From Saccharomycodes ludwigii (lineage: Eukaryota; Ascomycota; Saccharomycetes; Saccharomycodales; Saccharomycodaceae), in NCBI RefSeq assembly GCF_020623625.1, contig NC_060204.1:1342501-1406500 (forward strand): a stretch of 64,000 bases of DNA, given 5' to 3'. The position numbers and the translations under genes are program-made. A model generated the notes under the pieces. That model ran no database searches and was not told the DNA's origin. It saw only the letters and a program-made list of their open reading frames with translations. Numbering within the stretch: position 1 is the stretch's first letter; every line of letters begins with the position of its first letter. Below are positions 1 to 64,000 of this stretch, piece after piece.

Positions 1-2279
1 ATCAAAACTGTACGCCTTTGTGATGGACTCATAGCTTTGTATCTATCAGACTTAATATTTCCAAAAATTTCTGCTAAAAGTTTAAAGTAACTGTGTTCAG
101 CATCTTTAGCATTACCTTTTGTTATTAAATAATGGAATATGATATCCCATATTTGAAGCTTAAAAATAAACGGACATTTCTCAATAAAATTATAAAGAAC
201 TATTTCCTCAGAATTCAAATTTTCTTTGTTGCCGGTTGTATTCAAAATCTTTAGTAAAGAGTTCAACTTCTCAGCTCGATTTAGATTCTCTGGGTCGCGA
301 AATTTCTTGAGAATATTTATTTTAGATATCTCATTTTCAATATTAACGGTCGTTAAACTGGGTATGTACCTATAATTACAATTAGCCGATATTTCTTCAG
401 CTTTCAATTTTTTTTTTATGCTTTCCAAACTTTTAATCATCTGTATGTCGTTTGCTTGATCAAATGCCTGACAAAAGTATAACATTGCCCATTGATACCG
501 GGATATACTTGTATGTTGCCGTAAAAAATTGTCCCATCTCTCAATCTTATTCGAAATAAAAGTTAAGTTCTCTTCAAGTTCATTTTTCTTTTGGTCTGGA
601 TAGCTATTTTTTAACAATTCTTTTGTCATTCTACAAAACAAATTTACTAATATTTCAATTATAGAAACAGCAAACAAACAGTATTTATTGTCACAGTCGA
701 CAATAAGATCAAATAAATCTTCTTCCAAAAGCACAACAGAATATTCTACATATTCATACATATCAGCTGACCAAAGCGTGTCTGTTACAAGACACACAGA
801 ACCATGTTTGCTTAGTAATGTAAACAGTAGCTTTATTCTTAGCTGCTGAAAGTGCGGGTGACATTGGTTTACTTCAGAAATAAATTCATCTAAAAGTTGG
901 TCATGTAACACATTCATTGGCGCATTATTAACTTCATCACCAAAAGCACTTGTTCCTAAGATACACACGATTTCTTCAAGCTCATTCGAATTTTGTGTAT
1001 TGTATTCCGGAGAAGATTGTTTTAATATGTCCACATATTTATTCGACCAATTTGATAAACAATCGTAAAAATCTTTGATGGCCACTGCCATTTCTGATGT
1101 TGAGGGAACATTTTCTGACAAAAAAAGGTCCTCCTCAATACCATCAAAGCCCAAAGCTTTCAATGATTTATTAAATTCTGACAAAAATATACGATTCACA
1201 TTATTTTCTTTCTCAGAACTGTTGTTTCGTTCACGAACTCGTTTGCTAACCCTTTGAACTATTCTTTCTTCTGCAGACCTTTTGTTTGTGTTTTGAACAG
1301 AATACTCCTCTTTGTTTGTTACAGCAGATTTGCTATCCTCCTTTTTTACAAGTTCAGGCGTTTTTTGCTTCTTATTTTTGACCAAAATCTTTACTGACTC
1401 AATAGATTCGTCAACTTCAGAGTATGAATCATTTACTTTAGTTGGCATAATCGGTAGTTTATTATTTGGAGTCAAAGCTTTAAAACCAATAAAAAGTGAA
1501 TCCCATGAACTTTCTTCAACAATAATTTCGTAGATGGAAAGTTCCTTGATCATTTTATCATCTTGTGCTTTCATTTCGCTGATTTTTAGCAACAATGGAT
1601 TTATATTTTCATTAATTTTATAAGTTGAAGTGTTGTTTATGTTATTGTTGGTTTTGTTTTTTAGAAAAAGATTTTCCAAAAAAACGGAAAATACCTCATC
1701 CTTAGTCTCTTTTAAGATTTGCTGTTCTTTTGTAATAAATTTTTTCCATTGAGGCAACAATGTTCTTGAATTTGATATGAGGCTATCCCTTGTCAATTCG
1801 GTTTCTAGGATCCAACGTTGTAATTTTTTACTTTTAAAGGCTTGAAATAAATCTACCAATAGTTCGGTACATTGATAATCTGGAGTTCCATGTTGCAACG
1901 CCTCTAATAGATCAGTGATGCATTTTAAGATATCTTCTACAATATCTTCCGATTGCATGTTTTGGTAATTTTCAGTTAAACACTCATAGTATAAAAAACC
2001 TCTGTTTCTATAACATAGATATCTCAACTTGTCTAATGTCGATGAATTGTATAAATAGTAACCAAAATAATTTGGTTTTAAAATCTCCAATTGGAATAGA
2101 TCTTCAAAAGTAGCTTTAGCCTTTTGATACTCTTTATCTTTGTAGAAATTTAAAGCAGTGTCATAGATCCTAAAACCTTGCTCAACTTGAAGTTCTCTAG
2201 TATGTTCCTCTTGTTCTTGGACTGTATTATTTCCGGTACCAACCTCATCTTCTAAATTTAATGCCTTGAATAAAGACAT
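1..2279 (-). CDS. HIR3: HIR histone-regulation complex subunit Hir3 (N-terminal part; runs off the left edge)
   Basis: The minus strand is open from an ATG at 2279 to the left edge (about 759 codons), so the C-terminal half or more is missing. The predicted N-terminus (MSLFKALNLEDE) and the motif LRYLCYRNRG at about residues 80-95 match S. cerevisiae Hir3 (YJR140C), the CABIN1-like scaffold of the HIR H3-H4 chaperone complex. That complex represses histone genes and deposits histones independently of replication. A central hydrophilic, Lys/Asp/Ser-rich stretch lies at about 1200-1500, as in the yeast protein. The gene is divergent from IPA1, with a 219-bp shared promoter holding a T-tract and a short tandem repeat of 7 bases (aactttt, about 2388-2417). 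Synteny (HIR3 next to IPA1) independently supports the call. I read selected blocks of the frame, not every codon. Confidence 0.9.
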   Translation of the reverse strand, partial: MSLFKALNLEDEVGTGNNTVQEQEEHTRELQVEQGFRIYDTALNFYKDKEYQKAKATFEDLFQLEILKPNYFGYYLYNSSTLDKLRYLCYRNRGFLYYECLTENYQNMQSEDIVEDILKCITDLLEALQHGTPDYQCTELLVDLFQAFKSKKLQRWILETELTRDSLISNSRTLLPQWKKFITKEQQILKETKDEVFSVFLENLFLKNKTNNNINNTSTYKINENINPLLLKISEMKAQDDKMIKELSIYEIIVEESSWDSLFIGFKALTPNNKLPIMPTKVNDSYSEVDESIESVKILVKNKKQKTPELVKKEDSKSAVTNKEEYSVQNTNKRSAEERIVQRVSKRVRERNNSSEKENNVNRIFLSEFNKSLKALGFDGIEEDLFLSENVPSTSEMAVAIKDFYDCLSNWSNKYVDILKQSSPEYNTQNSNELEEIVCILGTSAFGDEVNNAPMNVLHDQLLDEFISEVNQCHPHFQQLRIKLLFTLLSKHGSVCLVTDTLWSADMYEYVEYSVVLLEEDLFDLIVDCDNKYCLFAVSIIEILVNLFCRMTKELLKNSYPDQKKNELEENLTFISNKIERWDNFLRQHTSISRYQWAMLYFCQAFDQANDIQMIKSLESIKKKLKAEEISANCNYRYIPSLTTVNIENEISKINILKKFRDPENLNRAEKLNSLLKILNTTGNKENLNSEEIVLYNFIEKCPFIFKLQIWDIIFHYLITKGNAKDAEHSYFKLLAEIFGNIKSDRYKAMSPSQRRTVL

Positions 2280-2498
2280 TTTGTTGTGCAACTGTGAGCT
2301 GTTTTAGTAGATTGTATTTTTGTAATTTATTATAGTTTTTTTTTTTTTTTTTTTTTTATTTTTTATTTTATTTTTTTTTTTTACTTTCAACTTTTAACTT
2401 TTAACTTTTAACTTTTAGACGCAGATATATATAGCAAAATAAGCGATCCATGGAATAAACACCAACCTTGTAAAAGTATCAACAACCTGCGGGCCACC

Positions 2499-3515
2499 AT
2501 GGCATATTTGGCTGAATACCTTCCTAGAATTGGAATTGTACAAATTTCTTTCACAGATAATTACGAACTTGATCATATAACTGAAAAACAAGTTTTAATG
2601 AAAAATGGCGAAACGTTTAATTTACCTCATCAAGTAATTTTGGATCCCGGCAATGATGCTACCTCCAAAAATGTAAAAAGCTTGGTGAATGAAAAGGTAA
2701 TTTCAATTAGATGTAAAGCTGTTGGAGGGGCAAGATTGAAAAGCTCTGCAAATCACTCGACTTTGTGTTTTTACGAAAAATGGAACAGTATAGAGTTGAA
2801 AAAGCTCCATGGCTTCTTTTTAGTTTGCAACAACTGTCAAGAAAAGGTATTAGATTCCATATATTATGACAAAATATATGATTTACCAAGCGAAAACTGG
2901 ACAGAATTGATGGATCTATGGCACTGTCACAAACCTGATGAGAATGTCAACTTTTTTTATCAATCTAGTATGAATAACTTAATACCTGCAAACAAAGAAC
3001 TTTTCATTGGTGAATCCTATTTTTTAATAAATAACTCAAATGCTTGTTTAATAAAAGGCAAACTTATAGAGTGCAAAAAATGTTTTTCGGAGTTAGGTAT
3101 GCTCAGTGCAAATGGTTATAAATTTAATAAATGGAACTTATGCCTAATTAATAATAGTACCGGTGAATTGTCGTATTTTAGACCTTATGAATTTGTAGTG
3201 CAGAATATAATGCAACATGTGAAATCCATGGGAGTTCGAAGATTTAAATTGATAACAAGAGACGGAAAAAGTATTTTTCTATGGTGTTTTGATATTGGTA
3301 CCACAGTTTTAATTAATAATGAAATCCTAATGGAAAACTGTATTAAGATTTTATACAAAGACGAAGATAGTAGTGAAAAACACGCAGAGGAAGAAATAAC
3401 GGTTCCAAAAGAGTGTTTTGACGATTTTATGTCGTATTTAATTCTAGTTAACTCGAAATTGCCCGATCCGTCTTTCTTGGGATGGAGACTTAGCTATATT
3501 AATTACATATCATGA
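2499..3515 (+). CDS. IPA1: Ipa1-type UBE3D/HECT_2 family protein (mRNA polyadenylation factor)
   Basis: A 338-residue protein, close in length to S. cerevisiae Ipa1 (YJR141W, about 347), which lies in the same place beside HIR3. The family (HECT_2/UBE3D) is described as E2-binding, HECT-like ubiquitin ligase-related proteins. In yeast Ipa1 is essential and needed for pre-mRNA 3' end processing. Paired cysteines are visible (VCNNCQEK near residue 110, IECKKC near 190, and WHCH between them), consistent with metal binding in this family. The ATG sits in GCCACCATGG, an unusually GC-rich start context for this AT-rich genome. The stop codon overlaps that of the convergent PPX1 within a shared 6-bp palindrome. 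Function is inferred from family and synteny. Confidence 0.85.
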   Translation: MAYLAEYLPRIGIVQISFTDNYELDHITEKQVLMKNGETFNLPHQVILDPGNDATSKNVKSLVNEKVISIRCKAVGGARLKSSANHSTLCFYEKWNSIELKKLHGFFLVCNNCQEKVLDSIYYDKIYDLPSENWTELMDLWHCHKPDENVNFFYQSSMNNLIPANKELFIGESYFLINNSNACLIKGKLIECKKCFSELGMLSANGYKFNKWNLCLINNSTGELSYFRPYEFVVQNIMQHVKSMGVRRFKLITRDGKSIFLWCFDIGTTVLINNEILMENCIKILYKDEDSSEKHAEEEITVPKECFDDFMSYLILVNSKLPDPSFLGWRLSYINYIS

Positions 3516-4649
3516 GCACAGCGCCTCTTCTATATATGGTGCTATTTGTTTTCTGCTAGCTTTGGTGTTTAATTGATTGAACAATCTTACATTCAAAACA
3601 GCTGGCACCACATTGCTTACTTTTCTTAATTCCAATTTGTCGGCAAGTTTGTCCTGAATCTGATCCAAAATTTCATTTTTTGATCCCATAATTAAGAATT
3701 CCCTCTCATATTGACCCTTTGAATTATTAAAACTGGTCAGAATAATAAAAACATCCAAATGTTTGCCAAATTCAGAACTGGTCTTTTGGAAATCTTCGAT
3801 CCCAAATTTAGTAAGCAACCATGGGACGGGCTTAACTATTGCTGCAATACCAACATTTAACAATACATTTTTGTTTTTATATTCAAAATTAAATTCTTTG
3901 TAGTCTTTTCTCACTATATCATATAATGATAAACCATCCAAATTATCTTTATTTTTTTTAATATCGGTATAGAACTGTTCAATGCCGTAGGTAGGGGGTA
4001 AAGTGGCTTTGTAGACTTTCAAAGCTTCAATATCTGGTGTCTCAACTTTAAACTTCATATTAGCTGTATCAATCAAGACAGCAGACAAGCATAATTCAGA
4101 AATTGGTTTTAAAGCATCAACATTACCCAACTGTTTGACCCAATAATTTGTGACTAAAGAAGAGCAAGAACCAGCAACTTGGATAATATCTGGCCCATTA
4201 AATTTCTTAATATTTTCCCGTGAAATCTTCATGTCTTCGTGGTGGTCTATAATACCAATAACGCTATCAATAATGTCGTTTGCCTGTCCTTGTGGTTTGT
4301 TGTGATCAACTAGAATTGCTTCAATATTCACCCCTTTAAAATGTGACTTTAACTGTTGGATATCTTCAATGAAAAACAAATCATTTTCACTGGCAATATT
4401 TTCAGTTTTATTTAAAACATAAATGATATCTTTTCTCAATTTTAAGTCTTGTTTTGGTATGTTGATAATAGGTATTATTGGGATTTGAGGATATTTAACA
4501 TAATTTAAGTAGGCATAAGCTAAAGATGAAACAACGGAATCCAAATCTGCACTTTGGTTACCACAAACAATAGTTAAGGAAGCCCCACTAAAGTCTCTTA
4601 AATAAGTGCCTCTTAGAAATTTCAAATAACCTATTAAACTTAGAGTCAT
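3510..4649 (-). CDS. PPX1: Exopolyphosphatase (DHH/DHHA2 phosphoesterase)
   Basis: A 379-residue protein, near the 397 of S. cerevisiae Ppx1 (YHR201C). It carries the metal-binding motifs of the DHH superfamily: NQSADLDSV at about residues 31-40, VDHN near 118, and IDHHEDM near 140. The C-terminal DHHA2 region follows. Ppx1 removes terminal phosphates processively from inorganic polyphosphate, mainly in cytosol and mitochondria, using Mn2+ or Mg2+. Its position between the IPA1 and YJR142W orthologs is informative: in S. cerevisiae PPX1 is on chromosome VIII and those two are on chromosome X. The reading frame is intact. Confidence 0.92.
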   Translation of the reverse strand: MTLSLIGYLKFLRGTYLRDFSGASLTIVCGNQSADLDSVVSSLAYAYLNYVKYPQIPIIPIINIPKQDLKLRKDIIYVLNKTENIASENDLFFIEDIQQLKSHFKGVNIEAILVDHNKPQGQANDIIDSVIGIIDHHEDMKISRENIKKFNGPDIIQVAGSCSSLVTNYWVKQLGNVDALKPISELCLSAVLIDTANMKFKVETPDIEALKVYKATLPPTYGIEQFYTDIKKNKDNLDGLSLYDIVRKDYKEFNFEYKNKNVLLNVGIAAIVKPVPWLLTKFGIEDFQKTSSEFGKHLDVFIILTSFNNSKGQYEREFLIMGSKNEILDQIQDKLADKLELRKVSNVVPAVLNVRLFNQLNTKASRKQIAPYIEEALCS

Positions 4650-5075
4650 ATTTATAAAATCTTACTGTTTAAGGTTTTATTTTTTATTAACAGATTAAGA
4701 ATGAGAAAGAATATTTTACTTGACTGATTAAGTAAATGAATAAATGAATGGAAAAAAGTGAATAAATAAACGAATGAATTAAAAAAAAAAGAGGAAAAGT
4801 AAATATTGAGATTACGTAGATAAGATCACATGACAATTAAATAGTGGTGTAAAAAGTCGTAGCAGTCACTTTTTTAAAAATTCTTGGAAATTTTATGAGG
4901 TTCTTTTCCATATTTTAAATACAAGAATTTAAAAGCTTATAAAAGGGAGAAAAGCTGACAAATTATCATTTTTTTTATTTTATTTTTATTTAATCCGAAG
5001 AAACTGTTAGTTCACTACTGACAACTTTTCAAATGTCTTTACTGAAAATAATATACCAGCCATTGTATAACAATA
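4650..5075. promoter_or_regulatory. Divergent promoter region PPX1 / YJR142W ortholog
   Basis: A 426-bp gene-free spacer between divergent starts. It contains a Cbf1/E-box-like octamer ATCACATG near 4824-4831, a consensus TATA box TATAAAAG at 4938-4945 (131-138 bp upstream of the rightward ATG), and imperfect aatg/aata tetranucleotide repeats around 4730-4780. The TATA box is a sequence match. Use of the other site is inference. Confidence 0.5.
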
Positions 5076-6104
5076 ATGAGTAAAGTAGAGAATAAAAATA
5101 ATCGACAAGTACTGGTCAGGACACCAGAAGATATTAAAGAAAACTTTACTTATTTGGATATAATCACTAGGGTTGATAACTTTCCTGTTGATTATTTTAA
5201 ATATACTTCCTTTAATAAACATGTTTATCAGTTAAAAGCACATGATGATACTTTTGAAATGGGGTTTGTTTTACACTTTGTGATCGAACTAATGCAAAAA
5301 GAATGCAGTACATTGTTTCATCAAACTTTCGAATTGAATGATTCATCAAGAGTCATTAAATTTAAAAGCCCAAGTTTTTCTGAAAGAAACAAATTGATAA
5401 TGGAAATTGGTATGGAATTAAGACGTAAAGACTCATTGAATTGTTTAAGGGGATGGAGAAATGAGTTATATGTCGTTTATGATACCAAAAAAAGTCCTTA
5501 TTTGTTAATCGAACGGGCCTTATCAGGTGTGTTCGGAGTTGTTACCTATGGAATTCATTGTAATGGCTATCTGCGTGATCCTGAGGCGGGTATAAAGTTT
5601 TGGATACCTAGAAGGTCAGCTAGTAAAGCAACTTGGCCCTTGATGTATGATAATATTGTAGCTGGGGGATTAGGTTATCCTTTTGGTATCATGGAAACTT
5701 TGTATAAAGAATGTGGCGAGGAGGCTAGCTTTTCAAAAGAGATTGTACAAAGTTATAGTAAATCAGTTGGGGTTGTGTCATATTTTGATTATGGCCAAAA
5801 TATATTAAAAGATAAATATGATTCAGAGGCATCTTTTATCACAGGTGAATTTGAGTATCTTTTTGATATGGAATTGCCGGCTTCTGTAATACCTAAACCT
5901 AATGATGAAGAGGTTGATAGCTTTGGATTATACACTTTGCAAGAGACCATTGATTTATTGAAAACCGGAAACTTTAAACCAAATTGTGCTTTGATAACGG
6001 TTGAATTTCTAATAAGACATGGTTATATTACTCCCGAAAACGAACCAAACTATGCAAAAATTGTTAACAAGATCCATAGAACCTTACCATTTCCAACTAA
6101 TTAA
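5076..6104 (+). CDS. YJR142W: DUF4743-Nudix protein, thiamine-pyrophosphokinase-related (YJR142W family)
   Basis: The 342-residue product has the same length as S. cerevisiae YJR142W and occupies its syntenic position before PMT4. The N-terminal part resembles DUF4743 and the C-terminal half is a Nudix fold. The region GGLGYPFG...KECGEEAS (about residues 203-225) is the Nudix box in the degenerate form typical of this family: the KECGEE core keeps the metal-binding glutamates, while the upstream Glu and the final Gly of the classical box are replaced. Relatives in plants and yeasts hydrolyse damaged forms of thiamine diphosphate (oxo- and oxy-thiamine derivatives), so a metabolite clean-up role is likely. 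No targeting signal is evident. The promoter has a TATA box about 135 bp upstream. Confidence 0.85.
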   Translation: MSKVENKNNRQVLVRTPEDIKENFTYLDIITRVDNFPVDYFKYTSFNKHVYQLKAHDDTFEMGFVLHFVIELMQKECSTLFHQTFELNDSSRVIKFKSPSFSERNKLIMEIGMELRRKDSLNCLRGWRNELYVVYDTKKSPYLLIERALSGVFGVVTYGIHCNGYLRDPEAGIKFWIPRRSASKATWPLMYDNIVAGGLGYPFGIMETLYKECGEEASFSKEIVQSYSKSVGVVSYFDYGQNILKDKYDSEASFITGEFEYLFDMELPASVIPKPNDEEVDSFGLYTLQETIDLLKTGNFKPNCALITVEFLIRHGYITPENEPNYAKIVNKIHRTLPFPTN

Positions 6105-6274
6105 ATGTATTTTTATTTTTTTTTTTTTTTTTTAAAAAAAAAGAAAAAAAAAAAAATTATTAATAATAAATAGTAATTTTGTACATAATAAACTAAGAAA
6201 AACAAATACAAATTGTATATTTTTTTTTTTTTTTCATTTTTCATTCTTTTTCCCACAAAAACATTCATCAGTCA

Positions 6275-8581
6275 TTATTTTGTGAAATGTAATTCAATGT
6301 TCAACCATTGTCTTGCCTTAGCTTCAGCTGGAGTTAAGCTAACATTACCATAAACTAAAGGTGAAAAATATATAAAAAAGGCAAATACAGCAAGTGCCAA
6401 AATCACAAAAACAAAAGTCAACTTTTTCACTTTGATTGCTGGGTGTTCTTCATATGGTACCTCTGGTAACTCTTCATCCTTTGAGCTATCTAAAGATTTA
6501 TTATTAGTGAAACCCCATTCAATTAAAGCAGCAGTAAACATAGCAGCAATCATATGTGCTGGTAAATAATGATGTAAAAACTTTTGACGACTCATCAAAA
6601 AAAATGGCAAAAAATGGCAGGACCAGCCAATGAATAAAAACATTAATGGACCATAAAGTCTAGCTCTTGGAATTTTGCCCAGAGTATAAACTGAACGGCG
6701 TCTGGTGAGGACATCTGCGAGAACAATACCACAGAACAAAGACAATGTAGCAATTTCGGCCCACCAGCCAATGATATTACCAATGAAGTAAATTTGTTTC
6801 CTTTCTTGATCTTTATTCCAGAATGAAACACCCGACAAAGAACCTGGCCATGATTGTGGATCAGAGGCAAATGGATGCTCTGAAGTTAAGTGGTTGTTAT
6901 GGTAGAACATTTTAGTTTGGGCTTCCCACCATTTACGGAAAAAGTTCATTGGCTTTATAGTCTTTTTAATCGAAACATCTCTTTCAGGTGGTATGTTGAT
7001 TATTTGATCAAAGAACCAAGTATTTTCAGGATCTGTGATTTTTTTATTTCCATTGACTTCCTGTTGGTCGAAACCCCAATCAGGTAATAAAACATCGTTA
7101 TGTGTCCATAAGGCAACGTTAGTGTCTACGTGAATAACTCTAAATCTTGATGCTTTTGTTCTGATAGGAGTACCTTCTTCATTTTTATTCAATGGTTCTA
7201 ACCGGAACAAAGTCTCTTGGAAATTCTCGCCATTAGCGCTTTCTGGAGGAACGGTGGTAATTTCCTCATTGGTAGGATACAATGGAGAAGCAACATCGTG
7301 TCCCAACAAATATGTGTTAGTGGCAATATGTCTTAGTCTAATTACATCGTTAAATGCAACTGGTTGACCCAGTTTAGCTGGTAGTTCCTTTGTTGGGACG
7401 ACCTCCCACTCATTGTTTACATCTTCAAAACTATAACCAGTAACTTGTTGACCTTGTGACGAGATACGACCATCCTCATAACGTAATGGGTAATTAGCTA
7501 AGTGGGAATGTAAAAACGCATCCGTACTTAAATGTTTAAGAGTAATGACATCAAAATAGTTCAAATCCCTTGAATCCCTTGCTAATGGAGATTCGCCTAG
7601 AGTTTCTTGGAATTCTGGGCTCATGAATTCATCACCTGGGCCGGATTTTGTTAATATTGAGAAATGAACATAAAACCAAAACAAGTAGATAATAAATGGA
7701 ACAACAATCAAAGCGTGTAGTCTAATCAAAAAGTGTTTTGAAAATTCCTTTAAAGTTAAACCAGCTTTAATATCAAACAACTGCCATAAATTAAAAACTA
7801 TAGCAATACCTATTGTGGCAAAGGTTAGAATACCGACGTATTTAGTGGAAGTAACAAATGATAAAGAAATACCGGTTAAATACAACCACAAGAACCAAGC
7901 TTTAGTGAAAGCTTCCCTTAGTTGTTCTTTGTAAAAACGAACAAAACAATAGATTGAACTTGCAATAGAAAAAATCAAAGTTGCATCTAATAAGATTAAT
8001 CTGGTTTCTGTAACATGAGCGTTATCCACAGCCACTAAAAATGCACCTAACGCGCATGTAATTGCTTTGAAATTCAATTCTTTCAAAGTGTTAAACATAA
8101 AGGTCACAGTTAAAGTACCCATAATAGCATTTAATGAACGGTAAGCAATATATGGAGCCGGATTGGTATCGTAACTCATACCAATTTCATCAAATTTGAA
8201 TTTTCCGTCATAACCCAAAATGTAACCTATAAAGGCAATTAACATCTTGGCAAATGGAGGATGTAAATCAAAAAAATAAGTTCTTTCCAAATAGTAGGAA
8301 GCAAATTTACCAAAATGAACTTCATCAAAGACAACTTCTTTGGGATAATTAATCAGGTAAAATCTTGCAATAAAGGCAATTAAGGTGACAATGCCACAAT
8401 AGAGGTTATAGGTCGATTGAGAATCAGGTGGTGATTGCAACAAATACTTGGTGGCTAAATAATCATAACTGCTTTTTTTCTTTATATATTTATTTTTAGA
8501 ATCATCGTCAATGTTTATTTGGTTATTTTGGACTGGTTTGGCCGATGGGATAGGGCTTTTTTTACGATGATTAAGACCCAT
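6275..8581 (-). CDS. PMT4: Protein O-mannosyltransferase Pmt4
   Basis: A 768-residue multi-pass ER protein with length and sequence matching S. cerevisiae Pmt4 (YJR143C). The PMT catalytic signature FDEVHFGKFASYY lies near residues 84-97 in the first luminal loop. A set of MIR repeats spans about residues 330-520 (motifs such as HSHLANYP, GRISSQGQQVTGY, RLRHIATNTYLL). Several hydrophobic segments follow to the C-terminus. Pmt4 transfers mannose from dolichol-phosphate-mannose to Ser/Thr of membrane-anchored secretory proteins. Its substrates in yeast include heavily Ser/Thr-rich GPI wall proteins, so the flocculin in this window is a plausible client (inference). It is convergent with the YJR142W ortholog across a T-rich spacer. 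Confidence 0.95.
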   Translation of the reverse strand: MGLNHRKKSPIPSAKPVQNNQINIDDDSKNKYIKKKSSYDYLATKYLLQSPPDSQSTYNLYCGIVTLIAFIARFYLINYPKEVVFDEVHFGKFASYYLERTYFFDLHPPFAKMLIAFIGYILGYDGKFKFDEIGMSYDTNPAPYIAYRSLNAIMGTLTVTFMFNTLKELNFKAITCALGAFLVAVDNAHVTETRLILLDATLIFSIASSIYCFVRFYKEQLREAFTKAWFLWLYLTGISLSFVTSTKYVGILTFATIGIAIVFNLWQLFDIKAGLTLKEFSKHFLIRLHALIVVPFIIYLFWFYVHFSILTKSGPGDEFMSPEFQETLGESPLARDSRDLNYFDVITLKHLSTDAFLHSHLANYPLRYEDGRISSQGQQVTGYSFEDVNNEWEVVPTKELPAKLGQPVAFNDVIRLRHIATNTYLLGHDVASPLYPTNEEITTVPPESANGENFQETLFRLEPLNKNEEGTPIRTKASRFRVIHVDTNVALWTHNDVLLPDWGFDQQEVNGNKKITDPENTWFFDQIINIPPERDVSIKKTIKPMNFFRKWWEAQTKMFYHNNHLTSEHPFASDPQSWPGSLSGVSFWNKDQERKQIYFIGNIIGWWAEIATLSLFCGIVLADVLTRRRSVYTLGKIPRARLYGPLMFLFIGWSCHFLPFFLMSRQKFLHHYLPAHMIAAMFTAALIEWGFTNNKSLDSSKDEELPEVPYEEHPAIKVKKLTFVFVILALAVFAFFIYFSPLVYGNVSLTPAEAKARQWLNIELHFTK

Positions 8582-9284
8582 TGTTTTTTATTTTGACAGC
8601 TGTATTTTCCCTTTTCGATGTATTTTAATAATGTAAATGGATAAGAAAGAAAATAAAATGAAATATTAAGAACATGTGTGTTATATATTAATATGACAAT
8701 TAAGTAGAAATGAGATGAACAAAAAAAAAAAAAAAAAAAGACAGAAAATGATTGTATATATATAATTGTCACAATTTATATGAAACTTTTGATATAAATG
8801 AAAAAAAAAAAAACAAGTGAATTATTAAATTTAACAGCTTGTCCATTAAAAAAAAAAAAAAATTAAATAAATAGAAAAAAAAAAAAAATAGAAAAAGGAA
8901 AAATTCAATTTCCAGAAATTCGGAAAAAATAATCTGTAACTGTCCGAAACAAAAAAATCTTACTCGGAAAAAATAGTGGTCGGAAGCAGTCCGGAAGCCC
9001 GATAATTAAAAAAAAAAATGTATTAAGCCATGAAACTGTTTGCTATTTTTATTTCTTTTTCTTTTTTTATTTTCCATAAAAAGAAAAAAAAAATTATTTT
9101 GACGAAACATTTTATACAAACAATCTGCAAATAATTAAAGTGGTCTTTTTCGATAGTACTAATAGATAACCAATTAAAAGAGATATTTTTTAAACTACAT
9201 ATACAATTCTATTTGTATTTGAAAGACATATATATATATATATATATATTTATCTAAGGTTCAACAAAAAGGAAAAAAAAAAAT
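8582..9284. promoter_or_regulatory. Divergent PMT4/MGM101 spacer with clustered CGGAA motifs
   Basis: A 703-bp gene-free spacer. Five CGGAA or TCCG-type motifs fall within about 80 bp (8921, 8943 in inverted sense, 8965, 8981 and 8992), including two near-identical TCGGAAAAAAT blocks 44 bp apart. The rest is poly(A/T), with an (AT)n run at about 9230-9250 just before MGM101. The cluster looks like a zinc-cluster factor binding array, but the factor is unknown. Confidence 0.35.
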
Positions 9285-10127
9285 ATGTTTTCGAGTAGAT
9301 TGTTTTTTCCCTCCCGCCCCACCAAACTGCCATTAAATACCTTGAGAATTAAAAGATCGTATGCGGTTTCAAGAGTAATTAAAACTGGGTCAAATTCCAA
9401 TAACACCAACAATAATAGTGCCAAAAACAACGCCCCTACATCAACTTCCACCATAGATAATAACAAAACCGCTCCTTTTACCTCTGCTACAAATGTAACT
9501 ACTTCCAAAAGTACCGTTTCTGCATTTCCAAATGGGAAGACTTTATACTCAGCACTAAATAGTAAAAGTTTAAATGATTTTAATAACGACTCAATCAATA
9601 CAACCAAGGAAATAGATTGGACAACTTCATTTCTTGGGTTGGGTTCTAAGCCCTTTAATGATAAGGTACAAGAAGCGTTAGCTGAAGCTTTAACTATTTC
9701 AGATATTGAAATTAAACCGGATGGGTTAATTTATTTACCAGAAATTAAATACAGGAGGATTTTAAATAGAGCGTTTGGTGCTGGTGGATGGGGGTTGGTG
9801 CCACGTTCAGAAACTGTTATAACACCTAAGTTAGTTACCAGAGAATATGGCCTAATTTGTCACGGCCAATTGGTCAGTGTAGCAAGAGGCGAGCAAGATT
9901 ATTTTAATGTTGAAGGTATTCCGACTGCGACAGAAGGGTGTAAAAGTAATGCTTTAATGAGATGTTGCAAAGATTTGGGCATTGGTTCTGAATTATGGGA
10001 TCCTGTTTTTATTAAAAATTTCAAGAAGAAAAATTGTGTAGACAAGTTTGTTGAGCATATTACCACTGGAAGAAAAAAGAAAATTTGGCTAAGGAAAGAT
10101 AGAGAAGTTGAGTATCCTTTCAAATAA
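9285..10127 (+). CDS. MGM101: Mitochondrial genome maintenance protein Mgm101
   Basis: A 280-residue protein, about 10 longer than S. cerevisiae Mgm101 (YJR144W). The first 30 or so residues are basic with few acids ([16 protein letters not shown]...), as expected of a mitochondrial presequence. They are followed by a Ser/Thr/Asn-rich linker to about residue 105 and then the conserved Rad52-like core (for example [39 protein letters not shown]). Mgm101 is a nucleoid-associated single-strand annealing protein needed for mtDNA repair and recombination. The Asn/Thr-rich linker is the only part that looks lineage-specific. Synteny (PMT4-MGM101) agrees with the call. Confidence 0.93.
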
Positions 10128-10542
10128 TGAATATTAGTTTCCCCTCGTCCCTGATTATCAGCAATATATAATTTTTTTCCTCCAAAATTTTTAGAAAATA
10201 GAAATCTATAGGAAAAAAAAAAAAATAAAAAAAAAAAAGGTATCACCTTTAGTTTATTTAAAAATAAAAGGAACAAATATTTAACATAATAAGAAACCGA
10301 CACTACTAAATATCATATGTATTACAACCACATCGTAAAGAAAATATTGATTATATCTGTATATATTATGAATTTTTAAAGGTCAATAGCAATTGATATA
10401 TAGTTTTAAAATGTTATTCATTACAAGCGTTTATATTACTACATTGTCAAACATTTGTATATTAAAGCATAGTTATAGCAAGCAAGTTAGTAATTAAAAA
10501 TTTAATAGTAAACAGAATATATTGATAAAGAATCGTACAAGT
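10128..10542. other. Gene-free spacer MGM101 to tRNA-Val
   Basis: 415 bp of AT-rich DNA with poly(A) tracts. I see no reading frame, repeat or RNA gene of note. Confidence 0.5.
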
Positions 10543-10614
10543 GTTCTAGTGGTGTAGTGGAATCACGTTACCTTCACACGGTAAAGGCCCCGAGTTCGAA
10601 CCTCGGTTGGAACA
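10543..10614 (+). tRNA. tRNA-Val (anticodon CAC), no intron
   Basis: A 72-base cloverleaf. The acceptor strands are GTTCTAG and TTGGAAC, followed by discriminator A. The anticodon arm ACCTTCACACGGT carries CAC in the loop. The T arm CGAGTTCGAACCTCG contains the B box GTTCGAACC, and the D arm holds the A box TGTAGTGG. It is close to S. cerevisiae tRNA-Val(CAC). A T7 tract at about 10639-10647 would end Pol III transcription. Confidence 0.95.
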
Positions 10615-10862
10615 AGTGATAATTACTTATCAGTAATCAATTTTTTTGCTCCTTTTTCCTCCTCAATTTATTTATTTTTTTTATATAAAAACAAAGGGTG
10701 AAAGCGGCATGACTCAGAATTTAGTTGGTTTTTTTTTTTAGTCTTGAGCTTATCATAAGAAAAAAAAAAACATGAAGAATCAAAGAGTATTCTATTAGTC
10801 TTAGCAATTAGAGGAAAGAGGAGGAAAAAAAAAAAAAAAAAAAAAGAGAATTGCATTGATCA

Positions 10863-12641
10863 ATGACTACTGGGAAATTCTTATCATTTTTATTAATAAT
10901 AACAGCTTTATTAAGGGCTACTAACGGGTTACCCGTTCCCTCTAATAACCAATTTTATTATGCATCACAAGGTAACATAAACAGAGACTTGAAAATAGGT
11001 GATTTAAATTTTATACACACTACTGATACACATGGTTGGTTAGGTTCTCATCCAAATGAAATTAATTACAATGCAGATTGGGGCGATTTCATCTCTTTTA
11101 CTGCCAACTTAAAACAGACAATTACAGCCAACAAAACTAGAGATTTTCTTTTAATTGATACTGGCGACAAATATGATGGAAATGGACTAAGCGATGCCTC
11201 CCTTCCACATGGGAAATATTCTACTGCAATTTTTAATAAACAAGATTATGATTTGTTGACGTTGGGAAACCACGAATTATATACAGAGAATAATACTATA
11301 ATGGAATATTATGAAACTGCTAAAAATTCTAAATTTAAAGGTAAATATATTTCTAGCAATGTTGAATTCGTAGACAACAACCTTGATGGGAAATTGGTAC
11401 CATTTGGCGATAAATATGCCTATTTTCAGACAGAAAATCTGAAGAAAAGAATTTTGGCATTTTCCTTTATCTTTGATTTTCAACGAATTAACAGCAGAGC
11501 AAAAGTCACTCCTATTAAGGAAGAAATCACTAAAGAGTGGTTTCAGCAAGTGATCCAGAGGTATGATGAAACACAAGTAGATTTAATTATAGTTTTTGGA
11601 CATTTGCCCATTACAGATGTTGAAAACAGGGAAATTAACTATTTGCATTCTTTCTTAAGGTCTGTGTATCCTAATATCGTGATTCAATATTTTGGCGGAC
11701 ATTCTCATATTAGAGATTTTGTACAATTTGATGCAAAGAGCACAGGTTTGCAAAGCGGAAGATTTTGCGAAACCGTCGGATTTTTATCCATTACAAACAA
11801 CTCAAAAGATGATTCTTTTCCTCAGTTCCATAGAAGATATATTGATTTCAATTTAAGGTCATTCAACTATCATTTATCCAACTTGGGTGGTTTAAATATT
11901 GAAAACTCAAATGGCGCTGAAGTTTCTGAAGAAATCTCAAAAATAAGAAAGAAACTAAATTTGGACGAGGTTTACGGCTATATTCCACAGAACTATTATA
12001 TGTATTATGAACCACTAACTTCCAAAAAAAATATTTACAATTTACTAATCAATAAGATATTGCCAACACTTGAGGTAAAGCACCCTACTATTCCACGTTA
12101 CATTATGATAAACACTGGTGCTATCAGATATGACCTATATAAGGGGGTTTTCACTAAAGATACACAATATATTGTATCACCATTTGGGAACGAATGGAAT
12201 TATATTAAATTGCCCTCAAAACTAGCATCTAAAATTTCCGACAAAATCAACAAAGGCCCTGTAGTGTTGAATATTCCTGAAGCACATATTTTCGACATCT
12301 CAGATGACGGTAAGTGCCCGTTTAGACATAAAAAGGGCCTGGTCAAAGGTTATACCACATACGATAGTTACGGTTGTAAAGGCGATGACACCATACATAA
12401 TAGCTTAGGTTATTATGAGGTACCAAATGTTATTCAATATACTGATGATACTACTAATGATGATACATTAGTTGATTTTATATTTTACAGTTTTTTAAAG
12501 CCAAATATTTTATCAGCAATAAATAATATCAATAAAGACATGAAAGTAACGAGTCATTTTTTTACAGATGATGACTGTTTTTACTATGGGGGGTTGAGTA
12601 CTCAAGATTTGTTAAGACGTTATTTTGAGCAGTTTTTATAA
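10863..12641 (+). CDS. YHR202W: Secreted/vacuolar calcineurin-like phosphoesterase (5'-nucleotidase family, YHR202W ortholog)
   Basis: A 592-residue protein with a clear signal peptide (MTTGKFLSFLLIITALLRATNG). It has the metallophosphatase motifs in order: HTTDTHGW near residue 52, DTGDKYDGNG near 98, GNHELY near 134, GHLPITD near 240 and GGHSHIRD near 278. The C-terminal half has the 5'-nucleotidase C-like region. S. cerevisiae YHR202W has similar length and lies beside RPS4B, as here. The substrate of this yeast family is not well defined, so only metal-dependent phosphoester hydrolysis in the secretory pathway or vacuole can be claimed. An A-tract of about 22 bases ends some 14 bp before the ATG. 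Confidence 0.88.
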   Translation: MTTGKFLSFLLIITALLRATNGLPVPSNNQFYYASQGNINRDLKIGDLNFIHTTDTHGWLGSHPNEINYNADWGDFISFTANLKQTITANKTRDFLLIDTGDKYDGNGLSDASLPHGKYSTAIFNKQDYDLLTLGNHELYTENNTIMEYYETAKNSKFKGKYISSNVEFVDNNLDGKLVPFGDKYAYFQTENLKKRILAFSFIFDFQRINSRAKVTPIKEEITKEWFQQVIQRYDETQVDLIIVFGHLPITDVENREINYLHSFLRSVYPNIVIQYFGGHSHIRDFVQFDAKSTGLQSGRFCETVGFLSITNNSKDDSFPQFHRRYIDFNLRSFNYHLSNLGGLNIENSNGAEVSEEISKIRKKLNLDEVYGYIPQNYYMYYEPLTSKKNIYNLLINKILPTLEVKHPTIPRYIMINTGAIRYDLYKGVFTKDTQYIVSPFGNEWNYIKLPSKLASKISDKINKGPVVLNIPEAHIFDISDDGKCPFRHKKGLVKGYTTYDSYGCKGDDTIHNSLGYYEVPNVIQYTDDTTNDDTLVDFIFYSFLKPNILSAINNINKDMKVTSHFFTDDDCFYYGGLSTQDLLRRYFEQFL

Positions 12642-13108
12642 AAAAATTAAAGAAAAAGAAAACAAATGATTGGAAGAGCTCAAACTATATGTAAGCCACA
12701 TATACATTCATACTATATGAAGAAAAAGTTATTTACAACCGAACTATTTCTTTTCCACAAATTTTGTATACGCACCACAAATTTACCCGTATTATAGCTA
12801 TAGCACTGTGTAACAAAGAGAAAAAATTATCTGCCAACTGCAAAAGAGACTAAATAACTTGTGCATAGCTGCCATTTAATTAATTTATTTTTATTTCTAA
12901 ATATATAAAAGTTATACAAAATAGAAATGCCAAAAACGGGGGGAAAAAAAAAAGAAAAAAAAAACAAACTACACACAATAAAAGTAATAGTATACTATTA
13001 GCGAAAAGACATACCTGGAGAATAGAGATTAACTTTCCTTGCTACATATATATCAACAAAAATTAAATAAAAAAATTAAATACTTTTTTTTTAATAAAAT
13101 GAAGCAAT
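12642..13108. other. Convergent spacer YHR202W ortholog / RPS4
   Basis: 467 bp of AT-rich sequence between two 3' ends, with A-tracts around 12945-12965. No gene or structured RNA is recognisable. Confidence 0.5.
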
Positions 13109-14536
13109 TTATAAACCCTGTTGAGCTCTTCTTCTGTCACGTTCTTCAGCAATGGATAACTTAATACCTTTACCCTTTGGCAAAGAAATGTATGGCTTAC
13201 CTGGTTCACCAATAACGAAGACATTACCCAATCTGGTAACAAAGGTGTTGTCTAAAGAATCCTTGATGTGAACAATATCGAAACCACCTTCATGTCTTTC
13301 TCTGTGAACAATGGTACCAACACGACCCAAGTTATGACCACCAGTAACGTAAACTAACTTACCAGTGTCAAATTTGATAAAATCAGTGATTTTACCAGAA
13401 GCAAGATCAACAACAACAGTGTCGTTAACTTTGATGCTTGGATCTGGGTATCTGATAGTTCTACCATCGTGGGTAACAACGTATGGAACACCCTTCTTAC
13501 CCAATTGAACCTTCTTGACCTTGGCCAACTTGTAAGCGGCTTCTTCATCGGTAATACGGTGGACAGCAAATCTACCCTTAACGTCATAGACCAATCTGAA
13601 GTTTTCGTTGGTGGCTTCCAAAGTGATGACATCCATAAAACCAGCTGGGAAAGTAGTGTCAGTTCTAACCTTACCATCAACTTTAACTTGACGTTGCATC
13701 AAGATAGCCTTAACTTCACGACCGTTCAAAGCATACTTTAATCTGTTTCTTAAGAAGACAATCAATGGTAAAGATTCACTCAATTTGTGTGGACCTTGAG
13801 ATGGTCTTGGAGCGTAACAACCAGACAATTTGTCCAACATCCAATGATGTGGAGCTGCTAATCTTTTTAGATGCTTCTTTCTGCAAAAAAAAATTATATT
13901 TTAATAATGACATATATTATTAAAAATATTCGGATGTTAGTAAAAAAAAAAATTCAATAAAAAACCACAAAACAAACGAAAAAGATAAACAGTAAATAAA
14001 AGCAATAGATCCATAACTAATAAACTTCATCATTATTAGATACAAGTTGTTTCCAACGATGTGGCTCATGTAATTTTTTTTGTAAACCAGAACTATTTAA
14101 TACGCACAACCACAAATAATTTTTCTCCATAATACTTTATACATAACACAATTGCTCCGAAAAAAAAAAACAAAAGAAATGGTATATATCCTATTGTGAC
14201 TAATTTTTCAACCTGAAATACATTTTGCACTACTTTAACAAAACGGTATTCGTCAAAAAAAAAAAAATATTATGACTTTTTCAATATAATATAAAAACCC
14301 CAGTTCACTAACGCTAATAATAAATAAAAATTTAAAATTTCCTTTTTCTATCAACTAAATTCTTCAGTTATATAATACAGGTCTATACCCACCAATATCG
14401 TAAGAACTATGGAGTTCATATATCCTAAAACTGTTTTTCTATTTACTCATGATTTGTTTATCTTTTCAGTTCATTAAAATAAATTTAATATATTCCTAGC
14501 ACAAAAATATAATTGAACATACGGTCCTCTAGCCAT
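13109..14536 (-). CDS. RPS4: 40S ribosomal protein eS4 (two exons)
   Basis: Exon 1 is 14523-14536, encoding Met-Ala-Arg-Gly and two bases of Pro. Exon 2 is 13109-13880. The spliced product is 261 residues, exactly the length of S. cerevisiae Rps4, and almost identical to it (S4 RNA-binding region, central domain, KOW motif near [14 protein letters not shown]). The intron (13881-14522, 642 nt) has donor GTATGT, branch site TACTAAC (13936-13942 on the minus strand) and acceptor CAG. Its position after the fifth codon is the same as in S. cerevisiae RPS4A/B. The long open frame alone starts at Met19 and misses exon 1. In S. cerevisiae this gene is duplicated (YJR145C, YHR203C); here there is one copy at the merged locus. 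Confidence 0.96.
13881..14522 (-). other. RPS4 intron
   Basis: 642 nt with canonical yeast splice signals: GTATGT at the 5' site (adjacent to 14522), TACTAAC at 13936-13942 and CAG at 13881-13883. The branch site lies about 55 nt from the acceptor. I see no clear C/D or H/ACA snoRNA in it, but a covariance search was not possible. Confidence 0.92.
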
Positions 14537-15646
14537 TTTTCCTTATAGATGATTCGTGGTTTTTCTTTTTTTTTTTTCCTTTTTCTTTAAGAAGAAATAA
14601 ACTTTATGTTTAAAAGAAAATGTAAGAAATGTATCCTGAGAGGAGAAAGATTAGGAAAAAATAAAAGAAAAAAGGAATATATAGAGTGAATATATGGGTG
14701 AAAAATTAAAAAAAAAAAATTGTAGTCACATAGCCAAAAAGAAAAAAAAAGTATATATATTATCAAAGAATGGTAGAAAAGAAAAGGAAAAAAAAAAAAA
14801 AAAAAAAAAAAACTAAAAGCGGAAAACGTTATTGCTTTTTTATTACTTTTGTAATTATTTTTTTTTTGTTTCTGTAAAACTTCTGCCTAGCCTTTCTGGG
14901 CGAATACGGAAAAAAAAAAAGAGGCGACTAAATAATACTTAACTGGCGCAAAGGCTGTTGGGAAAATTATTATTTTTGCCAAAAATACAAATTACGATAT
15001 TTCAGTAAAGTTTTGTTTCCTCCTTTTTCTTATTTTAATTATTTAGACGGAAGTTTAAAGCAGCAATATTTATTCACGGTATATAAGTTGAGCTAAGTCT
15101 AATTAAAGAAAAATATTCCGTCAACTTAGTAGTTTTATTTGTCTAATTAACACTATTGCAGGTAAGGCATATTAATATACAAAAATTCTTCCAAATTTTT
15201 ATCTTTTTTTATTTATTTTTTTTCTTTTTTACAAAATGGTAAAAAATTACAAAAGGTACAGATTGGGAAAATCAGCTTGTCATAAAAAGACACGATACAA
15301 TTGTAATACAAGACCTTAATTAGGGCTAACAAAATTAATAGTTGGAATAAAAAAAAAAAAAAAAAAATTTAAGCGATATATGATTTATTGAATACCGGAT
15401 ATAATATAATTCATATTAGTTGATGTTATTTTATTCCTCTCTGCCACTTTAATTAAAATGTGTAAAACTGGAATATACTGTCTAAAAAAAAAAGGAAAAA
15501 TTACAAGTAAAGTAGTGATAACAACAAAAAAAAATAGAATTAACTTATAAAATTTATTATTTATTTGTTTATTCATTTGCTTTCTTTTTTTTTTTTTTTT
15601 TCATTCCTTTTTTGTCGTTAATACACCATATTTTCTTTCTATTTCA
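14537..15646. promoter_or_regulatory. Divergent promoter region RPS4 / HTM1
   Basis: 1,110 bp without a credible gene. It is rich in poly(A/T), with a GC-richer patch at 14880-14970. An AGCCCTAA match (a Tbf1-like motif, minus strand) lies in ttagggct at about 15314-15322. Tbf1-type sites drive ribosomal-protein genes in some yeasts, but this one is about 780 bp from the RPS4 start and so is weak evidence. Confidence 0.35.
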
Positions 15647-18337
15647 ATGAAACTGCTGCGTTGCATTATATTGTTTTTCTTATCGACAATTTTGAATAAA
15701 CTTTCCATTTTGCCTATCCAACGTGTACACTGTTTAGGAGACAAAGATTATAAAAATGATATAAGTAGATATTTAAACCGAGGGTTTAGTAGAATCGAAT
15801 TGGATCATTATCTGTCTGAAACAGCACAGTTATTCGAATGGTCTTTTGATCAGTATATGAAGTATGGGTACCCATTCGATGAAGTTTTGCCAATGAGTTG
15901 CAAACCCAAGACAAGGAATTACAAGGATGCTAGTGATACCGTGACGAATGACGTATTGGGAAATTTTTCAATAACATTAATTGATTCACTAACCACTTTT
16001 GCAGTTATGGGTAATCGAGAAGGCTTCCATAAGTATGTTGACTTAGTTGATGAAGTAGTACCGATTGATTTTTCTGAAGTTGACAGTACCATTCAAGCAT
16101 TTGAAATTACCATTAGAGTTATCGGTGCGTTTCTTAGTGCTCATTTGTACGCCACAGACCCTAGTAAGAAAGTTTTTTATCCGAGTTATAACGGGCATTT
16201 ATTAACCAGAGCTAAAAACTTAGCAGATAGAATATTGCCAATATATTTAACACCGTCCAACTTACCATTGCCCAGGATTAATTTAAAAAGTGGTGTACAA
16301 AAATTGAGTTTAGAATCACCAGAATTACTAATAGAAAACAATCCTGTTGCAATGGCATGCCCTATGTTTGAATTTACTTTATTATCTTATTTAACATTAG
16401 ATTCGAAATATGAGTTAATAACGAGATATGCCTTTAATAAGACGTGGGAATTAAGAACCAGAGTGAATCTATTAGCATCTTCATTTGATCCAGTTAGCAT
16501 GTCCATGAACCTACCATACACAGGGATTGGTGCATCGATTGATTCCTTTTACGAATATGCTTTGAAAGGCTCAATTCTATTTGATGACGACCATCTATAT
16601 CAAGTTTGGAAAGACAGTTTTAACGGGTTACAAAATTATTCTGAATATTTGTGGTGGTACAATAACATCAATGTTATCAATGGAGGTGCCTCTTATATTT
16701 CATGGATCGATTCCCTAAGTGCATTTTTCCCCGGATTATTAGTTTTAGATGGTCAAATAGATAATGCTGTATTGAAAAATTTGTTTTTCACTAAATTATG
16801 GAATTATTATGGAAGTATTCCTGAAAGATGGGTTTCCGAGCACAGGAATTATTATTATTATTATCAAGATGACGATGATGGAGTTAGTAATGCAACAAAA
16901 AAAAAACAACGGGGCTTAACCATAAACGATACAATTGCATTAGAATGGTATCCTTTGAGGCCAGAATTAGTGGAAAGTACCTATTTTCTTTACAGAGCCA
17001 CAAAGGATCCAATATACCTGAACATAGGTGTAGAAATATTAGAGAGTTTGAAAACCAGATTCAAGTGTGAATGTGGCTTATGCGGTTTGCAAGATATAGT
17101 CACTGGAGAGAGACAAGATAGAATGGAAAGTTTTGTTTTAGGTGAAACATTAAAATATCTATTTTTACTATTTGATGAAAATAATGAAATACATACCAAT
17201 TGTAAGAATAATAATATCCTATTTAGTACAGAGGCGCATCCATTTTGGTTGGACAGTAAAGTTAAGAAGAATTATGAAAAAAAAAAATATTTGGATTCTT
17301 CTGGAATATATAAATCTTTATGTAATAAAATAATAAAAGAAAGAGCAGGATTAGACAAGGCATCTTCTACTTTTGTTAAGGGTAGAAAGGAATCGGTTCT
17401 GGAAAGAATATCGAGTAAACTAAGATTTAATAAGGTGGATAGAAAGGATGATGATATCTCTGTTTTAACAGAAGCAAACGGTAACAGTGAAGGAAATGGT
17501 ACTGAATCTTCTTCAATTCAAGATTCCAACTCATATGGATCGTGTGAAGTATACCATGGCAATGGAGACATGAGTCTTTTGAGTTCTGATTTGTTGAACA
17601 ATAATAGTATAATGTTTGAGGTAGATCGAAAGTATTCTAGTGTTATGATTTCACCTGATTACTGGCATAATGAACCGATGGAGTTGAACAAAAATTTTTA
17701 CTGGAAGCATATTAACCGTGAGGGTGCCCAATGTTTTAAATATTATGAACCGTTGGATAGCATAATGGAAACTGTTTTAGGTAGATATAGACAATACTCT
17801 TTTGATAATAAAATATCAGATGAATTGTACAGGTCTATAATTGGTTCTAAAGTTTCCTTGGTGCCATATAAGGATATAAGCATTGAGGATTACCCAAGAT
17901 ATATTAAGTATCTAAACGGTAGTGATACATGCCTAAAAAATGGTGGCAGTAACATTATTGGTGATGGTGTGTTGACTTTAGTTAAATTGGTAAAAATTGA
18001 TGACACTTATTATTACACAAATAATAGGAATAAGACACAAATTGATTTAGAGGAGGATGTACCGATAATCCGGATTGTAGAGGAAGATATGATGAAAAAG
18101 GAATCTACATTTAAGGATTACATCCATTATTATTATTATAAGGATTTATTTTTCAACAACATAATGAAAAATAATCTTTTGCTGATGGGACCATCGAAGC
18201 GTAATGATGGTGAACGACAAAAGTTTGATATATATGATCGGAATATAAGAGAATTGCAAGAAATATTCAGTAAAAATAATAATAATCAAATGATAATAGA
18301 ATGCAAGTTTATTGTTACTAATGTTGAGTTTGTCTGA
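15647..18337 (+). CDS. HTM1: ER alpha-1,2-mannosidase of glycoprotein degradation (EDEM family, Htm1/Mnl1)
   Basis: An 896-residue protein, about 100 longer than S. cerevisiae Htm1 (YHR204W). The N-terminus is hydrophobic (KLLRCIILFFLSTILNKL) and works as a signal peptide or anchor. The GH47 domain spans about residues 50-565 with motifs shared with Htm1: YPFDEVLPMSC, IDSLTTFAVM, TIQAFEITIRVIG, TGIGASIDSFYEYALKG, LEWYPLRPE, STYFLYRATKDP and the C-terminal STEAHPFW. Htm1 with Pdi1 trims Man8 to expose an alpha-1,6 mannose that marks misfolded glycoproteins for ERAD. The C-terminal extension (570-896) is low in recognisable motifs and carries several NxS/T sequons. A Tyr-run followed by an Asp-run (about residues 404-415) is a small insertion in the catalytic domain. 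The gene is in its conserved place between RPS4 and SCH9. Confidence 0.92.
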   Translation: MKLLRCIILFFLSTILNKLSILPIQRVHCLGDKDYKNDISRYLNRGFSRIELDHYLSETAQLFEWSFDQYMKYGYPFDEVLPMSCKPKTRNYKDASDTVTNDVLGNFSITLIDSLTTFAVMGNREGFHKYVDLVDEVVPIDFSEVDSTIQAFEITIRVIGAFLSAHLYATDPSKKVFYPSYNGHLLTRAKNLADRILPIYLTPSNLPLPRINLKSGVQKLSLESPELLIENNPVAMACPMFEFTLLSYLTLDSKYELITRYAFNKTWELRTRVNLLASSFDPVSMSMNLPYTGIGASIDSFYEYALKGSILFDDDHLYQVWKDSFNGLQNYSEYLWWYNNINVINGGASYISWIDSLSAFFPGLLVLDGQIDNAVLKNLFFTKLWNYYGSIPERWVSEHRNYYYYYQDDDDGVSNATKKKQRGLTINDTIALEWYPLRPELVESTYFLYRATKDPIYLNIGVEILESLKTRFKCECGLCGLQDIVTGERQDRMESFVLGETLKYLFLLFDENNEIHTNCKNNNILFSTEAHPFWLDSKVKKNYEKKKYLDSSGIYKSLCNKIIKERAGLDKASSTFVKGRKESVLERISSKLRFNKVDRKDDDISVLTEANGNSEGNGTESSSIQDSNSYGSCEVYHGNGDMSLLSSDLLNNNSIMFEVDRKYSSVMISPDYWHNEPMELNKNFYWKHINREGAQCFKYYEPLDSIMETVLGRYRQYSFDNKISDELYRSIIGSKVSLVPYKDISIEDYPRYIKYLNGSDTCLKNGGSNIIGDGVLTLVKLVKIDDTYYYTNNRNKTQIDLEEDVPIIRIVEEDMMKKESTFKDYIHYYYYKDLFFNNIMKNNLLLMGPSKRNDGERQKFDIYDRNIRELQEIFSKNNNNQMIIECKFIVTNVEFV

Positions 18338-18917
18338 TGATATGGTTTTCGGACATGTGGATTACTCGGTATTGATAAGAGCATATATTTTTTTTTTTTT
18401 TTGGCATGGTTGATAGGAAAATTTTGCTGTTTGATATGGGATCGTACGTCGTTTTATAAGTAATATTGGCTATGATGCAGTATGGAGGTGTGGGTGTTAT
18501 CAGGTACCAAATTATTATTATTATTTTATCTTGGGAATAAAATTATTAACTGTAAAGATTAATTTATTTGTACCGTGTGGTGCTGTGCATGAAAATACAG
18601 TACAGTCAACAAAAATGCATAACAAATAAAAAATCTGTTTAAATCAACAGAAAAAATAGAAAAAAAAACAAAATAAAATTAAAAAAAAAAAAGTGGAATA
18701 TCACGCTTTTCATTTTTTAATTTATTTTTTATATATAAACGTACAACTATTTACTTGTTTTTTTTGGTTTTTTTTTTTTTTTTTTTTTTTTGGTTTCTAT
18801 TTTATCTTTCCTGTTTTTACTTTTACTTATATTTTCTATACGCACAGATCGGCATAGAGTGATCTTTACAGTGTTTTTTTTTTTATTGAATAAGAAAATT
18901 TAAAAAAAAAAATAATT

Positions 18918-18951
<34 letters not shown>

Positions 18952-19306
18952 TATTGTATTTGCATTTATCTACACGATAGATTCATAACTAGCTAGGCCA
19001 ATAGGAAATTATCGGCGTGTAACTTTATTATTGCTTTTTTTTTTTTCCCCTTTCTTTTTTCTTTGTTTGCCATCAAGGAATTATTAGTGTTTTATTTTAA
19101 TTTTAATTTTTTTTTTTTATTTTCCCCCTAAAGTGTTTGATGAACTAAGGTGGAACGAATCTACGCACCCATTCATATATATATATATATATATATATTT
19201 ATTTATTTATTTATATATATCATACAACCATATACAAAGATATTAGATATTAAACAAAACAAAACAAAAAAAACACTATAAATAAGTAACTTAATAGTTG
19301 CCCAGT
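18338..19306. promoter_or_regulatory. SCH9 upstream region
   Basis: 969 bp, extremely AT-rich: T-tracts at about 18765-18790, (AT)n runs at about 18918-18952 and 19175-19200, and a short (TTTA)n at about 19198-19213. A C/A-rich leader precedes the ATG. No gene is seen. Confidence 0.4.
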
Positions 19307-21967
19307 ATGAACTTTTTTGGATATAACCATAACAATAAAAGTGGCGAAGATCATGACAATGAAAATAGCAATACTGTCAACAACCAACAACAACAATTTA
19401 TTGGCTTTTATCCTGGTTTTACTTCTACTACAGCCACGCCAACAATTGCCCTAAGTAACAGTTCTTATGCTATGGGAACTACAGGTTTAAATAACGATTT
19501 GCATAATAATGGGAATGTTACTCTTCCTTTAATAGATGCTACTACTACACAAACAAATGAAAATGCTGAGCAACCAAACTTTAATTTAGCGGGTCTCAAT
19601 TCAGGTAATCAAAATATGGGCATTCGTGGTGAGTTTGATAATGCTCAGGCGTATATGAATCAGCTTGTTGAAAGTGCAGGTACTACTGGTACTACGGCCA
19701 ACTTTAGTAACAATAATTCTCAGCAAAACCCGGTAGCTACTGCTCGGAATGATATTGCTAATAGCAAACAAGCTATGCCAAGGGGTAAACTTAAGATTAA
19801 TATTCTAAAAGGTAGAAACATTGTTGTTAGGGCACAGTCTCAACCTTATGTTGTTTGTACATTTGAGAGTTCTGAGTTTATCTCTAATGGTCCTGAGTCT
19901 TTAAATCCTACTCCATTGAATAACTTTGCTAATAGTCATGGTAGTAATAACCAATATGGAAGAACTAAAAAGTTGAATAAGAGATCGATTTATACTAAAC
20001 AATCTTCCTCTCAATTGAACGATTTGATAAATTATAACAAAGATGATGATCCTAACGCTAGCAGTTATGCCAATCCAATTTGGCATCATGAGACTATATT
20101 TGACGTTGTTGGTTCTCATTCTGAATTAGATATTTCTATCTATGATTCTCTGCATGATGATATGTTTTTGGGCCAAGTTAGGCTATATCCTAAAGTACAA
20201 TCGCAAAAACATGCCGTTTACGAGAGTTGGTATCCACTAACAACCACAACAAAGAGTAATAGCACCACAAATCAATATACTCCTAAACAAGTCAGTGGCG
20301 AGATTAAGATTAGATGTGAGTATTTTTCTACAAATAAATCACATTATGGTCCACAGGATTTTGAAATTTTAAAACTATTGGGCAAGGGGACATTTGGCCA
20401 AGTATACCAAGTTCGCAAAAAGGATACCAAAAGAATATATGCCATGAAAGTTTTGTCCAAAAAAGTTATTGTAAAGAAAAACGAGATAGCACACACACTT
20501 GGGGAGAGAAATATTTTAGTGAGGACAGCTTCCAAGTCGTGTCCGTTTATTATTGGTTTAAAATTTTCCTTTCAGACACCGTCAGATTTATACTTGGTTA
20601 TTGATTTCATGAGCGGGGGTGAATTGTTTTGGCACTTACAGAAAGAAGGTAGGTTTCCGGAATACAGAGCCAAATTCTATATTGCTGAGTTGGTTTTAGC
20701 TTTAGAATACCTACATGATAATGACATTGTTTACAGAGATCTAAAGCCTGAAAATATTTTATTAGATGCCAATGGGAATATTGCCTTATGTGATTTTGGG
20801 TTGAGTAAAGCTGATTTAAAAGACCGTACAAATACCTTTTGTGGCACTACGGAGTACTTGGCGCCTGAATTATTGTTGGACGAAAGTGGGTACACCAAAA
20901 TGGTTGATTTTTGGTCATTGGGTGTGCTAATTTTCGAGATGTGTTGTGGCTGGTCTCCGTTTTTCGCTGAAAATAATCAGAAGATGTACCAAAAAATTGC
21001 GTTTGGTAAAGTTAAATTTCCTAGGGATGTTTTGTCACCGGAGGGTAGATCTTTTGTTAAAGGGCTTTTGAACAGAAATCCAAGACATAGATTGGGTGCT
21101 ATAGATGATGGCAGAGAGCTAAGGGCACATCCCTTTTTCAATGATATTGATTGGGAACAACTAAAAATGAAGAAAATAACACCACCCTTTAAACCACATT
21201 TAAGTTCTGAGTTGGACACGTGCAATTTTGATCCGCAATTCACTCAATCTTCTACATCCTTTATGAAGCAGCAACAGTTTACTGGTACTCACCTAAACAA
21301 TGGTGGAGATGCTGCTAATACTAATAGTGCAGGCACTAACACTGCCACTGATAATAATGTAGGTGGTACTAGTAACAATAACAACGGACATAATATGGAT
21401 GGTTCTGTCACTGCTGCTCAAAATGTTATTAATACGCCATTATCTTCTACAATGCAAGCACAATTTGCCGGATTTACCTTTGTGGATGAAAGTGCATTAG
21501 ATGAACAGTATAACCACGCTTATAGTAACCGTAAATTTCTACAGAATTCGTATTTTATGGAGCCTGGTTCTTTCATACCTGGGAATCCCAACTTGCCACC
21601 CGACGAGGATGTAATTGAAGAGGATGAGGACGAAGTTGGTGTCAGAAATAACGCGAGCGGTAAAAGTAGAAATAACAAACTTTCTGGTGGTAATGTGAAC
21701 CAGGGTCAGAGCAGTAACATCAACAATGATAATGGCTCTACTGCTACTACGGTTGGTGCTAATGCTAATAACTCTACTAACAATAATAATGGTATTGGTG
21801 CTAATAACAGTTCCAATACTAACCCAGATTCAACGAACAATGGTATAAATGAGAATGGCAATAGTAGTCGTCCAGTTCGCGATTTACTTTCTGATACTCA
21901 TACTGATTTTGATGGAGATGAACACATGGAAGATGATGATTTTGTTAATGGCCGTTTTGAAATATAA
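19307..21967 (+). CDS. SCH9: AGC kinase Sch9 (TORC1 effector, S6K/Akt-like)
   Basis: The ATG at 19307 gives 886 residues starting MNFFGYN, like S. cerevisiae Sch9 MMNFF. The open frame extends three codons upstream only through a TTG. Order: a Ser/Thr/Asn-rich N-terminus; a C2-like domain at about 160-340 (QPYVVCTFESSEFISNGPESL, PIWHHETIFDV); the kinase domain at about 350-620 with glycine loop GKGTFGQVYQV, catalytic YRDLKPEN, DFG and activation-loop TFCGTTEYLAPE (Thr510 is the PDK1-type site); and an AGC tail with hydrophobic motif FAGFTFVDES. The last residues FVNGRFEI match Sch9. An Asn/Ser/Thr-rich insert lies in the tail. Sch9 couples TORC1 to ribosome production, stress resistance and lifespan. 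It sits between HTM1 and SKN7 as in S. cerevisiae. Confidence 0.97.
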   Translation: MNFFGYNHNNKSGEDHDNENSNTVNNQQQQFIGFYPGFTSTTATPTIALSNSSYAMGTTGLNNDLHNNGNVTLPLIDATTTQTNENAEQPNFNLAGLNSGNQNMGIRGEFDNAQAYMNQLVESAGTTGTTANFSNNNSQQNPVATARNDIANSKQAMPRGKLKINILKGRNIVVRAQSQPYVVCTFESSEFISNGPESLNPTPLNNFANSHGSNNQYGRTKKLNKRSIYTKQSSSQLNDLINYNKDDDPNASSYANPIWHHETIFDVVGSHSELDISIYDSLHDDMFLGQVRLYPKVQSQKHAVYESWYPLTTTTKSNSTTNQYTPKQVSGEIKIRCEYFSTNKSHYGPQDFEILKLLGKGTFGQVYQVRKKDTKRIYAMKVLSKKVIVKKNEIAHTLGERNILVRTASKSCPFIIGLKFSFQTPSDLYLVIDFMSGGELFWHLQKEGRFPEYRAKFYIAELVLALEYLHDNDIVYRDLKPENILLDANGNIALCDFGLSKADLKDRTNTFCGTTEYLAPELLLDESGYTKMVDFWSLGVLIFEMCCGWSPFFAENNQKMYQKIAFGKVKFPRDVLSPEGRSFVKGLLNRNPRHRLGAIDDGRELRAHPFFNDIDWEQLKMKKITPPFKPHLSSELDTCNFDPQFTQSSTSFMKQQQFTGTHLNNGGDAANTNSAGTNTATDNNVGGTSNNNNGHNMDGSVTAAQNVINTPLSSTMQAQFAGFTFVDESALDEQYNHAYSNRKFLQNSYFMEPGSFIPGNPNLPPDEDVIEEDEDEVGVRNNASGKSRNNKLSGGNVNQGQSSNINNDNGSTATTVGANANNSTNNNNGIGANNSSNTNPDSTNNGINENGNSSRPVRDLLSDTHTDFDGDEHMEDDDFVNGRFEI

Positions 21968-22804
21968 GCATATAAAGAATAATTTATTTGAATTTTCTCT
22001 TTTTTTTTTGCCTATTCCTTTTCTTTTTTTTTTTTTTTTTTTAAGAAAAAAAGATTATCTCTATACCACTTTCTCTCTCTCTCTTTCTATATATATATAT
22101 ATATACTTTATACAATACGTATGTTGTGTTATTCATTTGTTCTTTTTTTTGTTCTTTTTTTTTTTTTTTTTTATTTTTTTAATGGGGTTTTAAAGTTGGC
22201 AATGGTTTTAACCTATGCAAAGCTGTATTACAAGATGGAAAAGTTTTTTAGATGACACGTAATGGGAATTTGGACTTTGAAAATAGATGAGTATTTCTTA
22301 TAAGTTATAGAATTATCACAATTTATATATGAAGTGTCGGACATGCTAATTTATATTCTGATTGCGGATATTCGGGATATGAGTAGGTTATATATATATA
22401 TCTATATATTTATTTAAATGAATTACGTAATTGAAACAATTAATGCCTCGTAACGCATTAATTTATTTTATTTATTTTTCTTTTTTTTTTTTTAGTATAA
22501 AAGTGGCAAGATATATTATTAAACTTGTTCTGTTCAATTACCTCGTACTATTTCTAAACTGATACTAATCGTGGGCGCTTGTCCATATAATCCTAAAAGA
22601 AAAAAAAAATATATATTAAAAAAAACTGTTTCTAATACAAGAAAAAATAAAATAAAGCCTCATTATATAATTCAACAATTGTTGGTATTCAACTTTACTC
22701 ATAATATCGCATATAAAGAGGGAAAGGGATTATATAACTAATTTGTACTCACCGCTAATTTGATCTTACAACTATCAACAACAAAACACATACAAAGTGA
22801 AAAA
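21968..22804. promoter_or_regulatory. SCH9-SKN7 spacer and SKN7 promoter
   Basis: 837 bp, tandem orientation. A TATA box TATAAAAG at 22496-22503 lies about 300 bp before the SKN7 ATG. T-rich and (AT)n tracts lie near the SCH9 3' end. No other gene is visible. Confidence 0.5.
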
Positions 22805-23316
22805 ATGGCTAGCAACAAGAAACTTCAACAACAGGGTGTGATTGAAGATCTAAATAATATCAATAATAATGCACATCGTAATATCCACACTAATCCAATT
22901 GAAATAACAACACACCAACCATCGTCTTCACTGGAACCAAATATCGGCTGCAATAATAAAAAAGAACAGGTTCATAAAAAGCCGGGGAGAGCCTCGTCTA
23001 ATGATTTTGTTCGAAAATTATTCAATATATTGGAAAATGAGGACTGTAAAGATATAATACAGTGGACGGAAAGTGGAGAAAGCTTTGTTATATTGAATAC
23101 AAATGATTTCACCACTTATTTATTACCCAACCATTTTAAACACTCGAACTTTTCTAGTTTTGTCCGGCAATTAAACAAATACGATTTCCATAAAGTGAAG
23201 AAAACCAATGAAGAGAAACAAAATTGTAAATATGGTCTTCAGAGTTGGGAGTTTTATCATCCTAATTTTAAGATTCATGATAAAGAATCATTACAATTTA
23301 TTAGAAGAAAAATAAC

Positions 23317-23383
<67 letters not shown>

Positions 23384-25162
23384 TTGAACAATGTTACCTC
23401 TACAATGAATATCAAACCAAAGGACAACAACTATAATAATGGTTACAATTTATCGGACAACAATAATTTTGTTACTGCCAACACAATAGCGGCGGTTTCC
23501 AATAATAACATAAACCAAGAATCTTTGGCTGAACTTTCAAAAAATATTTCAAATTGTGTTACCAAGACAAGATTCGTTCAGTTGAAAAAAAAAAATGAAG
23601 AATTGGAGAAATCCGTTGGTACTTTGAAAATTGAGAACAATTATTTGAAATTAGAGTTCCAGAAATTGAATTCAAGATATAACACCATGCTACAATCCTT
23701 AATATCAATGCAAATGGTACAACAATCATTTGCTTTGGGATTGAACAACATACAAAGCACTTTGTTAAAAAACGGTATAAAAATAGAACATAATATGGAC
23801 CAACAACATATAAAACTCAAGCCTGAACAAGCAATAAATAGTTCCTCTGAAAGAACATCTCCATCACTTAACACTAATATACCCCCTATTAACTCTCCTT
23901 ATACCCAAGGGTTTGTTAATGAAAACAACGGTAACAATAATACTAACGGCACAGGTCTTCCTATGTTGCTGAATATTTATAATGGTCCATCTTCTGTTTC
24001 TAAAAACGATATCAATAGAAATGAAGCAATATTTAATTATTCTCCCTCCGAAAATTTTGTAAACGCCCATAATTTGGTCACTAATAATCATACCGGGACT
24101 TACAATAATGGCGCCAATCGTTTAGACAACAAAGCCTCGGCACCAACCAACAATAATAATAGTAATAATATTTTGAAGCCCGGATTCCATGTTTTATTAG
24201 TGGAAGATGATAGCATCTGCATCCAACTGTGTTCTAAATTTTTAAAAAAATATGGCTGTACTGTGGAAATAGCTACAGATGGGTTGTCTGCCATCACTAC
24301 TTTAGAGAAGAACAGGTACGATTTGGTTTTGATGGATATTGTCATGCCAAATTTGGATGGTGCTACTGCTACTTCAATCATTAGGAGCTTTGATAATGAA
24401 ACACCAATTATTGCCATGACTGGAAATATAGATGATCATGATTTGGTAACTTATTTACAAAATGGTATGACAGATATTTTAGCTAAGCCCTTTACTAAAA
24501 ATGATTTGCATTCCATGCTAATTAGGTATTTAAGGAATAGAGTTCCCATTTCATCATCAGTAAACAAAAGTGCTACCAATAGTGGTATTGAAGGACATTT
24601 AAATACAAAAGGATTAAGTCAGACTAGTACCGTAAACACTACTCCACTCACCGATATCAATAACAATAATAATAACAATAATAATAACAATAATAGTAAT
24701 ACACCCGGTAGTAGTATTCATGAACAGCAGTTGCCTAATGCGTCAGTTCCCCATCTAAGCAGTAACTATCGAGTTTCTACAATATCCACCGTTTCGCCCC
24801 ACTCTGTTGCCACTGTTGGTTCAACGCTTTCTGTCGAAGCAGCTTTACCACCCGAACAACCTAATTTGTCCAAGGCTGGCAATACCTCTGCAACACTTGC
24901 ATCTTCCGGTGTTCCTATAAATACTTCTGTGATAGATACATCAAATGCAAATATAGGAAATCCTATGAATTGTAATAACAACCTCATTTCTATTTCTGAG
25001 AATGCTACTATTGTAGGTACAGTTGCTGCTGAAAATAGTTTACATAAAAGTAAAGACACTATTAATAATCGAGACAGTAATAATAATGATGATGAAGGTA
25101 ATAAACATCATCATAATTCCGAAAGTTTTTTCGAACCACCTTCAAAAAAGCAACATGTATAA
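22805..25162 (+). CDS. SKN7: Skn7 stress-response transcription factor (HSF DNA-binding domain plus response-regulator receiver)
   Basis: The first ATG, in AAAAATGGCT at 22805, gives 785 residues; the longer open frame begins at TTG and is not used. Order: an HSF-type DNA-binding domain at about 60-160 (FVRKLFNILE, LPNHFKHSNFSSFVRQLNKYDFHKV); a run of 22 Asn encoded by pure AAT repeats (23318-23383); a coiled coil at about 255-310; and a receiver domain at about 460-580 (HVLLVEDDS, LMDIVMPNLDG, AMTGN, AKPF). Asp511 in LMDIVMP is the expected phospho-acceptor in the Sln1-Ypd1 phosphorelay. Skn7 acts with Yap1 in oxidative stress and in wall and osmotic responses. In S. cerevisiae the ohnolog is HMS2. 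The C-terminal Asn/Ser-rich tail is disordered. Confidence 0.97.
23318..23383 (+). repeat. (AAT)22 trinucleotide repeat coding poly-Asn in SKN7
   Basis: A pure AAT microsatellite of 66 bp in the linker between the HSF domain and the coiled coil. Because every codon is the same, its length is likely to be polymorphic. A second, interrupted AAT/AAC run is near 24658-24699. Confidence 0.95.
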
Positions 25163-25225
25163 AAGAATAAGAGAGATCCCCCTCCCCTTTTATTTTAGTC
25201 ATCTATAAGAATTATATATATATAT

Positions 25226-25260
<35 letters not shown>

Positions 25261-25413
25261 CTTCTTCTTCTTACAAATAAAATATACATTAATATTTGAT
25301 ATTTAAACACTTTTTTCTTTTATAATCTACAAAACTTATAAACAAAAAAAATAAAAAAACAAAAAATGGAAAATTATAAAACAAAAAAAAAAACTATATT
25401 TTTTTCAAATACA

Positions 25414-28400
25414 CTAGTATCTCTCACTGTAAACCACAACTTTATTATCAAATCTAATTGCTGCATTCTTAATACGGTAAGCTTCAAATTCGTCGCTAAA
25501 TTCCAAATCAATTTTCTTACCAGTTCTTAAAACTTTATGCACATCTGGAATATCAGTCCTAATAACTGGTTTCTTCTTACCATGTTTATTTTTAGTTTCA
25601 GGTTGCTTTTGTTCATTGGTAGTAATTTTCCTTACCAGTAAACTCGAACCCTTCTTATTCTTTTCGGCATGCTTGGATTTTCTATACACCAACTCTTTAA
25701 CACATCTGGTACATTCACAGTCGAACCCATAGTTAACTCTTAATTCTCTTTTTCTCAGGTGCACGTTATGTAGAGGGTTAACCAACGACACAGTCAACTC
25801 ATCCCCTGCTTTAATGTTTTTTCTGGCATACACCTTTAAACCAAATTCGGGTTTAGTTTTGTTAAGTGAATTATTACGAACATTTTTATTTTTCACGTTA
25901 GTGGAAGGTTTACAGTTCAAAGCGGTATTTCTGTCAGTAGTACGTTCATTATTTATATAATCCTTATGCTTTTCTTTTCTGAGCTTCTCCCTTTTAGCAT
26001 TTTCTTCCGCCAATTGAACCATGGACTTTCCAGCACTATTATAAGGCTCGGTCTCAAAGTCAGAATACTCCTCCTCGGCATATTCCTCATCAGACGCCGG
26101 ATTAATTTTTTGATTCCTTTTCGTAATTTCAGGACCAATACTCTTGCTTCTACCCAAAGTTCTCACTTTGCTACCGTTTTTTTTCTTTGAAGACTTTTGA
26201 ACCTCCTCGTGCATCTGTCTCTCGGCAGAATCATACGAGTTGACCTGTCTAAGAGGCACCTGTGAATTATTCTCTTGGAAATTACCATTCTGTACATAAC
26301 CATTGTTATCATTTTGTTCAGGATATGGATATTGTCCTTGCCCCATGTATTGCTGTTGTTGTGGATCTACATACCCATTTTGTTGGTAGTATTGGCCCTG
26401 GCCTTGACCTTGGAAATCTCCTACAGTTTGAATATCAGGTCTGCTATTAATACCATAGCCATTCGGATTGGGACTCCCAAAGCCATTAGGGCTTTGACCA
26501 TCGTTAAAGTTACCATTAGGGTACATCATTTGTTGATTACCTCTGAAATCACCCGCATTGTTCATTTCATTGAAACCATTTTGTTGCATAGAGGGCAATT
26601 CTCTAAAATCGTTAAAGCTATGTTGTTGCTGTAATTGATGGGGACCAGATGGTGGAACGGGACCGAAACGATCATCCCTTTGGAAACCTTCATCGCTGGA
26701 GCTACGGAAATCAGAAATAGACTTCATTTGTGGTGGAGAAGCATGTCTCAATTGGTGATGCTCCATTTCCTGATCAAGTGAAGGTGGTGCTTCAGTGGTG
26801 GCATAATCATTTGTGATACTAACACTGTTGTTCTTAGTAGCTGGCTGTTCACTAGGATCCAAGTTTTTATGAGAGTGCGTCCGATGACGGTGATGACGAC
26901 GACTGGAACTGCTACGATGTTTTCTGTGTTTGTGCTTTCTACGCTTCTTCTTACGCAATATTTTTTCCATTTCTTCATTGGTATGAGCTTTGTCATCATC
27001 AACTTTTTTAGCATGGCTCTTCTTCTTTTTTTTCAATTTTAACTTCTCAGGGATCGAAGGACCTTGAGAGGTGTACCCGTCCTCGTCTTCATTGGCCAAA
27101 AAAGCGATAAAATTATCGGTTGTGATGGCCAACCCTTCAACAGGCTCACTAAGGCTGCTATCTGACGAGGAATCACCGCTACTGTCTGATGACGAAGATG
27201 ATGATTCACTGCTGGATTCTTCCTCTTCTTCACTACTATCAGTTATAAAACCCTCTGTATAAACACCAAACTTATAATGCTTGTGAACTTCATATTTTTC
27301 ATCTATCCAATCTGGGGTAAGAGATTCCTCCTTTTCTGTCGTGTAAGATTGATCGCTGTTGCTTTCTGAACTATTGTCGTAAGGCACACCATCAACATTT
27401 ACAAGCTTATTAGTTAAACGCCCTTTATCAATTGATTCATCTTCTTCAATTATGTCAAGTAAAGACGAATTTTCACTTCTATCCCCTCTGGTGCTTTTTT
27501 CTAACAATTGTTCAAAATCAGTATCTGTGTCAATATCGGTGTATAAATAACTGCTATCAGTAAACCCCAAATCAGAAATATTAGGGTTATTTTTCAAGAT
27601 TTCAGTCTTTAAAATTTCTTCTTCAATATCACTATCGTCAAAATCTTCGTATAAATGGTCCTCATTGTTATCAATTTTAACAATCCGAGTATTTGGTTCA
27701 CAATCGTGGTTTAAAAAGGAATACAAAGGATATAGCTGACCATCATAATTATTAATATTAAAAGTACCTACCAATTCCATATACTGGGCAAATTGCATAT
27801 TAATACCTGGGAAACATTTGTACATATGACGGAACCCACTTTCGTAAATCATATTCAATTCCACTTCTGTACCATTTTCGGGTAACAATTCCTTTTTATC
27901 GAACGCGCCGTTTGGACCTACAGAATCCATGGCTCTGACCCTAGTTCTTTGGTCTATAACTGGAAACTTCTGGTAAAGGATATCAAATGTTTTGAATCTG
28001 GCAATCAAGCAACCAATAACGTAACCACCAACCCAACAATGAACAATACAAAAATCCTCAAACTCTATCCAAGCTTTACCATCAATTGAAAAATGCGTTG
28101 GAGAGTTATACCTTTGCTGCACCTTATCTTTGTTGAAAGCAACAGCAGCCATAGGAAGATGTTTCATAGCAGGATGTGTGACTTGTTTATGAAAGGCATA
28201 ACCCATTTTGAAACATTGCGGACTACACCAGATATTGTCACACTCGGAACAATCTAAACCGTGAACCATAGTATAGTGGGTAGATTGATTGACGGTAGAA
28301 TTACCACAAGTGCTACAAGCGTATCCTAACCGCATGACTGTTAATTTATCCAAGGGTGGAACAAATAATATGGGATCTGGAACATCGTAAAACACCAAGT

Positions 28401-29295
28401 CATTCTTCTTGATGTCTCTGGTGGCAACTATTTTCAAAGGTTTTTGTTTTCTATTGGTATTGGTGTTTGAGTCCCTAGAATTAAAGTTGGGATCAACAAC
28501 TATTTGGAATGGGTCAGAATACAACTTGTTTTCTGGATTGGCTTGGTTTTCCTTCGATAAATCAGGCTCTTGGTATTGTTTAGCGACTCTTATTTGGTTA
28601 GAATAATAAAAGCATTTTTTAGAGTATATAATATTGTGTGTGATCAATAATTTTTCAAACTTGTTAAAGGGTAAAGTCTTGGAATTATTACGAGACCCAT
28701 GTTTTCTAGAATCGATGGGCAGGGGCAGAGCAAAGGGGGATATCGATGGATTGGAGATAGGAGAGACAGGAGAGATTGGAGAGATGGGGGAAATAGGGGT
28801 AATTGGAGGAATTGGAGAGCCTAAACCACCGCTACTACTACGACTGCCATACGTATTATTTGATCTTGAAAAAGGATTAACGTTCTTGGAATTGAAATTG
28901 GGATCGTTTTTCTCAAGATATATTTGATACAGTTCTTCAGCAGAATAATCTTGACATTCTGGAATTTCTTGGAAATACGATAAAACTTCTTCGACCAACT
29001 TCGACTCAGCGGACGGCAGTGCCTTTTTAGCATCAACTAGCAGAGTTTTTTTGGGCTTTCTTTTCTTTTTATCATCATCACTGGAGTCTTCACTTGAATC
29101 ATCACTTGAATCATCGCTGGAGTTGCTACCACGACTTGATTTTCTACTAAGAGAAAGTCCAATTTTCTTACTTTTAGCCCTTGTTTTGGCTAATTTCGGA
29201 TCCACCTTGACAGTCATTAACTTTTCCTTCTTCTTCACATTTTTTATATCATTTAAGACAACGGTTTCAACAATAGTTCTGTCTTTCTTGCCCAT
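25414..29295 (-). CDS. SET5: Set5-type MYND-SET methyltransferase with a very large internal insertion
   Basis: A 1,293-residue protein against 526 for S. cerevisiae Set5 (YHR207C), which has the same neighbour SKN7. Set5 methylates histone H4 (K5, K8, K12). The conserved parts are split. The first SET segment and MYND-like zinc finger lie at about 270-380 (PPLDKLTVMRLGYACSTCGN, LDCSECDNIWCSPQC). The second, with VGTFNINNYDGQLY and the cofactor-binding FLNHDCEPN, ends near residue 540. The last resumes at about 1148 (GLKVYARKNIKAGDELTVSLVNPLH, YGFDCECTRC post-SET). Between them about 600 residues are predicted disordered: acidic/Ser runs, a Lys/Arg/His block, then a Gln/Asn/Gly/Tyr-rich prion-like stretch. 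The N-terminus also has Asp/Ser runs and PIS-P repeats. No splice signals are needed: the frame is open throughout. Confidence 0.9.
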   Translation of the reverse strand: MGKKDRTIVETVVLNDIKNVKKKEKLMTVKVDPKLAKTRAKSKKIGLSLSRKSSRGSNSSDDSSDDSSEDSSDDDKKKRKPKKTLLVDAKKALPSAESKLVEEVLSYFQEIPECQDYSAEELYQIYLEKNDPNFNSKNVNPFSRSNNTYGSRSSSGGLGSPIPPITPISPISPISPVSPISNPSISPFALPLPIDSRKHGSRNNSKTLPFNKFEKLLITHNIIYSKKCFYYSNQIRVAKQYQEPDLSKENQANPENKLYSDPFQIVVDPNFNSRDSNTNTNRKQKPLKIVATRDIKKNDLVFYDVPDPILFVPPLDKLTVMRLGYACSTCGNSTVNQSTHYTMVHGLDCSECDNIWCSPQCFKMGYAFHKQVTHPAMKHLPMAAVAFNKDKVQQRYNSPTHFSIDGKAWIEFEDFCIVHCWVGGYVIGCLIARFKTFDILYQKFPVIDQRTRVRAMDSVGPNGAFDKKELLPENGTEVELNMIYESGFRHMYKCFPGINMQFAQYMELVGTFNINNYDGQLYPLYSFLNHDCEPNTRIVKIDNNEDHLYEDFDDSDIEEEILKTEILKNNPNISDLGFTDSSYLYTDIDTDTDFEQLLEKSTRGDRSENSSLLDIIEEDESIDKGRLTNKLVNVDGVPYDNSSESNSDQSYTTEKEESLTPDWIDEKYEVHKHYKFGVYTEGFITDSSEEEEESSSESSSSSSDSSGDSSSDSSLSEPVEGLAITTDNFIAFLANEDEDGYTSQGPSIPEKLKLKKKKKSHAKKVDDDKAHTNEEMEKILRKKKRRKHKHRKHRSSSSRRHHRHRTHSHKNLDPSEQPATKNNSVSITNDYATTEAPPSLDQEMEHHQLRHASPPQMKSISDFRSSSDEGFQRDDRFGPVPPSGPHQLQQQHSFNDFRELPSMQQNGFNEMNNAGDFRGNQQMMYPNGNFNDGQSPNGFGSPNPNGYGINSRPDIQTVGDFQGQGQGQYYQQNGYVDPQQQQYMGQGQYPYPEQNDNNGYVQNGNFQENNSQVPLRQVNSYDSAERQMHEEVQKSSKKKNGSKVRTLGRSKSIGPEITKRNQKINPASDEEYAEEEYSDFETEPYNSAGKSMVQLAEENAKREKLRKEKHKDYINNERTTDRNTALNCKPSTNVKNKNVRNNSLNKTKPEFGLKVYARKNIKAGDELTVSLVNPLHNVHLRKRELRVNYGFDCECTRCVKELVYRKSKHAEKNKKGSSLLVRKITTNEQKQPETKNKHGKKKPVIRTDIPDVHKVLRTGKKIDLEFSDEFEAYRIKNAAIRFDNKVVVYSERY

Positions 29296-30430
29296 TCTGG
29301 ATTCTGTGATTTTATACTATCTGTGAAAATTGTTTTTCTTTTTTTCTTTTTTTTTTTTTTTTTTATATATTTATGACACTGAAGAAAAAACTTACAGTAA
29401 AACAGAAACTTTTAGTACAAAAGTTTTATTTGATTTTATCTTTTTTTTTTTTTTTTTTTTTTTTTTTCTTTCTTTCTTTCTGTTATTAGGAAGCAACAGG
29501 GATTGGTAATAAAGAAACAGCAATAGCTAAAATTTTCCTTCTCTTTTTTTCACCACGATTAGGAAAAAGAAAACAGCTAATAAGGGTAATAACTCGTTTT
29601 GATTCAATAAGCTGTTGAAAGCAAGAGAAGAAAAAAATAAAGAATTAAGGTAGGAGAGAGACAAAAAAAAAATTGCAAAGGAGAAAAGTAAGTGATTGAA
29701 AGTAATTTGAGCTTTAAGAAATCATAGTTTATATATAAGATCTAAGGAACCGGGAAAAAGAGAAAGAAAAAGCCATAGAGAACGTAAGATCACATATATA
29801 TTATAAACTATAAACAAATCGAAAAGGTTTGTTGTCGTTGACTGTCAATATCACAGATTTATGATTTGGTAATTTGTTGGCGGGTGTTTTTTTATTTACT
29901 TAATTATTTATTCTTTTTTTTTTTTTTTTTTTTTTTTTTTTATCTAAATTTTCTATGCGTTATTTTTTGATTTGCCACCGTCAACTTTTTATTAAACGAA
30001 CTTTTCGTTATGTATTAAAAAAAAAAAAAAAAAAAAAAAACATTTACTAAGAGATACCGCAGATGACCTGCATACACAGAAAGTACTGTACAAGTTGAAT
30101 AAACGAAAACGAAAACAAAACAAAATAAAAATAAAAAAAGGGGGGTGGGAAGGCGAAATGAGAAGGACAAACGACGTGTACTTCAAATCCCTCTTTTTAT
30201 TTTCATTGGTTTTAAACCACACAGAGAGAGACATTTGTTTATCTTTTAAATTGAAAATTATTATTCGAATATTATCTTCATTTCGGACATCTGAATAAAG
30301 ATTCGGATACTTTACTGAATCGTTATAACATACAAGCTAAAAATAAAACTCTTGTATAATTTTGGTATCCTTATAAAAACAATTTTCAACTCTTGCCAAC
30401 AACAAAGCAAACACATTATTAATATTCGAT
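29296..30430. other. Divergent spacer SET5 / FMP10
   Basis: 1,135 bp with long T- and A-tracts (29441-29467, 29913-29941, 30017-30040) and purine-rich stretches. The short frames in it have no support from composition. No RNA gene is recognised. Confidence 0.45.
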
Positions 30431-31240
30431 ATGTTAAGTCTAAGACCTTCTTATCTTAAACATATCTTTAAAAGTACCAATAGATTTAGTTTAAAATATA
30501 GAAAATTCAGTACTGTTAATAACATCTTGTTTCAAAAACCCATTACCTATGATAACAAATACAACTCTGTCGAAAATAGGTTTAGTATCAATGAAAAACA
30601 AAAAAACAAATCTAACCAAAAATTATTCAAGATTTTGATTTTTGGTGTTTCGTTTGGTTTGGGTTGGTTTGTTACCCAGCACATGACATTTATGGATATT
30701 ATGGCATCTATCAAATACGATGATCTCCCGGAAAATTCTCAACAAGTTTTAGATTATGAAAACTCTTTAACTAATAGATTGAATAATTTATCTATTTCTT
30801 CTCAGCTAGAAAATGCAGGTTATGCCAAGATATATAACAAGGCTAACACATTAATTGATAAAACTTTGAAAACACCAGGTGGAGTTGCCATTGACCCTCA
30901 ATTTTATTATAATCCTGCTATTTTACAAACCGTTGGTATTTACCATCTAGGCATGAAATTAACAGGGTATCCATTTATTATTCATGGAGGTGTTTTGGCA
31001 ACTATAATGGAGGATTTTATGAGAAACAGCATTAAATTGATAAAAGATTGTGATGTGGAGGAAACCAATAAACTCAACATTTCTTATAAATTCCCTACTT
31101 TTGCTAATCAATTTGTAGTCATTAGATCCGTTAGCTTACAACAGTTGACACCACACAAATGGAAATTGGAAGCAGAAATCATGAACGAAAATGGTAAAAG
31201 AACCTTAGTTAAAGGTACTGGTGTGTTTACTTTGCCATAA
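30431..31240 (+). CDS. FMP10: Mitochondrial hotdog (4HBT) thioesterase-like protein, Fmp10 type
   Basis: A 269-residue protein. The N-terminus is basic and Ser-rich without acidic residues (MLSLRPSYLKHIFKSTNRFSLKYRKFS), a good mitochondrial presequence. A hydrophobic segment (LFKILIFGVSFGLGWFVTQHM) at about 65-85 is probably an inner-membrane anchor. The C-terminal half has the THEM4-like hotdog core with GYPFIIHGGVLATIMEDFM near 178-196 and LNISYKFPTFANQFVVIRS. The product of S. cerevisiae FMP10 (YER182W) is mitochondrial, and that gene is convergent with FAU1 (YER183C) exactly as here, which favours FMP10 over the related MRX3. The substrate is unknown. Confidence 0.78.
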   Translation: MLSLRPSYLKHIFKSTNRFSLKYRKFSTVNNILFQKPITYDNKYNSVENRFSINEKQKNKSNQKLFKILIFGVSFGLGWFVTQHMTFMDIMASIKYDDLPENSQQVLDYENSLTNRLNNLSISSQLENAGYAKIYNKANTLIDKTLKTPGGVAIDPQFYYNPAILQTVGIYHLGMKLTGYPFIIHGGVLATIMEDFMRNSIKLIKDCDVEETNKLNISYKFPTFANQFVVIRSVSLQQLTPHKWKLEAEIMNENGKRTLVKGTGVFTLP

Positions 31241-31243
31241 TAC

Positions 31244-31334
<91 letters not shown>
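31244..31334. repeat. (TTTA)n microsatellite, about 22-23 copies
   Basis: A near-perfect tetranucleotide array that starts 4 bp after the FMP10 stop codon and decays into TCTA variants by 31345, before the 3' end of FAU1. It fills the convergent spacer and lies in the 3' UTR of one or both genes. Confidence 0.97.
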
Positions 31335-31386
31335 TCTATCTATTTATATACTTGTTCATTTACCCACCTTTTATTTATTCATTTAT

Positions 31387-32112
31387 TTATTTCCAATTTA
31401 CAGTCCCATCTCCCACTATTATACAGTCTAATTTACGGTCATGCTCTTCCAAAGGTATATCTTGTTCAATGATTTGTTCTTTTAATGCCAGACCAATCAA
31501 CAGTAAGGGACGTTTATTGTTATAATGCGCATGCCTATATATATAATCGTCATAGTAACCACACCCATGACCCAATCTGGCCATATTATGCAAATTAAAT
31601 GCCACCCCAGGTACTAATAATACGTCTATATCATTAGGCGGATGTGCACCTGCAGATTCATCGGAGGGTTCCTTTAATTTAAACTTGCCACTTGGTTTTA
31701 GATCTAACACATGTTGAAAGCTCACCATTTGATGGAAAGTTAAATGTGGATGATGTATATCTAGCTGTGGTGTTCTTAAATTAATTTGACCGCTTTCCTT
31801 TGTTGAAGTACATTTTGGCAAATATACAGTAAACCCATTCTCAAATAAAAAGTTGATAATATTTAAAGTCTTTACTTCTGAAGCATCCATATTCATATAA
31901 CACCCAATACCCAAGCTCGCACCTTTTTGTGTTTGTTGTTCCAGTAGTATGGGTTTCAATTTGTTCAGTATCACATCGGATTGCTTAATTAATTCTCTCT
32001 GTGAGATAATTTTCAATCTATTTTTAACATTTTTTCGAAGTAATTTCTTATTAGTGGTAGGTACGATACTACTAACAGTTCGTGACGTCTTGATTGTGAC
32101 AGGATTAAGCAT
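31387..32112 (-). CDS. FAU1: 5-formyltetrahydrofolate cyclo-ligase
   Basis: A 241-residue protein of the MTHFS family, near the 211 of S. cerevisiae Fau1 (YER183C). The ATP and folate site motifs are visible: KNRLKIISQRE at about 30-40, the central VYLPKC (about 95-100), and the family signature LVPGVAFNLHNMARLGHGCGYYDDY at about 163-187. It converts 5-formyl-THF to 5,10-methenyl-THF using ATP, so it salvages folinic acid in one-carbon metabolism. The first 25 residues are basic and Thr/Ser-rich, which leaves a mitochondrial targeting signal possible. It is convergent with FMP10 as in S. cerevisiae. Confidence 0.92.
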   Translation of the reverse strand: MLNPVTIKTSRTVSSIVPTTNKKLLRKNVKNRLKIISQRELIKQSDVILNKLKPILLEQQTQKGASLGIGCYMNMDASEVKTLNIINFLFENGFTVYLPKCTSTKESGQINLRTPQLDIHHPHLTFHQMVSFQHVLDLKPSGKFKLKEPSDESAGAHPPNDIDVLLVPGVAFNLHNMARLGHGCGYYDDYIYRHAHYNNKRPLLLIGLALKEQIIEQDIPLEEHDRKLDCIIVGDGTVNWK

Positions 32113-33024
32113 TTGTTTTTTTTTTTGTTTTTTTGTTTTTTTTCTCCTTAAGTATTAGTAATTTATTGGGTGGGAATAATAATTTATAAATAACGTGATG
32201 ATGATAGGATTATATATGGATGTGTATAAATAAAAGTTATGATAAAATGTTTGGATAGTGATTATTATTAAAATAGATGTGCCGTGATTTGGTATATTCA
32301 TGGCCGGTAGCGGCAGGCGTAGAAGAAGCGTGGATTAGATTTGATTTCTGCGGAAATTAAGTGAAGAAAATAAAAAATAAAAGATAATTTCTGTACAAAA
32401 GCGATGTTTATTGGTGGTTTTTTTTATATCTATTACTCATTAACCTTTTTTTATTTTAATATATTTATCACATCAGCGTTTTATATTCAATGCTATGAAT
32501 TTAAAGATTTGTTTTTTCTGCAGTGGAAAAAAAAAAAAAAAAAAAAAAAAAAATTACAGTATATAAAAAACGGATTTTAAATATCATAATTTTTTGTTTT
32601 TGTTTTTGTTTTTGTTTTTGTTTTTATATAAACTTTATTTTTTTTTTTCTCCAAAAGACTTAATTAATCTATAAATTTTATATAGAACTTCGGTTAAATT
32701 CTAATTAAAATAATACTGCAAAAGTTATTACTATTAAATTTTAGTCCTTTTTCTCTTTTTCTTTTTCTTTTTCTTTTTCTTTTTCTTTTTTTTTCCCCCT
32801 GCAAAGATAAAATACATCCGCCATATTTTCTTCTATTAACATCTCCATAAAGAAAAAAAACAAAGACAAAAAAACAGTCATAAGCTAATCTAAACTTCAC
32901 TGAATTAGCAACAAATAGTTAATATATATAAATATACTCATTTTTTCCCTTTTTGTTTTCACACTTTCCAATTTTTCATAAATAACTTTTATTCCACATC
33001 AAATAATACTATTTTTAATCCATC
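32113..33024. promoter_or_regulatory. Divergent FAU1/BAT promoter region with hexanucleotide repeats
   Basis: 912 bp. It contains an A-tract at 32526-32552, a (TTTTTG)n array at about 32591-32624 and a (CTTTTT)n array at about 32752-32789. The T-rich strand facing BAT is typical of yeast promoters with poly(dA:dT). I find no CCGGNNCCGG Leu3 site and no TGACTCA Gcn4 site in the last 150 bp before BAT. Confidence 0.45.
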
Positions 33025-34224
33025 ATGTTGAGAAATAACATCTCCAAATTATTTGCTAGAAACAATCATAGCATAGCATCCTTAATCAGAACAATGAGTA
33101 CTGCACCATTAGATGCTTCTAAAGTTAAAATTACAAACGTTTCAACCCCATCTAAGCCAAAACCAAATGACCAATTGGTTTTTGGTAGAACTTTTACCGA
33201 CCACATGTTAACCATTGAATGGACTGAAGAAAAGGGATGGGATGCTCCAATAATCAAACCATATGGTAACTTGTCTTTGGATCCATCCACTTGTGTTTTC
33301 CACTACGCTTTTGAATTATTTGAAGGTTTGAAAGCTTACAGAACTCCTGACAACAAAATTACCATGTTTAGACCAGACAAAAACATGCAAAGAATGAACA
33401 AGAGTGCCGCCAGAATTTGTTTGCCAACTTTTGAATCTGATGAATTGATCAAATTAATTGGTAAATTAATTGAACAAGATAAACATTTGGTTCCTCAAGG
33501 CCAAGGTTACTCTTTGTATATCCGTCCTACTATGATAGGTACCAGTGAAGGTTTGGGTGTAGGATATCCAGATAAGGCCTTGTTGTATGTTATCTGTTCT
33601 CCAGTCGGTCCTTACTACAAGACTGGTTTCAAAGCCGTTAGATTAGAAGCTACTGATTATGCTACCAGAGCTTGGCCAGGTGGTGTTGGTGACAAAAAGT
33701 TGGGTGCCAATTATGCTCCATGCATTTTGCCTCAATTGCAAGCCGCCAAGAGAGGTTACCAACAAAACTTGTGGTTATTTGGTCCAGAAAAACATATCAC
33801 TGAAGTTGGTACAATGAACGTTTTTTTCGTTTTTAAGGATGAAAAAACTGGTAAGAAAGAATTAGTTACTGCCCCATTAGATGGTACTATTTTAGAAGGT
33901 GTCACCAGAGATTCCATTTTGAACTTGGCCAAAGAAAAATTAGATCCAAAAGAATGGATTATTTCCGAACGTTACTACAGTATCAACGAAGTTGCTGAAA
34001 AGGCTGAAAAGAATGAATTATTAGAAGCATTTGGTGCTGGTACTGCTGCTGTTGTTTCTCCAATTAAAGAAATTGGATGGAATGGTAAAGATATTAAAGT
34101 TCCTTTATTGCCAGGTGAACAATCTGGTCAATTAACCAAGGATATTGCCAAATGGATTGCTGATATTCAATACGGCAGAGTTAAGCATGGTAACTGGAGT
34201 AGAGTTGTTGCTGATTTAGATTGA
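33025..34224 (+). CDS. BAT1: Branched-chain amino acid aminotransferase (mitochondrial form; possible cytosolic form from a second ATG)
   Basis: A 399-residue class IV PLP aminotransferase. The first 23 residues (MLRNNISKLFARNNHSIASLIRT) form a mitochondrial presequence. A second in-frame ATG at 33094 starts MSTAPLDASKV, very like the start of the cytosolic Bat2. The catalytic PLP lysine is Lys225 in DKKLGANYAP. The substrate-binding FELFEGLKAYR and EVGTMNVFF motifs are conserved. The enzyme interconverts Leu, Ile and Val with their keto acids and is central to fusel alcohol formation. In S. cerevisiae the gene is duplicated (BAT1 YHR208W, BAT2 YJR148W). Here one gene lies at the merged locus. 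Codon use is strongly biased, suggesting high expression. Confidence 0.95.
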   Translation: MLRNNISKLFARNNHSIASLIRTMSTAPLDASKVKITNVSTPSKPKPNDQLVFGRTFTDHMLTIEWTEEKGWDAPIIKPYGNLSLDPSTCVFHYAFELFEGLKAYRTPDNKITMFRPDKNMQRMNKSAARICLPTFESDELIKLIGKLIEQDKHLVPQGQGYSLYIRPTMIGTSEGLGVGYPDKALLYVICSPVGPYYKTGFKAVRLEATDYATRAWPGGVGDKKLGANYAPCILPQLQAAKRGYQQNLWLFGPEKHITEVGTMNVFFVFKDEKTGKKELVTAPLDGTILEGVTRDSILNLAKEKLDPKEWIISERYYSINEVAEKAEKNELLEAFGAGTAAVVSPIKEIGWNGKDIKVPLLPGEQSGQLTKDIAKWIADIQYGRVKHGNWSRVVADLD

Positions 34225-34848
34225 GTGGTGCTAAAACAATATAAAAGAAAAAAAAAAGAAAAAAAGTAGCAACACGGGTGGGAAAATGAAATGATTATAT
34301 GTATTTAAAGCTGAGCTTATTTTTTTTTTTTTTTTTTTTCTTATTATTTATTAATTTGTAAATTTGATTATATTAGTTTTAATTGCAACGTTTTATTAGT
34401 CATTGATAAGTATTTTATTCTGTAATGTTTTCTATGGTCATACAACATTTTTTTTTTTTTTTTATAGATAACGAAATTCACCGCGCCAACGTCTTGAAAT
34501 GTTTATGAATAAAATTGGAACATTTTATGAAAACTATTAAAGATTTCTCTTTTATAAATGTAACAGAACTTTTTCCGTGTACAAAAAAGAAGATAATAAT
34601 AAGCATAAATTATTTCCATTTCTTATCAACCCAATAGGTTGTATTACTTGTTGAATATTTATATAATATACTGCTTTATTGAATCAATGTGAATTATTTT
34701 CTTTTTGACTCTATAGCTATTTTTTAATTTAATTCTTTCTTTATTTGTTACATAGTACTAAACAAAAAAAAATAAAAAAAACTGTTGGTTATTACCAGAA
34801 ATAAACTCCTTTATACATACCTATTTTTCATAAAACAGAGGGAAAACC

Positions 34849-34878
<30 letters not shown>
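34225..34878. promoter_or_regulatory. BAT to Zn2Cys6 gene spacer with poly(A) leader
   Basis: 654 bp, tandem orientation. It has T-tracts at 34321-34339 and 34449-34463, a TTGACTC half-match to a Gcn4 site at about 34705, and an uninterrupted run of 29 A (34850-34878) that directly abuts the ATG of the next gene. Confidence 0.5.
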
Positions 34879-34881
<3 letters not shown>

Positions 34882-36876
34882 AAAAGATCAAGACATGGCT
34901 GTAAAAATTGCAAAAGATTAAAAATCAAATGTGATGAAAATAAACCTATGTGCACTAATTGTATAAAGCGCAATCGTGACAACTGTGACTATTCAATAAC
35001 TTTGACTTGGGGTGGGAGGCCCTATAAAGATAAACGACAATTTCTTTCTAAATTTCCTAATACAAAAGTTATTGCCGGCGTAATTACCACAAATTTTACT
35101 CAGGAATTGCAACATGAAGACAATATAACTAATATCCAATCTTTATCTTGTCTCAACAAAGTTCACAAAAAAAAGAGGAAAAAAAATGAGAAAACACCCA
35201 TCAAAACTTCTAATATTCAAACTAATTATAAAACGCTAATGGACAAAATCATTCCTCAGAAGGGGAAAAAAAACTTTTTAGAAACAAGTGGATTACCTTC
35301 ACCACTTCCCCCGTCTTTACTAAATTCACCATCATCAATCAATTCTCAACTTGAAGCTTTTAACTTGCAATTTGAAGACTTTGAAGAGGATAGTTTAGAT
35401 ACTAACCAAAAATCTATATTTCCAGCTCCATTGTCTGCTAATACTTTGGAAAACGATAACACTGTTGATTCTGATTTCCAGCCATTGTGTGAATCCCCCT
35501 GTTACAGCGTCAGTAATGTTTTTTTAACTACAAACAGAATCTTTCATAACACATGTCAAGATATATTCCATCCTGTGGATAACGATGTAAATGCGGCTCT
35601 TAGAAAAAATCTGTTTGATTTCTATCTAAATGAAACTTCTCAATTTTTTGTTCCAGCTCCAACAGACATTTACATAAACCCTTTCAAAACCGTGTTGCCA
35701 CACATGGCTTTAAATTCTACAGGATTGCTGAATTTGATTCTAGCGTTTGGTGCCACTCATAAAAAAAAATTGTTGATTCCAAATCCTAAAAACAATAGCC
35801 AAGAAGAAGAACAACTAAAGGATTTCCATGAAGCATTAACAGACTTTGATATAGAAATTTTTTTATCAAAAACCATGCATGAACTTCTAATGCAACTGAA
35901 AGACGAGAAAAAGGCTATTTTGGATACAACTTTGGCAACAGTAATGCTCTTGGCACTTTTTAATATTTTTTTCAGCCAGGAAAAATCCAAATGGAGAGTC
36001 CATATATGGGGCGCCAAAAAAATCGTAAAGAAAAGATTTGAAAATATGCTGATATCTCCTTCAAATATCGGATCAGAAGAAAGTTACTTCCTTCTAAGAT
36101 GGTTTCATTATGTAGATGTTGTTTCCGCTTTATCCAGTATCACAAGAGTTGTTTTCGATCCAGAGGACAATAATGACGACCATCAATGGAAATTTAATTT
36201 TAAGATCGACGACCATTTGGACTCTAAACGCCTAAATTTAAGTGATATCGAATATTTTACAGGGATGGATATGAAAGTTTTGGAGTTCCTGTCAGATATT
36301 TCTACACTGATAAGGAAGCGCGAACGCCATCAGCAATCAATTCCCACTCATGAAATTATGGTGGAAGCCCTGGACCTGTCCTTCGACCTAGAAAATTACC
36401 TGAATGAATCAGAAAGTAAACGCGATTTAATAGCAAAATGCCATTATACAGATTTTTCTAGTGTTGAAAGCCTTAAGAAATATAAAAATTACTTGATCTT
36501 GCGCGGAACAAATTTGGTTTTTGCGTTAACGGGATTGCTGCAACTGAAAAGAAGAGTTTTAAACATTCCACATTCTTCAAAATCCGTGAAAAAATTACTG
36601 GAAACAATCTCAACAACAATACTTGAAAAAATACCACTAGGTTCATCCGCGTCTTCGTGCATAATATTTGTTTTTTTTTGCTCCGGATCAGATTTAATAG
36701 AAGATGACATGCGCCATCATAGAAAAGTACACATCGACCATCTTGACCATTTAATTCAAAGGGGAATGACAAGTGCAATCCAAGCTAAACGAATCATGCT
36801 CAGCTGCTGGGAAGAAAAAAAACCTTGGTGGGAAGTTTTAAAAGAGTCCAATATAGATATTTCCTTTGCTATATAA
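34879..36876 (+). CDS. Zn2Cys6 (Gal4-type) transcription factor with Fungal_trans_2-like region
   Basis: A 665-residue protein. The N-terminal binuclear zinc cluster is complete: Cys8, 11, 18, 25, 28 and 36 (CX2CX6CX6CX2CX7C). It is followed by YSITLTWGGRPYK, a linker motif common in fungal regulators of the Lys14/Arg81/Uga3 type. A basic block (KVHKKKRKKNEK) and a Ser/Pro-rich linker lead to a helical middle and C-terminal region at about 255-660 (for example WRVHIWGAKKIVKKRF, then the WW near the C-terminus). That region resembles the Fungal_trans_2 domain. I cannot assign a one-to-one S. cerevisiae ortholog. The neighbour BAT makes an amino-acid role conceivable, but that is only a guess. 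The ATG directly follows a long A-tract. It is convergent with the UBX gene, with 20 bp between stops. Confidence 0.85.
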
Positions 36877-36896
36877 TTAGTCGTATATATTAATGT

Positions 36897-37988
36897 TTAT
36901 GAGTTCATTTCTACAATCAAATTCCCTGATGGACATATCGAACTGTTTTCAGATATACGCTGGTTGATATCCCTCAACTCTGCTCTGGGAACGGGTGTGG
37001 CTAAAATAAAAGGATAGTCGTAGTGATAATCTACCCTTTCTTGACTTGTTTCTGTAATATTTAATCTGTGCAACTCTACAAATGCATAAATCTCTTCGAC
37101 AGGACAGCTTGGATCAAACTTTCTAATAATCCTTTCACCATCGGGAAAAGTAAGACGAATCTTGCAGCCACTCCTGGGCTCAGCTTTCAATTCCGAATTT
37201 TTCCAGCGTAACCATTTGCCCTTTAACACTGCTTCCTGCTGTTGTCTTTCAAGTTCCTGATCACGTCTCAATGATTCATCATATCGTCTATTTTGTTCGT
37301 TAACCACATTTCTTTGTTGCCTTACACTCAAAAGTTGTGAATAGCATTCCATTATCTTTGATTCCAGTCTTTCCTTCCAACGCACATTGGCTGATAACGT
37401 GCTTCCTTCCACTTTAAATTGTAATTTAAACTTGCCGTTGTTATCTAGACATAGAAAAATCAAAGCAGGACAATGTTTCACTTTAAACATATCAGCTACT
37501 TGCAAAGCTTCGGTATTTGAGGAGATATCACCCATCCAGAAAACACCTTGGTACTTTTTCAAAAGTGGAGCCAATTCCTTTAAAACATTATTGGTAACTT
37601 GTGACGAATTATCTAATAGAGTGGATTGTAAAAAAATAAATACAAATTTTCCCTGTTCATTGGCCTTGTTTAAACTTTCAACGTATGAACCACATAAATA
37701 AGGTGTCAAGTACTCGTGTTCATCTTGATCTGGAATTTTAGAATCCAAAATAAATTTTCTTAGATTGTTTTCATGCGACACATTTTTATATCTATAAATA
37801 GAAGATATTTTAATGCATTTGTGGAATATTTCAATACAGGTACTGAATACCCCGTATACTATTAATAGTGGTGCTTTTAATGTTATATAATATAACAATT
37901 CTTTATTGAAAACTTTTTGGTACCATTTTATGTTTTTATCGGGAACTTCTTCCTGTTCTTCTATAAAACTGCCTGGCATTGGTTCCAT
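36897..37988 (-). CDS. UBX3: UAS-UBX domain protein of the FAF2/Ubx3 type (Cdc48 adaptor)
   Basis: A 363-residue protein. A hydrophobic hairpin at about 30-55 (ELLYYITLKAPLLIVYGVF) would insert in the ER or lipid-droplet membrane. A thioredoxin-like UAS domain follows at about 85-215 (YLCGSYVESLNKANEQGKFVFIFLQS, VFWMGDISSNTEALQVADMFKV, CPALIFLCLD). Then come a coiled coil rich in Arg/Gln/Glu at about 220-250 and a C-terminal UBX domain at about 270-355 (CKIRLTFPDGERIIRKFDPSCPV). This order matches FAF2/UBXD8 and S. cerevisiae Ubx3 (455 residues), which recruit Cdc48 to membrane substrates. The N-terminal UBA domain of animal FAF2 is absent. Ubx2 is an alternative but has a different layout. 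It starts MEPM, so Met4 is a second possible start. Confidence 0.75.
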   Translation of the reverse strand: MEPMPGSFIEEQEEVPDKNIKWYQKVFNKELLYYITLKAPLLIVYGVFSTCIEIFHKCIKISSIYRYKNVSHENNLRKFILDSKIPDQDEHEYLTPYLCGSYVESLNKANEQGKFVFIFLQSTLLDNSSQVTNNVLKELAPLLKKYQGVFWMGDISSNTEALQVADMFKVKHCPALIFLCLDNNGKFKLQFKVEGSTLSANVRWKERLESKIMECYSQLLSVRQQRNVVNEQNRRYDESLRRDQELERQQQEAVLKGKWLRWKNSELKAEPRSGCKIRLTFPDGERIIRKFDPSCPVEEIYAFVELHRLNITETSQERVDYHYDYPFILATPVPRAELRDINQRISENSSICPSGNLIVEMNS

Positions 37989-38261
37989 TTTTAGTGTAAA
38001 TATATGTACATATATATCTTGTTTAAAGGAGATAAATGGAACACCGGTGATGGTAATGAATATGTCTTTATCTTTTTAAAGATTGATTATTTTTTACGAT
38101 TGTAAAGTAACTTTTAAAAAATAAGGCAATAAGGGGCACATGAGAGAAACGTGAAAGCGGAAAAACGGGTTTAAAAAAAACTGTTTTAAAAAAGGAATGA
38201 GCTTAAGCTTTGTATTGTATACAGTAATATATTAAGATATTTTTTTAAATTAACATCAAAT

Positions 38262-38381
38262 GGTTGTTTGGCCGAGCGGTCTAAGGCGTCCGATTCAAGT
38301 ATTAGTTTACCTTCATTGTTAACAACAGTAATGAACACTCGGATATCGTAAGATGCAAGAGTTCGAATCTCTTAGCAACCA
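38262..38381 (+). tRNA. tRNA-Leu (anticodon CAA) with a 38-nt intron
   Basis: Exons 38262-38299 and 38338-38381. The acceptor strands GGTTGTT and AGCAACC pair, with discriminator A. Anticodon CAA is at 38296-38298. The intron 38300-38337 follows position 37, the standard site, and contains TTG able to pair with the anticodon. The long variable arm and the T arm AGAGTTCGAATCTCT are present. The mature sequence is nearly the same as S. cerevisiae tRNA-Leu(CAA), which also carries an intron of about 32 nt. A T9 tract starting near 38385 terminates transcription. Confidence 0.97.
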
Positions 38382-38462
38382 ATGTTTTTTTTTCAGTTGT
38401 AAATATTTATTTTTTTCATAAAAAAATATGAATTTGCTCAAACAAAGATTAGAAGCAGCATT

Positions 38463-39016
38463 ATGCATGGCAGTAATATTTTTTTAAAAAAAATAAAGGA
38501 GCAAATGTTATCAAAATACTTTGCTTATTTATTGCTAATAATACCCAAATGTTGTGATATTATTATTACTATCAGGCAATACAAAAAATTGTCCAGTAAT
38601 GATAGTATTAGGTTGCCTCCTGGATTAAGTAAGTATATCAATAAAACTGATAACCTCGAGAAAACCAGATCTGAATTATTGTTACAAATTGTTCAGGGAT
38701 TGTGTCTTTTATTAACTATTAGCATAGTTTTTCTTCTATCAAATGTTTTTTTATGGCTGTGGTTTAGAGCATCTGAATTAAGTTCCTGCATCGCTATGAT
38801 ATTTTATTCATCAGAAAATAAGCTTCAACTTAAGATTGAAAATAATTATAAAAACAACAATGATTTTTATGAGTTTTCAAATAAGGCTATTTTTGATATT
38901 TTACTGTTGATATTTTTTGGGCTATTAAAACTAGTTTCTGTTTTGGTATCTAGGGGAATTTATTATGGTTATTCTAACAATAATAAGAGTAATAACGACA
39001 AGAAAAGCCTGATCAC

Positions 39017-39054
<38 letters not shown>

Positions 39055-40301
39055 GGATTTCCAAAGCAAACAATTTTTTTAAATTAAGGGGGTTTATATT
39101 TTACACTTTACTCGTTGTATTCCCTTTTATAATGCTCTTTTTTATGGTAATTATCATTGTCGAATCGAATTTAATTTTTACTGTTGGTCTTCCGTTATTT
39201 TTACTTGCATTGCTATATGGATCACTATTTGGCTCATTAATTGGCTTATTAATTATAGCCTTACCAAGATTTATTAGCTATATAGGTATCTATATTATGT
39301 TTCTTTCCCCTAAGGTAAATATTAGAAACTCGAGGAAACTGGAAGAAGAAAATTATAGTTTGTATCAAAATTTAATGAAACTATGCAATAATAGTGAATA
39401 TGAGATTAAGAACAAAGTTTCTGATATTTATATAATAAAACCTTCCACAGATGAACAAAATATAATCACCTTGTGTGGATTGCCTTTTGGAAAAAAGAAA
39501 CTTTACTTGTCTGGAAACATGTTTGAAAGTTGTGATACAAATAAAACAAAAAAAGACGACCAAATTTACACCCTCATATTATTACAATTAATGAAAAGAA
39601 AAAAAATATATACCAAATATAGTTTTTTTACCTTTGTTCTTTTACTTATTCTGTCTTCCATTGCATTAGCAACGTTTTTTAAAATTTCAGTCCTAGTGAA
39701 TAAAAATTATGAATCAGTGCTTTCCAGCTTTGGTTTTGCTTTTAGTGAAGGTGATAGTAATTATCCTATTGTTATCGGAACAAGATGCTATTCTCGCATA
39801 GGAATAATTTGGTATCCGGCAGCTGCTACTTACTTATTATCCAGACTGTTTTTTTTGTTACTTCGTTGGATTAATAAAAAAAAATTTAATCGCTATATCA
39901 TGGGTATAATTGATCAAGGATATGGAAAAGAATTATACTATGCAATGCTGAACTTGCAGTTTAATCCTTACAACCGTTCATCATCGCCTAGTACAAGCAA
40001 TTTATTATTGTATCCCGATCACTTGTATATCCATTACTTTAATGTAAATTCAATCGAATTATATTTATTTTTGAATGGCTTATTGCAGCTAACAAAAGAA
40101 GATAATAAGGAACAGAATATATTAGAACCAGAATGTGATGAAAAATATCAGGCAGGGCTAAGGGAGAATGCTGATGATAATAAAAATCATCAATTTTTAG
40201 ATACTTTGTTTTGGGTAGTTTTTATTCCCTCTACCTTTTTTATTGGTTATTTTGTATCTAGATTAATTTTGGGACCTCACATTAAGGCTCTACTTGAATG
40301 A
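38463..40301 (+). CDS. Ste24-like multi-pass membrane protein lacking the M48 zinc-protease motifs (candidate pseudoprotease)
   Basis: A 612-residue protein with about 7-8 hydrophobic segments. Parts resemble CaaX protease Ste24: RQYKKLS...LPPGLSKYI near residue 37 (Ste24 RQYQKLS...LPPVL); a region with DIYIIKPSTDEQN...GLPFGKKKLYLSGNMFES near 322-360 (Ste24 [35 protein letters not shown]); and a C-terminal block with YGKELYYAMLNLQFNP near 480. Where Ste24 has HEIGH, this protein has LILLQLMKRK, and the downstream EYQAD glutamate motif is replaced as well. No HExxH occurs anywhere. An Asn run (AAT repeats) interrupts a loop at about 185. The frame is intact over 1.8 kb with conserved architecture, so it is probably expressed, but not as a zinc protease. 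The alignment was made by eye from memory of Ste24. Confidence 0.65.
39019..39051 (+). repeat. (AAT)n repeat coding an Asn run in the Ste24-like gene
   Basis: Eleven AAT codons in a predicted loop between membrane segments. It is a pure microsatellite and so likely variable in length. Confidence 0.85.
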
Positions 40302-41794
40302 TTTTCAAAAAAAAAAAAAAAAAAGAAAAAAGAAAAGGTATGTATATGTTATTAAATGGAAAGTGAGTTTGATTTTCTGACGTGGTACTACTCATAGAGT
40401 TTTGGAAAACCTATTATTTCTGTATGTGCGAAAGTGTTGCCTGCTGGTCATCTGATATTTTTCCAGATAAATAAAATACTTTTTTTTTTTTTTAACACCT
40501 GTTTCATTTTTCAAATCTGCAGTTATTGTTATTATTTATTTTGTGAAAGGAAAAATTACCTACCCAATATTTTGTGTATAAATATGGACGAATAATAATA
40601 TATCTGATTCTATTATATTGTTGCTGATCATTTGCTTTTATTAAAGATATAGACATTATTTGGTTACATTAAAATAAAATGTTATTACATCTTTTAATTT
40701 GTCCGTAATTTATTTGTTTTTTTTTTTTTTTAATTCTCGTTTGTAAGATTATTATTATTATTTTACAAAAAAATGCACTATCACCCCACTATGAAACACA
40801 TTTAATTATAAGTGAACCCAAGGACGTTTGAAAATGAAGCTGTAATCCTTTAGAATGCATTTAACTTTTAGATGGAATCTTGATATGGTTATAGATGTTA
40901 CTTATTTAGAAATTTAGACATAGACAAAATATAAAACGTAGTTAAAGGTTTTTATGGTGAAATACATGTGCCCCATTATCAATAATTTTATCTACTCATG
41001 TTTTTTAATACAATATAGTCTTTGTTCGTCTTGACAAAAAATTCTAACATTATGATCATTTCACCTTGTGTATATATATTAAATGAGTATATCTCTGCTT
41101 GGTCTAAACGTAGTTAATTGGCATGCAATTTAGTTTTTTTTTTTTTTTTTTACTACATAATATAATATATGCTTCGATATGTTCTCTTTTTCTCGCTGTG
41201 ATTAATTTCTCGAAAATTTCTATACACATTGCATTTCTCTATTAGACATATAGATTGTTTTACCTTCTAAGCTTTCCATTTTACTAGGTAAAAGGGGTAA
41301 TGATTAAATTATAAGTTAAATTTAAAAATAATAAAAAAAAAAAAATTAATCATTTTTTCTTTACTTGGAATTGTTATTGTTTTTTTTTTTTCTTCTGTTT
41401 ACAATGCGCCTATACACGTTTCTGGATCTTTTCTTCCATGTAACAAATAAGCGATTGTAGCAGTTTTGTTTTGCTTTGTTCCTTTTTTCTCCGTGTAAGA
41501 AAGAGACAATAAGTACAAAATGTCACATTTTCCGTGTATAAAAGATATTAAGAATAAACTTTACTTTATTTTCTGTTTACACTTCTTCTTTTTTTTTTTT
41601 AACTTTGATTAATCGATGAGAAGGTAAGTTTTAATTTCTAATGATAGAAATAAATAAATATATATATATGCATGAAGGGATACGTTTTTTTTTTTTTTAT
41701 TAATGGGTTACTTTGATTAAAAATGTTTATTAAAAACACTTTGCTAAAAGGATAAAGACTCAAAAACAATAAAGATACCAAACATTATACAATA
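40302..41794. promoter_or_regulatory. Long upstream region of the ABC transporter with paired TCCGTGTA sites
   Basis: 1,493 bp without a gene. Two exact copies of TCCGTGTA occur at 41490-41497 and 41531-41538, one base off the pleiotropic drug response element TCCGYGGA. The second overlaps the TATA box TATAAAAG (41537-41544), about 250 bp before the ATG. The rest is AT-rich with poly(T) tracts. Confidence 0.45.
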
Positions 41795-44700
41795 ATGTCT
41801 TATACCGATAATCCCTATGAAAATGATGGGGAAAATAATGATAATTGTGAGAAGAACGGCCTGTCATCAGTAATTATTAATGGAAAACAAGAGATTGATA
41901 GTTCTAGTTCATATTCACCCATTGACCAATCTAACAAATTCAAAGGTTTAGATAATCAGGCCGAAAATAATATTAGAAATTTAGCTCGTACATTCACCAA
42001 TAATTCCATTTCCCAATCTAATGTCCAAAAATCTTTTCATGATAATACTGACAGCAATAATAATAATAGCCTCTACTCAGATAACAATGATGCCAAAACT
42101 AATATATGCGCTTTTTCTGATAGTTCTGACAAAAATTACGATCCTAGACTAGATCCTAATAGCGATAAATTTTCTTCTGTTTGTTGGGTTCAAAACTTGA
42201 GCAGGATTATGAACAATGATCCTGATTACTATAAACCTTATGTTTTGGGCTGCTGCTATAAAAACTTAAGAGCTAGCGGTGATTCCAATGATGTTTCTTA
42301 TCAATCAACCATTGGCAATATGCCAATCAAGATCCTTCAATTTATCTATCGCCATTTAAGGAGAAAGAGAGAGGGTGACACCTTTGATATTTTAAAATCT
42401 ATGGATGGTCTAATAAAACCAGGTGAATTATTGGTTGTTTTGGGTAGACCTGGTTCTGGTTGTACTACCTTGTTGAAATCTATTTCTGCTAATACCCACG
42501 GTTTTAGTATTGATCCAGAGAGTATTATTTCATATGAAGGTCTAACTCCAAAAGAAATTAAAAAACATTATAGAGGAGATGTTGTTTATAACGCTGAGGC
42601 TGATATCCATTTCCCTCATTTGACTGTTTATCAGACTTTGAATACTGTTGCTCGGTTAGTCACCCCAAGAAATCGTATTAAAGGAGTTAGCAGAGAAGAA
42701 TTTGCCAAACACATCACGGAAGTCACCATGGCCACCTATGGTTTGAGTCATACACGAGATACCAAAGTGGGTGACGATTTTATTCGTGGTGTTTCTGGTG
42801 GTGAGCGCAAGAGAGTTTCTATCTCTGAAGTTTCTATTTGTGGTTCCAAATTCCAATGTTGGGATAACGCTACTAGAGGGTTGGATTCTGCTACTTCATT
42901 GGAATTTGTAAAAGCCTTAAAAACAAGTGCAGATATCACCAATTCCAGTGCCTGTGTTGCCATTTACCAATGTTCGCAAGATGCCTATAACTTGTTTAAC
43001 AAAGTTTCTGTTTTGAGTGAGGGGTATCAGATTTTTTTCGGGTATGGTAATAGGGCCAAAAAATACTTTGAGGAAATGGGATATGTCTCGCCAGCAAGAC
43101 AAACAACGGCTGATTTTTTAACGGCCGTCACCAATCCAGCTGAACGTATTATTAATCCTGATTATATTAAGCGTGGAATTAAGGTGCCAACTACTGCCGA
43201 AGAAATGGAACACTATTGGAAGAATTCACAAGACTATAAACAATTGCTAGTAGACATTGATGAATATTTGAAAAAAAATGACGATGTTGCCAAAAAAGAA
43301 ATTCATGAGGCTCACGTTGCCAGACAATCAAAGAGATCTAGACCAAGTTCGCCGTATATATTGAATTATAATATGCAAGTAAGATATTTATTGATTAGAA
43401 ATTTCCAAAGAATAAGAAATAATATGGGGTTGACGCTATTTACTGTGATTGGTAATTCTGCAATGGCTCTACTTTTATCTTCAATGTTTTATAAAGTCAT
43501 GCTGCACACTACAGCAGCAACATTTTATTCCCGTGGTGCCAGTATGTTTATAGCCGTTTTGTTCAACGCCTTCTCGTCCTTATTAGAAATTATGTCTTTG
43601 TTTGAAGCTAGACCAATTGTGGAAAAACACAAGAGATATGCCTTATACCACCCATCTGCTGAAGCACTTTCGTCTGTCATTTCCGAGTTACCATCCAAGG
43701 CTATAGTTTGTTTGTGTTTTAATATTGTGTTTTACTTCATGGTAAATTACAGAAGAAAGCCCGGATTTTTCTTTTTCTTTTTACTCATGAATGCTTTGTG
43801 TACATTGGGTATGTCGCATATTTTCAGATGTATCGGTTCTGCCTCCAACAGTTTCCCGGAAGCAATGGTCCCAGCTTGTATCTTTTTGTTAGCCATGGCT
43901 ATGTTTGCTGGGTTTGTTATTCCAAAAACTAAAATGTTGCTTTGGTCCAAGTGGATTTATTGGATCAATCCTATCCAATACATTTTTGAATCCTTGATGA
44001 TCAACGAGTTTCACGGTAGGGAATTTTTATGTGAAGAATTCATCCCAAGAGGCCCCGGTTATTCTGATGTATCTTTAACTAATCAGGTATGCTCCAGTGT
44101 TGGTGCTGTAGCTGGGGAGTCCTATGTTAGCGGTGATAGGTTTTTAGAATTGGCTTATGGCTATCTGCACAAACACAAATGGCGGGGGTTTGGTGTGGCT
44201 TGTGCCTATGCAGTTTTCTTTTTGGGTGTTTATTTGGTTTTCAGTGAATATAACGAAAGCGCAAAACAAAAGGGTGAAGTTTTGGTTTTCCCAGCTAGTG
44301 TCGTTAGAAGAATGAAAAAGTTGCATCCTAAAAAGAAGCTTGATATCGAAAGCGGTGGTGATAACGAAAAAATGGCATCAGCTCCAAATAAAGAACTTGT
44401 TTTGAATGATTCCTCTAATTCCACTTCCAGCAGCAATAATGAGGAGTTCAACTTGTTTACATCGAATGCTATTTTCCACTGGAGGGATGTAAAATATGAA
44501 GTTAAGATTAAAAATGAAACTAAAAGGATTCTAGATGGGGTTGATGGATGGGTTAAACCAGGTACTTTAACTGCGTTGATGGGTGCTTCAGGTGCTGGTA
44601 AGACCACATTGTTGGATTGTTTAGCTTCACGTGTCACTATGGGTGTTATCACTGGGAATATTTTTGTTGATGGTCATGTGCGTGATAATTCATTTCCCAG

Positions 44701-46438
44701 ATCTATTGGCTATTGTCAGCAACAGGATTTGCATTTGAGTACAGCAACAGTTAGGGAATCTTTAAGGTTTTCAGCTTATCTAAGACAACCAAGTTCTGTT
44801 TCCAAGCAAGAAAAAGATGAGTATGTGGAGGAAGTGATTAGAATTTTGGAAATGGAACAATACGCTGATGCGGTTGTTGGTGTTTCTGGTGAAGGTTTGA
44901 ATGTGGAACAAAGAAAGAGATTGACTGTTGGTGTTGAATTAGCAGCCAAACCCAAATTATTGTTGTTTTTAGATGAACCTACTTCCGGGTTAGATTCGCA
45001 GACAGCTTGGTCTATCTGTCAATTGATGAGAAAGTTGGCTGATAATGGCCAAGCTATTTTATGTACCATTCACCAGCCTTCTGCTTTGTTGATGCAAGAG
45101 TTTGACAGATTATTGTTTATGCAACGTGGAGGTAAAACCGTCTATTTTGGAGATTTGGGCAAAGGTTGTAAAACAATGATCAACTATTTCGAAGAAAATG
45201 GTGCTCATAAGTGCCCAGAGGATGCTAATCCTGCCGAATGGATGTTGGAGATTATTGGCGCTGCTCCTGGCACACATGCAAACCAAGATTATCATGAAGT
45301 TTGGCTAAAAAGTGAGGAACATGCTAAAGTTATTGAAGAATTAACCCATATGGAACAAACTCTTCCAAAAAAGGCTTCCAATAATAGTACCGAAGAGGAC
45401 CAAAAGTCATTAAGCTCTGAATTCGCCACCAGTATTTTTTATCAATGCCGTTTGGTTACTGTGCGTTTATTTCAACAGTATTGGAGAACACCATCTTATT
45501 TATATTCCAAGTTTTTTTTAACTATCTATGCTGAATTATTTATTGGGTTCACTTTTTTCAAAGCAGACCATAGTTTACAAGGTTTGCAAAATCAAATGTT
45601 GTCGGTTTTCATGTTTACTGTGTTATTTACACCTGTGCTACAACAATATTTGCCTAATTTTACCAAACAAAGAGATTTATACGAGGTCAGAGAAAGGCCT
45701 TCAAGAACTTTTTCTTGGAAGGTTTTTATTGTGTCGCAAATTATCGTTGAAGTTCCATGGAATGTGTTAACAGGTACAGTTGCTTATTTCATCTATTACT
45801 ATCCAGTAGCCTTTTACAGAAATGCGCCAACATCTGAGCAATTGCATGAAAGAGGTGCATTATTTTGGTTATTATCGACAGCTTTTTTCACATATATTGG
45901 CTCTTATGCTTTGATGGTGGCTACCCCATTTGAAATAGCTGGGAATGGTGGTAATTTAGCCACTTTAACATTCACCCTATTGCTAGCATTTTGCGGTGTT
46001 TTAGTTACTCCCAAAGCAATGCCTCGTTTTTGGATTTTTATGTATAGGGTCTCACCATTAACTTATTTTATTGATGGTGCTTTATCTACTGCTGTGGCTA
46101 ACACTTATGTTAAATGTTCGCCATATGAATATGTGCAGCTAATTCCACCAGCTGGTAAAACATGCCAAGAATATTTGGGTACATATTTAACTAATGCTGG
46201 TACTGGCTACCTACTTGATCCCAATGCTACTGGCACATGCTCATTGTGCACGGTTTCTGATACCAATGCGTTTTTAAGTAGTGTCTCGTCTCATTATTCC
46301 AAAAGGTGGAGAAATTGGGGTATTTTTATTTGTTATATCGCGATTAATTATATCTTTGCTATTTTCTTTTATTGGGTGTTTAGGGTCCCAAAGAATAATA
46401 AAATAACAAACTATCTAAAAAACCTAATTAGACGTTAA
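41795..46438 (+). CDS. PDR5: PDR-type full-size ABC transporter (Pdr5/Cdr family, ABCG)
   Basis: A 1,547-residue protein in the reverse order typical of fungal PDR pumps: NBD1-TMD1-NBD2-TMD2. NBD1 has the family's atypical Walker A GRPGSGCTTLLK (Cys for Lys, about residue 217), signature VSGGERKRVS and degenerate Walker B. NBD2 has the canonical GASGAGKTTLLD (about residue 929), Walker B LLLFLDEPTSGLD and the degenerate signature LNVEQRKRL. This asymmetry leaves one competent ATP site. The N-terminal region up to DPDYYKPYVLGCCYKNLRASG is close to Pdr5. Pdr5-like pumps export azoles, cycloheximide and other hydrophobic compounds at the plasma membrane. Assignment to Pdr5 rather than Pdr10/Pdr15 is not meaningful before the duplication. 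The N-terminus is Asn/Ser-rich. Confidence 0.93.
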   Translation: MSYTDNPYENDGENNDNCEKNGLSSVIINGKQEIDSSSSYSPIDQSNKFKGLDNQAENNIRNLARTFTNNSISQSNVQKSFHDNTDSNNNNSLYSDNNDAKTNICAFSDSSDKNYDPRLDPNSDKFSSVCWVQNLSRIMNNDPDYYKPYVLGCCYKNLRASGDSNDVSYQSTIGNMPIKILQFIYRHLRRKREGDTFDILKSMDGLIKPGELLVVLGRPGSGCTTLLKSISANTHGFSIDPESIISYEGLTPKEIKKHYRGDVVYNAEADIHFPHLTVYQTLNTVARLVTPRNRIKGVSREEFAKHITEVTMATYGLSHTRDTKVGDDFIRGVSGGERKRVSISEVSICGSKFQCWDNATRGLDSATSLEFVKALKTSADITNSSACVAIYQCSQDAYNLFNKVSVLSEGYQIFFGYGNRAKKYFEEMGYVSPARQTTADFLTAVTNPAERIINPDYIKRGIKVPTTAEEMEHYWKNSQDYKQLLVDIDEYLKKNDDVAKKEIHEAHVARQSKRSRPSSPYILNYNMQVRYLLIRNFQRIRNNMGLTLFTVIGNSAMALLLSSMFYKVMLHTTAATFYSRGASMFIAVLFNAFSSLLEIMSLFEARPIVEKHKRYALYHPSAEALSSVISELPSKAIVCLCFNIVFYFMVNYRRKPGFFFFFLLMNALCTLGMSHIFRCIGSASNSFPEAMVPACIFLLAMAMFAGFVIPKTKMLLWSKWIYWINPIQYIFESLMINEFHGREFLCEEFIPRGPGYSDVSLTNQVCSSVGAVAGESYVSGDRFLELAYGYLHKHKWRGFGVACAYAVFFLGVYLVFSEYNESAKQKGEVLVFPASVVRRMKKLHPKKKLDIESGGDNEKMASAPNKELVLNDSSNSTSSSNNEEFNLFTSNAIFHWRDVKYEVKIKNETKRILDGVDGWVKPGTLTALMGASGAGKTTLLDCLASRVTMGVITGNIFVDGHVRDNSFPRSIGYCQQQDLHLSTATVRESLRFSAYLRQPSSVSKQEKDEYVEEVIRILEMEQYADAVVGVSGEGLNVEQRKRLTVGVELAAKPKLLLFLDEPTSGLDSQTAWSICQLMRKLADNGQAILCTIHQPSALLMQEFDRLLFMQRGGKTVYFGDLGKGCKTMINYFEENGAHKCPEDANPAEWMLEIIGAAPGTHANQDYHEVWLKSEEHAKVIEELTHMEQTLPKKASNNSTEEDQKSLSSEFATSIFYQCRLVTVRLFQQYWRTPSYLYSKFFLTIYAELFIGFTFFKADHSLQGLQNQMLSVFMFTVLFTPVLQQYLPNFTKQRDLYEVRERPSRTFSWKVFIVSQIIVEVPWNVLTGTVAYFIYYYPVAFYRNAPTSEQLHERGALFWLLSTAFFTYIGSYALMVATPFEIAGNGGNLATLTFTLLLAFCGVLVTPKAMPRFWIFMYRVSPLTYFIDGALSTAVANTYVKCSPYEYVQLIPPAGKTCQEYLGTYLTNAGTGYLLDPNATGTCSLCTVSDTNAFLSSVSSHYSKRWRNWGIFICYIAINYIFAIFFYWVFRVPKNNKITNYLKNLIRR

Positions 46439-49400
46439 ATTTTTTTATTTTATATATATATATATATATGTATATCTTATCTTTTTTTCTTTTTTTTTTT
46501 TCTTCTTCTTGGATTGTCGTTTATTAAATGAGCGCTCGTAACATGAAGCCTTCGTTTACATGCGATATTAAATTAACAAAAAAAAAAAAAAAAGATCTTT
46601 TACCAACCGCTCAATTCTTTTGTAGAATTTAGAATGTCTGGTGATAAAAAATAAAAAGGGGATGAAGGATAAAATATGTTTAAAGGCATTTATAATGGTT
46701 TTTGAGTTTAAAAATATAGGTAAAAAATTACAAACATAAACAATTCCCTGTAGGATTAAAAACAATGCCGCTCCAAACAATGCTTGGGGAAACACATTAT
46801 TTCTACGAAGTTTGTTGTAGTATACAGCCAGTTTACAAGATAAAATGTTATTAGCCGTCCAATTTAATTGTTAGCCAAAGAAACAGCTGTGGATCAATTT
46901 ATTCGTTTAGAAATTACTCGTAATATAAAAATTGACTTGGTGAGAAGAACTTGTAGCAATGTTTCTTGTACACATAGTTGCAACCTACTAGTTATTATGT
47001 GTTTCCAACAGATAAATGGAATCCAGTATTTCCGACTGATTAATCTTTTATACACCTATCTCATCAAAAAACTTAAGCCTTTTCTATTTTGCTTATGGAA
47101 AAATAAAAAGATTTAAAGAGGGACAAGCAGGTAATAGAGTATATTATCACACTACACATTTGCTCTAAAATATGAAAATAATGACTATGTAATGTAATAT
47201 TATTGCTAATATAATGCAAATTATTTGATATCAAGTTAGCTAGTTGTGATAATACTTAAAGCATTTTACAGGGTTATAAGTTTTATTACTGGTTTTATAT
47301 TTTTGTTTACATTTTCAATCTTATTTAATTCAGATTGAAAAGAAGAAAAGCGTAGGGAGGGAATAATTCGGCGAAATGTTCTTGCTCAGAATTTAATCAA
47401 TAAAAGTGCTTAATCTTTTTTATAATCACAGTTCGTTTAAAACTAGTTTTTTTTTTTTCTATTCCTTTTTTTTTTTTTTTTTTTTTTTTTTGAAAAATAC
47501 TTTTTATACGAACGTATCACGTGCAATGTTATGTATGTAGTTGATACAAGCAAGTAAATATTTTTGGTGAAGTTTTCTCTGCCCTTTTTTATCTATACGT
47601 ACAAAGTGATATGCATTTTGACAGTATATTCGTAGAAAATGATGTTATACGAAACAAAAAAAAAAAAAAGTCTTTTGATTTTTCTCTGAACACATTTGAA
47701 ATGTACCCTGTTTAACTTTTGAAAAGTATTTTTGTATTTCAGATTGCTTACCATTACTTTTCATAAATACTATTTTCTTTTAGCTAAAATAAACAAAAAG
47801 ATTTACTATTAACAACTTTACAATTTAACGTTAAAATATTTCATTTTTTTCTACTTTACTTTGTATAAGTACTTCGGTTCTAACAAAGCTATTCAAAAAA
47901 ATGAGAGAAAAGAAAATACAAAAAGACCCTTCTATCCACTCTTTAATAACAACGATTCATTTGCTATTTTTTTAAAAATAATCACGTCACCAGAGGTTTT
48001 TTAATTATTAGTCAATAGAAATAATAATTTTTTAAACTTGCATTTAGAAATTCATTATTTAACAATTTAGAGAAAATATTTTATCTTTCTTTTTTTTTTT
48101 TTTAATGAAAATCCATTCATCATTTTCGTGGAATTTGATTGGTAAGTTAGAAAATTAGATATAAAATAGGGTGAATATTATACATAGATTTCTAGGCAAT
48201 GAAAACTGTAAAAGTAAGACTCTACTTCCTTTCTTTCCAAGTACAAAAATTTATGGCAATATTTGGTTACTAGCTCTGTGGATATCAGCTTCTAGGTTTG
48301 TTGCAATTGTTTCTATAGATTATTTGGTATTATACAAGTTGTTATCACGTGCGTGAGCCAAACGGCAACAAACCTTCTTTTTTCTCTTCTTTGATGGTGA
48401 TATAATTACTGATCAATCACGTGCTTAAAAGTTTAAAGAAATTTTTAGAGAGAAAAAGGGAAAAATAAACGATTGTTAAAAAAACGTAGATTATGTTGCT
48501 ATAGATAATCCGACTTTTGATTTATTTTTTTTTTTTTTCAAGTATAATCGCTATTATTTAACATTTACGCGGATCCGGATAATTATTTAACAGTTGAAAA
48601 TGTGAATGATCAAATACAAGGTATTTTTCTTTTTTTTTTTTTTTTTGCAAAAAATAAAAAAAAAACAATAAGGATCTATTTTTAAAAAAAAGACATTTTA
48701 TATTTATTAATTTCTTTCTATTAATAAAAAATAAGAGAATTTTGAAACGCGTCCAAAAAAGGTAGAAAATTAAACGTTATTATGAAAATTATTAAATTCT
48801 ATTACACAACAGAGCTCAAAACATTCCTATTGTCAAAATAAAATTTTTATCTATATATATAATTCAACTACATTGTCACTAGCTGAAACATTTAACGAGA
48901 AATTTAACGAAGAAAAAGAAAAAGAAAAGAAAGAAGAAAGAAGAGAAGAGAAAAAAATTACATTGTCAACGTTTAAAAATAATATTTGCTCATATTGTAT
49001 GTTTTATAAATTTATTTTTATTTTACAGCAGTTACGATACTATTTTGATGTTAGAATTTTTTGAACAAGGGTTTAGTAAATAAAGTTTTAGTAAACAAAG
49101 TTTTAGTAAACAAGATTTTGGTAAACAAGATATTGGTAAACAAGATTTTGGGAAACATGGTTTATTAACAGAATATTTCTAACTTTAGTTACTTTTGTTA
49201 CTAGATATAAAAGTTTATATCTGTTGAATGAAATAAAATAAAAGATTTGTTGGAAAAAATGGGAATTAGTAATTTTTAACCATTGTTTTTTTTTTTTGTT
49301 TCAGAAATGAATATTTTTCTTTTGTTATTATATTAGCCAGTAACTTAACAAAAAAATTGACATCATTTATTGAAAAATTATAAATTTATTTTCAGGTGAT

Positions 49401-49623
49401 AAAAATATAACTCTATTCCATTCATTCGACAGTTCGATCAATTAACATAAAAAATTAAACACTAATATCACAACAAATATTTAATATATAAAATGGGACA
49501 TTTTATTTGCTATTTGTTATTTTTTGGATAATTACTTCCTCTTTTCACTTTAAGAGGAGAAAAAATTACTATTATCATAATATCATAGGAAAAGTAACAA
49601 AAACGTATAGAATAAACAAAGCA
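46439..49623. promoter_or_regulatory. Gene-free 3.2-kb region upstream of the flocculin
   Basis: No credible coding sequence. Three perfect ATCACGTG octamers (Cbf1/E-box type) lie at about 47516, 48344 and 48416. A TATA box TATAAAAG at 49206-49213 is about 415 bp upstream of the chosen ATG, and a second TATATAAA lies at about 49484. A 15-bp minisatellite is at 49071-49160. The length is typical of large regulated adhesin promoters such as FLO11, where long non-coding RNAs toggle expression. Whether that happens here is inference. Confidence 0.5.
49071..49160. repeat. 15-bp minisatellite, six copies
   Basis: Six 15-bp units of the form gttttagtaaacaaa / attttggtaaacaag, gradually diverging, about 465 bp before the flocculin ATG. 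The unit periodicity is clear by eye. It is not coding. Confidence 0.9.
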
Positions 49624-52600
49624 ATGATGGCATCCATAAAGCAGGGAAAAATATCTCTAACTTGGTCCTTGCTCACTTTATTTTTTACTTTGGCTACAAG
49701 AAATGTATATGCTACTACTGTAACTGAAGACGATGCAGGCGGATGTATCCCAACTGTTTTTGAAAGGTCTGCAGAGAAAATGGGGTTTCATGTCCAATTT
49801 TATCACTACAACTTTTTATCTTACAATGCTAAAACTAATACTGGTGTTCCAGATTTGAAAACATATGTGAGTTCTGAATATATTAATGGCGGTTTCGCTG
49901 ATTATGGTATGTTTGGTGAAACCTACTCTGCCACAAATTTGAGTTTTAAGTTTGTTCCTAACGATGTTTATAAGGCTCTTCAAAAAGCAACTTTACCACC
50001 TGGGTTCGCTTATTCAGAACCTTTTTATCTTACAAATTGGACTTTCCTGGCAACTGGTTACTTTGTTCCACCAACCACTGGTGTCTATAAAATAGGCATA
50101 GAGTACATTGATGATTTAGGTATTGTATCTTTTGGTGCTAATTCTGCATTTGAGTGTTGTTTACAGCATTCTACCTCGACTACTCCACAATCTTATCAAA
50201 TTAGTTCTTTATGGTCATCGAGTGGCCCATCGGGAGTAAATGAAGTTTCTGTAACGTTAAATGCTGGTATTTACTACCCATTGAGAATATTTTATGTTAA
50301 TCGTCAAAATATCGCTGGGATGAATTTTGGTTACACAGATCCAGATGGTGTTTATCACAACCATTGGTCCGAAGTTATTTATAATTTTAAGGATAGTGAT
50401 GCAAGTTGTGATGCTCCAAGTGGAAATTCAACAACATATATCCCATGGACTGGATCCGTTACATCTACTATTGGTACATCAGTTTTCACTACTACTGGTA
50501 CTGATGGTATTCCAACTACCTCTACGATTTACACAGTTGAGACTCCAGAACATAACGGTGCTACTACCACTTACACTCCATGGACTGGATCTGTTACTTC
50601 TACTATTGGTACATCAGTTTTCACTACTGCTGGTACTGATGGTATTCCAACTACCTCTACGATTTACACAGTTGAGACTCCAGAACATAACGGTGCTACT
50701 ACCACTTACACTCCATGGACTGGATCTGTTACTTCTACTATTGGTACTAGTGTAACTACCAGCATTGGATCTGATGGTATTCCAACAACCTCTACGATTT
50801 ACACAGTTGAAACACCAGAGCATAACGGTGCTACTACCACTTATACACCATGGACTGGATCTGTTACTTCTACTATTGGTACTAGTGTAACTACCAGCAT
50901 TGGATCTGATGGTATTCCAACAACCTCTACGATTTACACAGTTGAAACACCAGAGCATAACGGTGCTACTACCACTTATACACCATGGACTGGATCCTTT
51001 ACTTCTACTATTGGTACATCAGTTTTCACTACTACTGGTACTGATGGTATTCCAACTACCTCTACGATTTACACAGTTGAGACTCCAGAACATAACGGTG
51101 CTACTACCACTTACACTCCATGGACTGGATCTGTTACTTCTACTATTGGTACTAGTGTAACTACCAGCATTGGATCTGATGGTATTCCAACAACCTCTAC
51201 GATTTACACAGTTGAAACACCAGAACATAACGGTGCTACTACCACTTACACTCCATGGACTGGATCTGTTACTTCTACTATTGGTACTAGTGTAACTACC
51301 AGCATTGGATCTGATGGTATTCCAACAACCTCTACGATTTACACAGTTGAAACACCAGAGCATAACGGTGCTACTACCACTTATACACCATGGACTGGAT
51401 CTGTTACTTCTACAATTGGTACATCAGTTTTCACTACTACTGGTACTGATGGTATTCCAACTACCTCTACGATTTACACAGTTGAAACACCAGAACATAA
51501 CGGTGCTACTACCACTTACACTCCATGGACTGGATCTGTTACTTCTACTATTGGTACTAGTGTAACTACCAGCATTGGATCTGATGGTATTCCAACAACC
51601 TCTACGATTTACACAGTTGAAACACCAGAGCATAACGGTGCTACTACCACTTATACACCATGGACTGGATCTGTTACTTCTACAATTGGTACATCAGTTT
51701 TCACTACTACTGGTACTGATGGTATTCCAACTACCTCTACGATTTACACAGTTGAGACTCCAGAACATAACGGTGCTACTACCACTTATACACCATGGAC
51801 TGGATCTGTTACTTCTACAATTGGTACATCAGTTTTCACTACTACTGGTACTGATGGTATTCCAACTACCTCTACGATTTACACAGTTGAGACTCCAGAA
51901 CATAACGATGCTACTACCACTTACACTCCATGGACTGGATCTGTTACTTCTACTATTGGTACATCAGTTTTCACCACTACTGGTACTGATGGTATTCCAA
52001 CTACCTCTACGATTTACACAGTTGAAACACCGGAGAACCATGCTATTAGTACTACATTCACCTCTTGGGGTGGTGCTTACACTTCAACTTATTCCACTAA
52101 CATTTTCACTGTTACTGGCTCTAATGGATTGTCTACCACTTCCACTATTCTTTACGTTGAAACACCAGGATTTGGTTATTTCAATACTACGAGTTCTAAA
52201 TCTTCGCCATTTACTACTCTTCCAGGTACTACTAACACTCAGACATCTACAAACCCAAGTGAAGGTAGATCCGCATCAGAAACCTTTACTACCCCAGTTT
52301 CAGGTATCACCTCTACCTCTGAAAGTGTTATTCCAGTTAAACCAACTACTGAAACACCTGGATTGCCTTCTAGTGTTACAAGAACTACTGTGATTGTTAC
52401 ATCTGGCAGAACTATAACCTCGACTGTTGTCACATGCGATGCTACTACCACCACTGTTCCAAACAATAACAACAACAATAATAGTGGTTCTAACAATTCC
52501 GGTTCCGAAGTTTATTCTGTTAGTTCTGAGACTTCCAATACACCAGTTACTGTTACTAAGACTAGTGTGTACACTACATCTGGTAGTACCATTACTGCTA

Positions 52601-53445
52601 TTATCACCTCCACTATTGTTCCAAATAACAACAACAACAACGGTGGATCTGGTAGTTCTGAAACCACTAATACACCAGTCACTGTTACCAAGACTAGTGT
52701 ATTCACTACTTCGGGTAGTACCATTACTGCTACTATCACCTCTACTATTGTTCCAAACAACAACAACAACGGTGGATCTGGTAATTCCGAAACTGCTAAT
52801 ACACCAGTTACTGTTACCAAGACTAGTGTGTACACTACTTCCGGTAGTACCATCACATCTGTTATTACATCAACTATTGTTCCAAACAACAACAATAACA
52901 ATGGTGGATCTGGTAGTTCTGAGACTGCTAATACACCAGTTACTGTTACTAAGACTAGTGTGTACACTACTTCAGGTAGTGCCATTACTGCTACTATCAC
53001 ATCAACTATTGTTCCAAACAACAACAATAACAATGGTGGATCTGGTAGTTCCGAAACTGCTAATACACCAGTTACTGTTACCAAGACTAGTGTGTACACT
53101 ACTTCCGGTAGTACTATCACATCTGTTATTACATCTACTATTGTTCCAAACAATAATAATGAAAACGGATCAGGTTCTCCAGGCAATGCTAGTGAATATT
53201 TCGAGACTATTTCTTCTGGTTCTGTTTACACTAGTGTTACCAAAACTACATCTAATGGGAAATTAATTACTACTACTATTCAATCGGAAATTGTTTCTAG
53301 CACACCCGCTATTGAAGTCCAAAGTATTCAATCTCAAACTACTTTACCTGTTGTTTCAATTTATCAAGCTGGTGCTTCTTCTAATGGATTATCTGCTTTC
53401 AAAATGTTTTTTACATTATTTGTCTTATTTTTCAGTATATTCTGA
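49624..53445 (+). CDS. Flo1-type flocculin: PA14 adhesin with tandem Thr-rich repeats and GPI signal
   Basis: The open frame extends upstream to a TTG, but the first ATG is at 49624 (ATGATGGCATCC), giving 1,273 residues. The N-terminus is a signal peptide (ISLTWSLLTLFFTLATRNVYA). A PA14/Flo5-like lectin domain spans about residues 45-265 with the calcium/mannose-binding adjacent aspartates in YIDDLGIVSFG and paired cysteines. Thirteen 45-residue repeats follow (TTYTPWTGSVTSTIG type, as in Flo1), then a Ser/Thr stalk and five 44-residue NTPVTVTKTSVYTTSGS repeats separated by Asn/Gly/Ser linkers. The C-terminus (LSAFKMFFTLFVLFFSIF) is a GPI-attachment signal. This family binds mannose on neighbouring cells and is heavily O-mannosylated. 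It is the only intact member in the window. Confidence 0.93.
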   Translation: MMASIKQGKISLTWSLLTLFFTLATRNVYATTVTEDDAGGCIPTVFERSAEKMGFHVQFYHYNFLSYNAKTNTGVPDLKTYVSSEYINGGFADYGMFGETYSATNLSFKFVPNDVYKALQKATLPPGFAYSEPFYLTNWTFLATGYFVPPTTGVYKIGIEYIDDLGIVSFGANSAFECCLQHSTSTTPQSYQISSLWSSSGPSGVNEVSVTLNAGIYYPLRIFYVNRQNIAGMNFGYTDPDGVYHNHWSEVIYNFKDSDASCDAPSGNSTTYIPWTGSVTSTIGTSVFTTTGTDGIPTTSTIYTVETPEHNGATTTYTPWTGSVTSTIGTSVFTTAGTDGIPTTSTIYTVETPEHNGATTTYTPWTGSVTSTIGTSVTTSIGSDGIPTTSTIYTVETPEHNGATTTYTPWTGSVTSTIGTSVTTSIGSDGIPTTSTIYTVETPEHNGATTTYTPWTGSFTSTIGTSVFTTTGTDGIPTTSTIYTVETPEHNGATTTYTPWTGSVTSTIGTSVTTSIGSDGIPTTSTIYTVETPEHNGATTTYTPWTGSVTSTIGTSVTTSIGSDGIPTTSTIYTVETPEHNGATTTYTPWTGSVTSTIGTSVFTTTGTDGIPTTSTIYTVETPEHNGATTTYTPWTGSVTSTIGTSVTTSIGSDGIPTTSTIYTVETPEHNGATTTYTPWTGSVTSTIGTSVFTTTGTDGIPTTSTIYTVETPEHNGATTTYTPWTGSVTSTIGTSVFTTTGTDGIPTTSTIYTVETPEHNDATTTYTPWTGSVTSTIGTSVFTTTGTDGIPTTSTIYTVETPENHAISTTFTSWGGAYTSTYSTNIFTVTGSNGLSTTSTILYVETPGFGYFNTTSSKSSPFTTLPGTTNTQTSTNPSEGRSASETFTTPVSGITSTSESVIPVKPTTETPGLPSSVTRTTVIVTSGRTITSTVVTCDATTTTVPNNNNNNNSGSNNSGSEVYSVSSETSNTPVTVTKTSVYTTSGSTITAIITSTIVPNNNNNNGGSGSSETTNTPVTVTKTSVFTTSGSTITATITSTIVPNNNNNGGSGNSETANTPVTVTKTSVYTTSGSTITSVITSTIVPNNNNNNGGSGSSETANTPVTVTKTSVYTTSGSAITATITSTIVPNNNNNNGGSGSSETANTPVTVTKTSVYTTSGSTITSVITSTIVPNNNNENGSGSPGNASEYFETISSGSVYTSVTKTTSNGKLITTTIQSEIVSSTPAIEVQSIQSQTTLPVVSIYQAGASSNGLSAFKMFFTLFVLFFSIF
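50431..52185 (+). repeat. Flocculin 135-bp tandem repeats (12 units plus one diverged)
   Basis: Twelve exact-length 135-bp units start at 50431, and a diverged 13th starts at 52051. Two unit subtypes differ in one block: SVFTTTGTDG (A) and SVTTSIGSDG (B). The order is A A B B A B B A B A A A. Identity within a subtype is very high, so recent homogenisation is likely. Confidence 0.97.
52540..53160 (+). repeat. Flocculin C-terminal repeats (five units of about 130 bp)
   Basis: Five copies of a unit coding TPVTVTKTSVYTTSGS, then TSTIVP and an Asn4-6-Gly-Gly-Ser-Gly linker. A more diverged relative (VTRTTVIVTSGRTITS) precedes them. Linker length varies by one Asn between copies. Confidence 0.93.
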
Positions 53446-53739
53446 CCTTTTAATGTTTATTTTTTAATACCCGTTTTATTTACACACACTGATCCTCTCA
53501 GTTTTTGCTTAATTTTTGTCTTTACGACGCATTTTTCAAAATAGTTTATTTTTTTGTTTTTATTATCGTTCATAATTCATATACGTTAGGATAAATGACC
53601 ATTTATATATAAGCTCAATCTAGGGCATTCGAGAAAGTAATTGAAACATGTTTATGTAGTATATATTATTGTTATAAAATCCAAATTAAAAAGTTTCTAT
53701 TTTATTGCGATTTTCCACATTGAATTTTTTTTATTTTAA
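53446..53739. other. Flocculin 3' flank, unique part
   Basis: About 290 bp of AT-rich 3' flank of the intact flocculin that does not match the flank of the broken copy at 62297-62569 beyond low complexity. No gene. Confidence 0.4.
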
Positions 53740-53770
53740 CTTTTTCTCTGTTATTGAGTCCAAAAGTTTC

Positions 53771-53801
<31 letters not shown>

Positions 53802-54676
53802 GAAGTGTCTTAAATTATAAAGAGCAAGATAGATCTATTTTTTTGGAAATAAATACTCGATTAATGAGATAATTTATGTTGTGCATTTTAAACCAATAAT
53901 TCCAAACTTATAAGTCTGCTTAGATTCTATATAATCGATGTTTATTTGTAACATGATTGGTGATAAAGTTTCCCTTCATATATATTATTCTTTAGTTATC
54001 AGGCTCTATGTTTTTTATTATTTTATAAATCAGGTATTTGTTAATAATTAGTTTATATAAGTGCTTGCTTTATCACAATGTATAATCATAAGTTTATATC
54101 GAAAGACGAGTGTGAATATGCAGCAATATGCATTCCTTGTCAACAGAGTACTTGTTATATTTCATCAACTTTAGCGTATATTAAAGGAAAAAACATACAA
54201 GTCGAAATCTTGCAATATAGATAGAAATTTGAAAACAATATTGAATGGTATTTGATTCATTGTGTATGTCTAATTGAGATGTTGTGATTCATTCATTTTG
54301 AGTTTGCTGCTATTTAGTGTTAATTAACAAAAATAAACTTCATTCTTTACATATAATGAATTGTAACATAATCCATAAAACAAAACAAACTTGTTATTGG
54401 AAACTAGTCTTAAGTTTATTCATTGGGTTTTATCACATCTATTATCCTTGTTGCAATATGTAATATTAAACCACTTAGTTTTTAGTTCTCGTTGCTTCAT
54501 ATGTTATCTGAATGCTTGGAATTATTTATGGTCTTGATAGTTACAATGACATAGTTTCTCTGGTGAATTTATAAAATATGTTGGGTGAAAACTTGGTGCA
54601 TTTCTAACTCTCCATAACTCTTGAAATAACTCGTGTTTAAATGCGATTTCATTTTCTGTATTTTATGTTAGATAAC
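53740..54676. repeat. Duplicated subtelomeric block, copy 1 (about 935 bp)
   Basis: Direct-repeat partner of 62570-63498, with only scattered substitutions, for example around aacatgattggtgataaag and the final tagataac. It lies downstream of the intact flocculin as its partner lies downstream of the broken one. It has an (AAT)n run near 53775-53798 that the other copy largely lacks. Similarity ends abruptly at 54676, exactly where an LTR-like sequence begins. Confidence 0.9.
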
Positions 54677-55488
54677 TGTTAGAATAATTTGTTGTTCGGG
54701 TTATTACCCGAAGTTGAATTATTTGTTGGGGCATACGCCCACCGTATAAAATGCGAACTCGCTGCAAGACAATTGCTAGCGATGCGCATATTAATAATAT
54801 CGAAGATAAGAATGAAATATAAATAACATCTATATAAATATATATGAAACACCAAGCACAACCCATAGAAAGGACATATAAAGAATGTCTACCTCAAGAA
54901 GTAAAGTAATAAATGAGTCAACCACAAAAAGTGCTACGCTCATACAAAGCAGATCATGATAACACTACTAAGATGAAACAACAATAAACAAGTTATAGTA
55001 ATAGAAAGGTAGAGATTAACTACTCGACCAAGAGGGGTAATAACCTCAAGATAATTTATAAAATAATATATCAATGATAATAATAGATTAAGTTCGATCA
55101 TTGATATAACCAGAAAGGTATATAAAGGATTAGTTTCCAACCTTTCACAACAAGACATTAGTTTGTCAGGTAATTCGTTATCCCTATATAACTATTAGTT
55201 TAGCTTATATAGAAAGGGGAAGAAGAACCAGAGATATAGAGAGATATAGATATACACACATAGATATAATAAATATACGATCATATATATATATGATCAA
55301 GGGCCCAATAATACAAAACTAGAAAGTAAACATCTTATAATAATGAGTGAAGAATCTAATATAGAAGTTCCAATGGAACAGAGAAATAATCCAACTTCGG
55401 GTAATAACCCGAACCACGAATATTCCCAACAGCTAGCAATGGTCTTGCAGCGATTTCGCATTTCATACGGTGGGCGTATGCCTTAACA
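54677..55488. mobile_element. LTR-like fossil (possible Ty-type retroelement remnant)
   Basis: The block starts with TGTTAGAATA precisely where the flanking duplication is interrupted and ends with TTAACA, so it has the TG...CA ends usual for yeast LTRs. Two hairpin modules (around CGGGTTATTACCCG and GGGCATACGCCC) occur near the left end and again, inverted and in permuted order, near the right end (54694-54780 versus 55386-55488). Several TATA-like sites lie between. It looks like nested or fused LTR ends, broken, with no convincing reverse transcriptase. I could not find a target-site duplication. The family is unknown. Confidence 0.35.
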
Positions 55489-56848
55489 ATTTCAGTTTGT
55501 CTTTTTTATTGGATTACTGCATCAACAACAAGACTTTAACGTTATTATTTAACAGAATGGTATAACCAACATGTAATGCATATGCCAAGGACAAAACAAG
55601 GATAAAAATGGGTTGAAACATCTGCAATGACAACACTTGTGGGAACTTATAACTGCACCAGGCTACCATATAATTTGATCAAAAAACATATATTAGAAAA
55701 ACCATACCCTTGTAACAACGGGTAGCGCACTTACTTCTAATAAATCACCTAACAGAAATAAACCAGGAACAAATAACAGATTTTAATGATAAAAGTAATG
55801 GTTAGTTTTTTTTACTATGCTTCACTTTTTTTTTTTTATTCCAACTAGCACAATAGTAGATGTTGTAAAATCAAGTGGATATGTTAAATTAGGCTTAGAT
55901 CAGATTTTTATTAATACTAATGATAATTTAAATTTTATTTTATTTAGCATCGAGCGACAAATAAACTAAAAATACTGAATTGTGTTACCTCATTTAAAAT
56001 TGTAAAGTGGATAAAGTATTGAAAACTATAATTAGTGGTTTCCAATGTTATTTTTAAACGCATCCCTATCCTTGGACGTTTAAGAACTGCATTCTCCCTT
56101 TTAGTATGCTCAACAATTTGTTAAATGTGATAACCACTTTATTAAAAAAAACGATGTTACAAGATATCATAATTTGTATTCGGCTGTAAAAATAGAAAAG
56201 GGAAACAATAAGGAATTAGCAACTCTACACATGCCAATATCAACAACCAATCAATACTTGTAACAATAAAAAATAAAAAATTGGTTGACAATAAAGGATA
56301 AAATATGTCGATTAAACAAAAAGTAAAAATGGATATGAGAATTAATTAGTGGTTCTTGTTATAAAATAAAAATGATTTTGTCTGGTATAAGCAGACTTTA
56401 TAGTTTGTAATTTTTCGTTTAAAGCATACACAGGAGTTATATACCACAAACTTATCTCCTCCTTAAGTGAATGGACTTATATTGTTTTTCATAGTTTTAA
56501 ATATTTCGTTCATTTGTTAATTGAAGGTTAAGATTATAATTAGATCGATGTTTATGTGAAAGAAAAGTTATTTTTGAGCCTACAAAGAAAAAAGAATCAA
56601 TTCAAAATTAAAAAAAGAAACCATAAAATAAAATAAAAAAAACTTTTTATTAAAAACAAAAACAGCTTAGTTTACAAAAACTTAGTTATTTTAAAAATAT
56701 AAAATACGAGCTTTAAAATAGGAAGATAAAAAATATCAAATTTGGATGGAATAAAGACAAAAAAAAAAATGACGAACTTAAAATTTTATAAAAAAAAAAT
56801 TTGATCTAAAGTAATTATATCATATTGATAAGAAGGTAAGCACGAGAC
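55489..56848. other. Gene-free subtelomere-like DNA
   Basis: 1,360 bp, AT-rich, with no recognisable gene. The part at about 55540-55790 is slightly richer in GC than its surroundings and may be decayed sequence, but I cannot identify it. The last 110 bp shares the 3' UTR-like pattern ttttaagttcgtca (minus strand) with the broken flocculin at 62297. Confidence 0.4.
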
Positions 56849-57270
56849 TTACAAGAAATTGCAAAATAAAACAAATAAAGTGAAAAACATCTTGAAAGTG
56901 GGCATTCTATTTGAAACAGCGCCATCATGGGAAGTAGAAATTAATCCACTAGATGCTGGTTGAGATTGAATACTTTGAACTTCAATAGCAGCTGTGCTAG
57001 AAACAGTTTGTGATTGGATAGTAGTAGTAATAACTTTCCTACCTGATGTGGTCTTGGTACCAGTGGTGTAAACAGAACCGGAAGAAATAGTGCCAACATA
57101 TTCACTAGCATTGCCTGGAGAACCTGATCCGTTTTCATTATTATTGTTTGGAACAATAGTGGATGTAATAACAGATGTGATGGTACTTCCAGATATTGTA
57201 AACACACTAGTCTTAGTAACAGTAACTGGGACAACTGGAAATAACAAGGGTTTCAGAACTAGTAACTTGA
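56849..57270 (-). pseudogene. Flocculin 3' fragment, inverted
   Basis: The minus strand encodes only the end of a flocculin: one VTVTKTSVFTISGSTITS repeat, an Asn/Gly/Ser linker, the stalk (GSGSPGNASEYVGTISSG, TAAIEVQSIQSQPASSG) and a GPI-like tail (FKMFFTLFVLFCNFL). The PA14 domain, signal peptide and first repeat array are missing. Similarity fades near 57270, where the sequence decays. It is closer to the broken copy at 60766-62296 than to the intact gene in its last 60 residues. It is in opposite orientation to both, so it is a relic of a rearrangement. Confidence 0.88.
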
Positions 57271-60200
57271 ATCGACAGATACATGGTTTTTATTGTGCTT
57301 TGGAATATTGGTATTACCATTGTATCAAACCACAATGTTGGAAGTTATAGTTTTTTAAAACTTAACAGTGTCAGTAGTTTTTATAACATAATACGTCTAT
57401 AATGTTTAAGTGTTAGTGATATATTCATAATCTTGACAAGAAAAATCTTTTTTATCAAATATATAAAAGCAATTGATGAAGTTATTATCCAAACTTTCAT
57501 TTTTTGTAGAGCTACTTTAAAGTGTAAACATCTCTTTGTTAACATCTTGGAAAATACACTTTTTAATTAATGGTAGGTTTAAAAACTGAACTTTTTGTCT
57601 TTTGATACATCAGTTTTTTGTTTTAAATGAAAAAAAAAAAAAAAAAAACATGGTGCTATTTTACTGAAAAAAATCTAATAGTAATTTAATCTGATAATAA
57701 ATCAGTCGAGTCATCAGAATTCCTTGTTGTAGGTTCTAACTGTATAATTTTAAAAATAAAAAAGCTAGGAGCAAATCACATCATAAAATTGGTAAAACTT
57801 GATTATGCGGATGAAACCGGATCTAAAGTGTTATTATACTCTTAATCTTCATTTTTTTGTTTGCATTTTATAGCATGATTTTATTTTTGATCAAGCAATA
57901 TCAGTTCCTGAATCATCGATAAATGAATCCAAGTAGATAACTTTTTAACAAGACTTAACTACCGATGATTCGTTATCAGATTCTTATCTTGATAAATTTT
58001 ATGTAAAAAAACTTTCAGGATTCAAGATCCTCCATAGTCGAAGCATAAGTATAATTTGCTTATTAATACAGTTCCCAATTTGGTAGTTGATCCCAGCAAC
58101 ATTTCTATATTTGGAATTTGGTCCCAACAGCATGTGTTATTTCAAATACGAAAATGGGTTAATCATCATATGTTTTTTTTTTCATTTTACTTATATCTAT
58201 CTATATTTGATGAATTTTTTTTATTAGTGTTATTGGCTAAAAATAATTTGCTTTAGGAATTATCCAATCTTAAATGTTTTTATAATATATGTATTAACGA
58301 ATTAAGTGTGATTATATCATTACGTTCGTTTGATATTATTTACTTTTAACCCACAATCTATCTTCATTTAATAAAATTTGATGATAACTTTTTTTTCGTT
58401 CTCCTTGATGAAAATGATTTTGAGTACAAAAAACTAGTCCTTTAAAATTTCGGACTACAGCATTATCCGATAGTTCGTGTAAAATGATATTAATTTGTAG
58501 TTTAGAAAAAAAAATAATATTTAAATTATGAAATTCTAATATGGACTTATACACCAATCACGTTTAACCTTAGTTGATTTAGTTTTTCAAGTGTGCTGTG
58601 CAATTCATTTTTATGGTTTTTTGTCTAGCCTGGTTATAAATCTTATTATAGTTATTTTTTCTTTATATTTGAGAATGCAATAATCTAATCAATACATACA
58701 CTTATATTTTGAAGGGCTAAGTAATATATTTGGTGAATAAATTTTCACCACACAATCTTATATTTCATCTCTGTATAAATTCCCGTAAATCATTAATATA
58801 TAAGTGGTTTTATCAATAAAAAAAAAAAAAAAAAAAAAAATAAAAATAGTATCAAGCTTTATTAATCGCTTTATTTTCTATTGTTCTACAAAATACGTAA
58901 ATAAATAATCTTAACCAAAGTATTTTTAAAAGAAGGTTAGCTCGCGTCTTAAATATCCGCGTCTGAAAAGATTTGTTATTTATTAATCCGGATCTTTTCC
59001 CCCTTTTTTTCAACAAATATTAAAAAGATAACAATTACAAAAAATATCACTTCGTATAAAATAACTTTTTGGGTTTTTGTGCTATTTTAAATCATATCAA
59101 TAATTTTACTCATATATATAATAAATAATTAAAAGTTTCCTGCTATAACAAAGCTGCACAAACCATCTTGCCTTTTTTATTTTTTCCACTTCAAGCAGAT
59201 CCATAAATCTTTATTACTAAAATAGATTAACTGTCTCAACTCGGAAAATATTAAAATATAATCACATTTACTGTAGCACAAATTAAGATATCTATTGTAA
59301 CTAGTAGCAATTTTTTGTTTTATTATCTATTTTCAGAAAATCCAGATCTTTGACCTTTGTTGGTTAAATATCTAATGGAATTAGTACTAATAATTTGTTG
59401 CTTTATTTAATCTAGGCAACCGCATATCTTTGAAATAAGATGTATATAATATATAGTGTAATGAATATCAACTATTTATTTTATTGTGTATTTAGAAGAA
59501 AATTATCTTTATTATCTTTATATATTTGGTTATTATTTCAAACATTTTGTAAAGATTTAGTTATTTTTCAAAAAAAATAAAATCAACAACATTTTTTTTT
59601 TTTTTTTTTTTTTTTTTAGTGAATTGAATCACACAAAATTTTTTTATGCATAAGCTTTTTCCTTCTATTATAGTTTATTATTAGTCAATTCCTATGGATA
59701 TAAAAATATTATCACATTTTATCCCCAGATGGAATACCCTCCACTTTAATAAAAAAATCTAAGTGGTTGGTTATATTGCAAAGCACGATAATATTCACTT
59801 TAATACAAACATTGGCAATTGTTCTCATTCGTATAAACTTAAAAAAAAAGAGTTATCAGATATGCTAACTATTTACGACAATAAAATTTGTGTGGACAAA
59901 AAAAAAAATTAAAAACAACATATACAAACATTAAATTTTACGAAAAACTTTTTTTCTTTTTTTTTTTATCTTAAGCTAAAATATATTAATTGTAAAATTT
60001 TAAATAAAAAAAATTGGAAATAATTTTTATTTTCTCGACGTTATTTTTCAATTAGGTTTTTATCCAATGTTAATCTTCTAGTTTGTGATATATCCTTTTT
60101 TAAGATGATAATGTACAAAAATATTTTTTTTGAAGAATAATTTAGTAATAAATATAAAATGTTCATTGTATTATATTTTTTAAGTGGACGAAAAAAAAAT

Positions 60201-60765
60201 ATTTAGGTGCATTGTTTAAAATATAACCCTGTAATTAATATAAACTGTTCGTTATACTATGTATTTTATCCAAAGAAAAGTCATTTTCGGATATTAGTTG
60301 TAAAATATTCTTGTCAATAAAATATATTTAGTTATTTTTTTCTAATTTATGTAAACTATTTTTTTTTGTATAACATAGTTTGTAAGATGTCTCATAATAT
60401 TTATCATATAAAATTTAATTTAGTATATTTCTTTAAGATAAAAAATTATGTAGAATATTAAATCTATAATTTTATTGCTTTTATTTTAGCAAATTTTCAA
60501 AAGCTTTAACAAAATTAATGAGCAATATTGTTAAAAATTTTGCTCACAAAGAAATATTCATTATAAAAATAAAAAAAAAAAGATTATTAAAGTTAGTTTA
60601 TAATCACAAAAAAATTATTCTTAAGGTTTAAAGAAATTTAACAAAATTTATATAAAAAGAAGCATTTTTCAGTAAAAATTTAAATTTTATAATATTCCTT
60701 TTATTTTATTTTTTTAATATATAAAAAAAAAAAAAAAAAAACAGAGTAATTTATATTTAGCGATA
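57271..60765. other. Gene-free, very AT-rich subtelomere-like DNA
   Basis: About 3.5 kb with no credible gene. Composition is even more AT-rich than the rest of the window, with an A-tract at about 58820-58840, a T-tract at 59592-59618 and a small GC-richer patch at 58940-58995 (gctcgcgtc, atccgcgtc, atccggat). Short frames here have no recognisable similarity. The region is upstream of the broken flocculin, so it may be an old promoter. Confidence 0.45.
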
Positions 60766-62296
60766 ATGACATCCACTACTTATAAAAAAAGGGGTTTTGG
60801 TTTTATTACTAACCCTTTTTTTATTACAATGGACAGTAATAATTGATGCTACAACACTGGTTGATACAAATGATGCGTGTGATCCAATTACACAGCCTAC
60901 TAATGGTTTTAAGGTGAAATGGTATAATTATATTATAGACAATACTACTACATATACAAGTTTGGATTATATGGCGTACGGATATTATCAAAAATCTGCC
61001 CCATATCATTCGCAAAATGGTATTACTACTGTTTCGTTTGAACCTGGATATCTATGTTTATATAATCCATATGATTTATCCAAATATTTTTATTTGTTAC
61101 GGTGAGCCTTGAAATGTAAAAAAAACAACATGGACTTGTCCATCAGCAGGTCCATTAGGATTAAGTGATTTTTATACTAGCGCTGGAACTTCTTACTCCT
61201 TATCACTTGTTTATAATTATGATACATATTTTACCAATTTTACAATGGAAATTACCGGCTACTTTTTAGCCCCAGAAACAGGTTCTTATACATTTACCCT
61301 AGGAAATGTTGACGATTCAGCTGGTTTGTTGTTTGATCAAGATGCGTTTGGTTTTTGCGAACAAAATGATATTACTGCTACCACAACAAATTTTTTGCTA
61401 AATGCTATTAAGGGTTGCGAATCAGGAAAAGAAGCTTCTGTATCTAGTGAAAAAACTCTAATTGGTGGACTTTATTACCCAATAAGAATTATATTTTCAA
61501 ATGCAATTACAAAAGCAAGCTTAGATTTTTCAGCAACATTACCCAATGGAACCGTTATTAATGATTTTACTAATTACATTTATACATTCGGTGAAGATGA
61601 ATCTTATTGCCCAGCATTTGAACGTGAAACTACAACATACACACCATGGACTGGTTCATTCACATCCACCATTGGTACTATTGTTACAATCAGCGTTGGC
61701 TCAGATGGTATTCCAACTACCTCCAACTATCTACACAGTTGAAACTCTAGAAAACAAGGGTACTACTATCACTTACACCCTATGGACAGGTGCTTACACA
61801 TCCACTATTCCAAAAAAACAACAACAACAACAACAACGGTGGATCTGGTAGTTCCGAAACTGCTAATACACCAGTTACTGTTATTAAGACTAGTGTGTTT
61901 ACAACATCAGGTAGTACTATCACTTCTGTTATTACATCTACTATTGTTCCAAACAATAATAATGAAAATGGATCAGGTTCTTCAGGCAATGCTAGTGAAT
62001 ATGTTGAGACTATTTCTTCTGGTTCTGTTTATACCACTGTTACCAAGAGTGCCAACGGTAACTCTGGTAATTCCAACAATGTTATTACCAAGACCACATC
62101 TGGTGGCAAAGTTATTACCACCACTATTCAATCAGAAACTGTTTCTAGCACAGCTGCTATTGAAGTGCAAAGTATTCAATCTCAACCAGCATCTAGTGGA
62201 TTAATTTCTATTTACCAAGCTGGTGCTGTTTCAAACAGAATATCTACCTTCAAGATGTTCTTTACTTTATTTGTTTTGTTTTTCAATTTATTTTAA
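60766..62296 (+). pseudogene. Broken flocculin (PA14 type) with shortened repeats
   Basis: The order of parts is that of the intact gene. A signal-peptide-like stretch (VLLLTLFLLQWTVIIDATT) and the first part of the PA14 domain lie before about 61105. The rest of PA14 follows to about 61610 (ITGYFLAPETGSYTFTLGNVDDSAGLLFD with the paired aspartates), with a single TTTYTPWTGSFTSTIGT unit, part of a second, one C-terminal repeat and an intact GPI-like tail. The parts lie in different frames, with at least three shifts (at the signal peptide, within PA14 near 61105, and near 61730-61800), so no full protein is made. The stalk has an extra SANGNSGNSNNV segment. The PA14 part is clearly diverged from the intact gene, whereas the tail is similar. 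Confidence 0.87.
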
Positions 62297-62569
62297 GAAT
62301 ACTCTTGTGAAAATTTTTTTTTCGAATAGTATCTAATATATTTAGTTTATTTTTTTTTTTTAAGTTCGTCAGTTTTTTTGTATTTATTTTGTTCAGATTT
62401 CGTATTTTGTGTTTTTATTTTATTTTATAGTTCGTTCTTTTTATAATATCGAAGCAACTTAGTTTTTCATACCGTAAGTTGTTTTTATTTCTAATAAATT
62501 TTTTTTTTCTGATTATTTATTGATAACATTGGAATATTATTTTCTTTCTTGTTTCTCATAATAATTTTT

Positions 62570-63498
62570 TATTTTAATTCTTCTTCTATTGCTGAGTTCA
62601 AAAGTTTAATAATAACAGTAAAAAGAAGTGTCTTAAACTATGAAGAATAAGATAGATCTATTCTTTTGGGAGTAAATGCTCAATTAGTGGGTCAATTTAT
62701 GTTGTGTTTTTTGAACCAATAATTACAAATTTATGAGTCTGCTTAGATTCTATAAAATCGATGTTTATTTGTAACATGATTGGTGATAAAGTTTCCCTTC
62801 ATATATATTATTCTTTAGTTAACAAGCTCTATTTTTTGATTATTCCATAATTCAAGTGTTTGTTAATAATTAGTTCATATAAGTGCTTGCTTTATCACAA
62901 TGTATAATTATAAGCTTATATCGAAAGACAAGTGTGAATATGCAGCAATATGCATTCCTTGTCAACGGAGTACTTGTCATATTTCATCAACTTTAGCGTA
63001 TATTAAAAGAAAAAACATACAAGTCGAGATCTTGTAATATAGATAGAAATTTGGAAACAATATTGAATAGTATTTGATTCATTGTGTATGTCTAATTGAG
63101 ATATTGTGATTCATTCATTTTAAGTTTGCTGCTATTTAGTGTTAATTGACAAAAATAAACTTCATTCTTTACATATAATGAATTGTAACATAATCCATAA
63201 AACAAAACAAACTTGTTATTGGAAACTAGTCTTAAATTTATTCATTGGGTTTTATCACATCTATTATTCTTATTGCAATATGTAATATTAAACTACTTAG
63301 TTTTTAGTTCTCTTTGCTTCATATGTTATCTGAATGCTTGAAATTATTTATGGTCTTGATAGTTACAATGGCATAGTTTCTCTGGTGAATTTATAGAATA
63401 TATTGGGTGAAAACTTGGTGCATTTCTAACTCTCCATAACTCTTGAAATAACTGGTGTTCAAATGCAATTTCACTTTCTATATTTTATGTTAGATAAC
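62570..63498. repeat. Duplicated subtelomeric block, copy 2 (about 930 bp)
   Basis: Direct-repeat partner of 53740-54676, in the same orientation and the same position relative to a flocculin 3' end. Substitutions are scattered evenly, with no sign of coding constraint. Similarity ends at tagataac (63498), after which the two loci differ. Confidence 0.9.
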
Positions 63499-64000
63499 AT
63501 TTATTAAAGTTTTATTGATAAAATAACATTGTGAATTTAGAGGATATTTTTGAGCGAACGAAAAAAAAAATTGTTTCTTTGGCTGCAAAAAAAAAAAAAA
63601 AGATTTTTTTCGTAAAAAATGCTAAATATTTTTAAGCTGTGAATTACCAACAAAGTTAAAAAAAAACAGCTTGTTGATTATCAGAAATAACAAAACAAAA
63701 CAAAACAAGTATTTTACACAATGTACAACAACTTACAAGAAATTAGAAAAGTTTTTGATCAAAAAACAGATATTTAGGTAGTATTTATAAAACCTATCAA
63801 AATACGAAATCATATCTACACTTTCAAAGAATGTTTCAACTGGATATATACTGATTGGAGTGAAGAAAAACAACACTATAAAGGGGCTGTTTATTATTAT
63901 TTTGTTATTCTAGTGGATAACCATTGCGTGTTTGTTGGAATCATAATGACTGTACTGGAGTGAAGGACCATATTGTTACTAATAAGCACACATTAATATT
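63499..64000. other. Right edge, AT-rich, possible decayed frame
   Basis: 502 bp. A frame without stops (about 55 codons from about 63778) reads ...FNWIYTDWSEEKQHYKG..., with richer composition than the surroundings, preceded by a short ATG frame at 63721. I do not recognise it. It could be a fragment of a subtelomeric gene. No telomere repeat is seen, so the chromosome end is not in the window. Confidence 0.25.

Follow-up and report, generated by a model that had tools for sequence, protein, structure and literature searches.

A four-member family of likely Ste24-derived pseudoproteases in the yeast Saccharomycodes ludwigii

The window gene and its three paralogs

The window, the whole 64-kb stretch of contig C5 that was analysed (30.9% G+C), carries on its forward strand an intact open reading frame, here called WIN, whose landmarks are collected in Table 1 together with its relatives. 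The initial annotation had read this gene as a Ste24-like protein whose frame stays open over 612 codons with membrane segments kept. The frame is indeed uninterrupted in the ORF listing of the window. Hydrophobic segments are also present, seven in WIN, the last of them specific to it, and four to six in its paralogs; the number of membrane helices is less settled, since the same crude threshold finds only two to three segments in true yeast Ste24, so hydropathy does not fix the helix number in the family relative to the seven-helix barrel with its large chamber that marks Ste24. The conserved start of WIN is probably Met15, which coincides with the starts of the paralogs.

Genome searches (12,500,424 bases, 8 contigs) identified three more intact paralogs, P2, P3 and P4, showing that WIN belongs to a family with four open frames of 493-612 aa. 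The three paralogs share 38-40% identity with WIN and 41-42% among themselves. Searches started from P3 and from P2 returned the same four members and one weak stretch on C1. This stretch (E 6.7e-5, 29% identity, five stops) lies in A+T-rich DNA beside other genes and was rejected by judgement as a fifth remnant. A match extending beyond the P3 stop, over four stops, to WIN residue 595 was likewise not accepted as a lost P3 tail on inspection of the downstream frames. When viral contigs were scanned with the family, none of 87 pattern stretches was a relative.

The four members are dispersed beside unrelated ordinary genes and form no single tandem array. WIN is flanked by genes for a UBX protein and a PDR-type ABC transporter, P4 by an amino-acid permease gene and a gene that, by its sequence, we take to be SMT3, P2 by PEPCK and P3 by a copper amine oxidase gene. 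The UBX-domain gene adjoins WIN in divergent transcription and was not seen near the other three paralogs in 9.9-kb stretches. Directly 5' of WIN on the same strand lies a tRNA-Leu-like gene with an intron, recognised by eye and missed by ARAGORN. Elsewhere in the window is a gene for a flocculin-type cell-wall protein with a PA14/GLEYA domain and repeat arrays of 135 and 132 bases.

Table 1. Positions of the window gene, its landmarks, its relatives and nearby genes (window numbering unless a contig is named).
Feature	Position	Strand	Length or residues	Basis
Window containing WIN	C5:1342501-1406500
WIN, putative Ste24-derived pseudoprotease	38463..40301	+	612 codons, 612 aa	ORF list, paralogs, hhalign
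Met15 to stop, probable conserved coding part	38505..40301	+		alignment; three paralogs start at Met15
RQY..LPP block, common to WIN and yeast Ste24	38574..38621	+	residues 38-53	profile and MAFFT alignments
AAT run encoding a poly-Asn loop, in WIN only among the four members	39018..39052	+		sequence, alignment; edges by eye
GLPF..KKLYL block (Ste24 GLPFFKQRIVI)	39477..39509	+	residues 339-349	alignments
Stretch at the place of HExxH, WIN DQIYTLILLQLMKRKK, Ste24 DEVVAVLGHEIGHWKK (H>L, E>Q, H>K)	39558..39605	+		profile alignment
Place of the third zinc ligand (Ste24 RHNEYEAD, WIN KKKFNRYI), then kept QGYG block	39876..39926	+		alignments
Extra C-terminal hydrophobic segment without counterpart in paralogs	40203..40259	+	residues 581-599	hydropathy, alignment, frames 3' of paralogs
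P2	C7 near 725 kb		505 aa	genome search
P3	C7 near 630 kb		527 aa	genome search
P4	C5 near 145.5 kb		493 aa	genome search
Canonical STE24	C5:710730-712139		469 aa
Truncated second STE24 copy	C7:435136-436377
tRNA-Leu-like gene with intron	38262-38380	+		by eye
UBX-domain protein gene	36897-37988	-
Flocculin-type cell-wall protein gene	49624-53445

A canonical STE24 lies elsewhere in the genome, as the initial annotation had suggested should be checked. It is full-length, carries HEIGH and EYEAD, matches both Pfam halves (PF01435 and PF16491) and is apparently active, so that catalysis is covered outside the family. A second STE24 copy is 98.9% identical to the first over 1315 bases but has lost roughly its first 45 codons, start codon included; its first in-frame Met leaves 283 aa. 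It appears to be a duplicate of recent origin that is losing its function, so decay of STE24 duplicates does occur in this genome. The four members, STE24 and the truncated copy all lie on C5 and C7, two of eight contigs that make up ~18% of the genome, a pattern noticed post hoc. Contig C7 also holds an OMA1-like gene. Comparison of the family with its protein gave a probability of 0.1% in hhalign, which does not place the family in the OMA1 group (M48C).

The four family frames are under purifying selection. In GY94 codon models run with our own script, omega was 0.12-0.23 in all six pairs, with likelihood ratios of 55-82 against omega = 1; these values, measured among the four paralogs of this genome, are rough because dS is saturated at 3.1-5.5. 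Codon-position identity tells the same story, with position 2 (0.67-0.72) exceeding position 1 (0.55-0.60) and position 3 (0.47-0.51) in every pair.

Descent from Ste24 and loss of the zinc site

Profile comparison with hhalign linked the family to Ste24. A profile of the four members matched a three-sequence Ste24 profile (the genome's own Ste24, that of S. mikatae and one from Campylobacterota) with 96.8% probability over 397 columns at 18% identity (E 2.6e-10 for the single comparison). It matched a 28-sequence profile, made of two yeast and 26 bacterial sequences, with 89.0% over 382 columns; the 25 sequences added were the best 25 of 145 genomes with a match. Against the two yeast Ste24s it reached 74.7% over 406 columns. 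Column controls for the three- and 28-sequence profiles, one reversed and ten shuffled for each, stayed at or below 1.3%, and 40 local shuffles, in which columns moved only within blocks of 12 so that the hydrophobic pattern was preserved, gave at most 22.2% with the three-sequence profile. To obtain comparison sequences, bacterial and archaeal contigs were searched with the own Ste24 only, which gave one relative among 68 stretches.

Other comparisons were weaker. The family profile scored 0.3% against a bacteria-only profile of 26 sequences, and against single Ste24s it gave 58.7% for S. mikatae, 10.7% for the own protein and 0.2-3.4% for five bacterial ones; the value for the own Ste24 is little above the maximum of 6.7% reached by 34 single-sequence control ORFs of the genome, some in overlapping frames. 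Single members compared with the Ste24 profiles gave 1.0-58.6%. Smith-Waterman alignment with the own Ste24 was stronger, as none of 400 local and none of 400 global shuffles reached the score of any of the four members. With S. mikatae Ste24, P2 and P3 beat all shuffles, WIN was weak (its score reached by 1 and 4 of 400) and P4 was weak as well (14 and 23 of 400). No member exceeded every shuffle with the one bacterial Ste24 compared, where the score was reached 2 to 138 times in 400.

The profile search against M48/Ste24 proposed at the outset gave the above matches in profile-profile form; the Pfam M48 models PF01435 and PF16491 miss all four members up to E 10. In the PDB sequence set no Ste24 chain was found with WIN, nor with the family profile up to E 10, and the own Ste24 receives -6.6 bits from the family HMM. 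Sub-threshold matches in Pfam, NCBIfam and PDB (Promethin, TMEM132_C, tetraspanin, UPF0014, HflC, ribosomal S27a and others) were taken as chance.

The similarity to Ste24 runs along the length, with the blocks RQY..PP, GLPF..K, FGF, GYGxEL and DPLY..YxY in Ste24 order, and those named in the initial annotation align in order with the own Ste24. Toward the C-terminus, DHLYIHYF..SIELYLF of WIN aligns with DPLYSSYHY..LIERL of Ste24. In one MAFFT alignment of the four members and two yeast Ste24s, all six sequences agree at 22 columns spread over the length, including QY (Q39 and Y40 of WIN), P53, L55, the G and P of GLP, FGF, the G and L of GYGxEL, and D..Y..Y with the next E. The profile matches and shuffle tests together indicate, at the level of sequence, that the family descends from a yeast-type Ste24. 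The similarity is significant and ordered along the length, with the limit that the bacteria-only and single-sequence comparisons are weak.

In a tree of 15 sequences and 396 columns, the family groups next to the yeast Ste24s, joined by a very long stem (2.4 substitutions/site in IQ-TREE, 1.9 in FastTree; yeast Ste24 tips 0.34-0.44 in IQ-TREE), a placement open to long-branch effects. IQ-TREE support within the family is only 36 and 50. Of the 189 columns conserved within the family, both yeast Ste24s share the residue in 41; agreement is limited to the own Ste24 in 11 and to that of S. mikatae in 16. Given the low support and these tallies, the duplication can be placed neither before nor after the split between the own and the S. 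mikatae Ste24.

The catalytic residues have been replaced throughout the family. HExxH is absent in 4/4 members, and none occurs anywhere in WIN. At its positions in WIN, P2, P3 and P4, respectively, the first His is L, F, S and L, the Glu is Q, Q, N and E, and the second His is K, R, A and K. The first Glu of NEYEAD is F, Y, S and F in the same order, and the second is kept in no member. We take these His and Glu positions, including the NEYEAD Glu, to be the M48 zinc-site residues. With all such ligands replaced in every member, the aligned residues rule out an M48-type zinc site throughout the family. Both replacements in WIN, of HExxH and of the downstream glutamate (given as EYQAD), are as the initial annotation had described them. 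The letters SHSNAYF beside the Ste24 active site are not retained in the family either. The family thereby combines protease ancestry, lost catalytic residues and selected frames, which is what a pseudoprotease would be expected to show.

Within the family, conservation of the stretch at the place of HExxH is only somewhat above average, with 97 of 512 same-length windows equally high, which weakens the idea that it is the family's most conserved part. Segment 353-381 was equalled or exceeded by 35 of 499 windows (both of these stretches were picked after viewing the profile), and QGYGKELY is the most conserved of 520 same-length windows.

Candidate functions and their alternatives

We consider it somewhat probable that these proteins form a family of pseudoproteases derived from M48A whose action involves no cutting and most likely consists in binding membrane proteins, either clients or partners. 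The two parts of this reading differ in strength: that the family consists of Ste24-derived pseudoproteases is very likely, and, if so, it is fairly probable that they function by binding, at the ER or nuclear membrane. An old duplication of fungal STE24, which encodes an M48A membrane zinc protease, would have given rise to the four members; by sequence, every one of them has lost the M48-kind zinc ligands, and an ordinary STE24 is still found elsewhere in the genome. The proteins may retain the Ste24 membrane body within an internal membrane, the ER or nuclear envelope, and may bind polypeptides or partners without cutting, as holdase, receptor or scaffold. Loss of the cutting site suggests that the members probably work by binding, and there are precedents that make a non-cutting role for M48 proteins plausible. 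ZMPSTE24 H335A is reported to restrict arenavirus pseudoparticles still, slightly below wild type (PMC8915953), and the M48 protease BepA is described as having a chaperone-like function in which a client is assisted through a strand beside the active site (PMC8423444). A more specific version, which we hold tentatively and rate a little short of even, is a dedicated and selected four-member M48 counterpart of iRhoms in a yeast lineage, in which the Ste24 barrel now receives or holds membrane proteins as clients without cutting them and the zinc site has been refitted.

Among the alternatives, an unlikely one, raised in the initial annotation, is that the dead paralogs regulate or help Ste24 or the Sec61 translocon, binding Ste24 or clogged clients and tuning their clearance. 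The Ste24 ancestry of the family is consistent with this, as is the account of Ste24 as a protein with a large water-filled cavity that exerts quality control over the topology of membrane proteins (PMC10456885). However, the same source reports that the quality-control function needs zinc protease activity, which argues against this alternative and counts against a plain take-over of that function by the family. Hac1-type sites were found upstream of none of the four genes, and with just 0.01-0.09 expected per promoter their absence is uninformative here.

Less likely again is that the family serves mating, or handles a-factor and other prenylated peptides, in this lineage only, with the Ste24 body binding without cutting. 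Ste24 is reported to process a-factor (PMC10456885, PMC9114714), and Ste24 paralogs arranged in tandem are reported to serve male fertility in Drosophila (PMC9114714). STE24, MATalpha (C5 at 621 kb) and two of the four members share contig C5, which lends a mating role weak support. Against it, the Ste12 site TGAAACA occurs within 700 bp upstream of none of the four genes, an absence to be read against just 0.26 sites expected per promoter.

Of 14 motifs sought in the 700-bp promoter regions of the four genes and STE24, none was raised in all four, and most are too rare for absence to be informative. Single excesses, uncorrected for the 14 motifs, were four Rlm1-like sites before WIN (0.56 expected), two Gcn4-like sites before P4 (0.14 expected) and one Ume6-like core before P2 (0.03 expected).

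It is quite improbable that the family is an unrelated set of multi-pass membrane proteins, Ste24-like by composition. Its coding sequence is A+T-rich, it has no M48 match in Pfam or PDB sequences, and the bacteria-only and single-sequence matches are poor; against this, local shuffles that keep the hydrophobic pattern fail to reproduce the match, the control ORFs stay low, and the invariant columns extend over the length of six proteins. Marginally less credible still is that the proteins remain enzymes, with a new metal site or other chemistry in the old chamber. Family-specific invariant residues including Cys31, Cys81, Cys357 and Asp358, together with the Glu that P4 has at the catalytic position, would fit such an enzyme, but no known metal-site motif was recognised in the family, and the invariant Cys residues are distant in sequence, two of them within hydrophobic segments. 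Decaying STE24 duplicates that are open by chance are the least credible reading: the truncated C7 copy shows that decay occurs in this genome, but four frames of 493-612 codons are still open at ~40% protein identity, with low omega and second-position identity well above third.

Comparison with known systems

Compared with Ste24/ZMPSTE24 (M48A, CaaX protease 1), the family has the same block order, similar length and hydrophobic segments; it differs in lacking HExxH and the third ligand in every member, in being only 18% identical and in going unrecognised by PF01435 and PF16491. The divergent Ste24 paralogs of microsporidia (PMC3879972) likewise involve a fungal-side duplication with one copy strongly diverged, but all microsporidian copies are reported there with HEXXH and are thus presumed proteases. 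Five Drosophila Ste24 paralogs also represent a lineage-specific expansion, but are termed proteases in PMC9114714, a comparison made by description rather than by motifs. BepA shares with our proposal the ability of an M48 protein to bind or assist a client without cutting, and differs in being reported as an active periplasmic protease with a TPR domain (PMC8423444). In a survey of Babesia, Ste24 is listed with intact ligands. In the open-licence literature searched, partly listings and abstracts, no description of a catalytically dead yeast Ste24 was found, and two genome papers on S. ludwigii do not mention Ste24 in their main text.

Pseudoproteases as such are already known; the sequences here show a family-level, selected loss of the zinc site in proteins that are very likely Ste24-derived. 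A selected family with a Ste24-like body but no zinc site would make it possible to ask what that body does without catalysis. A parallel can be drawn with the iRhoms and derlins, which are related to a membrane protease family, have lost catalysis but kept the membrane fold, and whose functions have been studied. Like them, the four proteins would be dead relatives of a membrane protease, but iRhoms and derlins have the Rhomboid fold and belong to another superfamily. If the Ste24 fold is confirmed, the M48 clan would join the membrane protease families that have produced pseudoproteases.
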